Shown here piece after piece: positions 1 to 64,000 of a stretch of 64,000 bases of DNA; within the stretch, counting starts at the first letter, position 1; every line of letters starts with the position of its first letter. Position numbers and translations under genes: made by a program. The stretch lies in contig NZ_CP026538.1 in assembly GCF_004135975.1 (NCBI RefSeq), positions 2,914,001-2,978,000 of the forward strand. Reading direction: 5' to 3'. The DNA comes from Solidesulfovibrio carbinolicus. Its GTDB lineage: Bacteria; Desulfobacterota; Desulfovibrionia; Desulfovibrionales; Desulfovibrionaceae. Below the pieces are notes generated by a model. The model was not told the origin of the DNA. It saw only the letters and a program-made list of their open reading frames with translations, and ran no database searches.

Positions 1-1363
1 CGGACGCGGCCAGGGCGCGCACGGTGTCGATGTTCATCTCCACTACCACCGGCTCTATGCCGTTATCGGCCAGAATGCGGCACAGCGTGCTGCCCACCGG
101 CCCATAGCCGACCACGATGGCGGACAAACTGCCGCCGGCCGCCTCGGCCGCGTCCTCGGCCGTGAGCCGTACTGTCCGGCCCCGTCCCCGGGTCAGGCGC
201 GCGGCCAGGGGGGCTACGCCCTGATACAGCCAGGGGTTGAGGATGATGGACACCACCGAGGCGGCCACTAAAGCCGTGCCCGCCTCCTTGGGCAGGATGC
301 CCAGGCTGGTGGCCAGCGTGGCCAGGATAAACGAAAATTCGCCGATCTGGGCCAGGGCCGCCGAGACCGACAAGGCCACCACCAGGGGCCGGCCCAAGGC
401 CAGCACCACGATGAGGGCGGCTAGCGGCTTGCCCACAAGCACGATGCCCAAGGTCGCCAAAGCCAGTGGCCACTGGGTCACCAACGCGGCCGGGTCGAGC
501 AACATGCCCACGGACACGAAAAAGAGCACCGCAAAGGCGTCGCGCATGGGCATGGCGTCCGAGGCCGCCCTGGCCCCGAATTCCGACTGCCCCACGATCA
601 TGCCGGCCAAAAAGGCCCCCAGGGCCATGGACGCCCCGAAAAAGACCGCCGCGCCGACAGCCAGTCCCAGGGCCGAGGCCAAGACAGCCAGGGTGAACAG
701 CTCGCGCGCCCCCGTGCGGGCGATGTGTCCGAAAAAGCGCGGCAGCAGGTAGCGGCCGGCCACGGCCGCCACGGCGACCAGGGCGAAAAGCTTGCCGCCG
801 GCCACGGCCAGGGTCCGGCCCAGGCCGGCATCGCCCGCTCCCGGGCCGTAAAGCGTGGGCAAAAGCACCAACACCACGATGGTGAACAGATCCTCGACAA
901 TGAGCCAGCCCACGGCAATGTGCCCGGTGGGGGTGTGCAGGGCCTTGTTGTCGGCCAAGACGCGGGTCAGCACCACCGTGCTGGCCACGGAGATGGCCGT
1001 GCCGAAGACCGCCCCGGCCGTCCAGGACCAGCCCAGGGCGTGGGTGACCACCGTCCCCAGGACCGCCGAGGCCGCGATCTGGGCCACGGCCCCGGGCACG
1101 GCCACGCCGCGCACGGCCACGAGGTCTTTCAAATGGAAATGCAGTCCCACCCCGAACATGAGCAGGATGACGCCGAGTTCGGCGAACTGGTTGGCGATGG
1201 AGCCGTCGGCCACAAATCCCGGGGAAAACGGACCGATGCAATAGCCGGCCACGAGGTAGCCGACGATGGGCGACAGCGACAGGCGCTTGGCCAAAAGCCC
1301 CAGGGCCAGGGCGGCCACCAGACCGGCGGCCAGGGTCACGATCAGGTCAATGTCGTGCGGCAT
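1..1363 (-). CDS. ybaL: YbaL-type monovalent cation:proton antiporter (CPA2 family), 3' end cut by window
   Basis: Inner-membrane cation/proton exchanger of the CPA2 (Kef/RosB) family. The 454 codons visible begin MPHDIDLIVTLAAGLVAALA and read through about a dozen hydrophobic segments. They include GVILLMFGVGLHF, WLIVEDLFTIVVLVLLP and AQIGEFSFILATL, which line up with E. coli YbaL, a protein of about 558 residues. The last visible part enters a TrkA-N NAD-binding fold (IVVGYGPVGSTLCRILADNG), so only the end of that regulatory domain is missing. The ATG at 1361-1363 starts a YbaL-like N-terminus. No glutathione-gating ancillary protein (KefF/KefG) is nearby, so a Kef-type detoxification role is not supported. 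The ion transported cannot be read from sequence. Confidence 0.85.
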   Translation of the reverse strand, partial: MPHDIDLIVTLAAGLVAALALGLLAKRLSLSPIVGYLVAGYCIGPFSPGFVADGSIANQFAELGVILLMFGVGLHFHLKDLVAVRGVAVPGAVAQIAASAVLGTVVTHALGWSWTAGAVFGTAISVASTVVLTRVLADNKALHTPTGHIAVGWLIVEDLFTIVVLVLLPTLYGPGAGDAGLGRTLAVAGGKLFALVAVAAVAGRYLLPRFFGHIARTGARELFTLAVLASALGLAVGAAVFFGASMALGAFLAGMIVGQSEFGARAASDAMPMRDAFAVLFFVSVGMLLDPAALVTQWPLALATLGIVLVGKPLAALIVVLALGRPLVVALSVSAALAQIGEFSFILATLATSLGILPKEAGTALVAASVVSIILNPWLYQGVAPLAARLTRGRGRTVRLTAEDAAEAAGGSLSAIVVGYGPVGSTLCRILADNGIEPVVVEMNIDTVRALAAS

Positions 1364-1474
1364 CAAGCCTCCTTGCCGCAACAATCCTCTCCGGGACCGG
1401 CTCCGCCGGCATCCCGCGCATCATGCTGCATGTTTATGGCGGGCCGGGGCTGGCCCAGCCCGCCCGGTTGTCGA

Positions 1475-1672
1475 TCAGAGTTGCAGAAATTCCTTGCTGC
1501 CGCACAGCGGACAGCAGGTTCCGCCCGGATGTTTCGTGCCGCAGGAAGCGCAGGCCACTTCCACATCCCCGCCTTCGGGATGCTTTTCGCCGCACAGCCG
1601 GCAATGGGTGAAATCCGGATCGTTTTCGGCCTGACACTTGGGGCAGGTCCACGGGGTGCGTGGGTCGGACAT
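1475..1672 (-). CDS. Small double zinc-ribbon protein
   Basis: A 65-residue soluble protein that is almost entirely zinc-binding motifs. It has CPKC (10-13), CRLC (24-27), CASC (41-44) and CCPLC (53-57), enough for two four-cysteine zinc ribbons in tandem. The ATG at 1672 is preceded on the minus strand by a good GGAGG at 1679-1683, which sets this start rather than the longer upstream frame. It lies 111 bp upstream of the YbaL-type antiporter on the same strand and could be co-transcribed. Proteins of this kind are common in deltaproteobacteria and have no assigned function. Nucleic-acid or protein binding is a guess from the fold only. Confidence 0.75.
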   Translation of the reverse strand: MSDPRTPWTCPKCQAENDPDFTHCRLCGEKHPEGGDVEVACASCGTKHPGGTCCPLCGSKEFLQL

Positions 1673-1819
1673 GGCTGGCCTCCTGCGTGTTGCGCGGCGC
1701 TGCAAGCCCCGCGTTAGAGCCACCCTACCTGAAATTGTCGCCAAAAGCCAAGCCGCCGCCATTTTTGCCGCGCACCGGCGCATTGACACCCCAGCCCGGC
1801 CTCCGGTAGGCCCTAACCC

Positions 1820-2302
1820 ATGCACGACGCGCCGCCCTCTTCCGAGGCTGAACTCGCCGCCGGCCAGGCCAAGCGCCTGCAAGAGGCGGTGGAGAGCCTT
1901 TTTGCCTGCTGCCAGACCCGCATCGCCCTGCAAAGCGAGCGATTCGATCTGCCACCGGCCGCCATGCGGGCGCTCATTGCCCTGGGCGAAACCCGCTATC
2001 TGGCCCCCGGCGAACTCGGCCGCCGTCTTGGCGTCACCAAAAGCCGCGTCACGGCGCTCACCGCCGACCTGACCCGCCGGGGCCTCATCGAACGCCGCCC
2101 CGACCCGGCCGACGCCCGGGTGACGCTTTTAAGCCTCACCCCGGCCGGCAAGCGCGTGCGCGAGGAGGTCCGGGAATTCCTGGCCGGCCTGTTCGCCGCC
2201 ATGCTCGGCCAGGTGGACCCGGCCCAGCGCGAAGCCCTGCTCGCCTCCCTGGACATGCTGCGCCGCTGCATGGACGTCGTGCGCGCCGACATCACCGGCT
2301 AA
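1820..2302 (+). CDS. MarR family transcriptional regulator
   Basis: A 160-residue winged-helix regulator. The core (about residues 50-110) has the MarR recognition helix region LGRRLGVTKSRVTALTADL followed by the wing RRPDPADARVTLLSLTPAGK, with the family's DxR wing signature. The flanking helices fit dimerisation arms. It stands 90 bp upstream of a CPA2 antiporter on the same strand and is divergent from the zinc-ribbon gene. The antiporter is the obvious candidate target, but no operator was identified. The ligand is unknown. Confidence 0.85.
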   Translation: MHDAPPSSEAELAAGQAKRLQEAVESLFACCQTRIALQSERFDLPPAAMRALIALGETRYLAPGELGRRLGVTKSRVTALTADLTRRGLIERRPDPADARVTLLSLTPAGKRVREEVREFLAGLFAAMLGQVDPAQREALLASLDMLRRCMDVVRADITG

Positions 2303-2392
2303 CCGTCGCTCGCCCCTGCTCTTTGCCCTTTATTGGCCCCAGCTCTTGGGAGCCACTTCACAGCATTGCCCCTTTGCTTCATAGTGCGGCCC

Positions 2393-4360
2393 ATGGAAAT
2401 TCCCGTTCTGCCCGACGTCACCGTCGTTTTCGGCTTGGCCGTGGTGGTCATCCTGGTCTGCCATCGCCTGAAGGTGCCGGCCATCGTCGGCATGTTGCTG
2501 ACCGGAATGCTCTGCGGCCCCCATGGCCTGGGGCTGGTCCGCTCGGCCCACGACGTTGAAATCCTCTCGGAAATCGGCGTCATCATGCTGCTTTTCACCA
2601 TCGGTCTGGAACTTTCCCTGGCCGACCTGTCGCGCCTCAAACGCCCGGTCTTCATCGGCGGGTCGGCCCAGATGGCCCTCACCTGGGCCGTGTTTTTCGC
2701 CGTCCCCTATTATCTGCTGGATTTCTCCGGCGGCTCATCGGTGCTCATCGGCATGTTGGCCGCCCTGTCCAGCACGGCCATCGTGCTCAAAACCCTGCAA
2801 GAGTGTTCCCAGATGGAGGCTCCCCACGGCCGGGTGAGCCTGGGCATCCTCATCTTCCAGGATTTGCTGGCCGTGCCCATGATGCTTGCCGTGCCGTTGC
2901 TGGCCGGGCGCACCTTTGGCTTTACCAATTCCATCGTCTACACCGTGGGCAAGGGCGCGCTGATCCTCGTGCTGCTGGTCTTTTTCGCCAAAAAAATCAT
3001 GCCCGGGCTGCTCCTTTCCATTGTCCGCACTCGCAGCCGCGAACTGTTCCTCATGACCGCCCTGGCCATCTGCATGGCCGTCAGCCTGCTTACCGCCTCC
3101 ATCGGCCTGTCCCTGTCGCTGGGGGCCTTCCTGGCCGGGTTGCTCCTGTCCGGCTCGGACTACCGCGAAAATCTCCACGAAGCCGTGCTGCCCTTTAAGG
3201 ACGTCTTCACGTCGCTGTTTTTCATTTCCATCGGCATGTTGCTCAACGTCGGGTCGGCCTCGGCCCATCTCGGCGAAGTGATCGTGGCGGCTCTCCTGCT
3301 GCTGGTCACCAAGGCCGCCCTGGCCGGCACGGCGGCCCGCATCCTGGGCTACCCGACCCGCACCGCCGTGCTGGTCGGCATGGCCCTGTGCCAGGTCGGT
3401 GAATTCTCCTTCATCCTGGCCAAGACCGGTTTCGACAAGGACGTCATCTCCGAGCATTTCTACCAGAAATTCCTGGCCGCCAGCATCCTGACCATGGTGT
3501 TGGCCCCGTTTTGCATCACGCTCGCCCCGCGCATCGCCGCCCTGGTCTGCCGCTGGCTGCGGGTGTGCGACGCGCCAGACGAATTGCCCGCCGCCCACTA
3601 CAGCAACCACCTCATCATCCTGGGCTTCGGGGCCGGCGGCCGCCAACTGGCCCGGGCAGCCAAAAACGCCGAAATCCCCTACGTCATCCTGGAAATGAAC
3701 CCGGACACGGTGCGAAACGAAGCGAAAAAGGGCGAACCCATCCTTTTTGGCGACGCCTCCAAGCCAGGCGTACTGTCCCACATCTGCGTCCAGGAGGCCA
3801 AAGCCCTGGCCGTGGTCATCTCCGACGCGGCCGCCTCGCGCCGGGCCGTGGAAATCGCCCGCCAGGAAAACCCGGCCCTCTACATCGTGGCCCGCACGCG
3901 GTTCAACACCGAAATCACCGCCCTGCTCGACCTCGGAGCCAACGACGTCATCGCCGAGGAATTCGAAGCTTCGCTTGGCGTCTTCACCCGGGTCATGGAC
4001 AAGTTCATGATCCCCCATGACGACATCGAGAGGATGGTGGCCGACATCCGGCGCGAGGGCTACAAATCCATGCTGCCGGGCAGCTTTGACGAACTGGCCG
4101 TCCATGTGCCGGACAAGTCCCTGGCCGGGCTGCACGTGGCGGTGTTCACGGTGGATACGGCCTCGCCCCTGGCCGGCCGGTCGCTCATGGACGTGCACCT
4201 GCGCCGCGAACACGACCTGACCGTGGCCGCCGCAAGGCGCGGCGACGAATTCGTGCCCAACCCCGACGGACCGTTCGTGCTGTCGGCCGGCGACCGGCTC
4301 TACGTCATGGGCACGGCCGAGGCGTTGAAAAAGGGCGCGGGGCTTTTTCGGGGAGCTTGA
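2393..4360 (+). CDS. CPA2 cation:proton antiporter with TrkA-N and TrkA-C domains
   Basis: A 655-residue inner-membrane antiporter. The first 390 residues hold the Na+/H+-exchanger-like membrane domain (MLLFTIGLELSL, ILIFQDLLAVPMMLAVPLL, CQVGEFSFILAKTGF). A Rossmann TrkA-N domain (HLIILGFGAGGRQLARAAKN, about 405-520) and a C-terminal TrkA-C domain ending near GDRLYVMGTAEAL follow. This full architecture matches KefB/KefC-like and other ligand-gated K+/H+ exchangers. The ATG at 2393 is preferred over the upstream TTG at 2333, because the family starts just before the first membrane helix. It is probably co-transcribed with the MarR gene upstream. A dispersed repeat begins directly after its stop codon. 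K+ is the likely cation, by family inference only. Confidence 0.85.
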   Translation: MEIPVLPDVTVVFGLAVVVILVCHRLKVPAIVGMLLTGMLCGPHGLGLVRSAHDVEILSEIGVIMLLFTIGLELSLADLSRLKRPVFIGGSAQMALTWAVFFAVPYYLLDFSGGSSVLIGMLAALSSTAIVLKTLQECSQMEAPHGRVSLGILIFQDLLAVPMMLAVPLLAGRTFGFTNSIVYTVGKGALILVLLVFFAKKIMPGLLLSIVRTRSRELFLMTALAICMAVSLLTASIGLSLSLGAFLAGLLLSGSDYRENLHEAVLPFKDVFTSLFFISIGMLLNVGSASAHLGEVIVAALLLLVTKAALAGTAARILGYPTRTAVLVGMALCQVGEFSFILAKTGFDKDVISEHFYQKFLAASILTMVLAPFCITLAPRIAALVCRWLRVCDAPDELPAAHYSNHLIILGFGAGGRQLARAAKNAEIPYVILEMNPDTVRNEAKKGEPILFGDASKPGVLSHICVQEAKALAVVISDAAASRRAVEIARQENPALYIVARTRFNTEITALLDLGANDVIAEEFEASLGVFTRVMDKFMIPHDDIERMVADIRREGYKSMLPGSFDELAVHVPDKSLAGLHVAVFTVDTASPLAGRSLMDVHLRREHDLTVAAARRGDEFVPNPDGPFVLSAGDRLYVMGTAEALKKGAGLFRGA

Positions 4361-4428
4361 GAAGAAAGAAGAAAGAAGAGGCCTCCAGCGGCCAAAGGGG
4401 CTGAGCCCCTTTGGAAACCCCACCTGGG
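4361..4428 (+). repeat. Dispersed two-hairpin repeat, copy A
   Basis: Begins at the stop codon of the antiporter with a purine tract (gaagaaagaagaaagaagag), then GCCTCCAGCGGC. Hairpin 1 follows with arms CCAAAGGGGC / GCCCCTTTGG (4392-4414) around a TGA loop, then a short CCCC-ACCT-GGGG hairpin. Copies B, C and D share the order of parts, but their hairpin arms differ in a compensating way. It may act as a 3' processing or termination element of the antiporter transcript. Confidence 0.7.
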
Positions 4429-4437
4429 GGCCGGCGG

Positions 4438-5355
4438 TCAGCTCCGTAGGATGAATGCTAGACGGGCCGCCGCCAGATCGAACAGCGCGTGGCCCACGCT
4501 TTTAAAGACCACCGGCCCGGCCGGGCGCGGCGGCGCGCCGTCCAGCACGTCTTCCAGGGGCGTCACGCGCCCCCAATCCACGCCGGCCCGCAGATAATCC
4601 CCGGCCTCGGCCTTGGCCGCGGCCAAATCATCGACAAATAGCGACGCCCGCTCCACCAGCGAGGCCGGCAGCTCGGCGGCTTGGGGCGTAAACGACCCCA
4701 CCGCCGCGACAAACGCCTCGTCCCGGACGTTGTCGGCAAGGACCGGCTCGGCGCTCGTCGTGGCCGTGACGATGAGTCCGGCCCGGGCCGTCAGCCGGTC
4801 GCGCTCGCCCGGGTCGGCCGTGACGGCTACCGTCACACCCAGGGCCGCCAGCTCACTGGCCGCCGCCGCAAGCCGGGCCGGGTCGCGGCCGCACAGCACG
4901 ATTTCCCGCACCCCAAGGCCCTGCCAGAAAGCCGCCGCATGGCCCCGCGCCTGCACCCCGCTGCCGACGACGACCAGCGGCCCGGCCGGTTCCTTGGCCA
5001 GCCGCCGCGCGGCAAGCAGCGTCACCGCCGCCGTGCGCCGGGCCGTGACCGTGGGGCCGTCCAGGCTTCCCAACCGCTCGCCCGTGGCCGCGTCCAGCAC
5101 CGTCACCTCGCCCTGGATCACCGGCCGCTCCCGGTTGCCGGGATGCACGGTGATGGTCTTGACCACGGCCATGGCCCCGTCCGCCGCCGGCATGCACAAA
5201 AGCACCCCGCCAGGCACAGGCACGGCCAGACGCTCAGGCGCGAAGGCCTCGCCGGCCTTCCTGGCCCGCAACACGTCGGCCACGGCGTCCGAGAGGGCAA
5301 GATAATCGAACAGGCTGGCGACAGGGGGTGTGACGGTGGTTGCGGCGGTGGACAT
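4438..5355 (-). CDS. Ornithine cyclodeaminase/mu-crystallin family protein
   Basis: A 305-residue NAD(P)-binding enzyme of the ornithine cyclodeaminase / mu-crystallin family, which also includes delta1-pyrroline-2-carboxylate, ketimine and alanine reductases. Visible family features are the substrate-domain segment SLDGPTVTARRTAAVTLLAA (about 115-135), the Rossmann loop VVVGSGVQARGHAAAFWQ (about 146-163), GRDPARL, and the C-terminal FKSVGHALFDLAAA. The ATG at 5355 is preferred to the upstream in-frame start because a GGAGGC lies just before it and the extra N-terminal residues do not resemble the family. That ribosome-binding site is contributed by repeat copy B. It is monocistronic between convergent and divergent neighbours. 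Substrate cannot be assigned. Confidence 0.8.
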   Translation of the reverse strand: MSTAATTVTPPVASLFDYLALSDAVADVLRARKAGEAFAPERLAVPVPGGVLLCMPAADGAMAVVKTITVHPGNRERPVIQGEVTVLDAATGERLGSLDGPTVTARRTAAVTLLAARRLAKEPAGPLVVVGSGVQARGHAAAFWQGLGVREIVLCGRDPARLAAAASELAALGVTVAVTADPGERDRLTARAGLIVTATTSAEPVLADNVRDEAFVAAVGSFTPQAAELPASLVERASLFVDDLAAAKAEAGDYLRAGVDWGRVTPLEDVLDGAPPRPAGPVVFKSVGHALFDLAAARLAFILRS

Positions 5356-5356
5356 G

Positions 5357-5426
5357 GGGGAAGCCTCCGGCGGCCGGGGGGATGATCCCCCCGGACCCCT
5401 GCAACGGGGAAAGGGTTTAAGGGGGC
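5357..5426 (+). repeat. Dispersed two-hairpin repeat, copy B
   Basis: Contains GAAGCCTCCGGCGGCC, then hairpin 1 with arms CCGGGGGGA / TCCCCCCGG (5374-5394) and loop TGA, then CCCC-TGCAAC-GGGG and an AAAGGGTTTAAGGGGG tail. Unlike the other copies it does not follow a stop codon. It sits in the 5' leader of the ornithine cyclodeaminase-like gene in antisense orientation, and its GCCTCC supplies that gene's Shine-Dalgarno on the opposite strand. Confidence 0.7.
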
Positions 5427-5713
5427 CAGCCACGCGCGGTAGCATTTATGGTCGGCGCAAGCGCTTTGACTTGCCGGCGACGGAATCGGCATTCGCCAAT
5501 TTCCGGCGGCCAAGGGGTCCACGCTTTGTCACCCTACCGACGCTTGAAACGGATGGCAAACCGCCTGTCAAAGCGCCGCATTCAACAAAAAGGCCGGAGC
5601 GCCATCGACGCCCCGGCCTTGCATAAGCCAATCCCATTTGCCGCGCGTTGTCGTCCGCGCCGCCAGCCGGCATCAAGCCGGCCAGATTCCCCGAGAAAAC
5701 TCAGGCTCGCCGC
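5427..5713. other. Intergenic stretch without a gene
   Basis: Together with repeat copy B this makes a gap of about 358 bases between the divergent 5' end of the cyclodeaminase-like gene and the 3' end of the RND permease gene. Apart from the terminator at 5584-5620, I see no convincing reading frame with a ribosome-binding site and no recognisable RNA gene. The promoter of the cyclodeaminase-like gene presumably lies here, but I could not pick one out with confidence. Confidence 0.5.
5584..5620 (-). terminator. Rho-independent terminator of the RND operon
   Basis: Inverted repeat AAGGCCGG ... CCGGCCTT (5590-5620). On the minus strand it is followed by a run of T (CCTTTTTGTTG). It lies about 90 bp past the stop codon of the RND permease. 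Confidence 0.75.
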
Positions 5714-8700
5714 CTAGGCCTCGTCCTTCTCGGCCCTGTGTCCCACCAGCCAGGTCTGCAGCTCGTCCATGTAGGTGTAGAAACACGGCGTGAGATACAG
5801 CGTCACCATCTGGGAGATGACCAGGCCGCCGGCGACCACGAGGCCAAGCGGCTGGCGGGCGTCGCCGCCAGCCCCCATGCCCAGAGCGATGGGGAAGATG
5901 CCGGCGATGGCCGCCACCGTCGTCATCATGATGGGACGAAAGCGGACGACGCAACCCTCGAACACGGCGTCAAAGGGCGACTTACCCTCTTTCTCGGCCT
6001 CAATGGCGAAGTCGATGACCATGATCGAGTTCTTTTTGACGATGCCGATGAGCATGATGATGCCGATGAAGCCGTAGAGGTCGAGTTGTCGGCCAAAGAC
6101 CAACAGCGTGAGCAAGCCGCCAAGGGCCGCCGAGGGCAGGCCGGACAGAATGGTGATGGGGTGGATGAAACTCTCATAGAGGATGCCGAGAATGAGGTAG
6201 ATGATCATGATGGCCAAGAACAGCAGAAACGGCACGCTGGCCAGGGATTCCTTGAAAGCCGTGGCCTGGCCTTCGAAGATGTAGCTGATGTTGGTCGGCA
6301 GCTCCTGCTTGGACAGGGCTTCGATGGCCGTGACGGCCTCGCCGATGGAATAGTTGCCGGCGGTGTTAAAGGAGATGGTGACGGAAGTGAGCTGGCCGGT
6401 ATGGTTGACGACCAGCGGCCCGGTGTCTTCGGTCATCTTCACCAGGCCGTTTAAGGGCACCAGCACCGGCGTGCCGTCGGAATTGGTCTGGTTGGTGCGC
6501 ACGTAGAGCTTGTTCAAAAGGTCCGGCCGGCGCTGGTACTCGGGCTGCACTTCCACGATGACCTTGTAGGTGTCGGTGGAGCCGTAGAGGTTGGTGAGCT
6601 GACGCGCGGCGTAGGCGGTCATGAGCGCCGTTTCGATGGACGAAGCCGTGACCCCAAGGGCTTGCGCCTTGTCGCGGTCGATGTCGATGCGCACCTGGGG
6701 ACCGTCGATCTGCATGTCGGTGTTGACGTCGGTGATCTCTTTGAGCTTGCGCATGGACATGGCCATCTTGCGGGCCACGGGATAGAGCTCGCCGGGATCG
6801 GGCGAGAGCAACGTGTACTGGTAGAGCGCCTTGGTCTGCTTGCCGCCGATCTGGATGGAGGGCGGATTGTACATGAAGACGAAGAGATCGGGCACCTCGG
6901 CCATCTTTGGGCGCAGGTCGTCGATGATCTGCTGGGCGCTGCGCTTGCGATGCTCCATGGGGGCCAAAAGCGGGAACATGGCGGCGTTGTTCATGGAGGT
7001 GTTGGGACCGCCCACGCCCACGACGCCGATGAACTTGAACACGTCAGGGTCGGCCATGAACACGCGCCCGACCTTGAGCACCCGGTCCTTCATGGTCTCG
7101 AAGGAAGCCGACTGCTCGGCCATGCCGAAGGCGTAGAAGATGCCGGAGTCCGTGGCCGGAATAAAGCCCGTGGGCACCACGGTGAACAGCCAGAAGGTCA
7201 GCCCCAGGATGGCCATGGACAGGATCATGACGAAAAAGCGGAACCGCAGGGCCAGATGCAGCGACTTCTCGTAACCGTGCTCGATCCATTTAAAGATCTT
7301 GCCGGACTCGGAGATCTTACCCGACAGGAACCGGCTGCACATCATGGGCGTGAGCGACAACGTGACAAAGCCCGACACGAGGATGCACAGCGTGATGGTG
7401 ATGGCCATTTCGTTGAGCACGCGCCCGAGGATGCCGGCCATGAACATGATGGGAATAAAGACCACGGCCAGGGACAGGGTCATGGAGATGATGGTGAAGC
7501 CGATCTGGCGCGCCCCGTCCAGGGAGGCCTGCATGATCTTTTTGCCCATCTCGGTGTGGCGCACGATGTTTTCGATCATGACGATGGCGTCGTCCACGAC
7601 GAACCCGACGGCCAGGATGATGGCCATGGCCGAGAGGTTGTCGATGGAAAACCCGAAAAAGACCATGAGCGAGAGCGTGCCGATAAGGGCCGTGGGCAGG
7701 GCCAGGCTGGCGATGATGGTGGCCGGCAGGTTGTTGAGGAACAGGTAGACCACGATGACGACCAGGGAGATGGACAAAAGCAGGGTGAACTGGACGTCGT
7801 CGATGGCTTCCTTGATGGACTTGGAGCGGTCGTAGAGGAATTCGAGCTTGACCGAGGGCGGCAGCGTTGCCTCGATGCTCGGGATCATGGCCCGGATGGC
7901 GTCCACCAGCTGGATGGTGTTGGTGCCGGCGGCGCGTTTGACGGCGATGACGATGCCTTGCTGCTGGTCGAAAAAGGCGGCGTTTTTGTCGTTTATCGTG
8001 GAATCGATGGTCTGGCCCACGTCCTGCAGCCGCACCGGGCTGCCGTTTCGGTAGGCGATGATCTGGCGGTTGTAGGCTGTGGCGCTGGTCAACTGGCCCT
8101 GGGCCTTGATGGTGAACAGGCGATCAATGCCGTAGAGGGAGCCGGTGGGCTGCAGCACGGTCTCGTTATTAAACGCGTTGGCCACTTCGTCGATGCCAAT
8201 CGACAGGGCGGCCAGCTTGTCGGGGTTGACCTGGACCCGTGGCGAATAGGTCTGGTCGCCGTAAACGGCCACCTGGGCCACGCCGTTGATCATGGAGATG
8301 CGCTGGGCGATGTAGACCTTGGCGTAGTTGGTGACGCGGAACAGCGGCATGGTGTCGCTGGAGACGCGGATATAGATGATGGGCATGTCGGCCGGGTTGA
8401 CCTTCTGGAAGGTCGGCGGGCTCGGCATGTTGGTGGGCAGGCTGCCCTGGGCGGCGTTGATGTAGGTGAGCACGTCGGTGCCCGCGCCGTCGATGTTGCG
8501 CGACAGGTCGAACTGCAGCGTGATGGTGGTGGTGCCCAGCGAGTTGGCCGAGCTCATGGACTGCAGGCCCGAGATCGAGGTGAACTGGCGCTCCAGCGGC
8601 GTGGCCACGGCCGAGGCCATGGTTTCGGGGTCGGCGCCGGGCAGCGAGGCCGTCACCTGGATGGTGGGGAAGTCGATGCTCGGCATTTCGCTGATGGGCA

Positions 8701-8788
8701 GCGAGAAATACGAGACAATGCCGAAGAAGACCAGCGCGGCCATCAGCAGCGTTGTCGCCACCGGCCGCTTGATGAAAAGATCGGTCAT
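5714..8788 (-). CDS. RND efflux permease, MdtB/MdtC-like
   Basis: A 1024-residue inner-membrane proton/drug antiporter of the HAE1 RND family. It opens with MTDLFIKRPVATTLLMAALV and carries the paired periplasmic loops and twelve membrane helices of the family. The proton-relay aspartates are in GFVVDDAIVMIENIVRH (about 395-411) and the partner lysine in LIGIVKKNSIMVIDFAIEAE. Length and sequence are closest to the MdtC/MdtB branch rather than AcrB. E. coli MdtBC needs two different permeases, but only one is present here, so it probably works as a homotrimer. It lies 11 bp downstream of its adaptor gene. No TolC-type outer-membrane gene is adjacent, so the channel must be encoded elsewhere. 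Substrates are unknown. Confidence 0.9.
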   Translation of the reverse strand: MTDLFIKRPVATTLLMAALVFFGIVSYFSLPISEMPSIDFPTIQVTASLPGADPETMASAVATPLERQFTSISGLQSMSSANSLGTTTITLQFDLSRNIDGAGTDVLTYINAAQGSLPTNMPSPPTFQKVNPADMPIIYIRVSSDTMPLFRVTNYAKVYIAQRISMINGVAQVAVYGDQTYSPRVQVNPDKLAALSIGIDEVANAFNNETVLQPTGSLYGIDRLFTIKAQGQLTSATAYNRQIIAYRNGSPVRLQDVGQTIDSTINDKNAAFFDQQQGIVIAVKRAAGTNTIQLVDAIRAMIPSIEATLPPSVKLEFLYDRSKSIKEAIDDVQFTLLLSISLVVIVVYLFLNNLPATIIASLALPTALIGTLSLMVFFGFSIDNLSAMAIILAVGFVVDDAIVMIENIVRHTEMGKKIMQASLDGARQIGFTIISMTLSLAVVFIPIMFMAGILGRVLNEMAITITLCILVSGFVTLSLTPMMCSRFLSGKISESGKIFKWIEHGYEKSLHLALRFRFFVMILSMAILGLTFWLFTVVPTGFIPATDSGIFYAFGMAEQSASFETMKDRVLKVGRVFMADPDVFKFIGVVGVGGPNTSMNNAAMFPLLAPMEHRKRSAQQIIDDLRPKMAEVPDLFVFMYNPPSIQIGGKQTKALYQYTLLSPDPGELYPVARKMAMSMRKLKEITDVNTDMQIDGPQVRIDIDRDKAQALGVTASSIETALMTAYAARQLTNLYGSTDTYKVIVEVQPEYQRRPDLLNKLYVRTNQTNSDGTPVLVPLNGLVKMTEDTGPLVVNHTGQLTSVTISFNTAGNYSIGEAVTAIEALSKQELPTNISYIFEGQATAFKESLASVPFLLFLAIMIIYLILGILYESFIHPITILSGLPSAALGGLLTLLVFGRQLDLYGFIGIIMLIGIVKKNSIMVIDFAIEAEKEGKSPFDAVFEGCVVRFRPIMMTTVAAIAGIFPIALGMGAGGDARQPLGLVVAGGLVISQMVTLYLTPCFYTYMDELQTWLVGHRAEKDEA

Positions 8789-8799
8789 GACTGGTTCCC

Positions 8800-10008
8800 C
8801 TACTCGGCCCCGGCAGCGGCATCAGACTTCTTGACCTTGTCCGCCACTGCCTGGGGGGAAACCGGCCCTTCCTTGTAGGTCGTCCCATCCACGATCTTGA
8901 TGGGCACGCCCGGGAACAGCTTGATCTGGCCCGAGGTGATGACCTTTTCTCCGATGGCCAGCCCCTTTTCGATGACGGTCTGGTCCACGATCTTGCGACC
9001 GGCCGTCACCGGGCGGATTTCCACGGTGTTGTCGGGTTTGGCAATAAAAAGCGAGGCCCCGGATTGGGTGGCGACCACGGCGCTGGACGGCACGAGCAGC
9101 GTGTCGGCGGTCTGGGCCAGGACCACCGAGGCGTCCACGAACTGGCCGGGCCACAGGGCGCGGTCGGTGTTGGGGAACACGCCCTGCAGGGTGATGGTGC
9201 CGGTGGAAGTGTCCACGGTGTTGTTGATGACGTTGAGCACGCCCTTGGCGGCCACTTCCTGGCGGCCGGGATAACGGACGTCCACGGTGAGCTGCCCCTT
9301 GGCGGCGTAGGCGCGGATGTCGGGCAGATATTTTTCGGCCACGGCGAACTGGACGTTGATGGGTTCGATCTGGTTGAGGGTGATGATGACGTCCTTGTTG
9401 GCCTCGATGAGGTTGCCGGTCTTGTACTGCTGCAGGCCGACCACGCCGGTGCAGGGCGCGTGGATGTAGCAGTAATCGAGATTGACCTTGGCGTTGACCA
9501 CGGACGCCTCGTCCACCTTGACCTGTTCGTCGGCCTGTTGCCAGGCGGTGCGCTTTTGCTCGTAGTCTTCCTGGCTGACCACGGCCTGGGCCACCAGGTC
9601 GCGGAAACGCAGCCAGTCGCGTTTGGCCTGCAGCGCCGTGGCCCGGTCCCGGGCCAGGGTGCTCTTGGCCTCGTCAAGTTTGGCCTTGTAGGAGTCGGGA
9701 TCGATGACGAGCAGCAACTGGCCTTCCTTGACCACGTCGCCTTCGGCAAAAAGGGTCTTTTGCAGCACGCCCGTGACTTGGGAGCGCACGCTCACCGTGC
9801 GCACGGCATAGACATGGCCGATGCCGTCCACGGCCAGGGGGGCGGTGGTGGCCTTGGCCTCCATGACCGTGACCTCGACCGGGGTCGGTTTTTCGGCCTG
9901 GGGCTTTTTCTTTTCGCATCCGGCCAGCAGCGCCGAGAGGACAAACGCCAGCAAAACGGCGGCACAGGCGCTGGACCGGGCGGCCGAGCGGGAAATCGTG
10001 ACAGGCAT
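8800..10008 (-). CDS. RND efflux periplasmic adaptor (membrane fusion lipoprotein)
   Basis: A 402-residue adaptor that couples the downstream RND permease to an outer-membrane channel. It has an N-terminal signal peptide with lipobox (SALLAGCEKKK), so the mature protein should be anchored by a lipidated cysteine. A barrel-sandwich half motif follows (VRSQVTGVLQKTLFAEGDVV), then an alpha-helical hairpin (about 105-165), the second lipoyl half (IHAPCTGVVGLQQYKTGNLI), and beta-barrel and membrane-proximal domains. The ATG at 10008 is chosen because a GAGGAGA precedes it and it begins the signal peptide. The longer upstream frame adds a non-signal-like extension. It forms an operon with the permease. 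Confidence 0.9.
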   Translation of the reverse strand: MPVTISRSAARSSACAAVLLAFVLSALLAGCEKKKPQAEKPTPVEVTVMEAKATTAPLAVDGIGHVYAVRTVSVRSQVTGVLQKTLFAEGDVVKEGQLLLVIDPDSYKAKLDEAKSTLARDRATALQAKRDWLRFRDLVAQAVVSQEDYEQKRTAWQQADEQVKVDEASVVNAKVNLDYCYIHAPCTGVVGLQQYKTGNLIEANKDVIITLNQIEPINVQFAVAEKYLPDIRAYAAKGQLTVDVRYPGRQEVAAKGVLNVINNTVDTSTGTITLQGVFPNTDRALWPGQFVDASVVLAQTADTLLVPSSAVVATQSGASLFIAKPDNTVEIRPVTAGRKIVDQTVIEKGLAIGEKVITSGQIKLFPGVPIKIVDGTTYKEGPVSPQAVADKVKKSDAAAGAE

Positions 10009-10176
10009 GGATGCGGTCTCCTCTCGTTGGCGTCGCGGCGCGACGCACCAGGCCCAAGGGGCGGATGCTACGCGACACAGCGGGGCAAATGCCATCCCTC
10101 TCCCGCACATGCCTGCGAAAGTCAAGGGATTAACCAGAGTTGTAACGTGCCGACGCCGGATCGGCCAATACTTCGC

Positions 10177-11292
10177 TTATTGGATGGCCTGCTTGCCCAG
10201 ATACGGCCCATAGAGTTGGGCTCGGTATTCGGTGTCGACCAGCCGGCGCAGCAAGGCCACGTTGACGGACTTGCGCAACAGCGAACCGCGCGGAAAGGCA
10301 AAACCGTAGAGCTGCGGATCGAAAAAGCCCGGCAAAATCCGCACGTCGCCGGTAAAATCCCGGTGCTGGTAGTAATGTAAAATGGGCTGGTCGTGGACAA
10401 AGGCGTCGAGATCGCCGTCCACCAGGGCGGTGAGGCCCGCGTCCACCGTCTGATACCGGCGCACGCCGATATGGCCGGCCACCAGCTCTTCCTCGGCGGC
10501 GCTGTCCTGCAACACGCCTACCCGCACCTTGGGCAGATCGTCCGGGCCATGCACCCGGCCGGTCAAGGTGTCCACGGTCAGCGACGAGGTGATGCCGGCG
10601 GTGAAGGTGGCCAAAAGCGCCACCGAAGCAAACATCCAGACCATGGCCAGGGCGCGTCCCATGAAGGTTTTGGGCGTGGCGTCGCCGTAGCCCACCGAGG
10701 TCATGGTCACGGCCGACCACCACATGCCGTCGCCTATGCCCTTGCCGCCGGGCCGGAAATGCTCGGGATTGCGCCGCCGCTCCAGCAGCCAGACCCCGAT
10801 GCCGACCAGCAGCAGCAGTGCCAGCAGGGAGCCGACGTAAAAGAGCACCTGGGAAGAAAATATGGCGTCCACGACGCGCTCGACGGCGCTTTCCGCCACG
10901 GCCGGCACGGCGATGCCCAGGCCCGAATAGTAAAAGGGCTGGGAGAAATCCATCTGCGCTTCGCGCTCGGGGGTCAGGGACAAGGCGGAAACGCCCACGT
11001 CCACCTCGCCCCCGCGCACGGCGGCGAGCAACGCCTCCAGGCCGTATTCCCGGGTGGTGAAGCGCAGGCCCAAATCCTGGGCCACGTCCTCCCACAGGTC
11101 GTAGGCCACGCCGATGTAGTTGCCGTTGGGGTCTTTTTCCACAAACGGCGGGGCAATGACCACGCCCACGGTCAGGGTGCGGCCGGCAAAGGACGGATCC
11201 ACCGGTTCGAGCTTGGACTCGCAGGCCCCCTGCCCGGCCACGGCCAGCACCAACGCCGCGCATCCCAGGGCGGCCAGAAGAAGTCGGCGCAT
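10177..11292 (-). CDS. Prokaryotic ionotropic glutamate receptor-like potassium channel (GluR0 type)
   Basis: A 371-residue ligand-gated channel. It has a signal peptide (1-24) and a periplasmic solute-binding fold (about 38-130 and 250-365) interrupted by a two-helix pore module. That module comprises membrane helix about 149-170, a pore loop with the potassium filter TMTSVGYGD (196-204), and membrane helix about 211-236. This is the arrangement of GluR0 from Synechocystis, in which an amino acid opens a K+ pore. The first lobe (VGVVIAPPFVEKDPNGNYIG, DVGVSALSLTPEREAQMDFS) is typical of amino-acid-binding proteins. Its start codon overlaps the stop codon of the upstream MscS gene by one base (TAATG), implying translational coupling. 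The ligand is not predictable here. Confidence 0.88.
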   Translation of the reverse strand: MRRLLLAALGCAALVLAVAGQGACESKLEPVDPSFAGRTLTVGVVIAPPFVEKDPNGNYIGVAYDLWEDVAQDLGLRFTTREYGLEALLAAVRGGEVDVGVSALSLTPEREAQMDFSQPFYYSGLGIAVPAVAESAVERVVDAIFSSQVLFYVGSLLALLLLVGIGVWLLERRRNPEHFRPGGKGIGDGMWWSAVTMTSVGYGDATPKTFMGRALAMVWMFASVALLATFTAGITSSLTVDTLTGRVHGPDDLPKVRVGVLQDSAAEEELVAGHIGVRRYQTVDAGLTALVDGDLDAFVHDQPILHYYQHRDFTGDVRILPGFFDPQLYGFAFPRGSLLRKSVNVALLRRLVDTEYRAQLYGPYLGKQAIQ

Positions 11293-13655
11293 TATTCCTC
11301 GCCTCCCGTCGTCGGCGTCGGAGCCGGCCAGCGCCGCCTGGCGTGGACCCGCCGCAACAAACGCACCTTGCCAAACACCTTGCCGCGCTTTTGCCGCAGC
11401 TCCTCACGCTGGGCTTCGAGCTGCATGGCCTCGGTGCCCTTGGGCTTGTACTTCACCTTCACTCCCTGGAACGGCACGAGAACCTTGTTGTCCTGGAACA
11501 CCTGGTCAATGGTCGTGGACAGTTCGGACTGCACGTCGAACTTCTTGATGAAGTTGTCGATCCACACTTGCAGGTCGAACTCCAGGCCCAGCCGGCCGAA
11601 GGTACGCAGCAGCACCTCGGGCGGCGGATTTTTGAGCACGTCTTTGTGCTCCTTGGCAATGCCGAGCAGGAGCTTGCGGACCTTCTTGATCTTGGTGCCC
11701 GGGGCCACGGTGACCGGGATGGTCAGACGCAGGGTGGTCCCCTGGTAGGAGAGATTGACGATCTCGCCGCGCAGGAAACTCGAATTGGGGATAATGACCG
11801 TGGTGTTGTCCAGGGTGCGCACGATGGTGTTTCGCACCGAAAGGTCCACCACCTCGCCAAGGTTTTTGCCCTGCTGGATGATGTCGCCCTTTTTCACCGT
11901 GCCGCCGAACATGATGATCAGTCCGCTGATGAAGTTGTTGACGATGTCCTTGAGGCCAAAGCCGATGCCCACGGACAGGCCGCTGGCGATCCAGGTCAGC
12001 GCGCCCAGGGGCACGGCGAACAGATGCAGGGAGAAAAGAATAAACAGCGTCCAGGTGATGTAGGAAAAGGCCGCGCCCACGGTATGGGCCAGCCCCGGGT
12101 CCATGGGCTTGCCCCGGAAATTGATGAAGGTAAGGGACTCCTGGAACCAGGCCTGGACGAGGCGCAACAGGAAAAAGCTGATGACCAGCCCCGAGACGGC
12201 GTCCAGGGACACCGTGGCCTTGCCCACGGAAAAGGTCATGGCGAAAACGTATTCCATAAGCCCCGGGCCGCCCATGAAGAGCAGCACCCAGGCGATATAG
12301 AGCGCCGCCAGCACCGTGACGGCCAGGGGCTGGGCCAAGTGGGCGATGGAGCGCGTCCGGTCGGCCGCCATGGCCCCGAGCCAACGCTGGACCGCCCCCG
12401 AGACGTAGACGGCCAGATAGAGCATGAACACGGCCTGCACCAACATGATGGCCTGGGGGCCGAAGCCGGCCAGGGCCGCCACGCCCGAGATCAGGAGCAG
12501 CCACACCACAGGGCAGCGCCAGCCCAGGCCCCGCGTCAGCCGCCAGACGCCCAGTCCCGAAACCACCGGCCACACGGCGCAGGCCGCCGAGGCCGGCAAA
12601 TTGAAGATGTCCAGCGAGACCCCGGCCAAAAAGCAGCCAAACAGCACGGCCAAGACGCTGCCGCCGCCGGACAGGCGGTAGAGGCCGTAGGCCAGGAAGA
12701 CGACCCAGACCAGGGAGGTGAACTGGTTGCCGACATAGAGCAGCGAATGGCGGGCCAGAAAAAAGCCCAGGCCAACGGCCAGACAGGCCAAGCCGGCCCG
12801 GCGCGACGGCCAGGTCTCCGAACGGCGCAAGGCCAGAAAACGCACGGCCCAAAAGGCCAGGCCGGCATAGACCGTACCCAGCAGGAAAAACGTCCCCCAG
12901 GGCGTAAACCGCAAAATAGGCCCCCAGAAGCGCGGCGAGGCGTCGGCCCATTCGACGACATCGTCCAAAAGACCCATCACATTGGCTGGATGCAGCAAGG
13001 ACCCGGCGGATTGGAGATAGGTCTGTCCGAAGACGGCGATGAACCGGTCGGTCTCATCGTTGCGTGCAGCGGCGATGTCGGCGGTCAGGGCGTCGGCCTG
13101 GGCCAGGGCGGCGTCGACGTCCTCCTTGACCGCGTCCACGGCGTGCTTGAGTTCCTTGAATTCCCGGCCCGGTCCGGCCAGCTCTTCGTTTATGAGATCG
13201 GCGTATTCCCGGCTGGCGTTTTGGGTCCTGATCTGGCGCAGGGTGGCGTATTCCTGCTTGGTGCGGGCCAGGGCGTCGCGGATGTCCTCCAGGGGGCCGC
13301 GAGCCACGTTGACCGCCTTGTCGAGTTCGGCCAGCTCCATGAGCAGGGTGCGCGAGGCCCAGGGCGTGTCGCCGGCCACGCCGCGCAGCAGCAGGAGCTG
13401 GTCCAGCCGGCTGCTGACCTGGGACAGATCCGTTCCCAGAGCGTTCTTGATCCCCGGCAAATCCCGGTGCAACCGGTCGAGTTCCTGACGCTTGAGCACC
13501 ACGTTTTGCGACAACCCGTCGGCAATGGACCGCCACAGCTGTTCTTCGTCCGTCGCCGAGGCCCAGGCGGCCTGCCACAGGAGGGTCGTCAGCAACAGGC
13601 CGATGACCCCGAACGCCGCCCTGATTCCGGCGTTTTTCCAGACCCGACGCCCCAT
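11292..13655 (-). CDS. Large MscS-family mechanosensitive channel
   Basis: A 787-residue channel of the MscK/YbiO-like large MscS class, a release valve for turgor. After a signal peptide (to about residue 33) comes a periplasmic, largely helical region (about 35-230) with heptad-like stretches, then multiple membrane helices. The conserved MscS core follows: pore helix and beta domain around SGLSVGIGFGLKDIVNNFIS, then GTVKKGDIIQQGKNLGEVVD and VRTLDNTTVIIPNSSFL. The ATG at 13655 is preceded by AAGGAG and starts the signal peptide. The longer frame upstream is not signal-like. The downstream K+ channel overlaps its stop by one base, so both ion-flux genes are probably made together. Confidence 0.88.
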   Translation of the reverse strand: MGRRVWKNAGIRAAFGVIGLLLTTLLWQAAWASATDEEQLWRSIADGLSQNVVLKRQELDRLHRDLPGIKNALGTDLSQVSSRLDQLLLLRGVAGDTPWASRTLLMELAELDKAVNVARGPLEDIRDALARTKQEYATLRQIRTQNASREYADLINEELAGPGREFKELKHAVDAVKEDVDAALAQADALTADIAAARNDETDRFIAVFGQTYLQSAGSLLHPANVMGLLDDVVEWADASPRFWGPILRFTPWGTFFLLGTVYAGLAFWAVRFLALRRSETWPSRRAGLACLAVGLGFFLARHSLLYVGNQFTSLVWVVFLAYGLYRLSGGGSVLAVLFGCFLAGVSLDIFNLPASAACAVWPVVSGLGVWRLTRGLGWRCPVVWLLLISGVAALAGFGPQAIMLVQAVFMLYLAVYVSGAVQRWLGAMAADRTRSIAHLAQPLAVTVLAALYIAWVLLFMGGPGLMEYVFAMTFSVGKATVSLDAVSGLVISFFLLRLVQAWFQESLTFINFRGKPMDPGLAHTVGAAFSYITWTLFILFSLHLFAVPLGALTWIASGLSVGIGFGLKDIVNNFISGLIIMFGGTVKKGDIIQQGKNLGEVVDLSVRNTIVRTLDNTTVIIPNSSFLRGEIVNLSYQGTTLRLTIPVTVAPGTKIKKVRKLLLGIAKEHKDVLKNPPPEVLLRTFGRLGLEFDLQVWIDNFIKKFDVQSELSTTIDQVFQDNKVLVPFQGVKVKYKPKGTEAMQLEAQREELRQKRGKVFGKVRLLRRVHARRRWPAPTPTTGGEE

Positions 13656-13828
13656 GGACACTCCTTTCTTCGTATCGGATTTCCCGAATGGAAAGTAGCG
13701 CGCGTGGCCGGTCAAACGCAAGGCCGACGTTGGCGGCCGGGCCTGGCCGCCGGCCAGGGCGGCCGGTCCGGACTTGCGCTGCCAGGACCGGGCCGTTATG
13801 AAGCAGGCTGCCAACGGGAGAGGATACC

Positions 13829-15127
13829 ATGAAACGACTTGTTTTCGGCGTGATTTTGATTCTGGCCTTGGCCGGCGGCGCAGCCGGCTATCTGTTCCTG
13901 GTCGACGGGGGCAAGCCGGAGATCGCGCTTGCGCCGGACGCTGCGGTGGCCGCGCCCAAGCGCGAGTTCACCCTGACGCTTCGCGACGCCGGCTCGGGAC
14001 TCAAAAGCGCCAAGGTGGTGGTGCGCCAGGAGGACAAGCAGATCACCCTGCTCGACGCCGCCTACGCCACGCCCGTGCGCGAGGCCGTGGAGAAATTCAC
14101 CCTGGAGCCGGCCGGCCTTCGCGACGGCCCCTTCACCCTGACCGTCACCGCTTCCGACCGCTCCATCGCCAATTTCGGCGCGGGCAACGTGGCTACCATC
14201 GACCGACAGTTCACCCTCGACACCATCCCGCCCCGAGTGGACGTGACGAGCCTGGCCCACAACGTGCGCCAGGGCGGCGTCGGGGCCGTGTCCTTTAGCG
14301 TCAGCGAACCGGTGGAAAGCGCCGGCGTGGTGGTCGGCGACGAGTTCTACCCGGCCTACAAACTCGAAGGCGGCCGTTACTTTGGACTTTACGTCTTCCC
14401 CTTCAACATGGACCCGAAGAACTTCGTTCCCAAGGTCAAGGTCACGGACCAGGCCGGCAACGTGGGCATGGGAGCGTTTCGCTTCCAGGCCATCCCGCGC
14501 AAGTTCCGCGACGACAAGATCAACATCTCCGACGCGTTTCTTGAGTCGAAGATGCCCCAGTACTACAACATCATCCCCGACACCCGGGACAATCTGCAGA
14601 TCTACCTCAAGGTCAACAACGACGTCCGCAAGCAAAACGCGGTGTTTTTAAAGGAACTTGCCCAGAAAAGCGCCCCGGCCATGCTGTGGGACAAAAAGGC
14701 TTTCCTGCGCCTGCCCAACGCCGCCCCCCGGGCCGGTTTCGGCGACCACCGGACCTATTTCTACCAAGGCAAGGAGATCGATCAGCAGACCCACATGGGC
14801 GTGGACCTGGCTTCGCTGGAGGGCGCGGCCGTGCCGGCGGCCAACAGCGGCAAGGTGGTCTTCACCGGGTTTCTGGGCATCTACGGCGAAACCGTCATCA
14901 TCGACCACGGCCTGGGGCTGCAAACGCTCTATTCCCACCTGCGCCAGATCGACGTGAAGGATGGCCAGGACGTGAAAAAGGGCGACATCATCGGCAAGAC
15001 CGGCGTCACCGGGCTTGCCGTCGGCGACCATCTGCACTTCGGCGTGCTGGTCGGCGGCCGCGAGGCCTCGCCCATCGAATGGTGGGACCAGCACTGGATC
15101 GACGACAATATCCTGAGCAAGTTGTGA
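13829..15127 (+). CDS. M23 (LytM) family metallopeptidase
   Basis: A 432-residue envelope peptidase predicted to cleave peptidoglycan cross-links. A single N-terminal membrane helix or uncleaved signal (about 4-24) is followed by beta-sandwich repeats (about 45-225, EFTLTLRDAGSGLKSAKVVV and similar) and the M23 domain (about 300-425). The zinc ligands and catalytic residues are all present: His322 and Asp326 in THMGVD, His370 in LYSHL, and His401/His403 in GDHLHFG. The gene is divergent from the MscS gene and ends at a strong terminator. A paralogue with the same architecture lies at 38778-40154 but lacks most of these residues. Confidence 0.88.
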   Translation: MKRLVFGVILILALAGGAAGYLFLVDGGKPEIALAPDAAVAAPKREFTLTLRDAGSGLKSAKVVVRQEDKQITLLDAAYATPVREAVEKFTLEPAGLRDGPFTLTVTASDRSIANFGAGNVATIDRQFTLDTIPPRVDVTSLAHNVRQGGVGAVSFSVSEPVESAGVVVGDEFYPAYKLEGGRYFGLYVFPFNMDPKNFVPKVKVTDQAGNVGMGAFRFQAIPRKFRDDKINISDAFLESKMPQYYNIIPDTRDNLQIYLKVNNDVRKQNAVFLKELAQKSAPAMLWDKKAFLRLPNAAPRAGFGDHRTYFYQGKEIDQQTHMGVDLASLEGAAVPAANSGKVVFTGFLGIYGETVIIDHGLGLQTLYSHLRQIDVKDGQDVKKGDIIGKTGVTGLAVGDHLHFGVLVGGREASPIEWWDQHWIDDNILSKL

Positions 15128-15150
15128 AGCTGCTCGTGCAATAGGTTCTC

Positions 15151-15186
15151 AAGGCCGTCCGGACATCCGTCTGGACGGCCTTTTTG
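15151..15186 (+). terminator. Rho-independent terminator of the M23 gene
   Basis: AGGCCGTCC ... GGACGGCCT stem followed by TTTTTG, 24 bp past the M23 stop codon. Confidence 0.85.
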
Positions 15187-15332
15187 TCGGTTCGGGACAG
15201 TTGCCGTCGTCCCTGGCCCGGTCAAGGCGACGCGCCCTGGCCGCGCGGCCAACAGCGCTCCCGACCCGGCTTGCGGCCAAGCAGAATGTTACCGCCCCAG
15301 GCCGCAACCCCGGCCTGCCGGGCACCCAGCAC

Positions 15333-15368
15333 GAAAAAAGCGGCCTCCGACAATGTCGGAGGCCGCTT
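15333..15368 (-). terminator. Rho-independent terminator of the pyc-pps operon
   Basis: A near-perfect inverted repeat, AAGCGGCCTCCGACA / TGTCGGAGGCCGCTT. Read on the minus strand it ends in CGCTTTTTTCG. It lies about 40 bp beyond the PEP synthase stop codon and faces the M23 terminator. Confidence 0.88.
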
Positions 15369-15406
15369 GCTTGCGTTGTTTGCCGCCGGCGGCGAGGCCT
15401 GCCCGG

Positions 15407-18400
15407 CTACCAGCTCTTCTGACGCTGGGCGGCCAAGGCCACGGCCTGCTCGTCGTAGCTCTCGAAACCGGCCTGGCGCAGGGCGTCGAAGACCGTGCCC
15501 GGCCAGTCCCAGGTGGCGTAGAGCACCGGCTTGTGGAACAGCTTGCGGAAGGTCTCCATCTCCTGACGGTAGAAGGCGGCCTTGGGGCTTTCCAGGTTCT
15601 CGCGCAGCTGCTCGCCAAGACGGGTCAGCTCGCCGTCGTACCAGTCCTTGATGTCGGCGGCGGTGTCGTACTTCTTGGCGATGTGCTCGTACTTATTTTC
15701 CTGAAGCACGGTCTTGAGCCGCGCCAGATGCTGCTCGCCCAGCCACGTGCCCAGGCCCGAGGCCGGGATGTTCTCGTCCTCGACATGGGCCATGTCGAAC
15801 TTGGTCTGGTAGTAGGTGTCGGGCACAACCGAGGCGCACACAATGCCGGCGATGGCGACCAGGCCCCGCAGGATCACGCTGTTGGACACGCCCTGGCCGC
15901 AGAACCCCACCTTCTTGCCGTACTTCTGGCCGGCGAAGATGGTGACCAAAAGCGCCCAGACCACGGCCGGGTCCTCTTCGTCGTAGATATGGCGAAGGGC
16001 CGGGTTGTCGCGGTCGGTGCCGAGCACCATTTGCGTCATGTCGTTGGAGCCGATGGAGAAGCCGTCGAACTCCTGGATGAACTGCTTGGCCAGGATGGCG
16101 TTGCTGGGGATCTCGGACATGATGAACATCTTGAGTCCATCGTCGCCCGACTGGAGCTTGTGCACCCGTTCGAGGTAGCGCTTCATGGAGACGGCTTCTT
16201 CCACGGTGCGCACAAAGGGCAGCATGATGTTCAGGTTCTTGCCGCCGTAGATGCCGCGCGCCAGCTTGAACGACTCGATTTCCCAGTCGTGGATGTTGCG
16301 CGACACGCCCCGGTAGCCGAGCATGGGGTTGTCCTCCAGGGCCTCGAAGAGGTTGCCGCCAAGGAGGTTTCGGTACTCGTTGGATTTGAAATCCGTGGTG
16401 CGGTAGAGAATGGGCTTGCCGTGGAAGGCCATGGCAAAAAGCCCCAGGCCCTGGGACAGGGTCTGGACGTAGAGTTCCTTGCCGCTGCGGAAGCCGCGCG
16501 AGGTGAGCTGCTTGCGGATCTTGCCCAAAAGGGCGTTGAGGTCGTCGATCTGGGACTTGATGCCGACCTGCCGGGCCACTTCCTGGCGCATGGCCGTGAT
16601 CTTGGCCAGCACGTCCTTGACCAGCGGCTCGTCGGCCACGGCGGCCATGCGGTCCTCGATCTGGGCCTTGATCTCGTAGCGGCGCTTGACCTCATCGGGT
16701 TCCACGGCCTTGGTCTGGAGCTCGTCCCAGTAGCCAAGGATGATGGCCACGTGGGTGAACAGATCAGCCGAGGTCTTGAGCATGTCCAGACGGCGGGTGG
16801 TCTCTTCGAGATAATGATCGAGCTTTTTCTCCAGGTCGCGGATGCGGCGATGCACGGCCATGACTTCGTCGGTGCCGCGCGCGCCGGAGTGGTCGGCCAG
16901 ATTGTCGAGATCGGCGGTCAGGCCCGTGACGAGGCCGACGTAGCCGCGCAGCTTGATCTGGACGTTGATGAAGCCGGCGGCCATCTGCTCGCGCACGACC
17001 TTGGCCAGCTTGGCGTCGAGTTCCTTGACCTTGGATTCGATAAGGCTCGGCAGGGTGCCGTTGTCGTAAGCTTCCAGGGCCTGGGGGTGGACGCCGATGT
17101 TGCCGAGCATGAATTCGGCGCGCAGCAGGCCCACCTCGAAGTCGGGGACATTGCGCAGGCGCGACAGGAACAGCGCCTGGCCCACGTCGGCCAGGATCAG
17201 GCCGACCTTGGTCTTGGTGGTGGGCAGCTTGGACAGGTCCATCTCGCCGCCCACTTCGACCAGGGGCAGAAGGCCCCGGTAGACACAGCCGCGCGAGCCG
17301 TCCACAGTGACATACTGGCCGTCCAGGGAGCGCAGGGTCTCGGCCCGCTGGATGCCGATGATGGCCGGAATGCCGAGTTCGCGGGAGGTGATGGCGGCGT
17401 GGCTGGTGTCGCCGCCGGCGTCGGCCAGGATGGCCGAGGCCACGCGCATGCCCGGCACCATGTCCGGGTCGGTGCGTTCGGCGGCCAGGACGTCGCCTTT
17501 CTGGATCTTGTTGAGTTCCAGGGCGGAGCGCAAAAAGCGCACCATGCCCTGGCCGGCCCCGCGCGAGGCGCCGTTGCCCTCCAGGATCACTTCGGCCGAA
17601 GCGGCGGCCCGTTTTTCGACCTCCATGCGGCGCATGAAGATGGTGTCGGGGTGCAGCTCCAGCTCGTCGTTCCAACGGGTCTCGGGCCGGGCCTGGACAA
17701 ACCAGAGGCGGTCGGACTCGTCGATGCAAAATTCCGTGTCCATGATGCAGCCGCCGTAGGCGGCGGAGATCGCGCGCACGCCCCGGGCCACTTCCTCGGC
17801 CTGGGCCAGGGACAGGGCCCAGCGGTAGGCGATCTCGTCGGGCACCTTGACGAGCTTGGTGCCGCCCTCCTCGTCGTCATAGACGATCTTTTTGTCCTTG
17901 TAGCCCATGTTGCGGATGACGACTTCGGGGCCTTCGTCGCGCTGGAAGACAAAAAGCTTGTCCGGGGTCACCATGCCGCCGACCACGGCTTCGCCGAGGC
18001 CATAGCTGGCGTCGATGGAGACGAGGTCGTTTCGGGCGGTGCCGCGGCAGCCGGTGGCGGTGTCGGCGGCAAACGCCGTGCCGGAGATCACGGGGTTGAT
18101 CATGCGCATGATGCACACGGACAGCGAGGTGTTCTCAATGGCCCATTCCTGCTTGGCCACTTCGGCGATGGAGTCGTCGCCGGTGCGCTCGGCCAGGGCC
18201 ACGGCGTCGAGGATGGCCTCGCGGCGGTAGGTCATGGAGCGCAGATTGTAGGCCGAGGCGCAGTCCCACTGGTAGGCGCGCACGCACTGGGCCGCGCCGA
18301 CGATGTTGAGATAAGTGTCCTGCAGGCCGGCGAAAGCTTTCTTGCGGCTGTCCTCGCCAGCGGCCGAGGAGCGCACGGCCACGGGCACGTCTTCCAGGCC

Positions 18401-18994
18401 GGCTTCGCGGCAGATGTCGTTGTAGGCGCTGGCCACGGCCTCGCGCACGCCGGCCGGCATGTCCACGGACAGGATGGCGGCCTGGACGAGGACGGAACGC
18501 TTGCGCAACTGGTCGATGCCTTCGGGAGAGGTGGCGAAGCCCTCGACCACGTTGTTGATAAACGTGCGCAGCTTGATGGAGGAACCCGGCGCGTCGGCGG
18601 TCTTGAGGCGGACCTCCTCGGCCAGGTTGCGCACCAGATTTTTCATGTATTCCGGGTCACTGTTGACTTCTTCGTCATTCCAGTCAACCCGGCGATAGCC
18701 ATCGTTGACCACTTCGCGGATCAGCGCGGCGTTGACCTTGGTTTCGTCCAGGACCCGATGGAAGGCCACGGAGGACACGGCCCGAAATTGCGGGGCGCGG
18801 ATGCCCTGAATCTGGCTGATGAGCGCGGTGTTATAGTTTTTCCCGCCGACGAGGATCTCGGCCTCTTCGCCGATGCCGACGATGTCGGCTCCGGTGAGAA
18901 TAAGCGTGGCGGCGGTATCGAGAGCCGCGCCGGTCTCTTTGGCGGACGGGTTTTCGTCCTGGCGCGGTTTGTCATTGGACTGGTTCTTGGCCAT
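15407..18994 (-). CDS. ppsA: Phosphoenolpyruvate synthase-like pyruvate, water dikinase, enlarged
   Basis: Makes phosphoenolpyruvate from pyruvate and ATP, the first step of gluconeogenesis from pyruvate. It has 1195 residues against about 800 in E. coli PpsA. An ATP-grasp domain (about 45-440; VAVRSSAAGEDS, WFVQARPE) is followed by the swivelling phosphohistidine domain with GGDTSHAAITSRELGIPAI (His532). The C-terminal PEP barrel includes LLRAEFML, FKSNEYRNLLGG, SIGSNDMTQ and the catalytic cysteine in GFCGQG. The extra length comes from a charged helical insertion of about 185 residues (about 655-835) inside the barrel domain, a 30-residue N-terminal tail and about 100 residues at the C-terminus. 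It lies 83 bp downstream of pyruvate carboxylase. Confidence 0.85.
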   Translation of the reverse strand: MAKNQSNDKPRQDENPSAKETGAALDTAATLILTGADIVGIGEEAEILVGGKNYNTALISQIQGIRAPQFRAVSSVAFHRVLDETKVNAALIREVVNDGYRRVDWNDEEVNSDPEYMKNLVRNLAEEVRLKTADAPGSSIKLRTFINNVVEGFATSPEGIDQLRKRSVLVQAAILSVDMPAGVREAVASAYNDICREAGLEDVPVAVRSSAAGEDSRKKAFAGLQDTYLNIVGAAQCVRAYQWDCASAYNLRSMTYRREAILDAVALAERTGDDSIAEVAKQEWAIENTSLSVCIMRMINPVISGTAFAADTATGCRGTARNDLVSIDASYGLGEAVVGGMVTPDKLFVFQRDEGPEVVIRNMGYKDKKIVYDDEEGGTKLVKVPDEIAYRWALSLAQAEEVARGVRAISAAYGGCIMDTEFCIDESDRLWFVQARPETRWNDELELHPDTIFMRRMEVEKRAAASAEVILEGNGASRGAGQGMVRFLRSALELNKIQKGDVLAAERTDPDMVPGMRVASAILADAGGDTSHAAITSRELGIPAIIGIQRAETLRSLDGQYVTVDGSRGCVYRGLLPLVEVGGEMDLSKLPTTKTKVGLILADVGQALFLSRLRNVPDFEVGLLRAEFMLGNIGVHPQALEAYDNGTLPSLIESKVKELDAKLAKVVREQMAAGFINVQIKLRGYVGLVTGLTADLDNLADHSGARGTDEVMAVHRRIRDLEKKLDHYLEETTRRLDMLKTSADLFTHVAIILGYWDELQTKAVEPDEVKRRYEIKAQIEDRMAAVADEPLVKDVLAKITAMRQEVARQVGIKSQIDDLNALLGKIRKQLTSRGFRSGKELYVQTLSQGLGLFAMAFHGKPILYRTTDFKSNEYRNLLGGNLFEALEDNPMLGYRGVSRNIHDWEIESFKLARGIYGGKNLNIMLPFVRTVEEAVSMKRYLERVHKLQSGDDGLKMFIMSEIPSNAILAKQFIQEFDGFSIGSNDMTQMVLGTDRDNPALRHIYDEEDPAVVWALLVTIFAGQKYGKKVGFCGQGVSNSVILRGLVAIAGIVCASVVPDTYYQTKFDMAHVEDENIPASGLGTWLGEQHLARLKTVLQENKYEHIAKKYDTAADIKDWYDGELTRLGEQLRENLESPKAAFYRQEMETFRKLFHKPVLYATWDWPGTVFDALRQAGFESYDEQAVALAAQRQKSW

Positions 18995-19077
18995 TCTCCC
19001 CTCCTTGTCTCTCCAGACTCAATGGGCCGGCGTCTTACCGCCGGCCCCACTATGACACGTTTGCGGCAAAAGTTACA

Positions 19078-22000
19078 TTACATCTGTTGGCCGCAATTCG
19101 GACAGAATTTGAAGCCATCATCGCCCAAGGGCTGGCGGCACCCCGGGCAATCCTTGGAAACCGGAGCCAGTTCGACCAAAAGCTCCCCTTCCTTGACCGG
19201 CACCATCTTGCGGTCGTTGGCGTAATCGGCGCTTTTGAGCACTCGTTTGACCGTGGCGTCAAGGGGAGCGGCCACGGTCTTTTCCTGTTTCATGACGGAG
19301 ATGTTGAACAGTTCCTCGCCGGTCTTGATGTAATCGTTGGGCGAGACGTGCATGACCCACAGGTCGCCGGAGACCGGCGCGCCCACGTGGTAGGGGTTGT
19401 TGGGGTCGGCCATCTCGACTTTGCTCGCCGGCCCGTTCTGGGCGGCGGCCACCTGGACCTGATGGCTCAGGATTTCCGAATCCAGGACATAGCGGACCGT
19501 GGCCATGCCGCTGTTGTCCGGGCGCGAGATGTCGAGCAGGGACAGGTGGTGGGGCTTGCCCTGGCTGTCGGCAAAGGTCAGCTCCTCGCCGGGCTCCAGG
19601 CCCTCGAACCACACGTCCAGGGGAAGGTTGTTGGGATCGCCGAATTTCTTGCGAAATTCCATGGTCTTGAGCGCGTCGCCCGGATGGTTCAAGTAGAGCA
19701 CGAACTCTTCGTTGGACGGCTCGCGGCCCAGCTGCTTGGTCAGGGCGGCCATCTCGGCTTCCATGTCCACCTCGCCCAGGGCGTCCAGGGGCGAATCCTC
19801 GGTGCGCGAGGCAATGGCTTCCTTCCACTCCGAGCCAAAGGCGCTCTCGTAGACCCAGTCCGGCGGGAACCCCAGCGGCATCTTGCCGAACTTGCCCAAA
19901 AGCAGGTTGCGGAAGGCGTCGTTGCAGTTGGCGTACAGCAGCAGCCGGTCGTGCTTGGCCGCCGGGGTCAGGCACTCGTCGCAGTTCTCGGACACGGCCT
20001 CGAGCACTTCAAGCATGTCCTTGACGGCCCGTTCGCCGCCGACCTTGTAGGCGCTGGTGACGGCCAGAAACGCCGTGTTCCAGGTGATCTGGGAACCCGG
20101 GGTGACGTCGTGGTAACGCACGATCTTGCGGGTGCCGGCCAGGAACTTGAGCATGTAGGGCAGCAGGTGGATGTAGCCCTGCTTCATGGCCCCTTCCTGG
20201 GAAGAGCTGGTGGCCCCGCCGGGCATGGCGTGTTCCACCACGTCGTAGTCGATGCCCTGGAAGTACGGCGCGGTGTAGCGGTCGTAGTAGGGCATGACCT
20301 GCTTGAGCACGAAGTTGGCGGCCCGGATCATGTCCTTGTTCGCCTTGGTCAGCGCCACGGGCACGCCCAGGTCTTCTTCAATATACGCGGCCGTGGAGAG
20401 CACCTCGCCCTGGCCGTACCAGCGCACGGAGGCGCCGATGGCGGTATCGACGATGTGACAGCCGGCTTCGGCGGCGGCGCCCACGGCCGGGACAAAAAGC
20501 CCGTCCGTGTAGTGGCGGTGGTAGTCGATGACCAGATCGGGGTAGGCCTTGCGGATGGCGGCGATGAGCTCGCGCACGAAACGCGGCGGACACACGCCGG
20601 CCATGTCTTTCAGGCACAAAATGATGCTCTTGGCCGCCTTGGCCTTGGTCATGCCGCCGGCCTTGGCGGTCTGGTCGAGGATGGCCTCCAGCACGCCAAG
20701 GTAATGGTGCACGTCAAAGCCCCGGGCGTAGGACAGGGATATGGCCGGCTCGAAGATGATACCCGGCCGCGACAGGGCGACCTCGGCAAAGGGATACATG
20801 TTATCGACGTGATTGAGGAAATCAAAGCAGCGGATGATGTCGTAATGCTCACAGATCATCTCGCCCGTCAGCCGCATGAGGTTACGCGGCTGGGGCTTGT
20901 AGCCAAGCACGTTGGTGGAGCGGATGAGCAGCTGCTTCATGGTTTTGGGCGCGAACTCGTTCCACTTGGCCGCCTCGGTGAAGGGGTAGGTCATGTTGGC
21001 CATCATGGCCACGTGGAAGTGCGCGCCGCCGCCATTTTCCAGGGAGAAGAACCCGCAGTTGTCGAGATACGGGCCGACCAGCTCGTCCTCGGCCAGCCGG
21101 AAACGGTTGCCGCTGTTGGACTGGGTGATGTCGCGGGTGGTGGTGTCGACGAAATGGACTTTGCCGGAGTCGCGCACCATGTCCAGGACGGCCTGGCGGT
21201 CGCCGCGCGGATAGGGGCTTTCCGGCGAGCGCAGATCGGCTTCGGGCATGTGGGGCGTGAAGCGCCCCAGGCGGTAGTCCTCGCGGCCCCGGTACTTGCC
21301 GAGCTGGACGTGGGGGTTGTAGCCCCGGGCCGAGATCTCGGCCACCAGCCACGACAGGCGCATGGCCTCGGGCTCGTCGTCCTGGTAATTGAGCAGATAG
21401 GGGTTCTGGGTGATGAACTTGGTGTCGAACTCCCCTTTGATGAACTCCGGATGGCGCAAAATCTGGCGGTGGAACGGGATCGTGGTCTTGAGCCCGCCGA
21501 TGATGTACTCGCGCAGCGCCCGTTCCATGACGGCCACGACCTTGGGCCAGTTGCGGCCGTAGGAGATAAGCAGCGCCCCGGCCGAGTCGTACTGGGTGGG
21601 GAATTCGTAGCCGGCCGTCAGGCAGGAATCCAACCGGATGCCCTGGCCGCCCGGGGACAGGTAGCGGGTGACCGAGCCGGCGTTGGGGGCGAAGTTCTGC
21701 TTGGGATCCTCGCAGTTGATGCGCAGCTGCATGGCGTGGAGGAACGGACGGGTGTCCACGCAGTTGAACCGCAGCTTGCCGCCAAAGGCGATGTTGATCT
21801 GCTCTTCCACCAAATCCACGCCGTAGCGGCATTCGGTGATACCGTGCTCGACCTGCAGACGGGTGTTGACCTCGATGAGGTAGGGCTCGCCGTCGGCATC
21901 GACCAGAAATTCGACGGTGGCGAGAGAATAGTAGCCGGTCTCGCGCACCAGGCGCTCGCCGTAGTCCTTGAGGCGCTGGCGCAACTCGTCGGTCATGCCG

Positions 22001-22773
22001 CGCCAGGGCGACGGCGTGATTTCCACGAGCTTTTGGTGGTTGCGCTGGACCGAGCAGTCGCGTTCATCAAAGGCGAACACGTTGCCGAAGCGGTCGCCGG
22101 CCACCTGGATTTCGATGTGGCGCACGCTGGTGAGGAGCTTTTCGACGAAAAGGCGCGGGTTGCCAAAGGAGGCCTGGGCCATGGCCGAAGCCTTGGAAAA
22201 GGCGGATTCGAGCTGGGCTTCGGAATAAATTTCGTAGATGCCCCGGCCGCCGCCGCCGCCTTCGGCCTTGAGCATGATGGGGAAGCCGATCTTCTGGGCG
22301 ATTTCCCGGGCTTCGGGGATGGTGACCGAGCCTTCGGAACCGGGAACGACCGGAATGCCCAGGCTCATGGCCAGCCGGCGCACTTCGACCTTGTTGCCCA
22401 GGCTTTTCATGGCGTCGGCCGAGGAGCCGATGAAGATGATGCCGGCCTCGGCGCATTTGCGAGGAAATTCGCAGTCTTCGGAGGCAAATCCCCAGCCAGG
22501 GTGGATGGCGACCACGCCCCGGGCCTTGGCTTTTTTGATGATGCCGTCGATGTCGAGATAGGCCCGGGGATCGGGACCTAGGGTGATGAGCTCATGGGCG
22601 CCGGCCGTGGCCGGGGACGTCATGTCCACATCGGTTACGGTGAGCACGGGAATGGCGCGCAGGCGTTCGCGGATGGAACGCAGCACCCGGCGGGCGGAAA
22701 TGCCCCGGTTGGCGACAAGAATCTTCTTTCCTTCAACCTCGGAAAGCACTTCCTGAAACGTCTTGGCGATCAT
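19078..22773 (-). CDS. pyc: Pyruvate carboxylase with C-terminal zinc ribbon
   Basis: Biotin-dependent carboxylation of pyruvate to oxaloacetate. It has 1231 residues, close to the usual 1150 plus a tail. The biotin carboxylase domain (about 15-470) shows GWGFASEDCEFPRKC, the ATP loop KAEGGGGGRGIYEIY and EVNTRLQVEHGITE. The carboxyltransferase barrel (about 550-1030) has the metal/catalytic DTTTRD, the carbamylated lysine in LCLKDMAG and the HRH metal pair. The biotinyl domain has VMKQEK with acceptor Lys1162, where most carboxylases have AMKM. After it comes an unusual zinc ribbon with Cys1209, 1212, 1224 and 1227. The ATG at 22773 has an AGAGGA upstream. The biotin ligase gene is directly upstream. 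Confidence 0.92.
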   Translation of the reverse strand: MIAKTFQEVLSEVEGKKILVANRGISARRVLRSIRERLRAIPVLTVTDVDMTSPATAGAHELITLGPDPRAYLDIDGIIKKAKARGVVAIHPGWGFASEDCEFPRKCAEAGIIFIGSSADAMKSLGNKVEVRRLAMSLGIPVVPGSEGSVTIPEAREIAQKIGFPIMLKAEGGGGGRGIYEIYSEAQLESAFSKASAMAQASFGNPRLFVEKLLTSVRHIEIQVAGDRFGNVFAFDERDCSVQRNHQKLVEITPSPWRGMTDELRQRLKDYGERLVRETGYYSLATVEFLVDADGEPYLIEVNTRLQVEHGITECRYGVDLVEEQINIAFGGKLRFNCVDTRPFLHAMQLRINCEDPKQNFAPNAGSVTRYLSPGGQGIRLDSCLTAGYEFPTQYDSAGALLISYGRNWPKVVAVMERALREYIIGGLKTTIPFHRQILRHPEFIKGEFDTKFITQNPYLLNYQDDEPEAMRLSWLVAEISARGYNPHVQLGKYRGREDYRLGRFTPHMPEADLRSPESPYPRGDRQAVLDMVRDSGKVHFVDTTTRDITQSNSGNRFRLAEDELVGPYLDNCGFFSLENGGGAHFHVAMMANMTYPFTEAAKWNEFAPKTMKQLLIRSTNVLGYKPQPRNLMRLTGEMICEHYDIIRCFDFLNHVDNMYPFAEVALSRPGIIFEPAISLSYARGFDVHHYLGVLEAILDQTAKAGGMTKAKAAKSIILCLKDMAGVCPPRFVRELIAAIRKAYPDLVIDYHRHYTDGLFVPAVGAAAEAGCHIVDTAIGASVRWYGQGEVLSTAAYIEEDLGVPVALTKANKDMIRAANFVLKQVMPYYDRYTAPYFQGIDYDVVEHAMPGGATSSSQEGAMKQGYIHLLPYMLKFLAGTRKIVRYHDVTPGSQITWNTAFLAVTSAYKVGGERAVKDMLEVLEAVSENCDECLTPAAKHDRLLLYANCNDAFRNLLLGKFGKMPLGFPPDWVYESAFGSEWKEAIASRTEDSPLDALGEVDMEAEMAALTKQLGREPSNEEFVLYLNHPGDALKTMEFRKKFGDPNNLPLDVWFEGLEPGEELTFADSQGKPHHLSLLDISRPDNSGMATVRYVLDSEILSHQVQVAAAQNGPASKVEMADPNNPYHVGAPVSGDLWVMHVSPNDYIKTGEELFNISVMKQEKTVAAPLDATVKRVLKSADYANDRKMVPVKEGELLVELAPVSKDCPGCRQPLGDDGFKFCPNCGQQM

Positions 22774-22842
22774 GCTGTCCTCTGACCCCTGAGGGCGACC
22801 TGTCCATTCTCTTTTAGAGTGACGATCCGGCGGGGGCCGGCA

Positions 22843-23856
22843 TCAAAGGAGGGATATGCTCCCGCAATGAAGCGTCAAATCCTGCCCTGGCCCGGAATCG
22901 CCACGCAGCAGCCGAAGTCCCCCGTCCTCGGCCAACCCGACGATCCGTGCCCGAAACCCGTCCGATCCGCTCTCGCGCACGAAGACTTCCCGGCCAAGCC
23001 AAGCCAGACGACGCTCGACAAAACGGGACAATGCACTCGAGTCCGATAGCGCAACGCACTGGAAGTAGCAGGTTTGCCCAAACTTCACAAGTTCGCCCCA
23101 CAACGTAACCGCCCCCGGCACTTCGCCAAAGTCGGCCAATGCGGCGGCCGGGGCGGCGTGATCCCGACGAAGCGACGCCGCATCCGGGGCCTCGGCGCAG
23201 TTTATGCCGACGCCGGCCACAATACGGCCATGTCGTTCTTCAAGGAGGATTCCCGCGACCTTGCGCCCCTCGATCAGAAGATCGTTGGGCCATTTGACCG
23301 TGGCGGCGAATCCCCGGCCATAGAGCGCGTCGGCCAGACAGGCCCCGACCACCACCGGGGCCATGGCGGCCAAAGCCCCCTCCCCGGCCGGCCAGGACAG
23401 GGCGGCGTAGATGTTGCCCGGTGGCGAAATCCATTCCCGGCGCATCTGGCCCCGGCCGCTGGTCTGGGACACGGCGAGGACCGAGGCAAAAGGCGGCAGC
23501 AGGCCGGCCTCGGCAAAGGCCCAGGCCGCGTCCAGGCTCGTGGCGCACGGGCCGACGACCAGGATGGCCGGAGCGTCGGCCAGGGCCGGGCTCTCACCGC
23601 GCAGCCATCGTCCGGCCGCCGGCCCGTATTCGGCCCCCAGCTCCACCGTCCGCCACGGCCCGAGCCGGGCCATGTCGGCGGCCCACAAGGGATGGCCGGC
23701 GGCCAAAAATTCCGGCGATACCGGCCCGGCCAGGCCTGGCCCCCCCGATTCCCACAGCCACACGCCGCCGTTTTCGAAGGGGTTTTGCGACAAGGGGCGG
23801 CTGGCCCCTGGATTTTTGACGGCATTTGGGACAATGTCCGCGCCGGAGTCATGCAT
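22843..23856 (-). CDS. birA: Biotin--[acetyl-CoA-carboxylase] ligase, no DNA-binding domain
   Basis: Attaches biotin to the acceptor lysine of carboxylases. The catalytic core shows the biotinyl-AMP loop SQTSGRGQMRREW, KWPNDLLIEGRKVAGILLE and GVGINCAEAP. A C-terminal SH3-like domain (FRARIVGLAEDGGLRLL) completes it. There is no N-terminal winged helix, so it should not repress biotin genes as E. coli BirA does. Pyruvate carboxylase starts 69 bp downstream on the same strand, so enzyme and substrate are probably co-expressed. The chosen ATG at 23856 overlaps the first bases of cca on the other strand. A start at 23673 (MARLGPW) would give a 276-residue protein and a normal divergent promoter gap, so the 5' end is uncertain. 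Confidence 0.85.
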   Translation of the reverse strand: MHDSGADIVPNAVKNPGASRPLSQNPFENGGVWLWESGGPGLAGPVSPEFLAAGHPLWAADMARLGPWRTVELGAEYGPAAGRWLRGESPALADAPAILVVGPCATSLDAAWAFAEAGLLPPFASVLAVSQTSGRGQMRREWISPPGNIYAALSWPAGEGALAAMAPVVVGACLADALYGRGFAATVKWPNDLLIEGRKVAGILLEERHGRIVAGVGINCAEAPDAASLRRDHAAPAAALADFGEVPGAVTLWGELVKFGQTCYFQCVALSDSSALSRFVERRLAWLGREVFVRESGSDGFRARIVGLAEDGGLRLLRGDSGPGQDLTLHCGSISLL

Positions 23857-25030
23857 GAAACGGTATCTCGTAGGCGGCGCGGTCCGCGACATATTGCTCG
23901 GCCGGCCGGTTGTGGATCAGGATTATCTCATTGTCGACGCCACGCCCGAGGCGTTCGTGAGAAGGTATCGAAGGGCTCGGCAGGTCGGCAAGACCTTTCC
24001 GGTCTTCATGCTGGGCAGCGCCCAGTACGCCTGGCCGCGCGGCGACAGCGTGGCCGAGGATCTGCTGGCCCGGGACCTGACGATAAACGCCATGGCCATG
24101 GGCGATTCCCGCGAAATCGCCGGGCGGCTGCATTTCCATCCCCTGGCTCTGTCCGACCTGCGCGACCGGTGGCTGCGCCCGTGCGGCGAGATGTCCATGT
24201 TCGACGATCCGCTGCGGGTCTACCGGGCGGCCCGGTTCGCCGCCTCGCTGCCGGATTTTTCGCCCCACCCCGAGCTTGTGGCCCAGATGCGGGCCGTGGC
24301 CGCCTGTGGAGCGCTCGGCGACGTCTTTGCCGAGCGGGTGGCCCAGGAAGTGCGCAAGGCCCTGGGCACCACCAAGCCGTCGCGCTTTTTCCAGCTCCTG
24401 GCCGACACCGGCTGTTTGCTGCCCTGGCTGCCCGAACTCGAAGCCGCCCGCCACGTGCCGGCCGGCCCGCCCGAGCACCACGACGGCAGCGTGTTCGACC
24501 ACATGCTGGACATGGTGGACATCCTGGCCGGCGACGCCCTGGCCGGCTGGATGGCCGTGTGCCATGACCTGGGCAAGATTGCCACGCCCGAGTGCGAATG
24601 GCCGCGCCACCACGGCCACGACGACCGGGGCGAGCAGGTGGCCGGGGAGCTCGGCCGGCGGCTCAAGCTGCCCAACCGGGTGCGCGAGGCCGGCGAGGCC
24701 GCGGCCAAGCTCCACATGAAAGCCGCCCGCTACCACGAACTGCGGGCCGGCACGCGGGTGGACATGCTCACCTGGCTGCACAAGCACGACATGGTGGAAC
24801 CGCTTTTCGAGGTGGTGCGGGCCGACAGCGGGGCCAGCGTCCTGCCCTATGCCAAGCGCGACCTCAAGGTGATGCTCTCGGTGCATCTGCCCGGCAAGCA
24901 GCGCCAGCGCGGGCCGCTTTCGGGCGAGCGGCTGCGCAATCTGCGCTGCCAGAAGCTGGCCGAGCACGACAAGGCCCAGGGCCGCGCCCCCGAGGGCGTG
25001 GAAGGCGAACAAGGGCAGGCCCGGGGATAG
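23855..25030 (+). CDS. cca: CCA tRNA nucleotidyltransferase with HD domain
   Basis: Adds or repairs the 3' CCA of tRNAs. The 391-residue protein begins MKRYLVGGAVRDILLGRPV, the conserved GGxVRD start of class II nucleotidyltransferases. The metal aspartates are in VDQDYLIV, followed by EDLLARDLTINAMAMG and DDPLRVYRAARFAA. A C-terminal HD phosphohydrolase domain is seen at DHMLDMVDILAG and VCHDLGKIATPECEW, as in E. coli Cca (412 residues). A GGAG six bases before the ATG supports this start. It is divergent from birA with the start codons overlapping. A poly(A) polymerase role is less likely given the HD domain and length. Confidence 0.85.
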   Translation: MKRYLVGGAVRDILLGRPVVDQDYLIVDATPEAFVRRYRRARQVGKTFPVFMLGSAQYAWPRGDSVAEDLLARDLTINAMAMGDSREIAGRLHFHPLALSDLRDRWLRPCGEMSMFDDPLRVYRAARFAASLPDFSPHPELVAQMRAVAACGALGDVFAERVAQEVRKALGTTKPSRFFQLLADTGCLLPWLPELEAARHVPAGPPEHHDGSVFDHMLDMVDILAGDALAGWMAVCHDLGKIATPECEWPRHHGHDDRGEQVAGELGRRLKLPNRVREAGEAAAKLHMKAARYHELRAGTRVDMLTWLHKHDMVEPLFEVVRADSGASVLPYAKRDLKVMLSVHLPGKQRQRGPLSGERLRNLRCQKLAEHDKAQGRAPEGVEGEQGQARG

Positions 25031-25090
25031 GTCGGGCCGGCCGCCGGTCCGCCCAGACCAGCCGGCCGCTGCGGCGACAAGGAGAAGCCC

Positions 25091-25510
25091 ATGGCTCTCG
25101 ACCTGACCAGCCTGACCAAGGCCATCGACGCCCTGGATCGGTCCCTGGCCGCCACGGCCGATGGACTGTCGTCCATCCCCCCAACCCTGCGCGACACGGT
25201 GCGGGCCGGCATCATCCAGCATTTCGAAGTGGCCTATGAACTGTGCTGGAAATTTCTCCAGCGCTGGCTGCGGGAAAACGCCTCCCCGGACGAAGCCGAC
25301 TTTCCGCGCACCCGCAAGGATCTTTTTCGCCAGGCGACCCGGGCCGGCCTGCTCGACGACCCCACGCCCTGGTTCGGCTTTGGCGACGCCCGCAACCTGA
25401 CCTCCCACACCTATGACGGCGAAATCGCCCTGGACGTCTGCGAGGCGGCCCGGCGCTTCCTGCCCCAGGCCAAGGAACTGCTCGCCCGGCTGGCCGACCG
25501 CAATGATTGA
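25091..25510 (+). CDS. HEPN-domain protein, HI0074-type nucleotidyltransferase partner
   Basis: A 139-residue all-helical protein of the nucleotidyltransferase substrate-binding (HI0074) branch of the HEPN superfamily. It has IQHFEVAYELCWKFLQRWL (about 42-60) and the RxxxxH HEPN motif RNLTSH (101-106), which is the RNase active site in HEPN toxins. The last eight bases overlap the next gene, a minimal nucleotidyltransferase. This matches the HEPN/MNT two-gene modules that can act as toxin-antitoxin systems. It lies 60 bp after cca in the same direction. Toxicity is not shown by the sequence. Confidence 0.8.
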   Translation: MALDLTSLTKAIDALDRSLAATADGLSSIPPTLRDTVRAGIIQHFEVAYELCWKFLQRWLRENASPDEADFPRTRKDLFRQATRAGLLDDPTPWFGFGDARNLTSHTYDGEIALDVCEAARRFLPQAKELLARLADRND

Positions 25511-25799
25511 CCTCGCCCCGGACCAGCTCGCCACCGTGCGGGCCATCCTGGCCGCCCACCTGCCCGAGGCTGCGGTTTTCGCCTTTGGTTCGCGGGCGCG
25601 CGGCACGACCCGGCCTCACTCCGACCTCGACCTGGCCGTGGCGGCCGACGCGCCCCTGCCCCTGGACCGGCTCGAAGCCCTACGCGACGCTTTTGCCGCC
25701 TCCAACCTGCCCATGCAGGTCGATGTGGTGGATTACCGGGCCGTCTCGGCCGCGTTTCGGCGGATCATCGACGCCACGAAAGTCCCTCTCGCGGGATAG
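25503..25799 (+). CDS. Minimal nucleotidyltransferase (MNT/MntA-like), partner of HEPN protein
   Basis: A 98-residue minimal DNA-polymerase-beta-fold nucleotidyltransferase. It has the signature FAFGSRARGTTRPHSDLDL, with Gly29-Ser30 and metal aspartates Asp41 and Asp43, and a third acidic position in QVDVVDYR. In characterised HEPN/MNT pairs the MNT protein neutralises the toxin by AMP-ylating it. The ATG at 25503 lies inside the end of the HEPN gene (8 bp overlap), so the pair is translationally coupled. The GSxRG and DxD residues look intact, so it should be catalytically competent. Confidence 0.8.
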   Translation: MIDLAPDQLATVRAILAAHLPEAAVFAFGSRARGTTRPHSDLDLAVAADAPLPLDRLEALRDAFAASNLPMQVDVVDYRAVSAAFRRIIDATKVPLAG

Positions 25800-25877
25800 C
25801 CTGAACTGGCGGGAGGGAGCATCCATCGCCCGCCCTGCCCCCTCTTGCAACAGACGCTCCAGAGGTCGCCAATAAAT

Positions 25878-25906
25878 AACGCCGGGACGGCGACCGTCCC
25901 GGCGTT
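25878..25906. terminator. Hairpin terminator between the HEPN/MNT pair and lon
   Basis: A perfect 13-bp stem, AACGCCGGGACGG / CCGTCCCGGCGTT, with a CGA loop. It is followed by TTTCAATAG on the plus strand and by TTATTTATT on the minus strand, so it could serve both converging transcripts. Confidence 0.6.
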
Positions 25907-25974
25907 TCAATAGCATCTTCAGGCGAAGCCTGGCCTCATTTACCGCAACCAGCGTTGCCGGCCGACTCCTCCCC

Positions 25975-26055
25975 CCTTGACCTTTTTCCCCGTTGGGGGG
26001 TCTGGGGGCCTCAGGCCCCCAGCCGCCGGAGGCATTCTTCTCTTCTTCTCTCGGC
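25975..26055 (-). repeat. Dispersed two-hairpin repeat, copy C
   Basis: Read on the minus strand it starts about 20 bp after the lon stop with the purine tract AGAAGAAGAGAAGAAT. GCCTCCGGCGGC follows, then hairpin 1 with arms CTGGGGGCC / GGCCCCCAG (26002-26022) and loop TGA. A C-run/GGGG hairpin around CAAC and an AAAAAGG tail complete it. The layout is the same as copies A, B and D. Confidence 0.7.
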
Positions 26056-26072
26056 TCTTATCGCTCTCGTTC

Positions 26073-28532
<2,460 letters not shown>

Positions 28533-28661
28533 GCAACCTCCCGCTGCGGGGTTAGTTTCCAGGCCCGCCCCCGGACCGGGCATTGCCCGATCCGAAGGCT
28601 TGGCGGCAGGTTGTGAGGTAAGGCCGGAAAACCCGTTGTCAATCCGGGCGCGACAAGGGCT

Positions 28662-29915
<1,254 letters not shown>

Positions 29916-30080
29916 ACCGGAAATCCCACCCTGCCCGGCGTACCGGGCCTTTTTGACCGCGTCGCGGCCCTCGTGCGGCGTCCTATAAGCAAATCAGAGG
30001 GATCTGGTGAACAATCACCCTGAAAAATGGCCTTTTCCTGAAACACACCTGACCGATTTTTCAGGAACAGGCCCCAGGGG

Positions 30081-30689
30081 CTATTCGGCGTCCTTTTTCT
30101 CAAGCCGCTCCCGGGAGGTCAACACCTTGTCGATGAGGCCGTAGGCCACGGCTTCCTCGGCGCTCATGAAATTATCGCGCTCGGTGTCCACCTGGATGCG
30201 CTCCATGCTCTGGCCGGTGTGCTTGGCCATGATTTCATTGAGGGTTTCCCGGGTGCGCCGGGTCTCCTTGGCGTGGATCTCGATGTCCGTGGCCTGGCCC
30301 TGGTAGCCGCCCGAGGGCTGATGGATCATGATGCGGCTGTGCGGCAGGGCGTAACGCATGCCGGTGGCGCCGGCGCACAGGAGCAGCGCGCCCATGCTGG
30401 CGGCCTGGCCCAGGCACAGGGTGGAGACCGGCGGCATGACGTACTGCATGGTGTCGTAGATGGCCAGCCCGGCCGAAACGACGCCTCCGGGAGAATTGAT
30501 GTACATGAAAATTTCTTTCTCGGGGTCTTCGGACTCAAGAAACAGGAGCTGGGCGCAGATCAGGTTGGCGACGTAGTCGTCCACGGCGCTGCCAAGCAGG
30601 ATGATGCGGTCGCGCAGCAACCGCGAATAGATGTCATAGGCGCGTTCGGTGCGACCGGTCGTCTCGATGACAATAGGTATCGTGGCCAT
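30081..30689 (-). CDS. clpP: ClpP, proteolytic subunit of ClpXP
   Basis: Serine peptidase that forms the two-ring proteolytic chamber. The 202 residues carry the intact triad Ser98 ([11 protein letters not shown]), His123 ([10 protein letters not shown]) and Asp172 (TERDNFMS). The start at 30689 ([10 protein letters not shown]) gives the standard N-terminal gate. The frame continues upstream, but that extension is not conserved. It lies between tig and clpX, the usual order in proteobacteria. Confidence 0.96.
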
Positions 30690-30777
30690 CTGCTTCCCTT
30701 TTGTAGGCCGGAGGCGACGTTTTGCGACGTTTTTGTCGTCAAATCGGGACCGCCACATCCTTCCGGCTTCGGTTGCC

Positions 30778-30813
30778 GGACAACGCGGCCGCTACGACGC
30801 GGCCACGTTGTCC
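30778..30813. other. Long hairpin in the tig-clpP intergenic region
   Basis: Stem of about 15 bp with one mismatch (GGACAACGCGGCCGC / GCGGCCACGTTGTCC) around a TACGAC loop. No T run follows on the minus strand, so it is not a textbook terminator. It may be an attenuator or an RNA-processing or stability element between tig and clpP. Confidence 0.5.
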
Positions 30814-30851
30814 TGATTTCATTTTCAATGCAAGAAGCGGTCCCGCTCCGT

Positions 30852-32174
30852 CTAGTCCTGGGCTTCCTCGCCGGCCGGCTTTTCGGCCGGGGCGACCTTG
30901 GTCACCAGGGCATTGGCGTAAATCAGATCCGCCGCCTTGTCGCACAGCAGCTTGTCGCGCACCATGATCATGAGGCCGTTGTCCTCATAGTAGCGCTTGA
31001 GCATGATGACGTCCTGGCCGGCCTGGGTCGAGAGGCGGTAGAAGAACGCGTCCATCTCCTGGGGAGTGACGGTCAATTCTTCCTTCAGGGCCACGGCGGA
31101 GAGGAAGATCTGGGTCTTGACCAGCTCCTCGGCGCGCGGGCGCATCTCGCCCTGGAGATCGGCCAGGGTCTTGCCGGTGGATTCCAGGCTCTTGCCCCGG
31201 CGCTCCAGCTGCGCCACGAATTCCTCGACCATCTGTCCGAGCTGCTGCTCCACAACGGCGGGCGGCAGCGGGAAGTCCAGGGTGGCCAGCAGGCTGTCCA
31301 GCAGCTTCTTCTGGGCCGAGGACCGGTGCAGATCCTCGCGGGACTTCTTGTAGGACATGGTAATGGCTTCGCGCATGTTGTCCAGGTTTTCGAAGTTGCC
31401 GGCCTTCTTGGCCAGCTCGTCGTCCACCGGCGGCAGGCTGCGTTCCTTGATGACGTGGACGGCCACCTTCATGGTGACGGTGCGGCCGGCCAGCTCGGTA
31501 TTGATGAAGTCGGCCGGGAAGGTGACTTCCCCTTCGCCTTCGCTGCCCGAGGCGATGGTCTTGACCAGCTCTTCAAAGGCCGGCAGGGCCTGGCCTTCGC
31601 CCAGGGTCATCTCGAAGTTCTCGGCCCGAACGCCGGGGATGGCCTTGCCGTCCTCGAAGGCCTCGAAGGTGACGGACACGACTTCGCCGTCCTTGGCCGG
31701 ACGGTTTTCGCTGAGCGGCTTCACTTCGGCCAGGTTCTTGCGCACCCGTTCGATGACGGATTCGATATCGGCCTCGGAGACGACGACGTCTTCCTCTTCC
31801 ACGGCCTGGCCCTTGTATTCGGGCAGATCAAAGGCCGGGGCGTGCTCGAAGCTGAAGGTATATTCCAGGGGCTCGCCCTTGGTCAGGGCCGCTTCGCTCA
31901 CGTCCAGGCCGGAGAGCGGCGACAGCTTGAGCTCGCCCATGATCTCGTTGATGTGCACGTTGATCAGGTCGGTGGTGGCTTCGCTGACGATCTCTTTCTT
32001 GAAGCGCTGCTCGACGACGCTGGACGGCACCTTGCCCTTGCGAAAACCCTTGAGGTCGGTCCGGGAGCGGAACATGGCCACGGCGGAAGCCAGGGCGGCG
32101 TTGGCCTCTTCGGCGGGCACGGACACGGTGACCTGCGTTTTGACAGGCGAAAGCTGATTGACGGTATATTCCAA
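30852..32174 (-). CDS. tig: Trigger factor, ribosome-associated chaperone and prolyl isomerase
   Basis: Binds nascent chains at the ribosome exit tunnel. The 440 residues show the ribosome-binding loop GFRKGKVP within the N-terminal domain. An FKBP-type PPIase domain (around 160-240; RPAKDGEVVSVTFEAFEDGK) and a long helical C-terminal chaperone domain follow. The start is TTG at 32174 (LEYTVNQLSPVKTQ, read as M). It sits five bases after a GGAGG, and homologues start at exactly this point. The upstream ATG in the same frame would add 25 non-conserved residues. Confidence 0.93.
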   Translation of the reverse strand: MEYTVNQLSPVKTQVTVSVPAEEANAALASAVAMFRSRTDLKGFRKGKVPSSVVEQRFKKEIVSEATTDLINVHINEIMGELKLSPLSGLDVSEAALTKGEPLEYTFSFEHAPAFDLPEYKGQAVEEEDVVVSEADIESVIERVRKNLAEVKPLSENRPAKDGEVVSVTFEAFEDGKAIPGVRAENFEMTLGEGQALPAFEELVKTIASGSEGEGEVTFPADFINTELAGRTVTMKVAVHVIKERSLPPVDDELAKKAGNFENLDNMREAITMSYKKSREDLHRSSAQKKLLDSLLATLDFPLPPAVVEQQLGQMVEEFVAQLERRGKSLESTGKTLADLQGEMRPRAEELVKTQIFLSAVALKEELTVTPQEMDAFFYRLSTQAGQDVIMLKRYYEDNGLMIMVRDKLLCDKAADLIYANALVTKVAPAEKPAGEEAQD

Positions 32175-32179
32175 GGCAT

Positions 32180-32184
32180 CCTCC
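32180..32184 (-). promoter_or_regulatory. Ribosome-binding site that fixes the TTG start of tig
   Basis: GGAGG on the minus strand with a spacing of five bases to TTG. An ATG inside GGAGGATGCC is out of frame. Confidence 0.75.
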
Positions 32185-32373
32185 AAGATGTTCGCTGGCG
32201 GCCGGGCCGTCGCAGCGGATTTTCGGTCGTATTCAGGAAAAAATCGCAAGCGAATACAAAATGGGTCATGCTACAGGAAGCACCCCAAAATGAAAAGGGC
32301 AAAATGCCCCGCCTCCGGCGCGGCGGACCGGGCCGGAACATGGGGGCATAGGCGAGGCGGCGTCAAAAGGCAA

Positions 32374-33939
32374 TCAGGAAGGCGTTCCCCAGCCCCCGCC
32401 GCCCGGCGTTTCGATGCAAAGTCTGTCCCCGGCCCGCAACCGCACATGGAACTTGCCCGGCATGGCCATGCCGCCGGTGCGGCGCGTCACCACATTGACG
32501 CCGGCCGCCCCTTCCCCGCCGCCGCAAAGGCCCCAGGGGCCGCGCAACCGCCGGTCGGACAACACCGTGGCCTCCATGGGCCCCAGGGCCTCGATCTCGC
32601 GCACCAGCCCTTCGCCGCCGACGTGCAATCCCGGACCGCCGGAACCCTGACGCAGGGCGTAGCGCGTCACGCGGATGGGATAGGCGTATTCCAGGGCCTC
32701 CACCGGGGTGTTGAGGGTGTTGGTCATGTGGGAGTGGACGGCCGACTGTCCCGGGCCGGCCGCATCGGCCCCGGCCCCGCCGGCCAACGTCTCGTAGTAG
32801 GTAAACGGTTTGCCGCTTCTCGGATCGACGCCGCCCATGGCGAGATTGTTCATGGTGCCCTGGGAGGCGGCCGGGATGCGGTCGGGCAAGGCCTGGGACA
32901 GGGCCAGCAGGATGACGTCCACCAGACGCTGGGAGGTCTCGACGTTGCCGCCGGCCACGGCGGCCGGAAAGCGGGCGTCGGCCATGGTCCCGGCCTTGGT
33001 CGTCACGTCGATGGGCCGCAGGCAGCCAGCGTTGGCCGGCACGGCCCGTCCGGCCAGGGCGCGGAACACATAGAGCGCGGTGGACACGACAATGGCCCGC
33101 ACGGCGTTTATGCAGCCGGGCGTTTGCGGATCGCTTCGGGAAAAATCCAGTTCGGCCCGGCCGCCTTCGACGGTAAGCGTCAGGCGCAGGGTCGGTTCGT
33201 TGGTTCCGGCTCCGTCGTTGTCCAGGCTGTCGGCCGCTTCGTAGGCGCCGTCGGGGATGGACTTGATGGCGGCCTGCATGAGGCGTTCGGCGTAATCGAG
33301 CAGCGCAGTCCCCATGGCGGCCAGGCGTTCGCGGCCGTAAGCGGCGGCCAGCTCGGTCAGCCGGGCGATGCCGGTGCGGTTGGCCATGATCTGGGCGGCG
33401 AAGTCGCCCTGGCGCTCCAGGGGCGTACGCACGTTGGCCAAAAACAGGTCCATGACGCCCTGGACGATTTCGCCTTCGGCCACGATCCTGACCGGCGGTA
33501 TGACCAGACCCTCCTGAAAGATGGAGGTGGACAGCGGCATGGAGCCGGCGGACATGCCGCCGACGTCGGCGTGGTGGGCGCGGCAGGCCACGTAGAAAAG
33601 CGGCGCGTCGCCGCCGGCATGCACGGGCGCGACCAGGGTGATGTCGGGCAGATGGGTGCCGCCCCGGAAGGGGTCGTTGAGCATGACCATGTCGCCCGGC
33701 CCGAGGTCGATGGCGTCAATGGCGGCGCGCACGGACAGCGGCATGGAGCCGAGATGCACGGGAATATGGGCGGCCTGGGCGATCATGTCGCCGCCGGAAT
33801 CGAACACGGCGCAGGAGAAGTCGCGGCGTTCCTTGATATTCGGCGAATAGGCGGTCCGGGTCAGGGCGACGCCCATTTCCTCGGCCACGGAAGCGAATTT
33901 GTTCTTGAACACTTCGAGGGTGATCGGGGTGATGTTCAT
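32374..33939 (-). CDS. hyuB: Hydantoinase B/oxoprolinase family protein (HyuB)
   Basis: The 521-residue B subunit type of the N-methylhydantoinase / 5-oxoprolinase / acetone carboxylase family. The N-terminal TPITLEVFKNKFASVAEEMG, the central NDPFRGGTHLPDITLVAPV and HHADVGGMSAGSMP, and the C-terminal GGEGLVREIEALGPM all fit HyuB. These proteins pair with an ATP-using HyuA subunit to open cyclic amides or carboxylate ketones. Here hyuA lies two genes upstream, separated by a glycosyltransferase-like gene with tight spacing (15 bp to this gene). The real substrate is not predictable. Confidence 0.85.
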   Translation of the reverse strand: MNITPITLEVFKNKFASVAEEMGVALTRTAYSPNIKERRDFSCAVFDSGGDMIAQAAHIPVHLGSMPLSVRAAIDAIDLGPGDMVMLNDPFRGGTHLPDITLVAPVHAGGDAPLFYVACRAHHADVGGMSAGSMPLSTSIFQEGLVIPPVRIVAEGEIVQGVMDLFLANVRTPLERQGDFAAQIMANRTGIARLTELAAAYGRERLAAMGTALLDYAERLMQAAIKSIPDGAYEAADSLDNDGAGTNEPTLRLTLTVEGGRAELDFSRSDPQTPGCINAVRAIVVSTALYVFRALAGRAVPANAGCLRPIDVTTKAGTMADARFPAAVAGGNVETSQRLVDVILLALSQALPDRIPAASQGTMNNLAMGGVDPRSGKPFTYYETLAGGAGADAAGPGQSAVHSHMTNTLNTPVEALEYAYPIRVTRYALRQGSGGPGLHVGGEGLVREIEALGPMEATVLSDRRLRGPWGLCGGGEGAAGVNVVTRRTGGMAMPGKFHVRLRAGDRLCIETPGGGGWGTPS

Positions 33940-33954
33940 GGCTGCTCCGTCCCG

Positions 33955-34698
33955 TCAACCGTTGCGGCGCGCGCCTTGGCGCGCCAGATAGGCCGAAAAA
34001 TCCCCACTATACGCCCTACTCCCCACATGCGTAAGCTTGCCCGCCACACTCACATGGACTTTTCCGCCGATGTCGCGCCAGCGTTTGCAAAACGCATAAT
34101 CCTCAGGAAGATAGTTGCGCGTCTCGGGGTCGATCATGGTATCGAAAAAGGCGAAATTGTCCGCCGCCGGTTCGTTGGTGCAGGCAAAGCCGTAGTGCAG
34201 TTCCGGGTAGGCCGCCGCCAACTTTACCAGCACTTCGCGCCGCAGCAGCATGAACCCCGTGGCCGCGTACTCCACTTCCAGAAAGCCCTGCCCGTCCACC
34301 TGGCAGCCGGGTTTCAACTTCACGGCATAATCGAGGCTGGCCGCCTCGGCCGCGGCCGGCGGCGTACCGGCGGGCTGGGCCATGACCCGGTCCAGGGCGA
34401 GGCCCTTGACCGGATAGACGCCGCAGACCACGTCCTTGCCCGAAGCAAGCAGATGCGGCACGAGCAGCGGCTCGAAGGCGATGTCGGCGTCGATGAACAG
34501 CAGATGCGTGGCCGACTCGTCGCGCAAGACGGCATTGGCGATGGAGTTGCGCGCCCGGGTGACGAGGCTCTCGTGGCAGGGGGTGAGCAGCCGAAACGGC
34601 GTCCTGGCCCGGTTGAGCACGTCCTTTACGCCCATCATGGCGAGCATGTAGGGCACCGTGACCATGCCGCCGAAGCACGGCGTGCCGATGACGAGCAT
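33955..34698 (-). CDS. GT-A fold glycosyltransferase-like protein between hyuA and hyuB
   Basis: A 247-residue soluble protein with a GT-A/Rossmann beginning (MLVIGTPCFGGMVTVPYMLA) and a nucleotide-sugar metal motif DAD (70-72) in HLLFIDADIAFEPLLVP. A region reading VEYAATGFMLLRREVLVKL follows, as in many family-2-like or Anp1-like transferases. The ATG at 34698 shares one base with the hyuA stop (TGATG), and hyuB starts 15 bp after its end, so it is embedded in the hyu operon. A role in hydantoin-type metabolism is not known for this family. The annotation as a transferase rests on the motif and fold only. Confidence 0.6.
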   Translation of the reverse strand: MLVIGTPCFGGMVTVPYMLAMMGVKDVLNRARTPFRLLTPCHESLVTRARNSIANAVLRDESATHLLFIDADIAFEPLLVPHLLASGKDVVCGVYPVKGLALDRVMAQPAGTPPAAAEAASLDYAVKLKPGCQVDGQGFLEVEYAATGFMLLRREVLVKLAAAYPELHYGFACTNEPAADNFAFFDTMIDPETRNYLPEDYAFCKRWRDIGGKVHVSVAGKLTHVGSRAYSGDFSAYLARQGARRNG

Positions 34699-36686
34699 CA
34701 CGCCGTCGCGGCCCGCCCGCCGTCCACGTTGATGACGAGATTCCCAAACCCGTCCACCTCGGCCGCCACCCCGGGCGGCAGGAAGGTGGTGGCCGAGGTC
34801 TCGGCCACCAGGGCCGGGCCGGACAGGGTGCTGCCGGGCAACAGCTTGTCGCGGTCGTACCACATGGCCACCTGCTCCGCGCCCTGACAAATGAGCGGCC
34901 GCCAGCCCAAAAGCGCCTCGGCCGGCACGCCCGCCACCAGCCGCTCGGCCTCGGTGAACTGCGGCTTGTCGGTGATGACCCGGGCCCGGATGCGAAGCGT
35001 CACGATCTCGATGACGGCCTTGGGATGCTTGAAACCGAAGACCGCTTCGTGGCGGTTGTGGAAAGCCAGAAACGGGTCGGCCACGAACCGGATGGGCAGC
35101 TCGTGGGACTGGCCCTGGTAGCGCATGTCGAGCTGGCGTTCCAGGACCATGCGCGCGCCCGGGGCTTCCTCGGCCATGATCTGGCGCGCCCGGGTTTCGA
35201 GGTTGCCGAAAAGCCCGGCCACTTCGATGAGATCGGTTTTGTCCGAAGCGGCCATGACCGTCTCGGAAAAATCGCGCACAACGTCGGCAAAAAGCATCCC
35301 CAGGGCCGAAAAAAGCCCCGGATGGCGCGGCACGACAACCGTTTTGACGCCCAAAAGCCTGGCCAGGGCCACGGCGTGCAGCCCGCCGGCCCCGCCGTAG
35401 GACAGCAAGGCGAAATCGGCCGGATCGTGGCCGCGTTCCACGGAAATGACCCGGATGGCCCGCTCCATGGCCGCCTCGGCCACGGCGATGACCCCCTCGG
35501 CCGCCTCGACGGCGGTCAGGCCGCCGGCCGCGCCCAGGGCTGTAAAGAGTTCCGGCAGGCGCTGCGGGAAAAGCGGCATCTGGCCGCCCAGGAAATGGTC
35601 CGGGGACAGCCGGCCCAGGAACAGGTTGGCGTCGGTGACGGTCAGCCCGTCGCCTTTGCCGTAGCAGGCCGGGCCGGGCACGGCTCCGGCGCTCTCGGGA
35701 CCGACGACCAAGGCCCCGCCGGCGTCGAGGCGGGCCAGGGAGCCGCCGCCCGCGCCCACGGTGTGGATGTCGAGCATGGGCGTTTTTATGGGCAGCCCGG
35801 CCAGCTCGGTCTCGGCGGCCATGGACAGCGCGCCGTCGAGTAGCGAAACGTCGGTGGAGGTGCCGCCCATGTCAAAGGTGATGAGCCGGTCGAAGCCGGC
35901 GGCCTTGCCCATGGCGAGTCCCGCGACCACGCCGCCGGCCGGGCCGGACAGCACCGTGCGCACGGGTTCGCGCCGGGCGGTCTCGGCCCGGATCAGGCCG
36001 CCGCTGGACTGCATGACGCAAAGCTGCGCCCCTTCGGGCAGGCCGGCGGCCAGATCGCCGAGATAACCGGCCATGACCGGGGCCACGTAGGCGTTGGCCA
36101 CGGTGGTGGCGGCCCGCTCGTATTCGCGAAATTCGGCCAGGATGTCCGAGGACAGCGACACCGACAGCCCGGCCTCGGCCAGGGCCTCGCCGAGAAGCAG
36201 CTCGTGCTCGGGCTTGAGGAACGAAAAAAGCAGGCACACGGCCGCCGACTCGGCTCCCGAGGCGGCCACCCGGGCCACGAGATCGCGGATGGCCTCGGCG
36301 GAAAGCTCCTCGATGACCTTGCCCTCGGCGCTCACCCGCCCGGGCGCGCCGAAGCGCAACGCCTCGGGCACCAGACACGGTTCCTTGCGGCTGGCCAGAT
36401 CGTAAAGCTCGGGCCGGTTCTGGCGGCCGATGGCGATGATGTCCTCAAAGCCCTGGTTGGTGACGAAGGCCGTGACCGCGCCCCGGCGTTCGAGCAGGGC
36501 GTTGGTGGCCACGGTGGAGCCGTGCATGACGCTCCGGGCCGGGACAGCCAGCCGGGCCAGGCCCGAAAGCACGGCCCGGGCCGGGTTGTCCGGGCTCGAC
36601 GGCAGCTTGACCACGGCAAAACCGTCGTCCGTCCAACAGATGACATCGGTAAACGTGCCGCCGGTATCCACGCCGACAACGGCCAT
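34698..36686 (-). CDS. hyuA: Hydantoinase A/oxoprolinase family protein (HyuA)
   Basis: A 662-residue ATP-dependent subunit of the hydantoinase/oxoprolinase family. It has the actin-like phosphate loop VVGVDTGGTFTDVICW at the N-terminus, MHGSTVATNALLERRGA, a second nucleotide motif ITFDMGGTSTDVSLLDG, and HTVGAGGGSLARLDAGGAL. The C-terminal ACP-like domain typical of HyuA follows. It is the first gene of a three-gene operon, coupled by a one-base overlap to the glycosyltransferase-like gene, with hyuB last. Expected activity is ATP-driven hydrolysis or carboxylation of a small cyclic amide or ketone together with HyuB. Confidence 0.88.
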   Translation of the reverse strand: MAVVGVDTGGTFTDVICWTDDGFAVVKLPSSPDNPARAVLSGLARLAVPARSVMHGSTVATNALLERRGAVTAFVTNQGFEDIIAIGRQNRPELYDLASRKEPCLVPEALRFGAPGRVSAEGKVIEELSAEAIRDLVARVAASGAESAAVCLLFSFLKPEHELLLGEALAEAGLSVSLSSDILAEFREYERAATTVANAYVAPVMAGYLGDLAAGLPEGAQLCVMQSSGGLIRAETARREPVRTVLSGPAGGVVAGLAMGKAAGFDRLITFDMGGTSTDVSLLDGALSMAAETELAGLPIKTPMLDIHTVGAGGGSLARLDAGGALVVGPESAGAVPGPACYGKGDGLTVTDANLFLGRLSPDHFLGGQMPLFPQRLPELFTALGAAGGLTAVEAAEGVIAVAEAAMERAIRVISVERGHDPADFALLSYGGAGGLHAVALARLLGVKTVVVPRHPGLFSALGMLFADVVRDFSETVMAASDKTDLIEVAGLFGNLETRARQIMAEEAPGARMVLERQLDMRYQGQSHELPIRFVADPFLAFHNRHEAVFGFKHPKAVIEIVTLRIRARVITDKPQFTEAERLVAGVPAEALLGWRPLICQGAEQVAMWYDRDKLLPGSTLSGPALVAETSATTFLPPGVAAEVDGFGNLVINVDGGRAATA

Positions 36687-36874
36687 CGCGCCCCCTTTTT
36701 CCCTTTTTGCAAGGGATGGCAGCTACCTGGTTGACGAAAATGCAATGCGTCCCACGCCACGAGGCGTGGACCAGGGAGGCGCGCTGGCAAAAAAAATCGC
36801 GCGCCGTTCCCGGGCGGCTGGGCCACCCCGGGCCGGGCGGAACCACTATTGCGGATTTCCGATTTTTTTCAAGG

Positions 36875-36908
36875 GGCAACGCCGTCACGACGACGTGACG
36901 GCGTTGCC
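36875..36908 (-). other. Strong hairpin after icd
   Basis: A perfect 14-bp stem, GGCAACGCCGTCAC / GTGACGGCGTTGCC, 20 bp past the icd stop. On the minus strand it is followed by CCTTGAAAAAAATCG, which has no T run. It may stabilise the icd mRNA end or terminate inefficiently. Confidence 0.5.
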
Positions 36909-36927
36909 ATGGAATCGAAAGGAAGGA

Positions 36928-38079
<1,152 letters not shown>

Positions 38080-38137
38080 GCGCCTGGGCTCCTCTTGGGA
38101 AAATTTGAACAAAAAAGGAAAATAGAAAGGGAGCCGG

Positions 38138-38566
38138 TCATTTGTCAACCGGCCGCCCGGCGGCCGGCTGTCCCGGTTCCCCGGCGTCCAGATAATGGGC
38201 CGCGAACTGCCGGGCCACCCGCCGTTGCCGGTGTTCGGGCATGGTCCAAAACTCGGCGTCGGCCCCGCACAGGGCCAAAAGCTGGACCAGCGCCGCCTCG
38301 CGCCCGTCCCGGTCAAGGGCCGGCCAGTCGGGCCGGGCCATGCGCCGGGCGGCCTCGGCGCGGCAGGCGTCCACATAGCGTTTGGGAATGGGGGCCTCGG
38401 CCGCAGCGCGAATGTCCGGGCCGCCGGTCTCCTTAGGCGCGACGCGGCCGCCCTGGCGCAGGTTGCCCAAAAGCGGATATTGCGGCGACGGGACAACTTC
38501 CCGCAACACGAAAAGCAGTCCGGTGAACAGCACAAAGGCCAGCGGAATCAGCGGTTTTCGATCCAT
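38138..38566 (-). CDS. Hypothetical protein with one N-terminal membrane helix
   Basis: A 142-residue protein that I do not recognise. The ATG at 38566 begins MDRKPLIPLAFVLFTGLLFV, a single membrane anchor or signal. A linker rich in Pro and Gly follows, then a charged helical region (about 65-130, AEAARRMARPDWPALDRDGR). No cysteine motif or catalytic signature is visible. It lies between the degenerate M23 gene and icd, all on the minus strand, and could be co-transcribed with either. Confidence 0.55.
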   Translation of the reverse strand: MDRKPLIPLAFVLFTGLLFVLREVVPSPQYPLLGNLRQGGRVAPKETGGPDIRAAAEAPIPKRYVDACRAEAARRMARPDWPALDRDGREAALVQLLALCGADAEFWTMPEHRQRRVARQFAAHYLDAGEPGQPAAGRPVDK

Positions 38567-38777
38567 GAAGGACGTCCCCGGCCGGTCGACGGCGGGCGCG
38601 CCCGTCAGCTTTGCCCGCGCCCTGCACCAGTCCCGCGCGTCGGCGGCCAAGCGTCTGCGGCGGCGCAGCGAACGGTCCGAGGGGGCAAGCGGGGTCGACG
38701 ATCGCTCCCGGCGCTTCCCGGCGGCCGCGCCCAGCCGGCAACTGCGGCCCGGCGCGGGTTGGGAGACATCCCGCCCG

Positions 38778-40154
38778 TTACGGCTGCGGGGTCTCGGCGG
38801 CGTAGCGCCGCAGTTTGGCGGACACGTTGTCCTCGATCCAGTGCCCGTCCCACCACTCGATGGGAATGACGGGCTGGCCCGCGAGATAGACCGCGAAATG
38901 CACCTGGTCGCCCGGAGTCAGGCCCGTGGTTCCGGTCGTGCCAAGGGGGTCGCCCTTTTTGAGCACATCGCCAGCTTTGACGGCAATGGAGCCGAGGTTG
39001 GCGTAGACCGTCAACAGGGCCAGGCCGTGATCCATGACCACGGTGTTGCCGTAGACGCCAAGGGATCCGGCAAAGACCACGTCCCCGGCGTTGGCGGCCG
39101 GGACTTGCGCTCCAGGAACCGAAGCAAGGCCTATGCCGTCGCTGAGCTCCCGCCCGATCTCCTGACCTTTATACATATAGATGCGGTCAGCCCCGAAGGA
39201 GCCGCGCACCACCGACCGGGGCAGGTAGATGAAGCCGCCGTCCCACAAAGGCTCGGGACCGGACTTGGCCGACAGCGACCCGATGAAGGCGGCGTTTTGC
39301 CGGCGCAACTCGGTGTTTAACTTTTTAAAACGCTCCACCGGATCGCGCTCCTGGGGGAACAGTCCGGCGAAGGCCGGCAGGCGGGCGGCCAGGAACTCGT
39401 CGGTGATCTCCACCCGCTCCTCGCGAAACCGCCGTTTAATGGCCATATTGACGAAAAATCCGGTTTTTTCGTTGCCCGCGGCGTCCTCCACAAAAAGCCT
39501 GGGCTTGTAGGCCTCGGCGTCGAGGTCGCTGGGGAAGGCGAACAGGCAGGCGTATTGGCCGCTTTTTTGCTTGTAGCCCGGGAAGAACCGATCACCCACC
39601 ACCACGCCGCTACGCGCCACGTCTTTGTTCACTTCATAGACGACCAGCCCGGCTCCGCCCTGGCGCATGTAATGCGCCGGAGTCAGGGCCTTGATGGTGG
39701 GAGGCACGGGATCGAGCAACATGCGCTTGGTGACCCGGGCGGCGTTGCCGGCCCCGAGGTTGGCGTGGGAGCCGTCGTGGGCGGCGATCTGGATTTCAAA
39801 GGCGCCGCCGCGCAGTTCCGAGTGTTCCAGGCTGAAACGTTCGCTGACCTGGTCGCGGGGCGGATCGTAGACCCGGCGCAGCACGTCGGCCCGGCGCTGG
39901 CCCTGGGCCACGGTGACGGTGAGCGACCGGATGCCGGACTGGTCGTCGGAAGCGGTGACCACGAAGGGGCGCTTGAGCGAGGCGGCCTCGGCCTGGGGCG
40001 AGAGCGTTACCTGCGGCTTTTCGGCGTCCTTGAGGAACAGCTGATAGCCGGCGAACCCGGCGACGATAAGCGGCGAGGCCAGGAGGCCAAGGGCCAGGAG
40101 CCAGAAGGCCGGCCCCGTTTTTCCGCTTTTTTTAAACGGCTTTAAAATGCGCAT
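38778..40154 (-). CDS. Degenerate M23/LytM-family protein, probably catalytically inactive
   Basis: A 458-residue paralogue of the M23 peptidase at 13829-15127. It shares the N-terminal membrane anchor, the beta-sandwich region and a C-terminal LytM fold, and both end in WWD-HWI-DN-SAKL-like sequence. The active site is lost. Ser338 and Gly342 replace the zinc-binding His and Asp of HxxxD, Asn386 replaces the conserved His, and Gln417 replaces the first His of HxH. Only His419 remains. Inactive LytM proteins such as EnvC and NlpD act as amidase activators, and a similar scaffolding role is plausible here. Confidence 0.8.
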   Translation of the reverse strand: MRILKPFKKSGKTGPAFWLLALGLLASPLIVAGFAGYQLFLKDAEKPQVTLSPQAEAASLKRPFVVTASDDQSGIRSLTVTVAQGQRRADVLRRVYDPPRDQVSERFSLEHSELRGGAFEIQIAAHDGSHANLGAGNAARVTKRMLLDPVPPTIKALTPAHYMRQGGAGLVVYEVNKDVARSGVVVGDRFFPGYKQKSGQYACLFAFPSDLDAEAYKPRLFVEDAAGNEKTGFFVNMAIKRRFREERVEITDEFLAARLPAFAGLFPQERDPVERFKKLNTELRRQNAAFIGSLSAKSGPEPLWDGGFIYLPRSVVRGSFGADRIYMYKGQEIGRELSDGIGLASVPGAQVPAANAGDVVFAGSLGVYGNTVVMDHGLALLTVYANLGSIAVKAGDVLKKGDPLGTTGTTGLTPGDQVHFAVYLAGQPVIPIEWWDGHWIEDNVSAKLRRYAAETPQP

Positions 40155-40243
40155 GGTGCAAGTATCCCCTGTCGCCGCGGTGGCGACACTATAGGCGAGG
40201 CCGGCCGGCCGGGCAAGCCGCCCGGCGGCGAAACGGAGTTTGC

Positions 40244-40771
40244 ATGGCTGACGACGAAAAAACGACGCCCCAAACGTCGCCGCCCAAGAGCGGCCTGGGC
40301 ATGGCGGCGGCCACGGCCGCCTTGGCCGTGTCGGCCCTGGCGCTTGCCCAGGCCGGCGACTGGCTGCGCCAGGCCACGGGCGAGCTGCGCCACGAAACCG
40401 TGCTCATGGCCCAGGACGCGGCCATGGCCCGGTCCGAGGCGGCCATGGCCGCCGGGCTTTTTGCCATCGATCCCGAGGAACGTCGCCGGCTGCGCCTGAC
40501 GGCCACGGCGTACTGCCCGGACTGCCTCGACGACGACGGGCCGCAGCTTTCGGCCTCGGGCGCGCCGGTGCGGGCCGGCCGCACGGTCGCCGTCTCCCGC
40601 GACCTGCGTCGACTCCTTGGCCGCAAGGTCTTTATCGAAGGCGTGGGCGTGCGGGTGGTGGAAGACCTCATGCACCCCCGTCATGCCGGCCGGCTGGATC
40701 TGTGCCTGCCCAACAAGCGCCAGGCCGTGGATTTCGGGGTGCAAACCCTCGAAGTGGTGATCCTCGACTGA
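40244..40771 (+). CDS. 3D-domain protein, membrane-anchored, likely peptidoglycan-related
   Basis: A 175-residue protein with an N-terminal membrane segment (about 17-37, GLGMAAATAALAVSALALAQ), a helical spacer and a C-terminal 3D (Asp-Asp-Asp) double-psi barrel. That domain runs from LTATAYCPDC through ASGAPVRAGRTVAVSRDL, FIEGVGVRVVEDLM and GRLDLCLPNKRQAVDFG. This is the active-site module of MltA-like lytic transglycosylases and Bacillus YocH-type proteins. The catalytic aspartates in VEDLM and RLDLC are kept. It is divergent from the degenerate LytM gene, with a small palindrome (40169-40187) between them, suggesting a shared envelope theme. Confidence 0.75.
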   Translation: MADDEKTTPQTSPPKSGLGMAAATAALAVSALALAQAGDWLRQATGELRHETVLMAQDAAMARSEAAMAAGLFAIDPEERRRLRLTATAYCPDCLDDDGPQLSASGAPVRAGRTVAVSRDLRRLLGRKVFIEGVGVRVVEDLMHPRHAGRLDLCLPNKRQAVDFGVQTLEVVILD

Positions 40772-40865
40772 AGCCGGCTCCGCCCGGCCCAACTGCTTCC
40801 CGGACCGGAACGCTGCTTTCCCGGGACCGCCGTCCCGGCCCCCGCCTGCGTACCCGTCGCCCCCC

Positions 40866-42392
40866 TCAGTAGGCCCCGCGCATGCTGCACACCACCGGAA
40901 TGGTGCGCAGCAAAATCTTGAGGTCCAGGGCCACCGACCAGGTGTCCACGTACTCGATGTCCAGCTCCATCATGCGCTCGAAGCTCGTGGCGTTGCGCCC
41001 GCTGATCTGCCACAGGCAGGTGATGCCGGGCTTGACGCCAAAGCGCCGGCGCGGCCAGGTCTTTTCGATGCGCTCCACGTCGCGAAGCGGCAGCGGCCGG
41101 GGGCCGACCAGACTCATGTCGCCGCGAAGGACGTTGACCAGCTGGGGCAGCTCGTCGATGCTCGTGCGCCGCAACAATCGGCCCAGAGGGGTGACGCGCG
41201 GGTCGTTTTTGATCTTGAACAGCGCCCCGTCCATCTCGTTTTGGGCCTCAAGCTCCTCCTGCAGGTCCGGGGCGTTTTCCACCATCGTGCGGAACTTGTA
41301 GAACATGAACCGCCGCTTCCCCAGGCCCACCCGCTCCTGGGCGAAAATGGCCGGACCGGGCGAGGTCAGCCGCACCAGCGCCCAGACCACGGCCAGAAGC
41401 GGCGACAGCGCGACCAGGGCGGCCAGGGACACGGACACGTCCAGGAACCGCTTGAGGATGCGCTCGCGTTCGTCGGCCAGGCTGCTCGACAAGGTGGACA
41501 CGACCTCGCCGCCATGACTGGCCGGGCGGCTTCCAGGATTTTTCAGGGCAAATAGCCGGGCCACCACCGTGGCCGTGACCCCCTGCTCCTCGCAGGCCGT
41601 GACCAACCCCGTGCCCAGGCGGCTCAATTCCTCCAGCGGCAGGCAGATCACCACCTCGTCCACCACCTGCTCGCGCAGGTAGTCGGCCAGATCGTCGAAC
41701 CGACAGACCAGACGGGCCGCTTCAGGCTGCGAACCCATGGGCGCGATTTCCCAGCCATCGGCCACAAAGCCCATGAAGCGCCGGCCCTGTTCGGGATGGG
41801 CCAGCATCTCCCGGGCGATCTCCTGGGCCCGCTCCCCGGTTCCCGCCACCAGCACCCGACGGCGCAAGAGTCCCTGGGCCTCGCCCATAAACAGCAGCCG
41901 GCGCAGGGCCAGACGCGAAGCCACACAGCCCGAAGCCGCCATCAGCCAAAAGGCGGCCAGGAAGACGGGCGTGGCCAGGGGCGGACGCAGGGCGGCCGCG
42001 CCTAAAAGCAAGGCCATGACCACGCCGGTGACGGACTTGACCACCTGCTTGACGGCCAGGCGGCGGTCATACAGGGCGGTTTCGGTATAGACGCCGAAAA
42101 ACGGGAAAATGATCAGGGTGGCGGCCAGGACGCCAAGCAGCAGCCCAAGGCTTCCCGGGTCCAGGTGCAGATGGGCGGCATTGGCCGTTTCCGGGGAAAA
42201 AGCCGTGGAGACCGCCGCCGCGACAACAAGCGACAGCGCGGCCAGGGCCAGATCAAGGGCGCGAAGCCAGGTGATGGCTCCCTGTCTTGAGGCGAAGGGC
42301 AAGGGGTTCCCCCAGCGGTTGCGGCTCGGCCACGGCGGCCGGGCCAGTCGTGATGCGCGGTCCTCAAACGGCCCGGCCCCGCGCAGCCACAA
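40866..42392 (-). CDS. Polyprenyl-phosphate sugar-1-phosphate transferase (WbaP/exopolysaccharide type)
   Basis: A 508-residue membrane enzyme that loads the first sugar phosphate onto undecaprenyl phosphate for a surface polysaccharide. The N-terminal half has four or five membrane helices and a CoA-binding-like Rossmann segment (RRVLVAGTGERAQEIAREML). The catalytic bacterial sugar transferase domain (about 320-508) shows KRFLDVSVSLAALVALSPLL, FYKFRTMVENA, SIDELPQLVNVLRGDMSLVG and GITCLWQISGRN. The start is uncertain: the TTG at 42392 is the longest choice and a TTG nearer LPFASRQGAIT is possible. No other polysaccharide genes are adjacent, so the product sugar is unknown. Confidence 0.83.
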   Translation of the reverse strand: MWLRGAGPFEDRASRLARPPWPSRNRWGNPLPFASRQGAITWLRALDLALAALSLVVAAAVSTAFSPETANAAHLHLDPGSLGLLLGVLAATLIIFPFFGVYTETALYDRRLAVKQVVKSVTGVVMALLLGAAALRPPLATPVFLAAFWLMAASGCVASRLALRRLLFMGEAQGLLRRRVLVAGTGERAQEIAREMLAHPEQGRRFMGFVADGWEIAPMGSQPEAARLVCRFDDLADYLREQVVDEVVICLPLEELSRLGTGLVTACEEQGVTATVVARLFALKNPGSRPASHGGEVVSTLSSSLADERERILKRFLDVSVSLAALVALSPLLAVVWALVRLTSPGPAIFAQERVGLGKRRFMFYKFRTMVENAPDLQEELEAQNEMDGALFKIKNDPRVTPLGRLLRRTSIDELPQLVNVLRGDMSLVGPRPLPLRDVERIEKTWPRRRFGVKPGITCLWQISGRNATSFERMMELDIEYVDTWSVALDLKILLRTIPVVCSMRGAY

Positions 42393-42486
42393 AGGCTACT
42401 CCATCCGCACAGGGAAATGCAACCTCCGCGCCATTTTCACGTCTTAACCGCGACAACGGCCAAAGGCGCGTTTCGAGGACGCCTCC

Positions 42487-43845
42487 CTAGGGCACCAGCA
42501 GCACCTTGACGTCGCAGACGTTGGTGTTGGTGGGGCCGGTCTTGAGCAGCCGGCCCACGGCCTCGAAATAATGGTAGGCGTCGTTGGCCGCCAGAAACGC
42601 CCGGGGATCAAGGCCCAGCCCCTGGCCTTCGCGCAGGATGGCCAGGCTGGCAAACGCCCCGGTGGCGTCGGTGGGCCCGTCGGAACCGTCGGTGGAGGCG
42701 GCCAGGAACACGGCCTCCTCGGCGTTGCGGGGTTCCCCGGCCAGCCCGGCCAGAAAGGCCAGGGCCATTTCCTGGTTGCGCCCGCCCTTGCCCGGGCCGC
42801 GCAGGGTCACGGTGGTCTCGCCGCCGGCGATGCAGCAAGCCGGCCGGGGCAGCGGCATGGCGTATTCGGCGATGTCCTTGGCCACGCCGAGAAACAGGTT
42901 GGCCATCTCGCGCGATTCGCCGGCCAGATGCGAGGTCAGGACCAAGGTGGCGTAGCCCAGGGCGGCGGCCTTGTCCCGGGCGGCCAGCAAGGCCTGGCAG
43001 TTGGTGCCGATAAGCACCGTGCGCACGTGCTTGAAGACCGGATCCCCGGCCTTGGGCGTTTCCGGGGCGCGTCCGGCGGCCACGGCGGCAAGCACGGCCA
43101 GGACGTTTTGCCCGATCCTCTCCCCCACGCCATAGCGTTCGACCACGGCCAGGGCGTCGGCCCCGCAGGTGGAGTCCGGCACGGTGGGGCCGCTGGCGAT
43201 GACGTCGAGGTCGTCGCCGACCACGTCGGATAAAAGCAGCCCCAGGCAGTCGGCCGGGGCGATGGCCGCGGCCAGCCGGCCGCCCTTGACGGCCGAGAGC
43301 TTCTTGCGCACGCAGTTGATTTCGTGGATGGACGCGCCGCAGGCTAAAAGCGCCCGGGTGGCGGCCTGCTTGTCGGCCAGGGTCAGGGGCAGGCCGGGCA
43401 GGTCCAGGGGGGCGGCGAGAATGGCCGAACCGCCGCCCGAGACCAAAACGATGACCAGATCGTCCGGGCCGGCCTGCCGGGCCATGGTCAGGACTTCCCG
43501 GGCCGCCGCCTCGCCCCGGGCGTCGGGCACGGGATGGGCCGCCTCCAGGAGCCGGATGCGCGAAAGCGTTTCCAGATAGCCTTCCTTGACGGCCACCACC
43601 CCGGCCGTGATCCGCTCGCCGAGCAGGCGCTCCAGCCCAAGGGCCATGCGCCCCGAGGCCTTGCCCATGCCCAGGACGAAGATGCGCCGGTAGCGGGCCA
43701 GGTCGTAGACGTGGCACTCGGTTTCGGTGGTCACGCGCAGGGTGTCGCCGGTGAGCGTCAGCACACGCTGCATCATGGCCAGGGGATCGACCCGGTCGAG
43801 TCCGGCCCGGAAGATGGCTTCGGCGTCGGCAAGGGGATTTCGCAT
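42487..43845 (-). CDS. Glycerate 2-kinase, MOFRL family
   Basis: Phosphorylates glycerate, usually to 2-phosphoglycerate, joining serine or glyoxylate breakdown to glycolysis. The 452 residues carry FVLGMGKASGRMALGLERLL, the phosphate-binding VLVSGGGSAILAAPLDLPGL, NCVRKKLSAVKGGRLA, LLLSDVVGDDLDVIASGPTV and the MOFRL end GKGGRNQEMALAFL...TDGSDGPTDATGAF. The ATG at 43845 follows AAGGAG, and the longer frame upstream is not conserved. It is divergent from nudC. Names used for this family are gckA, ttuD and garK2-like; none can be fixed here. Confidence 0.9.
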   Translation of the reverse strand: MRNPLADAEAIFRAGLDRVDPLAMMQRVLTLTGDTLRVTTETECHVYDLARYRRIFVLGMGKASGRMALGLERLLGERITAGVVAVKEGYLETLSRIRLLEAAHPVPDARGEAAAREVLTMARQAGPDDLVIVLVSGGGSAILAAPLDLPGLPLTLADKQAATRALLACGASIHEINCVRKKLSAVKGGRLAAAIAPADCLGLLLSDVVGDDLDVIASGPTVPDSTCGADALAVVERYGVGERIGQNVLAVLAAVAAGRAPETPKAGDPVFKHVRTVLIGTNCQALLAARDKAAALGYATLVLTSHLAGESREMANLFLGVAKDIAEYAMPLPRPACCIAGGETTVTLRGPGKGGRNQEMALAFLAGLAGEPRNAEEAVFLAASTDGSDGPTDATGAFASLAILREGQGLGLDPRAFLAANDAYHYFEAVGRLLKTGPTNTNVCDVKVLLVP

Positions 43846-44045
43846 GAGGGGCTCCTTCGCGCCGCCAAGGCGCAGGGTCATGCCCGGGAGTGCCAGGGGC
43901 GGCCGGGCCGCGTCAAGCCATGGCGGCCTTGAGGCATGTCCGGGCGGCAAAAGCCTGCCAGGGATAGCCAAACGGCCCAAACCGGCGTATCGTGTCCGGC
44001 AACGTCGACGCCAGGACTGCCGCCGGCCAAACCCGCGAGACGCCC

Positions 44046-44924
44046 ATGCCCACGCCCGACCTGAACCTGCTCCCCTTCTCCCGGGCCGCCCTGGGTCCCG
44101 AATTCGCCCCGGGTTCGCCCGATCAGGACCGGCCGGGCGAACCAGGCTGCTGGATTGTCCTTCGTGAAAACGCCCTGGTGCTGACCGAGCGCGGCCTGGC
44201 CATGCCGGACGGACTGCTGCCGGTCCCCGGCCCCTTTGCCGTGCCGCCGGTGCTGGTCGGCTTTTGGAACGGCCGCCCCTTGCGAGCCGCCCGGCTGGAA
44301 CCCGAGGCCGCCCTGCCGGCAGGGTTCACCCCCATCACCGCCTCCTACCGCTCGCCGCTGCTCGACGAACGGCTGCTCACCCTGGCCGGTCTGGCCCGGC
44401 AGGTGCTCCACTGGCGCGACCGCAGCCGCATCTGCCCGGCCTGCGGCGGCGCGCCGGCCGGCATCCCCGGCGGATTCGGAGCGCGCTGCACGGCCTGCGC
44501 CCGGGAATACTATCCGCGCATCCATCCGGCCGTCATCGTGCTCGTGTCGCGCGGCGACGACTATCTGCTGGTGCGCAAGGCCGGCTGGCCGGCCGGCCAG
44601 TACGGGCTGGTGGCCGGTTTCGTGGAATTTTCCGAATCTTTGGAAGAATGCGTGGCCCGGGAAGTGGCCGAGGAAACGGGGCTGGTCGTGGCCGGCATCC
44701 GTTACCTCGGCAGCCAGAACTGGCCCTTCCCCAGCCAGCTCATGGCCGCGTTTGCGGCGGACTGCGTCGGCGGAGAACTCGTGGTCGACCGCACCGAGCT
44801 TGAGGACGCGGGCTGGTTTTCCGCCCGTCGCCCGCCGGCCGTGCTGCCGCCCAGGGCCAGCATCGCCCGCTGGATGCTCGACCGCCACGCCCCGCAACTG
44901 GTCCGCGCCGCCGGCGGCGCCTAA
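44046..44924 (+). CDS. nudC: NAD(H) pyrophosphatase / RNA decapping hydrolase NudC
   Basis: Nudix hydrolase that cleaves NADH to NMNH and AMP and can remove NAD caps from RNA. The 292 residues contain the zinc ribbon (CPACGG ... CTACAREYYPR, about 134-159) and the Nudix box GFVEFSESLEECVAREVAEE (continuing TGL). The family-specific SQNWPFPSQLM follows, matching the SQPWPFPxS signature of NudC. The ATG at 44046 begins just before the family's N-terminal domain. It stands alone, divergent from glycerate kinase, and the Rrf2 gene follows after 95 bp with its own promoter. Confidence 0.9.
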   Translation: MPTPDLNLLPFSRAALGPEFAPGSPDQDRPGEPGCWIVLRENALVLTERGLAMPDGLLPVPGPFAVPPVLVGFWNGRPLRAARLEPEAALPAGFTPITASYRSPLLDERLLTLAGLARQVLHWRDRSRICPACGGAPAGIPGGFGARCTACAREYYPRIHPAVIVLVSRGDDYLLVRKAGWPAGQYGLVAGFVEFSESLEECVAREVAEETGLVVAGIRYLGSQNWPFPSQLMAAFAADCVGGELVVDRTELEDAGWFSARRPPAVLPPRASIARWMLDRHAPQLVRAAGGA

Positions 44925-44952
44925 AAAGTCCTCCAGATCGGCGGGTTATTCG

Positions 44953-44981
44953 TTGACAGGCTGGGCGGGCCTTTATATAGG
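44953..44981 (+). promoter_or_regulatory. Sigma-70-type promoter of the Rrf2 gene
   Basis: TTGACA (44953-44958), 17 bp, then TATAGG (44976-44981), about 40 bp upstream of the Rrf2 start codon. Confidence 0.65.
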
Positions 44982-45003
44982 ATCAATCAGCTCCGATTAA
45001 TCC
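44980..45003 (+). promoter_or_regulatory. Inverted repeat, likely Rrf2 operator
   Basis: GGATCAATC-AGCTCC-GATTAATCC: two 9-bp arms that match at 8 of 9 positions around a 6-bp spacer. It overlaps the end of the -10 box and the expected transcription start, a position that fits autorepression by the Rrf2 protein encoded next. Confidence 0.55.
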
Positions 45004-45019
45004 ACAAGAGAGGCGCTTC

Positions 45020-45475
45020 ATGCGTTTGACCCGAGCTGGCGAGTACGCCATCCGCTGCGTCCTGTACCTGGCCATGCACCAGGACCGGACGCTCATTGGG
45101 CGCAAGGAAGTCGCCGAGGCCATGGACATTCCAGCCCAGTTCCTGGGCAAGGTCGCCCAGCAATTGGCCAAGGCCGGGGTCATCAGCATCCGCCAGGGCT
45201 CCCAGGGCGGCTACGAACTGGCCCGCCGGGCCCAGGACATCACCTTGCTGGCCGTCATCGAGGCCATAGACGGCGAGATCTTTTTAAACGACTGCATCCA
45301 GCGGCCCGGCAGCTGCGACAGGCAGGCCATCTGTTCCGTGCATAACGTGTGGGATACGGCGCGGCGGCAATTGCGCGACACCCTGGGCAGCACCACCTTG
45401 GCCGAGTTGGCGGCCTTGGAAAAGTGCGCCTGCCGGGGGCAGACGTGCGAGGGGCCGCGCGCTTCGAATGGTTGA
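45020..45475 (+). CDS. Rrf2 family regulator with IscR-like cysteines
   Basis: A 151-residue winged-helix regulator. It has the Rrf2 start MRLTRAGEYAIRCVLYLAMH, the DNA-binding wing IRQGSQGGYELARRAQDI, and Cys92, Cys99 and Cys105 in DCIQRPGSCDRQAICSVHN, spaced almost as the iron-sulfur ligands of IscR (92, 98, 104). Four more cysteines lie near the C-terminus (CACRGQTC region). An Fe-S cluster sensor of oxygen, NO or redox stress is likely. Cytochrome bd oxidase genes begin 136 bp downstream, and they are the natural target. An inverted repeat in its own promoter suggests autoregulation. Confidence 0.85.
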   Translation: MRLTRAGEYAIRCVLYLAMHQDRTLIGRKEVAEAMDIPAQFLGKVAQQLAKAGVISIRQGSQGGYELARRAQDITLLAVIEAIDGEIFLNDCIQRPGSCDRQAICSVHNVWDTARRQLRDTLGSTTLAELAALEKCACRGQTCEGPRASNG

Positions 45476-45610
45476 GTTTTTTTGACGGGGGTTGGTGCAT
45501 TTTTCCCGGGGCGGTGCTAGGTGGGAATCGACCGCCGGCTTGCCGCGCCTTGCGGCCGGGAAAATGCGAAACAGGTTTGACGGTCAACACGGAGGAAAAG
45601 GAGACAGATC

Positions 45611-46912
45611 ATGGACACCTTGATGCTTTCCCGACTGCAGTTCGCCTTTGCGACATTTATCCACTTCATCTTCGTCCCGCTCACCCTGGGGCTTTCCATC
45701 CTCGTGGCCGTGATGGAAACCAAGTTCGTGCGCACCGGGGACGAAACCTACAAACGCATGGCCAAGTTCTGGGGCAAACTATTTCTGATCAACTTCGCCC
45801 TGGGCGTGGTCACCGGCATCACCCTGGAGTTCCAGTTCGGCACCAACTGGTCGCGCTATTCGACCTTTGTCGGCGATATTTTCGGGTCGCTTTTAGCCAT
45901 CGAAGCCACGGCGGCCTTTTTCCTGGAATCCACCTTCCTTGGCGTGTGGATCTTCGGCTGGAACCGGCTTTCGCCCAAGCTCCACTGCACGTCCATCTGG
46001 CTGGTGGCCTTCGCCGCCAACTTTTCGGCCCTGTGGATCATCCTGGCCAACGGCTTCATGCAGCACCCGGTGGGCTACGTCATCCGCAACGGCCGGGCCG
46101 AACTGTCGAGCTTTCTTGAGGTCATCACCAACCCCTACGGCTGGAACGCCTTTCTCCACACCGTCACCGGCTCCTGGGCCCTGGCCGGCTTTTTCGTGAT
46201 CGGCGTGTCGGCCTGGCATCTGCTGCGCAAGCAGCACGTCGACTTCTTCACCAAGTCCTTCCGCATCGCCGCCGGCTTCACCCTGGTTTCCACCCTGCTC
46301 GTGGCCGCCGTGGGCCACCGCCAGGGCAACATCGTGGCCGAAGTCCAGCCGGCCAAGCTGGCGGCCATGGAATCCCACTGGGAGACCCAGAAAAACGCTC
46401 CTATGTACCTCTTTGCCGTGCCCGATCCGGATAATGAGAAAAACAGCATCGAGATCGGCGGCATCCCGAGCTTACTGAGCCTCATGGCCTTCAACGATCC
46501 CGCCGCCGAAGTGAAAGGCCTCAAGGACTTCCCGGCCGAGGACCGCCCGCCCGTCACGCTCACCTTCTCCGCCTTCCGCATCATGGTCGGCCTGGGAACG
46601 GCCATGCTGATCCTGGCCGTGCTGGCCTTTATCGCCCGCCACCATCCCGAGGAGGCCTCCCACAAACTCTTGAAGGCCTTCCTGTGGGCCATTCCCCTGC
46701 CCTACATCGCGCTCCAGGCCGGCTGGGCCGTGGCCGAGGTCGGCCGCCAGCCCTGGATCGTCTACGGCATCATGCGCACCAAGGACGCCGTCTCCCCCAT
46801 CGCCGCCCATCAGGTCGGCATCAGCCTGGCCGCCTTCTTCGTGGTCTACATCCTGCTGGCGTCGCTGGATATCTATCTGCTGGCCAAGTACGCCCGCTCC
46901 GATCCGCACTAG
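45611..46912 (+). CDS. cydA: Cytochrome bd ubiquinol/menaquinol oxidase subunit I
   Basis: The quinol-oxidising, haem-bearing subunit of bd oxidase, an oxygen-reducing enzyme of the inner membrane. Here it probably serves oxygen defence in an anaerobe. The 433 residues show the N-terminal MLSRLQFAFATFIHFIFVPL with haem ligand His18. His183 is in AFLHTVTGSWAL, the acidic residues lie in LLAIEATAAFFLEST, the second b-haem Met region is FRIMVGLG, and the signature is EVGRQPWIVYG. The Q-loop is short, so this is the short-Q-loop type. It is followed by cydB after 77 bp and preceded by the Rrf2 gene. Confidence 0.95.
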   Translation: MDTLMLSRLQFAFATFIHFIFVPLTLGLSILVAVMETKFVRTGDETYKRMAKFWGKLFLINFALGVVTGITLEFQFGTNWSRYSTFVGDIFGSLLAIEATAAFFLESTFLGVWIFGWNRLSPKLHCTSIWLVAFAANFSALWIILANGFMQHPVGYVIRNGRAELSSFLEVITNPYGWNAFLHTVTGSWALAGFFVIGVSAWHLLRKQHVDFFTKSFRIAAGFTLVSTLLVAAVGHRQGNIVAEVQPAKLAAMESHWETQKNAPMYLFAVPDPDNEKNSIEIGGIPSLLSLMAFNDPAAEVKGLKDFPAEDRPPVTLTFSAFRIMVGLGTAMLILAVLAFIARHHPEEASHKLLKAFLWAIPLPYIALQAGWAVAEVGRQPWIVYGIMRTKDAVSPIAAHQVGISLAAFFVVYILLASLDIYLLAKYARSDPH

Positions 46913-46989
46913 GCCCGGACACCACCGCGTCATGGCAATGCGACTGACTCAACCCGGCCCGGCCGGTTGCTAATCGAAGGAGACAGACC

Positions 46990-48018
46990 ATGGATCTCGG
47001 AACCATTTGGTTTATACTGTGGGGCGTGCTTTGGGCCGTCTATTTCATCCTGGACGGATTCGATCTCGGCATCGGCAGCATCATGCCGTTTTTCGCCAAG
47101 TCCAACGAAGAAAAACGCATCATGTATAACGCCATGGGTCCTTTCTGGGACGGCAACGAAGTGTGGCTCATCACCGCCGGCGGCGTGACCTTCGCCGCTT
47201 TCCCCAAGACCTACGCCGTCATGTTCTCGGCGCTCTACACGCCGCTGATGCTCCTGCTGTTCGCGCTGATCCTTCGCGGCGTGTCCTTTGAATTCCGCTC
47301 CAAGGTGGACAGCCCGGGCTGGCGCAAACTCTGGGACACCTGCAACTTCCTGGGCAGCTTCCTGCCGGCCTTGCTCCTTGGCGTGGCCTTTGCCAACATC
47401 TTCAAGGGCATCCCCATCGACCAGGACGGCATCCTGCACGGCAACCTCCTCACACTTCTTAACCCCTACGGTCTGGCCGGCGGCCTCCTTTTTGTGGCCC
47501 TTTTCGCCCACCACGGGGCGCTGTGGCTGGCGTTTAAATCCGAAGGCGACATCCATGACCGGGCCGTGGCCCTGGCCGGCAAGCTCTGGCCGGTGGTGGC
47601 CGGGCTGGTGGTGCTGTTCCTGGTCATGAGCCTTTTCATGACCCAGCTTTTTGCCAACTACCTGGTCAATCCGCTGCTGTTTATCATCCTGCTGGGGGCC
47701 GTGGCCGGGCTGGTCCTGACCATGACCTACCGCAAGGCCGGCCGCATCCTGGCTTCCTGGGGCGCTTCGGCCGTGCTCATCGGCTCGGCCGCCCTTTTTG
47801 GCGTGGTCGGCATCTTCCCGGCCCTGCTGCCCTCAAGCCTCAATCCGGCCTACTCCCTGACCATCCAGAACTCCTCGTCCTCGCCCATGACGCTGGCCAT
47901 CATGCTCGGCGTGGCCCTGGTCTTCGTGCCCATCGTCATCGCCTACCAGATCTGGACCATGCGCACCTTCAGCCACCCCGTGACCAAGGCCGACCTGGAC
48001 TACGAAGAAGCTTACTAA
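46990..48018 (+). CDS. cydB: Cytochrome bd oxidase subunit II
   Basis: The second membrane subunit of bd oxidase, 342 residues with eight or nine hydrophobic segments. Family markers are LWGVLWAVYFILDGFDLGIG, YNAMGPFWDGNEVWLITAGG, FAAFPKTYAVMFSALYTPLM and RGVSFEFRSK. It is co-transcribed with cydA and ends at a strong terminator. No cydX- or cydCD-like gene is present in the window. Confidence 0.95.
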   Translation: MDLGTIWFILWGVLWAVYFILDGFDLGIGSIMPFFAKSNEEKRIMYNAMGPFWDGNEVWLITAGGVTFAAFPKTYAVMFSALYTPLMLLLFALILRGVSFEFRSKVDSPGWRKLWDTCNFLGSFLPALLLGVAFANIFKGIPIDQDGILHGNLLTLLNPYGLAGGLLFVALFAHHGALWLAFKSEGDIHDRAVALAGKLWPVVAGLVVLFLVMSLFMTQLFANYLVNPLLFIILLGAVAGLVLTMTYRKAGRILASWGASAVLIGSAALFGVVGIFPALLPSSLNPAYSLTIQNSSSSPMTLAIMLGVALVFVPIVIAYQIWTMRTFSHPVTKADLDYEEAY

Positions 48019-48037
48019 GATACTCATTTTCAATATC

Positions 48038-48074
48038 AAATGCCGGCGAAGCGCGCTTCGCCGGCATTTTTTTT
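48038..48074 (+). terminator. Rho-independent terminator of cydAB
   Basis: A fully self-complementary stem, AAATGCCGGCGAAGCG / CGCTTCGCCGGCATTT, running into an eight-base T tract 20 bp after the cydB stop. Confidence 0.92.
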
Positions 48075-48120
48075 CGCCCTGGCGAAATCGGTGAAACAGC
48101 GGAAACACAGCATTTATTCA

Positions 48121-48147
48121 TTGACAACGAGAATCAACATCAGTACC
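48121..48147 (+). promoter_or_regulatory. Fur-box-like site and -35 element upstream of the fez operon
   Basis: GACAACGAGAATCAACATC (48123-48141) matches the classical 19-bp Fur box GATAATGAGAATCATTATC at 15 of 19 positions. It overlaps a TTGACA (48121-48126) that could be the -35 element. The site lies about 110 bp upstream of the first fez gene. Confidence 0.5.
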
Positions 48148-48247
48148 ACTACTTTTCGGCTTGCGATTGTTACCGAATTGTCACATTGCGGGATAGGAAC
48201 GGAGATGCCGTCCACAACGCAACCCACTTAAGGAAGGAGACGCACCC

Positions 48248-48508
48248 ATGAACGATTATCTGAAAAACGGACTGTTCCTGGCCGCTGGAGTCGCCATCGG
48301 CGCCCTTGGCGCGGTGGCCCTTGGCAAAGGCAAATTCTCGATCCGTCCGGCCATGGCCGACCTGCTGTCCCACGGCATGGACCTCAAGGAAAAGACCGCC
48401 ACGGTTCTGGAGCGGGCCAAGGAAAACCTCGACGACCTCATGGCCGAAGCCAAACACGCCAAGGAATCCCGGGAGGGCAAATCCGTGGCCGAAGGCGAAA
48501 CGGCCTAA
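48248..48508 (+). CDS. fezA: Small membrane-anchored protein, probable ferrosome protein FezA
   Basis: An 86-residue protein with one N-terminal membrane helix rich in Gly and Ala (LFLAAGVAIGALGAVALGKG, about 9-28). It is followed by a charged amphipathic helical tail (about 45-80, KEKTATVLERAKENLDDLMA). AAGGAGA precedes the ATG. It lies 30 bp upstream of a P1B-type ATPase with an SCA metal-site motif and is followed by an HMA-like membrane protein, the order of the three-gene fez operon described for ferrosomes in Desulfovibrio magneticus. The FezA label rests on this position and topology. The protein has no catalytic motif and could equally be seen as a generic ATPase accessory. Confidence 0.6.
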   Translation: MNDYLKNGLFLAAGVAIGALGAVALGKGKFSIRPAMADLLSHGMDLKEKTATVLERAKENLDDLMAEAKHAKESREGKSVAEGETA

Positions 48509-48538
48509 AGACCCCCTTGCCGGGTGGAGTTTCAACGC

Positions 48539-50755
48539 ATGACGCACTGCGCCATTGTCCACGATATACCGGGTCGGATGCGGCTGCGGTTCGCCTGCGC
48601 CGAAGCCTTTTCGGCGCAGGCTCCGGCCCTGGCCGCCGCCGCCGTATCCTTGTCCGGCGTGGCCGAGGTGATCCCCTCGCCTCGGACCCTCGGCCTGCTG
48701 GTTCTTTACAGCGGAGCCCCGGTGCGGCTGGCCCTTTTGGCCATGACCAAAAACGGCGACTCGGCCAAATCGGCCATGCTCACCCCCGCGCCCCGACGCC
48801 GGGGCAAGGCGGTCCGGGTCGTACGGCTCGGCAAGGTCGCCCTGGCCAAGGCCGGCGACAAACTCGCCAAGGCCGTCAACCTCCCGGCCGAGGCCGGGGA
48901 CAATCCCCCCTCGCCCTTGCAGGCCATGGCCCGCGAGGCCGGGATGTTCCTGCTGCGCGCCGCGTTGCCGCCGGCGTTTCGGCCGCTGTTTCTTATCAAG
49001 CGCGTCTGGCCGTTTATTAAGCGCGGCCTGGGGGCGCTTGTGCGCGGCAAGCTCAACGTCGAGGTCCTCGACGCCCTGGCGATTGGCGTGTCCATTGCCC
49101 GCAAGGACTACCGGGCCGCCACCGGCATCGCCCTGCTGCTGGGCCTTGGCGAGGTGCTGGAAAGCTACACCCGCAAGCGCTCCCGCGAGAGCCTGGCCGA
49201 AACCCTGGCCGCCTCCTTCGACGCCGTCTGGGTGCGCCGCGAGGACGGCCCGGTGCGCATCCCCGCCTCGGAAGTCGTGCCCGGCGACCTGGCCATCGTC
49301 ACCATGGGCAACGCCATCCCGGTGGACGGCGTGGTGGCCGAGGGCGAGGCCATGGTGAACCAGGCCTCCATGACCGGCGAACCCCTGCCCGCCCACAAGC
49401 GCGTGGGCCATACGGTCTTTGCCGGCACCGTGGTCGAGGAAGGCGAGATCGTTGTTCGGGTGGAAAAATCCGGCGGCGAGACCCGCATCCAAAAAATGGT
49501 GGAAGTCATCGAGGAGTCGGAGAACTACAAGGCCAAGGCCCAGGATCTGGCCGAACGCTTCGCCGACGCCGTGGTGCCCTGGACCCTGCTCGGCGCGGCC
49601 GTGGTCTTCGCCGTCACCCGTAACCCGCGCCTGGCCTCGGCCGTGCTGCTGGTGGACTTCTCCTGCGCGATAAAGCTCTCGGCCCCCCTGGCCGTGCTGG
49701 CCGCCATGCGCGAGGCCGCTTCCGGCGGCGTGCTGGTCAAGGGCGGCAAGTTCCTGGAGGGCGTGTCCTCGGCCGACGCCTTTGTCTTCGACAAGACCGG
49801 CACGCTGACCCAGGCCCGCCCCCGGGTGGCCGCCGTGGAACCCTTAAACGGCTACACCCGCCACGACGTCTTAAAGCTCGCCGCCTGCCTGGAGGAACAC
49901 TTCCCCCACCCGGTGGCCCGGGCCGTGGTGCGCCAGGCCGAGAAGGAAGGCATCGTCCACCAGGAGTTCCACGCTGAGGTGGATTACATCCTGGCCCACG
50001 GCCTGTCCTCCATGGTCGGCACGGACCGGGTGCGCCTGGGCAGCCGCCACTTCATCGGCGAGGACGAGGGCATCGACATCGCCGACGCCGACGCGGCCAT
50101 CGACGCCCGGGGCCTGGCCGGCCTGTCCACCCTCTATCTGGCCATCGGCGACGAAGTGGCCGGCGTGCTGGCCATCGAGGACCCGCTTGTCCCCGAAGCC
50201 CCGCGCGTGCTGCGCGAACTGACCGACCGGGGGGTTACGCGTCTGGTCATGCTCACCGGCGACGCCGCCGCCCCGGCCGCCATCGCGGCCAAGGAACTGG
50301 GCATCACCGACTACCACGCCCAGGTGCTGCCCGAAGACAAGACACGCATCGTGCGGGAACTGCGCGAGGCCGGCCACGTGGTGGCCATGGTCGGCGACGG
50401 CATCAACGATTCGCCGGCCCTGTCTGCCGCCAATGTTGGCATCGCCCCGCGCCACGGCGCGGATATTGCCCAGGCCGCCGCCGACATCCTGCTGGCCGAA
50501 GGCAGCCTGCAAAGCGTGGTGGCCCTGCGCGACATCGCCACCGGCCTCATGGGCCGGCTGCATGCCAACTTCCGGGCCATCTGCCTCATCAATTCCGTGA
50601 TCCTGGGCCTGGGGCTTTTCGGCCGCGTCACCCCGGGCGTCTCGGCCCTGGCCCACAATCTGGCCACCGTGGGCATTGCCCTGGCCAGCCTGCGGCCCTA
50701 TCTCCCCAAACACCTGCCAAGCGGAGGCGTCAGCCATGATAGCCAGCTGCATTGA
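48539..50755 (+). CDS. fezB: P1B-type ATPase of the FezB (P1B-6) kind, probable ferrosome iron pump
   Basis: A 738-residue metal-translocating P-type ATPase. The N-terminal region begins CAIVHDIPGRMRLRF and resembles an HMA fold without the CxxC. Actuator TGE (279-281), membrane helix 4 motif DFSCAIKLSAP with Ser-Cys-Ala (375-377) in place of Cys-Pro-Cys, phosphorylated Asp418 in DKTGT, the HP motif in EEHFPHPVARAVV, and VGDGINDSPALSAANVG follow. The lack of CPC argues against copper, zinc or cadmium exporters. SCA-type pumps with small partner proteins fit FezB, which loads iron into membrane-bound ferrosomes. The ATG at 48539 follows GGTGGAG; GTG at 48524 is an alternative. CtpC-like Mn export is the main alternative function. 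Confidence 0.75.
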   Translation: MTHCAIVHDIPGRMRLRFACAEAFSAQAPALAAAAVSLSGVAEVIPSPRTLGLLVLYSGAPVRLALLAMTKNGDSAKSAMLTPAPRRRGKAVRVVRLGKVALAKAGDKLAKAVNLPAEAGDNPPSPLQAMAREAGMFLLRAALPPAFRPLFLIKRVWPFIKRGLGALVRGKLNVEVLDALAIGVSIARKDYRAATGIALLLGLGEVLESYTRKRSRESLAETLAASFDAVWVRREDGPVRIPASEVVPGDLAIVTMGNAIPVDGVVAEGEAMVNQASMTGEPLPAHKRVGHTVFAGTVVEEGEIVVRVEKSGGETRIQKMVEVIEESENYKAKAQDLAERFADAVVPWTLLGAAVVFAVTRNPRLASAVLLVDFSCAIKLSAPLAVLAAMREAASGGVLVKGGKFLEGVSSADAFVFDKTGTLTQARPRVAAVEPLNGYTRHDVLKLAACLEEHFPHPVARAVVRQAEKEGIVHQEFHAEVDYILAHGLSSMVGTDRVRLGSRHFIGEDEGIDIADADAAIDARGLAGLSTLYLAIGDEVAGVLAIEDPLVPEAPRVLRELTDRGVTRLVMLTGDAAAPAAIAAKELGITDYHAQVLPEDKTRIVRELREAGHVVAMVGDGINDSPALSAANVGIAPRHGADIAQAAADILLAEGSLQSVVALRDIATGLMGRLHANFRAICLINSVILGLGLFGRVTPGVSALAHNLATVGIALASLRPYLPKHLPSGGVSHDSQLH

Positions 50756-51176
50756 AGGCCGCATCCGGTTCCGGCATCCGGCCCTGTCCGACCCCGAACT
50801 CCTGGAAATCGTCACCAGCCAACTCGCCGCCATGCCCGGTATCACCGAGATAGAGGCCAATCCCCGCACCGGCAGTGTGCTTGTCAGCCATGACGCGTCC
50901 GTGGCCACCAGCGACCTCGTGGCCATGGCCGAGGCCCTGGCCGCCACCCATGCCGAAGCGTTGGCCGAGGCCGCGCCGGCCAAGCCCGCCAAAAAGAACA
51001 TGACCCCGGCCCAGCTCAAGCGCCGCACCCAGAAGATCGGCCTGGCCACCTGCATGGCCGGAGCCGTGGCCACGGGTCTGGCCGACACCAAGGCCGCCCA
51101 CCTGACCTTCGGTTTCGCCCTGGCCGGCTTCGCCGCCTGGCACCTCTACATGCACCGGCGGCGGTTTCTGGCCTGA
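50736..51176 (+). CDS. fezC: HMA-like domain membrane protein, probable ferrosome protein FezC
   Basis: A 146-residue protein. The N-terminal domain (1-75) has an HMA-like pattern (CIEGRIRFRHPALSDPEL, MPGITEIEANPRTGSVLV) without the metal-binding CxxC. An Ala/Pro/Lys linker leads to two closely spaced hydrophobic segments near the C-terminus (about 100-140) and a basic tail MHRRRFLA. The motif GRIRFRHP echoes PGRMRLRF at the start of the ATPase, suggesting related domains. The ATG at 50736 follows GCGGAGG and overlaps the end of fezB by 20 bp, so the two are translationally coupled. FezC is the name of the third ferrosome protein in D. magneticus; assignment here is by context. Confidence 0.65.
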   Translation: MIASCIEGRIRFRHPALSDPELLEIVTSQLAAMPGITEIEANPRTGSVLVSHDASVATSDLVAMAEALAATHAEALAEAAPAKPAKKNMTPAQLKRRTQKIGLATCMAGAVATGLADTKAAHLTFGFALAGFAAWHLYMHRRRFLA

Positions 51177-51194
51177 TCCCCGGACCGCTTTCGT

Positions 51195-51887
51195 ATGACC
51201 ATGTTTAAAAGTCCGCTGCTCGAATCCTGCGGCATGCTGGATGTCGTCGCGCCCGACAAGGTGTGCGGCGACATCCTGCTCGCCCTGGTCCATCAACTGG
51301 CTGAATCCCTGGGCCGGGCCATTGACGCCAAGGATTCCCACACCATGGCCCACTCCGAGGAGGTGGCCGAGGTGTCGAAATTCCTGGCCGCCGCCATGGG
51401 CCTGTCCCGGGAGAGCGTCGCCTGCGTCCACGTGGCCGGCCATCTCCACGACATCGGCAAGATCGGCGTGCCCGACGCCGTTTTGGGCAAGCCCGGCCGC
51501 CTGGACCCCGACGAATGGCGGCAGATGCAGGCCCATCCGACCATCGGCGCGGACATCCTCGACCCTCTGGACTGCCTGGCCCGCACCGGCATCGTGGAAA
51601 TGGTGCGCGCCCACCATGAACGTTTCGACGGCTCGGGCTATCCCGCCGGCCTCAAAGGCCGGGAGATTCCCCTTGGCGCGCGCATCATAAGCGTCGCCGA
51701 CAGCCTGTCGGCCATGCTCCAGACCCGGCCCTACCGCCCGGCCATGGGCTTTGCCGAGGCCCATCGGGAGATTGTGCGCTGCGCTGGCAGCCAGTTCGAC
51801 CCCGATGTGGTGGACGCCTTCCTGGCTGTGGCCGGCGACGTACGCCAGCTTCTGGGCTCCTGCCGGGGCGGCGTCTTGGTGCCCTGA
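51195..51887 (+). CDS. HD-GYP domain protein, probable cyclic-di-GMP phosphodiesterase
   Basis: A 230-residue cytoplasmic protein made of little more than an HD-GYP domain. The metal-binding HD is in VAGHLHDIGKIGVPDAVLGK, followed by the second histidine pair RAHHERFDGSGYPAGLKG with an intact GYP, and then ISVADSLSAMLQTRPYRP. All residues expected for c-di-GMP hydrolysis are present. No sensor domain is attached, so activity would depend on partners or expression. It begins 18 bp after fezC and is probably in the same operon, which would tie iron-organelle genes to second-messenger turnover. Met at 51201 is a possible alternative start. Confidence 0.85.
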   Translation: MTMFKSPLLESCGMLDVVAPDKVCGDILLALVHQLAESLGRAIDAKDSHTMAHSEEVAEVSKFLAAAMGLSRESVACVHVAGHLHDIGKIGVPDAVLGKPGRLDPDEWRQMQAHPTIGADILDPLDCLARTGIVEMVRAHHERFDGSGYPAGLKGREIPLGARIISVADSLSAMLQTRPYRPAMGFAEAHREIVRCAGSQFDPDVVDAFLAVAGDVRQLLGSCRGGVLVP

Positions 51888-51968
51888 AAACGCGGCCAAG
51901 GCAAAACGAGTCGGGAACGGCCGACTTGCGCCCGCTCCTGGGCGGCGGCTGAAATTTCAGAACACAAT

Positions 51969-51987
51969 GATAATGACTATCCAAATC
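51969..51987 (+). promoter_or_regulatory. Fur-box-like site upstream of the porin
   Basis: GATAATGACTATCCAAATC matches the classical Fur box at 14 of 19 positions, with the first eight bases exact. It lies 77 bp upstream of the porin start. A 12-bp palindrome, CTGAAATTTCAG, is just before it at 51949-51960. Confidence 0.5.
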
Positions 51988-52063
51988 ATTTAGCAGACAT
52001 TGCTTCCAGGCCACTGTCATCGGAAACCCTTCAACCACGCGGAAACGGGAAGGAGTGTCGCTC

Positions 52064-53491
52064 ATGCGAAAAACGGTCGCGTTGCTGACCCTGGCCATTG
52101 TGGCCGCTACGGCGGTCCCGGCCTGGTCGGCCACGGAAGTCAAAATGGCCGGGGATGCCCGGGTGTACGGCGTCTTTTTCGCCAATCGCAATTTCACCGG
52201 CTGGGACGAGACCGGAACCCAGACCGAGGACCGGCTCACCATCTGGCAGCGCCTGCGCCTGCGGGCTGATTTCGTCGCCAACGAAAACCTCAAATTCCGC
52301 TTCGGGATGCGCGTGGACGACGAGGCCTGGGGGCATGACTACCTCACCGCCGCCAACCCCCAGGTGGCCATCCAGCCCTACCTGGCCTACCTCCAGTTCA
52401 AATGGCCGGGCACGGACATCGAGGTGACGGCCGGCTACCAGCCCTTTTCCGTGCCCCAGACCGAGGTCTTCTACGACAGCATCGTGCTGGCCGCCGACGA
52501 CGGCGACCAGTCCAGCGCCGCGCTTTTCGTGAAAATCCCGGTCATTGACGACGTGTTGACCATTGAAGCCGCCTACGGCCGGCTGCTGGACGCCTACCGC
52601 ACCTACCAGCCCACCACCACCCAGGTGGGCGACGCCTTCGACGTCTACCGCCTGGCCCTGCCCGTCACCGTGGACGGCTTCGAGGCCACGCCCTGGGGCC
52701 TTGTCGGCGTGTACGGCAAGGAGGCCGATCCCGAAGGCTACTTCGACGCCGGCCTGCGCTCGGCCGGCAGCTACCTCGACCCCGCCGGCTACAAGGACAA
52801 CCAAAATCCCATGTGGTGGGGCGGCTTGGCCCTTTCCGTCACCGCCCTGGACCCGGTGAAGCTCTATTTCGACGGCATCTACGGCAACGCCGCCGGCTCG
52901 GACAGGTCACGAAACCGCCGCGAAGGCTATTTCTTCGACGCCGGCCTGACCTACACGGGCCTGGACTGGGCCACCCCGGGGCTTTTCGGCTGGCTGGCCA
53001 GCGGCGAGGACGCGAGCCTGGCCAACGGCAGCGAACGTCTGCCGGTCATCGCCCCCAAATGGGGGCCGGGCACCTCGTTTCTGTTTGACTGCGATCAGGA
53101 GTTCGCCAACAACTCCATGGGCGTCAATCCGCTGGGCTCCTGGGGCCTGGCCTTGGCCGTGCGCGACATCTCGTTTATCGAGGCTTTAAAAAGCCGGCTG
53201 ACCGCCGCCGTCATGGCCGGCCGCAACAGCCCGGCGGGCCTTCGCAAGGCCGTCTGGGCCACCGGCGGTCCCGGCGAGTACGTGACCATGGGCCGCGACC
53301 TGGCCGAAGGGGAATGGGTGTTTGGCCTCAATTTCGACCACAGCTACGAGCTGACCGAAGCCTTGACGCTGACCCTGCAAACCGGCTTCGCCTCGCCCCA
53401 GGGGCTTAAGACCAGCATCTGGGGCCACCGCATGACCAACCAGGCCACCGACGCCTGGATGGCTTCCCTGGGTTTCCTGTACACCTTCTAG
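52064..53491 (+). CDS. Outer-membrane porin of the Desulfovibrio type
   Basis: A 475-residue beta-barrel outer-membrane protein. A clear signal peptide (MRKTVALLTLAIVAATAVPA, cleavage near AWSA) is followed by alternating amphipathic strands and a C-terminal SLGFLYTF ending in Phe, the outer-membrane insertion signal. The sequence resembles the abundant homodimeric or trimeric porins of Desulfovibrio. The ATG at 52064 follows GGGAAGGAG; GTG at 52055 is inside that site and less likely. A Fur-box-like sequence in its promoter suggests iron control, in step with the fez operon upstream. Solute specificity is unknown. Confidence 0.8.
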   Translation: MRKTVALLTLAIVAATAVPAWSATEVKMAGDARVYGVFFANRNFTGWDETGTQTEDRLTIWQRLRLRADFVANENLKFRFGMRVDDEAWGHDYLTAANPQVAIQPYLAYLQFKWPGTDIEVTAGYQPFSVPQTEVFYDSIVLAADDGDQSSAALFVKIPVIDDVLTIEAAYGRLLDAYRTYQPTTTQVGDAFDVYRLALPVTVDGFEATPWGLVGVYGKEADPEGYFDAGLRSAGSYLDPAGYKDNQNPMWWGGLALSVTALDPVKLYFDGIYGNAAGSDRSRNRREGYFFDAGLTYTGLDWATPGLFGWLASGEDASLANGSERLPVIAPKWGPGTSFLFDCDQEFANNSMGVNPLGSWGLALAVRDISFIEALKSRLTAAVMAGRNSPAGLRKAVWATGGPGEYVTMGRDLAEGEWVFGLNFDHSYELTEALTLTLQTGFASPQGLKTSIWGHRMTNQATDAWMASLGFLYTF

Positions 53492-53548
53492 TTCCCGGAG
53501 TCGGGGCGCGTCCACGTCCCGGCTCCCGGTTCCGCCGTTTGCTTGCCG

Positions 53549-53582
53549 CGCCCGGCCAGGATGCCGCCATCCTGGCCGGGCG
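53549..53582. terminator. Hairpin, possible porin terminator
   Basis: A perfect 14-bp stem, CGCCCGGCCAGGAT / ATCCTGGCCGGGCG, with a 6-base loop, 57 bp past the porin stop. It lacks a T run, so termination would be weak or Rho-assisted. Confidence 0.5.
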
Positions 53583-53827
53583 TTGCCTCCGTTGGTCACG
53601 GCAAGGTGCTTGCTGCCCAGACTGCGAGGCCGGTTGCCTCCGCACGGCGGCCATTGCCGCCGACATGGCCACCCTGCGCCAGTACGGCTTGAAAAAAATC
53701 ATCAGGTATATCAAGATGATAAAAGAGATCATCCGGGTCACGGCGGTCTGAGGCCGCAGCCTCTTGACAGGAACATGGCGTCGATATATGTCCGCCCATC
53801 CCGTCTCGGGATGGGTCTTGACAGCTT

Positions 53828-53843
53828 GTGAACCGGTGTTAAC
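53828..53843 (+). promoter_or_regulatory. TetR operator 1 (upstream of tetR)
   Basis: GTGAAC-CGGT-GTTAAC, nine bases before the tetR ATG and just after a TTGACA (53818-53823). The same hexamers with the same 4-bp spacing recur before the esterase gene. Confidence 0.6.
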
Positions 53844-53851
53844 TTCCCCCC

Positions 53852-54445
53852 ATGGCTGAACGTCTGGAATCCCCCTTGCGCCGCGAACAGATCGCCGAAG
53901 CCGCCCTGGACATTGTCGTGCGCCAGGGCATCGGCGCCGTGACCGTGCGCCGCGTGGCCGAAGCCGTGGGTATCTCGGCCGCCGCCCTCTATCGTCACTA
54001 CAAAAGCAAGGTCGATATCCTGGCCGCCGTCATGCACGAACACCAGGAATTCTTCATGGCCACGGTGCGCACGGCCAAGGCCGAGTCGACGAGTCCACTG
54101 GACGCGATCCGCCGGCTGTACCACTCTTCCATGGTCATGGTCAGCCGCTATTGCGCCTTGCCCGTCGTCTTTTTGTCCGACGTGTTGTGGTTCGAGGAAC
54201 CGGAGTTGCGCGCCCTCAAACTGCAACACCACAAAATGCTGCGGGACATCGTCGTGGAACTGATTATCGCTGGGCAGCAGGCCGGCGAAATCCGCACCGA
54301 TCTGCGCCCGGAAGAAATCGTGATTCATTTTCTCGGGCTCATCGCCATGCCGGCCCTTATCCAGGCACGCACGCCGGAAGATCTGGACATGCCCCGCCAG
54401 ATCACGGCCAACTGGGAGTTGTTCGCCCATGCCGTTGCTCCATGA
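53852..54445 (+). CDS. TetR family transcriptional regulator
   Basis: A 197-residue repressor-type regulator. The N-terminal helix-turn-helix (about 10-60) reads REQIAEAALDIVVRQGIGAV and VRRVAEAVGISAAALYRHYK. The C-terminal ligand-binding helices have no close known type. It stands directly upstream of an esterase, an AcrAB-type RND pump and a MarR gene in the same orientation. Matching operator-like sites before tetR and before the esterase suggest that it controls itself and the pump operon. The inducer is unknown. Confidence 0.88.
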   Translation: MAERLESPLRREQIAEAALDIVVRQGIGAVTVRRVAEAVGISAAALYRHYKSKVDILAAVMHEHQEFFMATVRTAKAESTSPLDAIRRLYHSSMVMVSRYCALPVVFLSDVLWFEEPELRALKLQHHKMLRDIVVELIIAGQQAGEIRTDLRPEEIVIHFLGLIAMPALIQARTPEDLDMPRQITANWELFAHAVAP

Positions 54446-54462
54446 TTTTTTTCGCCCCCGAA

Positions 54463-54478
54463 GTGAACACTCGTTAAC
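54463..54478 (+). promoter_or_regulatory. TetR operator 2 (upstream of the esterase-RND operon)
   Basis: GTGAAC-ACTC-GTTAAC, with hexamers and spacing identical to operator 1. Aligned to the reverse complement of operator 1, AAGT-AACAC and GTT-AC are shared over a 21-bp frame. Confidence 0.6.
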
Positions 54479-54488
54479 ACCCAGCGCC

Positions 54489-55442
54489 ATGCCGTTCCAT
54501 CGTCTGACCCTGGGTCTTGCAGGCTTGGCCGCCCTGGCCGTGCTGGCCGGGCGGGCCGTCTCCGATGCGCCCGCGCCCACTCCGGCCCGCCGCACCCTGG
54601 CCGCCGTCCAGGACCGCTATGCCGGACGGTTGCCGCATCCACCGGAAACCGGGGAACTGGCCGTCTATGCCGGCGCGCCCGGAGAGCCGGCCCTGGACTG
54701 CGCCGCTCTGGCCAAGGACCGGACCATGGTCGCCCTGGTCTTTGGCCAGTCCAACGCCTCCAACACCGTGGACCCGGGCTACGAATCCGGCCGGCCGGTC
54801 TACGCCTTTGCCGACGGCGTGTGCACCAAGGCCCGCGACGCCCTGCCCGGGGCCACCGGAACCAAGGGCAGCTCCTGGCCGCGCCTGGGCGACAAGCTCA
54901 TTGCCGGCGGCTTCTACGACGCCGTCATATTCGCCAACATCGCCCGGGGCGGCTCCTCCATTCTCGAATGGGGGCCGGGCGGCCGCCATAACGCCGTGCT
55001 CCTGGCCTCCCTGGATTCCCTGGCCCGGGCCGGGCTGCCGCCCACCCACGTGCTTCTCCACCAGGGCGAGGCCGACTGCGCCCTGGGCGTGGCCGCGCCA
55101 GACTACGCCGCCATGCTCGCCGCCGTCATCGACCAGATCCGTAACAAAGTCGGGCCGGCGACCGACGTTGTCGTCGCCCGGACCTCCCAGTATTTCGACC
55201 TGGTCTGCGGCAACGCGGCCAACCCGGCCTGCTACAAGACCTGCCCGGCCTTGACCCAGGCACAAACCGCAGCGGCCGACCCGCAGCGCCATGTCCTGTC
55301 CGGCCCGGACACCGACCGCCTCGTGCCCTTTGCCGACCGCAACGACGGCTACCATTTCACGGCCCAGGCCGCCGACCGCTTCGCCGAGGCCTGGCTGCCT
55401 CAGCTCGCCCGGAGCGAGGCCGCCCCAAGCCGCCTGCAATGA
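54489..55442 (+). CDS. SGNH-type esterase (SASA/sialate O-acetylesterase-like), exported
   Basis: A 317-residue protein with a signal peptide (LTLGLAGLAALAVLAGRAVS) and an SGNH hydrolase fold of the carbohydrate acetyl-esterase (DUF303/SASA) group. The nucleophile serine is in ALVFGQSNASN, the conserved HQGE(S/A)D motif appears as LLHQGEADCA, and the Asp-His pair is in RNDGYHFTAQAADRFAEAWL. It should act in the periplasm on acetylated sugars or similar esters. Four or more cysteines in its second half (CGNAANPACYKTC) may form disulfides. It is the first gene of an RND efflux operon, preceded by TetR operator 2. Its natural substrate and reason for being there are unknown. Confidence 0.78.
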   Translation: MPFHRLTLGLAGLAALAVLAGRAVSDAPAPTPARRTLAAVQDRYAGRLPHPPETGELAVYAGAPGEPALDCAALAKDRTMVALVFGQSNASNTVDPGYESGRPVYAFADGVCTKARDALPGATGTKGSSWPRLGDKLIAGGFYDAVIFANIARGGSSILEWGPGGRHNAVLLASLDSLARAGLPPTHVLLHQGEADCALGVAAPDYAAMLAAVIDQIRNKVGPATDVVVARTSQYFDLVCGNAANPACYKTCPALTQAQTAAADPQRHVLSGPDTDRLVPFADRNDGYHFTAQAADRFAEAWLPQLARSEAAPSRLQ

Positions 55443-55512
55443 ACCCGCAACCCTTTTCGCCCGCAACCGGCCGTCGCCATGAGCGCGACAGCCGCCTGTC
55501 CCGGAGGGAATC

Positions 55513-56793
55513 ATGACTGTCTCCATTTTCGCCAAGGCCGCGCGCGCAACCGTCGCCATGTGCCTGCCTTTTGCCCTGGCCGCCGCCCTGTCCGGCTGCG
55601 CCACCGAAAGCTCGGGCCAGGAAAACGCCGCCGCGCCGCCGCCGCCGGAAATCGTGGCCTACGCTGTCAAACAGGCCGACATCCCCTTGGAAATGGCCTT
55701 CATGGGCCAGACCGCCGGCTCCCGCGAGGTCGAGGTCCGGGCCAGGGTCGGCGGCATTTTGCTTCGCCGCAACTTTGAAGAAGGCTCACGCGTGCGCCAG
55801 GGCCAGCTCATGTTCGAGATCGACCCGGCCCCCTACCAGGCCGCCCTGGAACAGGCCAAGGGTTCCCTGGCCCAGGCCGAGGCCAGTCTGGCCCAGGCCA
55901 AGCGCGACGCCGAACGCATGGACAAGCTCTTTAAGGGCGACGTGGTGGCCCGCAAGGACTTCGACGACTCCAAGACCCTGGTGGAAACCGGGACCGCCGC
56001 CGTGGACGCGGCCAAGGGCAAGGTCCGCGAGGCTTCGCTTAATCTCGAATGGACCAAGGTCACGGCCCCCATTTCCGGCATGACCAGCAAGGAGACCCGC
56101 TCCGAAGGCAGCCTCGTCACCACCGGCTCCGACGGCAGCTTGCTCACCACCATGTCCCGGGTCGATCCCATCTATGTGAACTTCTCCATGTCCGGCCAGG
56201 AGATGATGAAGATCCGCAAGCTGCGGGCCGAGGGCAAGGTGGTCGTGGACGGCGGCGACTTCAGCGTGGGCCTGATCCTGCCCGACGGCTCGCGCTACCC
56301 CCAGCTAGGCCGCATCAACTTCACCGACACCCAGGTCGATGCCACAACCGGCGTGGTCAAGGTCCGGGCCGAATTCTCAAACCCCGACGGCGCGGTGCTG
56401 CCCGGCCAGTTCGTGCGGGTGCGCCTTGAGGGCGCGCGCTTCAAGGACGTCTTGGCCGTGCCCCAGGGCGCGGTGCTCAACACCCAGATGGGGGCCATGG
56501 TCTGGACGCTCGACGACAAGAACCAGGTCGCCCCGCGCCCGGTGGTCCTCGGCGAAGCCGTGGGCAACGACTACCTCGTCGAGCAGGGCCTTGGGGCCGG
56601 CGAACGCATCATCGCCGAAGGCGTGATCAAGGTGCGCCCGGGCCTGACCGTGCGTGTGCGCGGCGAGGAACCCAAGCAGGCCCAGCAGCCGACAGCAGCC
56701 CAGGCCGCCCCGCAACAGGCTCCCAAGGACGCCCCGGCCGCCGCCCAGAACGGCGAGGCCGCCAAGGCCGAGGCCAAGGAGAACCGTTCATGA
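55513..56793 (+). CDS. RND efflux periplasmic adaptor, AcrA/MexA type, lipoprotein
   Basis: A 426-residue adaptor of a tripartite drug pump. It has a signal peptide and lipobox ([11 protein letters not shown]), lipoyl halves at [20 protein letters not shown] and [19 protein letters not shown], a helical hairpin with [20 protein letters not shown], and a beta-barrel. A C-terminal Gln/Ala/Pro-rich tail (about 385-426) is longer than usual. The stop overlaps the permease start by four bases (ATGA), so the two are translationally coupled. Confidence 0.92.
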
Positions 56794-59700
56794 TTTCACG
56801 CTTTTTCCTGGGCCGACCGGTATTTTCCATCGTCATCTCGCTGGTCATCGTGCTGGCGGGTCTGGCGGCCATCAGAAGTCTGCCCATCGCCCAGTACCCG
56901 GACATCGTGCCGCCCGAGGTCAACGTCACGGCCGTCTACCCCGGGGCCAGCCCCGAGGTCATCGCCGCCACCGTGGCCGCGCCACTGGAGCAGCAGATAA
57001 ACGGCGTCGACAACATGCTCTACATGCGCTCGACGAGCTCCGGCGACGGCACCCTGTCCATCACCGTCACCTTTGCCGTGGGCACCAATCCCGACCAGAA
57101 TACGATCAACGTCAACAACCGCGTCCAGGCGGCCCAGACCACCCTGCCCGAGGAAGTCCGCCGCCAGGGCGTGACCGTCACCAAGAAATCCTCCAACATC
57201 CTCCAGATCATCGGCTTCGACTCGCCAACCGGCCGCTACGACTCGGTTTTTATCAGCAACTACGTGCTGGTCAACGTCCTTGACGAATTAAAGCGCCTGC
57301 CCGGCGTCGGCGACGCCTCCATCTTCGGGGCCAAGGACTATTCCATGCGCGTCTGGCTGCGGCCGGACAAGCTGGCCCAGCTCAAGCTCACCCCCGCCGA
57401 CGTGGCCGCCGCCATCAGCGAGCAAAACGCCCAGTTCGCGGCCGGCCGTATCGGAGCCGAGCCCACCAAGCCCGAAAGTCCGGTGGCGCTCAATTACATG
57501 GTCACCACCAAGGGCCGGCTTTTAACCCCCGAGGAATTCGGCGACATCATCCTGCGCGCCCAGCCCGACGGGTCGCTTTTGCGCCTGAAGGACGTGGCCC
57601 GGGTGGAACTCGGGGCCAAGGACTACAGCTCGATTTCCAAGCGCAACGGCAGCCCCACCGTCAACATCGGCATCTTCCTGGCTCCCGGAGCCAACGCCCT
57701 GGACACAGCCGAACGCGTCACGAGCAAGCTCAAGGAACTCTCGACCCGCTTCCCCGACGGCATCATCTATTCGGTGCCCCTGGACACCACCACCTTTGTG
57801 CGCGTTTCCATCGAGGAGGTCATCCACACCCTGGTCGAGGCCATGATCCTGGTCTTTCTCGTGGTCTACCTCTTCCTGCAAAACTTCCGGGCCACGCTTA
57901 TCCCCTGCCTGGCCGTGCCGGTCTCCATCATTGGCACCTTCGCCGGCATGCAGGCCCTGGGCTTCACCATCAACACCCTGACCCTGTTCGGCATGGTCCT
58001 GGCCATCGGCATCGTCGTGGATGACGCCATCGTGGTGCTCGAAAACGTCGAGCGCATCATGACCAAGGAGAAGCTGCCGCCCAGGGAAGCCACGGCCAAG
58101 GCCATGGAAGAGGTGACCGGGCCGGTGGTGGCCATCGTGCTGGTGCTGTGCGCCGTGTTCGTGCCGGTGGCGTTTTTGGGCGGCTTGACCGGCCAGATGT
58201 ACAAGCAGTTCGCCATCACCATCGCCGTGTCCGTGGTCATCTCGGGCCTGGTGGCCCTGACCCTGACCCCGGCCTTGTGCGCCTCGCTGTTAAAACCCGG
58301 CCACCAGGAACCCAATCGGTTTTTCCGGGGCTTTAACCGCCTGTTTGACGCCATCACCGCCGGCTACGGCGCGGGCGTGGCCTTTCTGCTGCGTCGCAGC
58401 GCCTTTGCCATGCTCCTTTTCGCCGGCCTGTGCCTGGGCACGGGCTGGCTGTTCAAGCAGGTGCCCGGCGGGCTCGTCCCGGACGAGGACCAGGGCTATG
58501 TCATCGCCGTTAACATCCTGCCCGACGGCACGTCGCTGCGGGCCACCGAAGGCATCGCCGACGCCATGGACGCGATGAACATGCAGGACCCCTCGGTCAA
58601 GGACGTCATCGCCATCACCGGCCTCGATCTCTTGAGCTTCACCTACCGCTCCAACTACGGCACCATCTTCATGCCGCTTAAGCCCTGGAAGGAGCGCCCC
58701 GGCGAGGAGTTGTCCTCGTTTGCCGTGGTCAAGCGCATCTTCGGCCGGGGCATGGCCCTGCCCAAAAGCTTCACCCTGGCCTTCAATCCGCCGGCCATTT
58801 CCGGCATGTCCAACACCGGTGGCTTCGAAGCCTACCTGCAAAGCCGGGGCGAAGGCGACGTCAAGGCCCTGGCCGCCATGACCGAAGCCCTGGTGGCCGA
58901 AGCCTCCAAGAACCCGGTGCTGGGCCGGGTGGCCACCACCTTCGGGGCCAACGTGCCCCAGCTGCGCATCGACCTTGACCGCGAAAAGGCCAAGGCCCTG
59001 GGCGTGGCCGTCAGCGACGTCTATGCCGCCATGCAGGCCACATTCGGCGCGTATTACGTCAACGACTTCAACAAGTTCGGCCGGACCTTCAAGGTCCAGA
59101 TCCAGTCCGAGGCCGACTTCCGCGACCGGCCCGAGGACCTGCGCGACGTGTTCGTGCGTTCCAGCAAAGGCGAGATGATCCCCTTGACCGCCCTGGCCAC
59201 AATCGAAAAGTCCACCGGCCCCGAGGTCATGGAACGCTTCAACGTCTTCCCGGCCGCCAAGATCATGGGCCAGCCCGCCCCGGGCCACACCTCGGGCGAG
59301 GCCCTGGCCGCCATGGAGCAGGCCGCGGCCAAGGTGCTGCCGCCGGAATACACCCTGGCCTGGACCGGCTCGGCCTATCAGGAAAAGGCCGCCCAGGGCT
59401 CCTCGGCCCTGGTCTTCGCCATGGGCATCGTCATGGTCATCCTGATCCTGGCCGCCCAGTACGAACGCTGGACCCTGCCCTTTGCCGTGGTCATGGCCGT
59501 GCCGTTTGCCCTATTTGGGGCCATCGCCGCCGTCTATGGCCGGGACCTGAGCAACGACATCTACTTCCAGATCGCCCTGGTGACGCTTATTGGCCTGGCC
59601 GCGAAAAATGCCATCCTCATCGTGGAATTCGCGGTGCTGGAGGTCAAGGCCGGCAAGGCCCTGGCCGAGGCGGCGCTGTCGGCGGCCAAGCTGCGCTTTC

Positions 59701-59939
59701 GGCCCATCATCATGACCTCGCTGGCCTTTATCCTCGGCTGCCTGCCCCTGGCCGTGTCCACGGGCGCAGGCGCCAACAGCCGCCACGCCATCGGCACCGG
59801 CGTCATCGGCGGCATGCTCGGGGCGACCATCATCGCGCCGTTTTTCATCCCGGTCTTTTTCAAGCTCATCATGGGGCTTGGGGCCTGGGTGCAACAAATA
59901 ACCGGGAAACATGTTGCCAAGGAGCAAAAAGCAGACTAA
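56790..59939 (+). CDS. RND efflux permease, AcrB/MexB type
   Basis: A 1049-residue trimeric drug/proton antiporter, the same length as E. coli AcrB. It starts [20 protein letters not shown]. The proton-relay aspartates lie in [20 protein letters not shown] and the lysine in [20 protein letters not shown]. The porter-domain sequences [17 protein letters not shown] and [13 protein letters not shown] fit the HAE1 group. It is coupled to the adaptor upstream by an ATGA overlap. No outer-membrane TolC homologue follows; a MarR gene does, after 66 bp. Typical substrates of such pumps are hydrophobic antibiotics, dyes and bile acids, but none can be named here. Confidence 0.93.
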
Positions 59940-60005
59940 TGCTTTTATAAGCTATAAAACCATGCGCGCGGGAAGTCGCGACGCGCGTCGGAAAAGGAGC
60001 ACCCC

Positions 60006-60455
60006 ATGGAATCCTCTCCGTCTGTCGCTGGCCCCGAGCAGGCTTCGGAATCCCTCCCCATTGCCCTGAACGATGTAGCCCGGGCTTGGCGGTCCCGGTT
60101 GGACGAACGCCTTCGCCCCCTTGGCCTGTCGAGCGCCATGTGGGCCGTCATCCGCCGCCTGGCCACCGGCCAGGCGGCGTTGACCCAACGCGAGCTGGCC
60201 GAGGCCGTGGGCATCGAAGGCCCAACGCTGGTGCGCCTGCTGGACCGGCTGGAACAGCACGGCATCGCTAGGCGTGTGTCCGATCCCCGTGACCGGCGCA
60301 TCAAGCGGGTGGAACTGGCCGAACAGGCCAGGCAGAACTGGGACGCCTCCCTGAAGGCCGGACTGGAGCTCAGCAGCGAACTGACGCGAGGCATCTCGCC
60401 CAAGGACCTCGAAACCACGCGCACGGTCCTGCGCACCATGCTCGAACGCCTCTAA
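60006..60455 (+). CDS. MarR family transcriptional regulator
   Basis: A 149-residue winged-helix regulator. It has TQRELAEAVGIEGPTLVRLL as the helix-turn-helix and DRLEQHGIARRVSDPRDRRI as the wing with the DxRxxR signature. It lies 66 bp after the RND permease in the same direction and is probably the last gene of that operon. The pump would thus have both a TetR and a MarR controller. The sequence is close to SlyA/HpaR-type regulators, without further resolution. Confidence 0.85.
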   Translation: MESSPSVAGPEQASESLPIALNDVARAWRSRLDERLRPLGLSSAMWAVIRRLATGQAALTQRELAEAVGIEGPTLVRLLDRLEQHGIARRVSDPRDRRIKRVELAEQARQNWDASLKAGLELSSELTRGISPKDLETTRTVLRTMLERL

Positions 60456-60722
60456 AGGCGGCCCAATACCGGCCTTTTCCATCCCGATGGTTTGGGGCGC
60501 CTGGCTGCGAAAGCAGTGACGTTTTCCAGTTGGTTGCCCCAAACCTTACCGATGCCGGTCGTACGCAAGCTCTCGTTCCAAATATCCTCCCCAGTCCATG
60601 CCCTTCCCAGGCGCGCCGTCAAGCTTCTCCCTCACGCCGCGCCTGGCCCATGCGTCTTTCCTTTGCTCCATCAGCAGCCGTATTTCGGGTTGTTGGCTGC
60701 CCTGGCTCAAAGGACTAGGACG

Positions 60723-61817
60723 TCAGGCCCGTCTGGCTGCCTCGGCCCAGGCAATCTCCCGGATGATGGACTGCGTGACGCCCCCGGCCGTCAGTTCCGG
60801 CGGCAGCACGCTCCAGGTGTAGGTCTCCACTTCCAGCGGCGTGTCCGGGTGAAACAACGGCAAGGCCTGGCGCAAAAAGGCCTGGGTGGTGGCGCACTGG
60901 GGCAATGACTCGATGAAAATGGGCATGTGGAAATGCACACGCCAGGATTCCACCCCCGAAAGCCGCGCAGCCAGGGCCTGGGGCAGATCGTCAAACCGGA
61001 CCAGCTCGCCGCCCTGCAGTCGGGCCACGGCCTGATGCAGATAGACAGGCTCCACGAAACGGGCCAGTTGCGTCAAATCGCCGCCGTCGAGGTGCAGGGC
61101 TGAAGACACCTGCACCTGCCCCACTTCGATGCCGCGCCCGGCGAGCAAGGTCAGGGACTCGGCCGGATCCTCGTATTGCAGGGCCTGATGGCAGCAGTCG
61201 TAGCAGACGCTCAAATGGGCCATGTGCTCGGGCGGCGCGTCCACGGCCTCGAAAAAAGCGGCCATCTCGGCGGTGGTCTCGATGCGGCAGCCGGGTTCGG
61301 CTTCCACGGCCAGGCGGATACGCCGACCGGTTTCCTCGTAGAGCCCGGCCAGGGCGGCCAGGACGCCGCGCAGAGAAGCGTAGGCCGCCGGCAGGTCCTC
61401 GTCGGGAAAGCCTTGGCGAAAGCCCAACGGCACGGTGGAGATGGCTCCGGTTCCACCCTCGGGGAGCCAGCCGGTCAGGAGCCGGGCCAGACGCAGGGCG
61501 TAGGCGGCGCGCTCGGGGTCGCGCCAGTCGGGCCGGTAGACGGCCTCCTTGACCGGCACGTCGTGGAAGCGGCCGTAGGGAAAGCCGTTGATGGTGCGAA
61601 CGGCCAGGTTACGGGCGGCCAGTTCCCCGGCAAAGGCCCGGGCCGCCTCGGCGTCGCACTCCAGGCTGGCCCGGCCCGACAGCCGCAGCCCCACGGGAAA
61701 GGGCCGGTCCGGGCAGACGGCGGCGGCCACCGCAGGGGCGTGGTCCCACAAGCCTTGGCAAATCTCGCCAAAGCTCTCGCCGGGATGGATGTTCGTGCAG
61801 TAGGTGACAGGTTCCAT
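60723..61817 (-). CDS. eboE: EboE-type TIM-barrel protein (xylose isomerase-like)
   Basis: A 364-residue protein of the sugar-phosphate isomerase/epimerase TIM-barrel type. It matches the EboE group by its start MEPVTYCTNIHPGESFGEIC, the metal-site-like stretches LAVEAEPGCRIETTAEMAAF and LSVCYDCCHQALQYEDPAES, and the C-terminal VHFHMPIFIESL. EboE belongs to the ebo cluster, linked in cyanobacteria to moving scytonemin precursors to the periplasm. The ATG at 61817 follows GAGAGGGG; a TTG at 61835 is possible. It lies downstream of an EboD-like gene with repeat copy D filling the space between. No EboA, EboB, EboC or EboF is present. Confidence 0.78.
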   Translation of the reverse strand: MEPVTYCTNIHPGESFGEICQGLWDHAPAVAAAVCPDRPFPVGLRLSGRASLECDAEAARAFAGELAARNLAVRTINGFPYGRFHDVPVKEAVYRPDWRDPERAAYALRLARLLTGWLPEGGTGAISTVPLGFRQGFPDEDLPAAYASLRGVLAALAGLYEETGRRIRLAVEAEPGCRIETTAEMAAFFEAVDAPPEHMAHLSVCYDCCHQALQYEDPAESLTLLAGRGIEVGQVQVSSALHLDGGDLTQLARFVEPVYLHQAVARLQGGELVRFDDLPQALAARLSGVESWRVHFHMPIFIESLPQCATTQAFLRQALPLFHPDTPLEVETYTWSVLPPELTAGGVTQSIIREIAWAEAARRA

Positions 61818-61822
61818 GGTCC

Positions 61823-61880
61823 CCTCTCTCCCCAATTGGGGGGTCCGGGGGCCTCAGGCCCCCGGCCGCCGGAGGCTTCT
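61823..61880 (-). repeat. Dispersed two-hairpin repeat, copy D
   Basis: Fills the space between the eboD stop and the eboE start. On the minus strand it reads AAGAAGCCTCCGGCGGC, hairpin 1 with arms CCGGGGGCC / GGCCCCCGG (61845-61865) and loop TGA, then a C-run/GGGG hairpin around CAATT and a GAGAGAGG tail that doubles as the eboE ribosome-binding region. Confidence 0.7.
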
Positions 61881-63020
61881 TTATTGCCTCCCCGCCAGTT
61901 CGGCGCGGGCGGCTTCGAGTTGGGGCGCATCGACGGCGTGGACTTCAATGCGTTGTCCGATGCCGGTCAGCATGGACAAATGGAGCCGGCCGCCGAGGTG
62001 TTCACGGAAGGCTTCGATGGCCGCGGCCATGTCCAGGTCGGCCAGGGCCGGATGCCACACGGCCAGTCCCAGGGCGTCGAGCAGGGACAGCGCCTGTTCG
62101 GCCTCGGCCCGGGAGAGCAGGCCGGTGCGGCAGGAATAGAGGGTGTCGAGGGCAATGCCCACGGCCACGGCCTCGCCGTGGCGCAGTTCGCCCCGGGTTG
62201 CCTCTTCCAGGGCATGGGCCGCCCAGTGGCCGAAATCGAGCGGTCGGGCCGAACCGAGTTCAAAGGGGTCGCCGCCGCCGGCGATATGCTGCAGATGGGC
62301 CTCGGCGCAGCGCACGTTGGCTTCGAACAGCGCCTCGTCGTCGCCGGCGGCGAGCCTGGGGGCCAGCTCGACCAGACGGGCGAAAAAGAGCGGATCGCGC
62401 ACCAGGGCGACCTTGACCGCTTCGGCCAGTCCGGCCAGCACGTCGCGGCGGGGCAGTGTGGCCAGCAGGGCATGGTCGCTCACCACCGCGTACGGCGGGG
62501 CAAACGCGCCGATGTAGTTCTTGCGGCCGAAATAGTTGATGCCGTTTTTGACGCCCACGCCGGCGTCGTTCTGGGCCAGGACGGTGGTGGGCATGCGGAT
62601 GAGCCGCACGCCCCGGTGGGCGGTAGCCGCGCCGAAGCCGGCGGCGTCGAGAAAGGCCCCGCCGCCGATGGCCAGCACAAAGGACTGGCGGCACAGTTTG
62701 CCCCGAAAGGTCAACTCCCACACGGCCTGGACCACGGCGAAGTCGGCTTTGGCCGCCTCGCCCCCGGGCAGGATAAGCGGCGCTTCGACCAGGGCCATGA
62801 CGTCGCCGTGGGCGGCGGCATAGGCGGTGACGCGGCCGGGCAGGCCGGGGTCGGCAGCGACCAGGCCGGCGTCGCAGACCACGCCGACTTTGCGCGGCCC
62901 TGCTCCGGCCTGGGCCAGGATGTCGGCCAGGACGGAATTGGCGGGGTCAAAGGCCTTACGGGTGAAGACCACGGGAAAATCGAACGTGGGCGCGATATGC
63001 TGGGCAATGGCGACGGTCAT
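61881..63020 (-). CDS. eboD: EboD-type 3-dehydroquinate synthase-like cyclase
   Basis: A 379-residue member of the sugar-phosphate cyclase superfamily that includes AroB. NAD- and metal-binding features are kept: AIGGGAFLDAAGFGAATAHR, RMPTTVLAQNDAGVGVKNGI, the zinc glutamate in GLAEAVKVAL, and zinc histidines in PLDFGHWAAHALE and LRHGEAVAVG. The sequence differs from ordinary AroB and fits the EboD group, and it lies just upstream of an EboE gene. A housekeeping shikimate role is therefore unlikely. The real product is unknown; the superfamily makes carbocycles from seven-carbon sugar phosphates. Confidence 0.78.
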   Translation of the reverse strand: MTVAIAQHIAPTFDFPVVFTRKAFDPANSVLADILAQAGAGPRKVGVVCDAGLVAADPGLPGRVTAYAAAHGDVMALVEAPLILPGGEAAKADFAVVQAVWELTFRGKLCRQSFVLAIGGGAFLDAAGFGAATAHRGVRLIRMPTTVLAQNDAGVGVKNGINYFGRKNYIGAFAPPYAVVSDHALLATLPRRDVLAGLAEAVKVALVRDPLFFARLVELAPRLAAGDDEALFEANVRCAEAHLQHIAGGGDPFELGSARPLDFGHWAAHALEEATRGELRHGEAVAVGIALDTLYSCRTGLLSRAEAEQALSLLDALGLAVWHPALADLDMAAAIEAFREHLGGRLHLSMLTGIGQRIEVHAVDAPQLEAARAELAGRQ

Positions 63021-63113
63021 GGAGCCTCATGGGTGACGTGCGGCGGCGCGAATGTCGCGGCCACGAAAAGCGCCTCTGGCGTTTCGCGGCCAACAGTCTA
63101 AAACCAATCATTT

Positions 63114-63142
63114 TTCTTAAAAAACACCAGGGTATTTTTCAA
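63114..63142 (-). promoter_or_regulatory. Possible promoter of eboD-eboE
   Basis: On the minus strand, TTGAAA (63142-63137), 17 bp, then TAAGAA (63119-63114), in an AT-rich patch about 95 bp before the eboD start. Confidence 0.4.
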
Positions 63143-63195
63143 GGAACGCGACGCGAGCCGGCGCGGATTGCTAACGTCCGGCCCGTATACCCGTA

Positions 63196-63690
63196 TTATT
63201 CGCTTTTTTCCAGAGGGGCGGCCACGGCGTCCAGAACGCCGACCCGCGAGAGCGCCTCGTAGAGCACCACCGAGGCGGCGTTGGCCACGTTGAGGCTGCG
63301 CACCTGGCCCCAGATGGGGATGGTGACCAGCCGGTGGGCGGCGGCCAGCACCTCTTCGGACAAGCCGCTTGATTCCGTGCCGAAAAGCAGGATGTCGTCG
63401 GCCTCGAAGGGAAAACGGTGATGGGGTACGACGGCGTGTCCCCGGTTGCCGGCGGTGGCGGCCACCAGCCGCCGGCCGGCCCGGGCGGCGGCGAAGGACG
63501 GGAAATCTTCCCAGACCGTCAGGTTCACGTGGGGCCAGTAGTCGAGACCGGCCCGCTTGAGGTAGCGGTCGGCCAGGGAGAAGCCCAGGGGTTTGACGAA
63601 ATGCAGCGGCGTCTTGGCGGCGGCGCACAGCCGGGCCACGCTGCCGGCGTTCTGGGGGATCTCCGGGGCGACAAGGACCAGTTCGATCAC
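63196..63690 (-). CDS. trmL: tRNA (cytidine/uridine-34 2'-O)-methyltransferase TrmL
   Basis: SPOUT methyltransferase that modifies the wobble base of some leucine tRNAs. The 164 residues fit TrmL closely: VLVAPEIPQNAGSVARLCAA (motif 1), PLGFSLADRYLKRAGLDYW, ILLFGTESSGLSEEVL (motif 2) and the knot residues IPIWGQVRSLNVANAASVVL (motif 3). The start is GTG at 63690, overlapping the stop of the thioesterase gene by four bases (GTGA), so the two are coupled. Confidence 0.9.
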   Translation of the reverse strand: MIELVLVAPEIPQNAGSVARLCAAAKTPLHFVKPLGFSLADRYLKRAGLDYWPHVNLTVWEDFPSFAAARAGRRLVAATAGNRGHAVVPHHRFPFEADDILLFGTESSGLSEEVLAAAHRLVTIPIWGQVRSLNVANAASVVLYEALSRVGVLDAVAAPLEKSE

Positions 63691-64000
63691 GCCGTCTCCC
63701 GGGTGTAGGGGACGTCCTTGCGGTAGACCGTGCCCTGGAAGCTGGCGATGACGTCGCCCATGTCGTTGCTGATGGTCACGGCGTAGGTGGCCATCTTGTT
63801 GCCCAGGGAAATTTCGGTGGCCTCGGCGTAGAGGGTGGAACCCAGGCCGGCCTTGACGTAGGCAATGGAGGCGGCCACGGCCAGGCTCAGCTTGCCGTGG
63901 GCATTGGAGGCCACGGCAAAGGCCAGATCGGCCAGGCTGAAGATCGCCCCGCCGTGGGCCACGCCGGCCCCGTTGCGATGGTCGTCGGTGAGGTCCATGG
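63687..64000 (-). CDS. PaaI-type hotdog-fold thioesterase, 5' end cut by window
   Basis: The C-terminal 104 or so residues of a hotdog thioesterase. They show NGAGVAHGGAIFSLADLAFA with the HGG signature and the acidic residue of the PaaI active site, then SIAYVKAGLGSTLYAEATEI. Family members are about 130-145 residues, so roughly 30-40 N-terminal residues lie beyond the window. The Met near 63998 is probably internal. It is expected to cleave a small or aryl acyl-CoA. It is translationally coupled to trmL. Confidence 0.82.
   Translation of the reverse strand, partial: MDLTDDHRNGAGVAHGGAIFSLADLAFAVASNAHGKLSLAVAASIAYVKAGLGSTLYAEATEISLGNKMATYAVTISNDMGDVIASFQGTVYRKDVPYTRETA

Follow-up and report, generated by a model that had tools for sequence, protein, structure and literature searches.

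Three genes on the forward strand of the window, by which we mean the whole 64,000-nucleotide stretch of Solidesulfovibrio carbinolicus DNA that was analysed, are very probably a ferrosome operon, fezABC, in an organism closely related to Desulfovibrio magneticus. The system is a known one, and what is new is limited to another member, nearly identical to the operon of the apparent model organism. The main value of the locus lies in what surrounds it among its relatives: natural absences of the operon, a broken copy and a second cluster.

The probable fezABC operon and its apparent D. magneticus counterpart

A sequence-only reading of this DNA had described three tightly packed genes of 86, 738 and 146 residues, the last two overlapping, and all of them were found where that reading had put them:

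48248..48508, + strand: fezA, 86 aa, DUF6110-like small membrane protein
48539..50755, + strand: fezB, 738 aa from its ATG, P1B-type ATPase
50736..51176, + strand: fezC, 146 aa from its ATG, HMA_2 domain and two predicted membrane helices

The overlap between fezB and fezC is 20 bp. The ORF listing also offers an in-frame GTG at 48524 as a start for fezB, which would give 743 aa, and a TTG at 50676 for fezC, which would give 166 aa. According to Pfam, cydA and cydB precede the operon, and 3′ of fezC an HD_5-domain gene begins at 51195. A PADLOC search of the operon returned zero matches at 0.001.

In D. magneticus, genes of this kind are reported to make granules in which stored iron is enclosed by a membrane. 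The fezABC genes of D. magneticus RS-1 are reportedly the subject of Grant et al. 2022, which PMC10979944 cites. On circumstantial grounds, we take one of the genomes searched, G133, to be that of RS-1. Its locus encodes a FezA 100%, a FezB 98.5% and a FezC 98% identical to those of the window, and the flanking cydAB and HD-domain genes are kept. If G133 is indeed RS-1, the fezABC operon of that strain shares with the window the gene order, the protein types, the Ser-Cys-Ala motif of the ATPase and the site between cydB and the HD-domain gene, at 98–100% protein identity. In that case, this near-identical locus would bear out the earlier proposal that gene order and protein types are those of D. 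magneticus fezABC. Among the seven P-type ATPases of G133, three have Cys-Pro-Cys at M4 and three have neither motif; only fezB has Ser-Cys-Ala. According to one published account, RS-1 accumulates ferrosomes when iron is returned after starvation (PMC12748827).

When the window is compared with G133 and G160, dN/dS of fezA, fezB and fezC is 0 to 0.13, which points to purifying selection on the operon between close kin. fezB and fezC evolve faster against distant kin, with values for fezB of 0.27 against G058 and 0.36 against G167, and for fezC of 0.53 and 0.44, respectively.

The genome that we take to be RS-1 differs from the source genome of the window (G000, C1; 4.69 Mb) in having an actin-like gene (E 5.7e-18), which we read as MamK. 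Its counterpart is missing in the window's genome and in G160, G143 and G058, while the same search gave a different extra match in G121. Given this absence, and judging from one marker search, the operon of the window may belong to a genome that has no magnetosome genes. The host is a near neighbour of the apparent model ferrosome organism, possibly lacking magnetosome genes. The host genome also encodes a ferritin, so that ferrosomes would not be its sole possible iron store.

The ATPase and its two partner proteins

The fezB product has the Pfam and NCBIfam matches of a P1B-type ATPase, and NCBIfam classes it among the heavy-metal P-type ATPases. A ferrosome-specific family is absent among the 25 NCBIfam matches listed for it, and none are listed for FezC. 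M4 reads VDFSCAIKL (DFSCA), M6 carries HN, and the Ser-Cys-Ala that had been claimed in place of Cys-Pro-Cys is present as S375-C376-A377. Across 23 aligned sequences, all but the window's taken from other organisms, the invariant FezB residues include D373, S375, C376, H706, N707 and T710. The AlphaFold model (mean pLDDT 77.8, pTM 0.64) has an HMA-like N-terminus and a helix break between 363–371 and 374–395, at the SCA motif; helices 658–693 and 699–716 of the model may be read as M5 and M6. A profile built for FezC also matches residues 9–126 of the FezB frame (2e-6), which indicates that the N-terminus of FezB resembles the HMA part of FezC.

By sequence, the closest solved structures in the PDB are Cu, Cd and Zn ATPases. 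The P1B ATPase fold and the HMA domains are typical of efflux systems, and an organelle is invisible from sequence; the same genes could accordingly be seen as a plain metal-efflux operon, in which surplus Fe(II), Zn(II) or Mn(II) leaves the cell through FezB and the small proteins serve as chaperone and anchor, with no organelle involved. We consider this very unlikely, in part because of the position of FezB in the ATPase tree. This tree has 59 rows, a chosen part of the loci without the SCA ATPases of L045, which did not pass the motif filter, and L171, and was made by a quick method with SH-aLRT support only. The two Clostridioides difficile rows are taken as FezB by our own assignment, as is the small protein of that species as FezA. 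Window FezB, its relatives in the genus and both C. difficile rows belong to one 38-row clade that spans several phyla (SH-aLRT 99), and the sister clade (SH-aLRT 99) consists of 11 ATPases from other clusters. Escherichia coli CopA and ZntA lie outside the FezB clade, as do three CPC-type ATPases of the host. Thus, the ATPase groups with the presumed C. difficile FezB and away from CopA and ZntA, in line with the initial assignment; identity with either of the latter was ruled out by SCA in place of CPC together with the placement outside both.

In FezA, a membrane segment with a glycine zipper is accompanied by a charged tail, KENLDDLMAEA. Its match to Pfam DUF6110 (0.049) is below the cut-off, and that family is above the cut-off for the small protein preceding the SCA ATPase in C. 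difficile CD160 (2.2e-23), for a Deinococcus plasmid protein (3.5e-15) and for a D. piger protein (4.1e-6). Built from 18 seeds, none of them from the genus, a FezA profile retrieves window FezA at E 2.3e-27, the sole match at E up to 10 among the 558 ORFs of the window. With 10 seeds, all outside the Desulfovibrionaceae, the value is 2.6e-17, compared with 0.022 for the best of 1000 shuffles, and no other window ORF was matched. A FezA match also lies within 3 kb, on either strand, of 93 of the 96 SCA-type ATPases that belong to neither the genus nor the second cluster described below, a count that includes the 18 seed loci, which match by construction, and some near-copies; the exceptions are L034, L088 and L099.

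The sequence-only reading had called the third protein an HMA-like membrane protein lacking CxxC. Residues 2–60 do match Pfam HMA_2 above the cut-off (4e-10), and the sequence has no CxxC; the match to DUF4405 (0.035) is below the cut-off. A FezC profile whose 11 seeds all come from other genera matches the window ORF at 7.3e-32. Both small genes therefore match profiles built from other genera, as expected from the resemblance to FezA and FezC that had been claimed for them. In an alignment of eight FezC sequences, the sole invariant columns are H122, G126 and H136; three of the eight (L053, L056 and L058) are under 80 residues and without the HMA part, which makes invariance impossible there. 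The AlphaFold model (pLDDT 81.7, pTM 0.48) has an N-terminal beta-alpha fold followed by long helices at 91–115 and 119–145, and both conserved histidines are in the last helix. A Foldseek search with this model returned nothing below 0.001 (best 0.012), its top rows being many HMA domains and some unrelated ones. We predict that FezC is an HMA domain joined to a two-helix b-type cytochrome part, so that the HMA portion of the first description stands and its "membrane protein" is better worded as a fused, predicted two-His cytochrome part. The H122/G126/H136 pattern would fit the published FezC haem cytochrome. FezC of Desulfurispirillum indicum is reported to absorb light as a haem-b protein does, and its model is a homodimer resembling DUF4405; compared by description, it is, like the window's protein, a ferrosome-cluster membrane protein with conserved haem histidines, in the window's case predicted ones, and kinship to DUF4405 (PMC10979944 and its published form, PMC11334425).

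These partners also bear on the nature of the ATPase. With CopA and ZntA as the named P1B references outside the FezB clade, one might argue for a CtpC-type Mn(II) pump, or a member of another P1B subgroup, whose likeness to FezB is confined to the SCA motif. The strong profile scores of the FezA and FezC partners and the clade common to window FezB and the presumed C. difficile FezB make this reading scarcely credible. The plain efflux operon is likewise opposed by the FezA-type protein found near nearly all SCA-type ATPases and by the near-identity to the one locus with an SCA ATPase in the genome taken as that of RS-1. An efflux-only role was set aside on tree placement and partner genes, and we retain a ferrosome operon as the preferred reading.

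Other ferrosome systems are related to the window's to different degrees. The fezAB genes of C. difficile are said to be the subject of Pi et al. 2023. As in the window, a small protein (DUF6110) is encoded before an SCA-motif ATPase of the same clade, but the ATPase is only 39% identical to window FezB, and there is no FezC-like ORF among the listed hydrophobic same-strand ORFs up to 1.5 kb downstream. Ferrosomes of C. difficile require FezA and FezB (PMC12574912). For Rhodopseudomonas palustris, the published accounts give six fez genes, RPA2333–2338 (PMC12016538), and a fall of fez expression along with iron genes under low light (PMC6879726); compared by description, this is a ferrosome system too, but with six genes against the window's three. 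A plasmid cluster of Azospirillum (L169) encodes an HMA_2 protein, an HMA protein, two unknown proteins, a YtxH-like protein and an ATPase, and may be kin of the R. palustris fez cluster.

A Fur-like operator and the proposed mechanism

Two features lie upstream of fezA:

48038..48069, + strand: strong predicted intrinsic terminator 3′ of cydB, with a 14-pair stem, a 4-base loop and a T tract (consensus scan)
48121..48137, + strand: Fur-like operator TTGACAACGAGAATCAA, a palindrome with 12 of 17 columns identical in all eight fezA-bearing members of the genus

With a terminator between cydB and fezA, the operon is probably under its own promoter; a scan of 47900–51400 for sigma-70-like promoters found none. 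The operator columns kept in all eight members, the broken locus of G097 counted among them, are ttgaca.c.a...tca., and the flanks align poorly in the more distant members of the genus. The earlier claim of a 15/19 Fur box upstream holds as to a Fur-like site, conserved in 8/8, and not as to its score: at that place, the best match to the classical 19-base Fur consensus is 14/19 (48123–48141). A match of 15/19 does occur on the minus strand at 48019–48037, ahead of the terminator of cydB. The window, G133, G160 and G143 retain it at 14 or 15/19, and in the remaining four fezA-bearing members it does not rank with the best matches. Because of its position ahead of the terminator and its retention in just four of the eight, it was rejected as the operator. 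Across the whole window, on both strands, the consensus scores 15/19 at three places and 14/19 at four. The Fur score alone would thus be weak, and it is conservation that carries the claim.

A pattern drawn from the sites of the fezA-bearing members, TTGANAAYRATTWTCAA, was shaped in part by the fez site; with up to two mismatches allowed, the genome contains it 22 times, at 20 places, and its reverse not at all. The site at 48121–48137 is among these places, with two mismatches. One place precedes a FeoB domain by 436 bases and another lies at a distance of 69 bases from an ORF judged by eye to be flavodoxin-like; many others have no evident iron gene nearby or fall inside long ORFs of doubtful reality. 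A Fur-like site at 1705438 was rejected as a feo promoter, its nearest gene being a SpoIIE-type phosphatase. The conserved operator thus supports a putative iron-responsive Fur control of fezABC, which is unproven because the fez site shaped the pattern and many of the places found have no iron gene. In C. difficile, Fur represses fezA and fezB (PMC12574912). A Fur-like operator would also sit poorly with a plain efflux pump, whose induction we would expect in excess metal.

If the operon does encode ferrosome functions, low iron would lift Fur repression at 48121–48137, and the three Fez proteins would be made. FezA, a glycine-zipper membrane protein, and FezB would then mark or form a membrane vesicle in the host, and FezB would use ATP to drive Fe(II) from the cytosol into it, through a transport site that may include the Ser-Cys-Ala of M4 and the His-Asn of M6. 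FezC, with its HMA domain joined to a two-helix haem-b part, may act as a dimer and would move electrons across the vesicle membrane, the stored iron being oxidised (storage) or reduced (release). The sequence comparisons establish the genes, their homology and synteny and the conservation of residues and operator; for this organism, the vesicle, iron as the substrate, the binding of haem and of Fur and the redox role are inferred from them. H122, G126 and H136 of FezC are candidate haem residues, and D373, S375, C376, H706 and N707 of FezB are candidate iron residues.

Patchy distribution and a second SCA-ATPase cluster

The search covered 199 genomes of the family, the window's own included, with five candidates scored per genome; 14 of these genomes belong to the genus. 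Loci in the genus were also checked by a cydB search and through the surrounding stretch, and it was this check that revealed the broken operon of G097. The operon is intact in seven of the 14, absent in six and broken in one. The order cydAB–fezABC–HD gene is found in G000, G133, G160, G143, G121, G058 and G167; in G080, G181, G152, G109, G025 and G174, the HD gene adjoins cydB with no fez match between them. In G097, fezA is kept, 2019 bp of fezB are missing between a pair of 11-base repeats, CGGCCCTGGCC, and fezC is frameshifted; since its assembly is in 490 contigs, the break may be an assembly fault. With G097 scored as lacking, the distribution of intact fezABC on the cydAB tree takes four changes, three of them forced by well-supported branches. 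The operon is thus patchy in the genus, and close kin live without it. These natural relatives, with the operon absent or broken, would allow a comparison of what ferrosomes cost and bring to bacteria that are otherwise near relatives.

Five of the six genomes lacking fezABC (G152, G181, G174, G025 and G080) encode another SCA ATPase, 81–94% identical to that of G152; the match in G025 has one in-frame TGA. In the seven fezABC genomes, the best match to this second-cluster ATPase is only fezB, at 39–41%, and G109 and G097 have neither intact fezABC nor the second ATPase. The pattern across the genus is suggestive; allowing for kinship, the exclusion is not significant, with at most two informative pairs and a median p of 0.5. 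It is conceivable, although we regard it as rather doubtful, that two ferrosome-type clusters, related but not the same, substitute for each other within the genus, the site of fezABC being fixed behind cydB. If so, the second cluster would build an iron organelle of a separate kind, served by two pumps. At L046, the second cluster includes, beside the SCA ATPase, a CPC ATPase, a FeoA protein, an HMA_2-like protein (below the cut-off) and a Tyr/Gln/Pro-rich FezA-like protein (2.1e-7). Plasmids of Cereibacter, Azospirillum and Arcobacter carry related clusters close to genes for iron uptake.

A second iron-linked cluster in the genus

Five of the six genus genomes that lack fezABC carry a second cluster, which encodes two ATPases (one with SCA, one with CPC), FeoA, an HMA_2-like protein and a FezA-like protein rich in Tyr, Gln and Pro; this cluster was found in none (0/7) of the genus genomes with fezABC.

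L046 3424-11089, genome G152: second cluster
L044 and L045, genomes G025 and G080: second cluster
Genomes G174 and G181: further carriers

Variant, plasmid-borne and broken loci

L047 6329-8413 (same family): ACA-type ATPase
L049 5988-8372 (same family): ACA-type ATPase
L168, L169, L170: fez-like clusters on plasmids of Cereibacter, Azospirillum and Arcobacter
L140 5200-6110: broken fez operon, genome G097

Each of the two ATPases in which ACA replaces SCA adjoins an SCA ATPase, and their metal site is possibly altered. The plasmid clusters lie close to genes for TonB receptors or for an iron ABC transporter, and one of these plasmids, pORIO2, is typed as conjugative. In G097, fezC carries a frameshift and fezB lacks 2019 bp, the gap being bounded by 11-base direct repeats; this breakage may reflect true decay or else an assembly fault.

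Further Fur-like sites

Another Fur-box-like stretch in the window (51963-51987), a 15/19 match overlapping a 14/19 match, lies ~70-90 bases upstream of a putative porin gene at 52055. Elsewhere in the same genome, a Fur-like palindrome (G000:C1:1705438-1705454) is found 84 bases upstream of a SpoIIE-type phosphatase gene.
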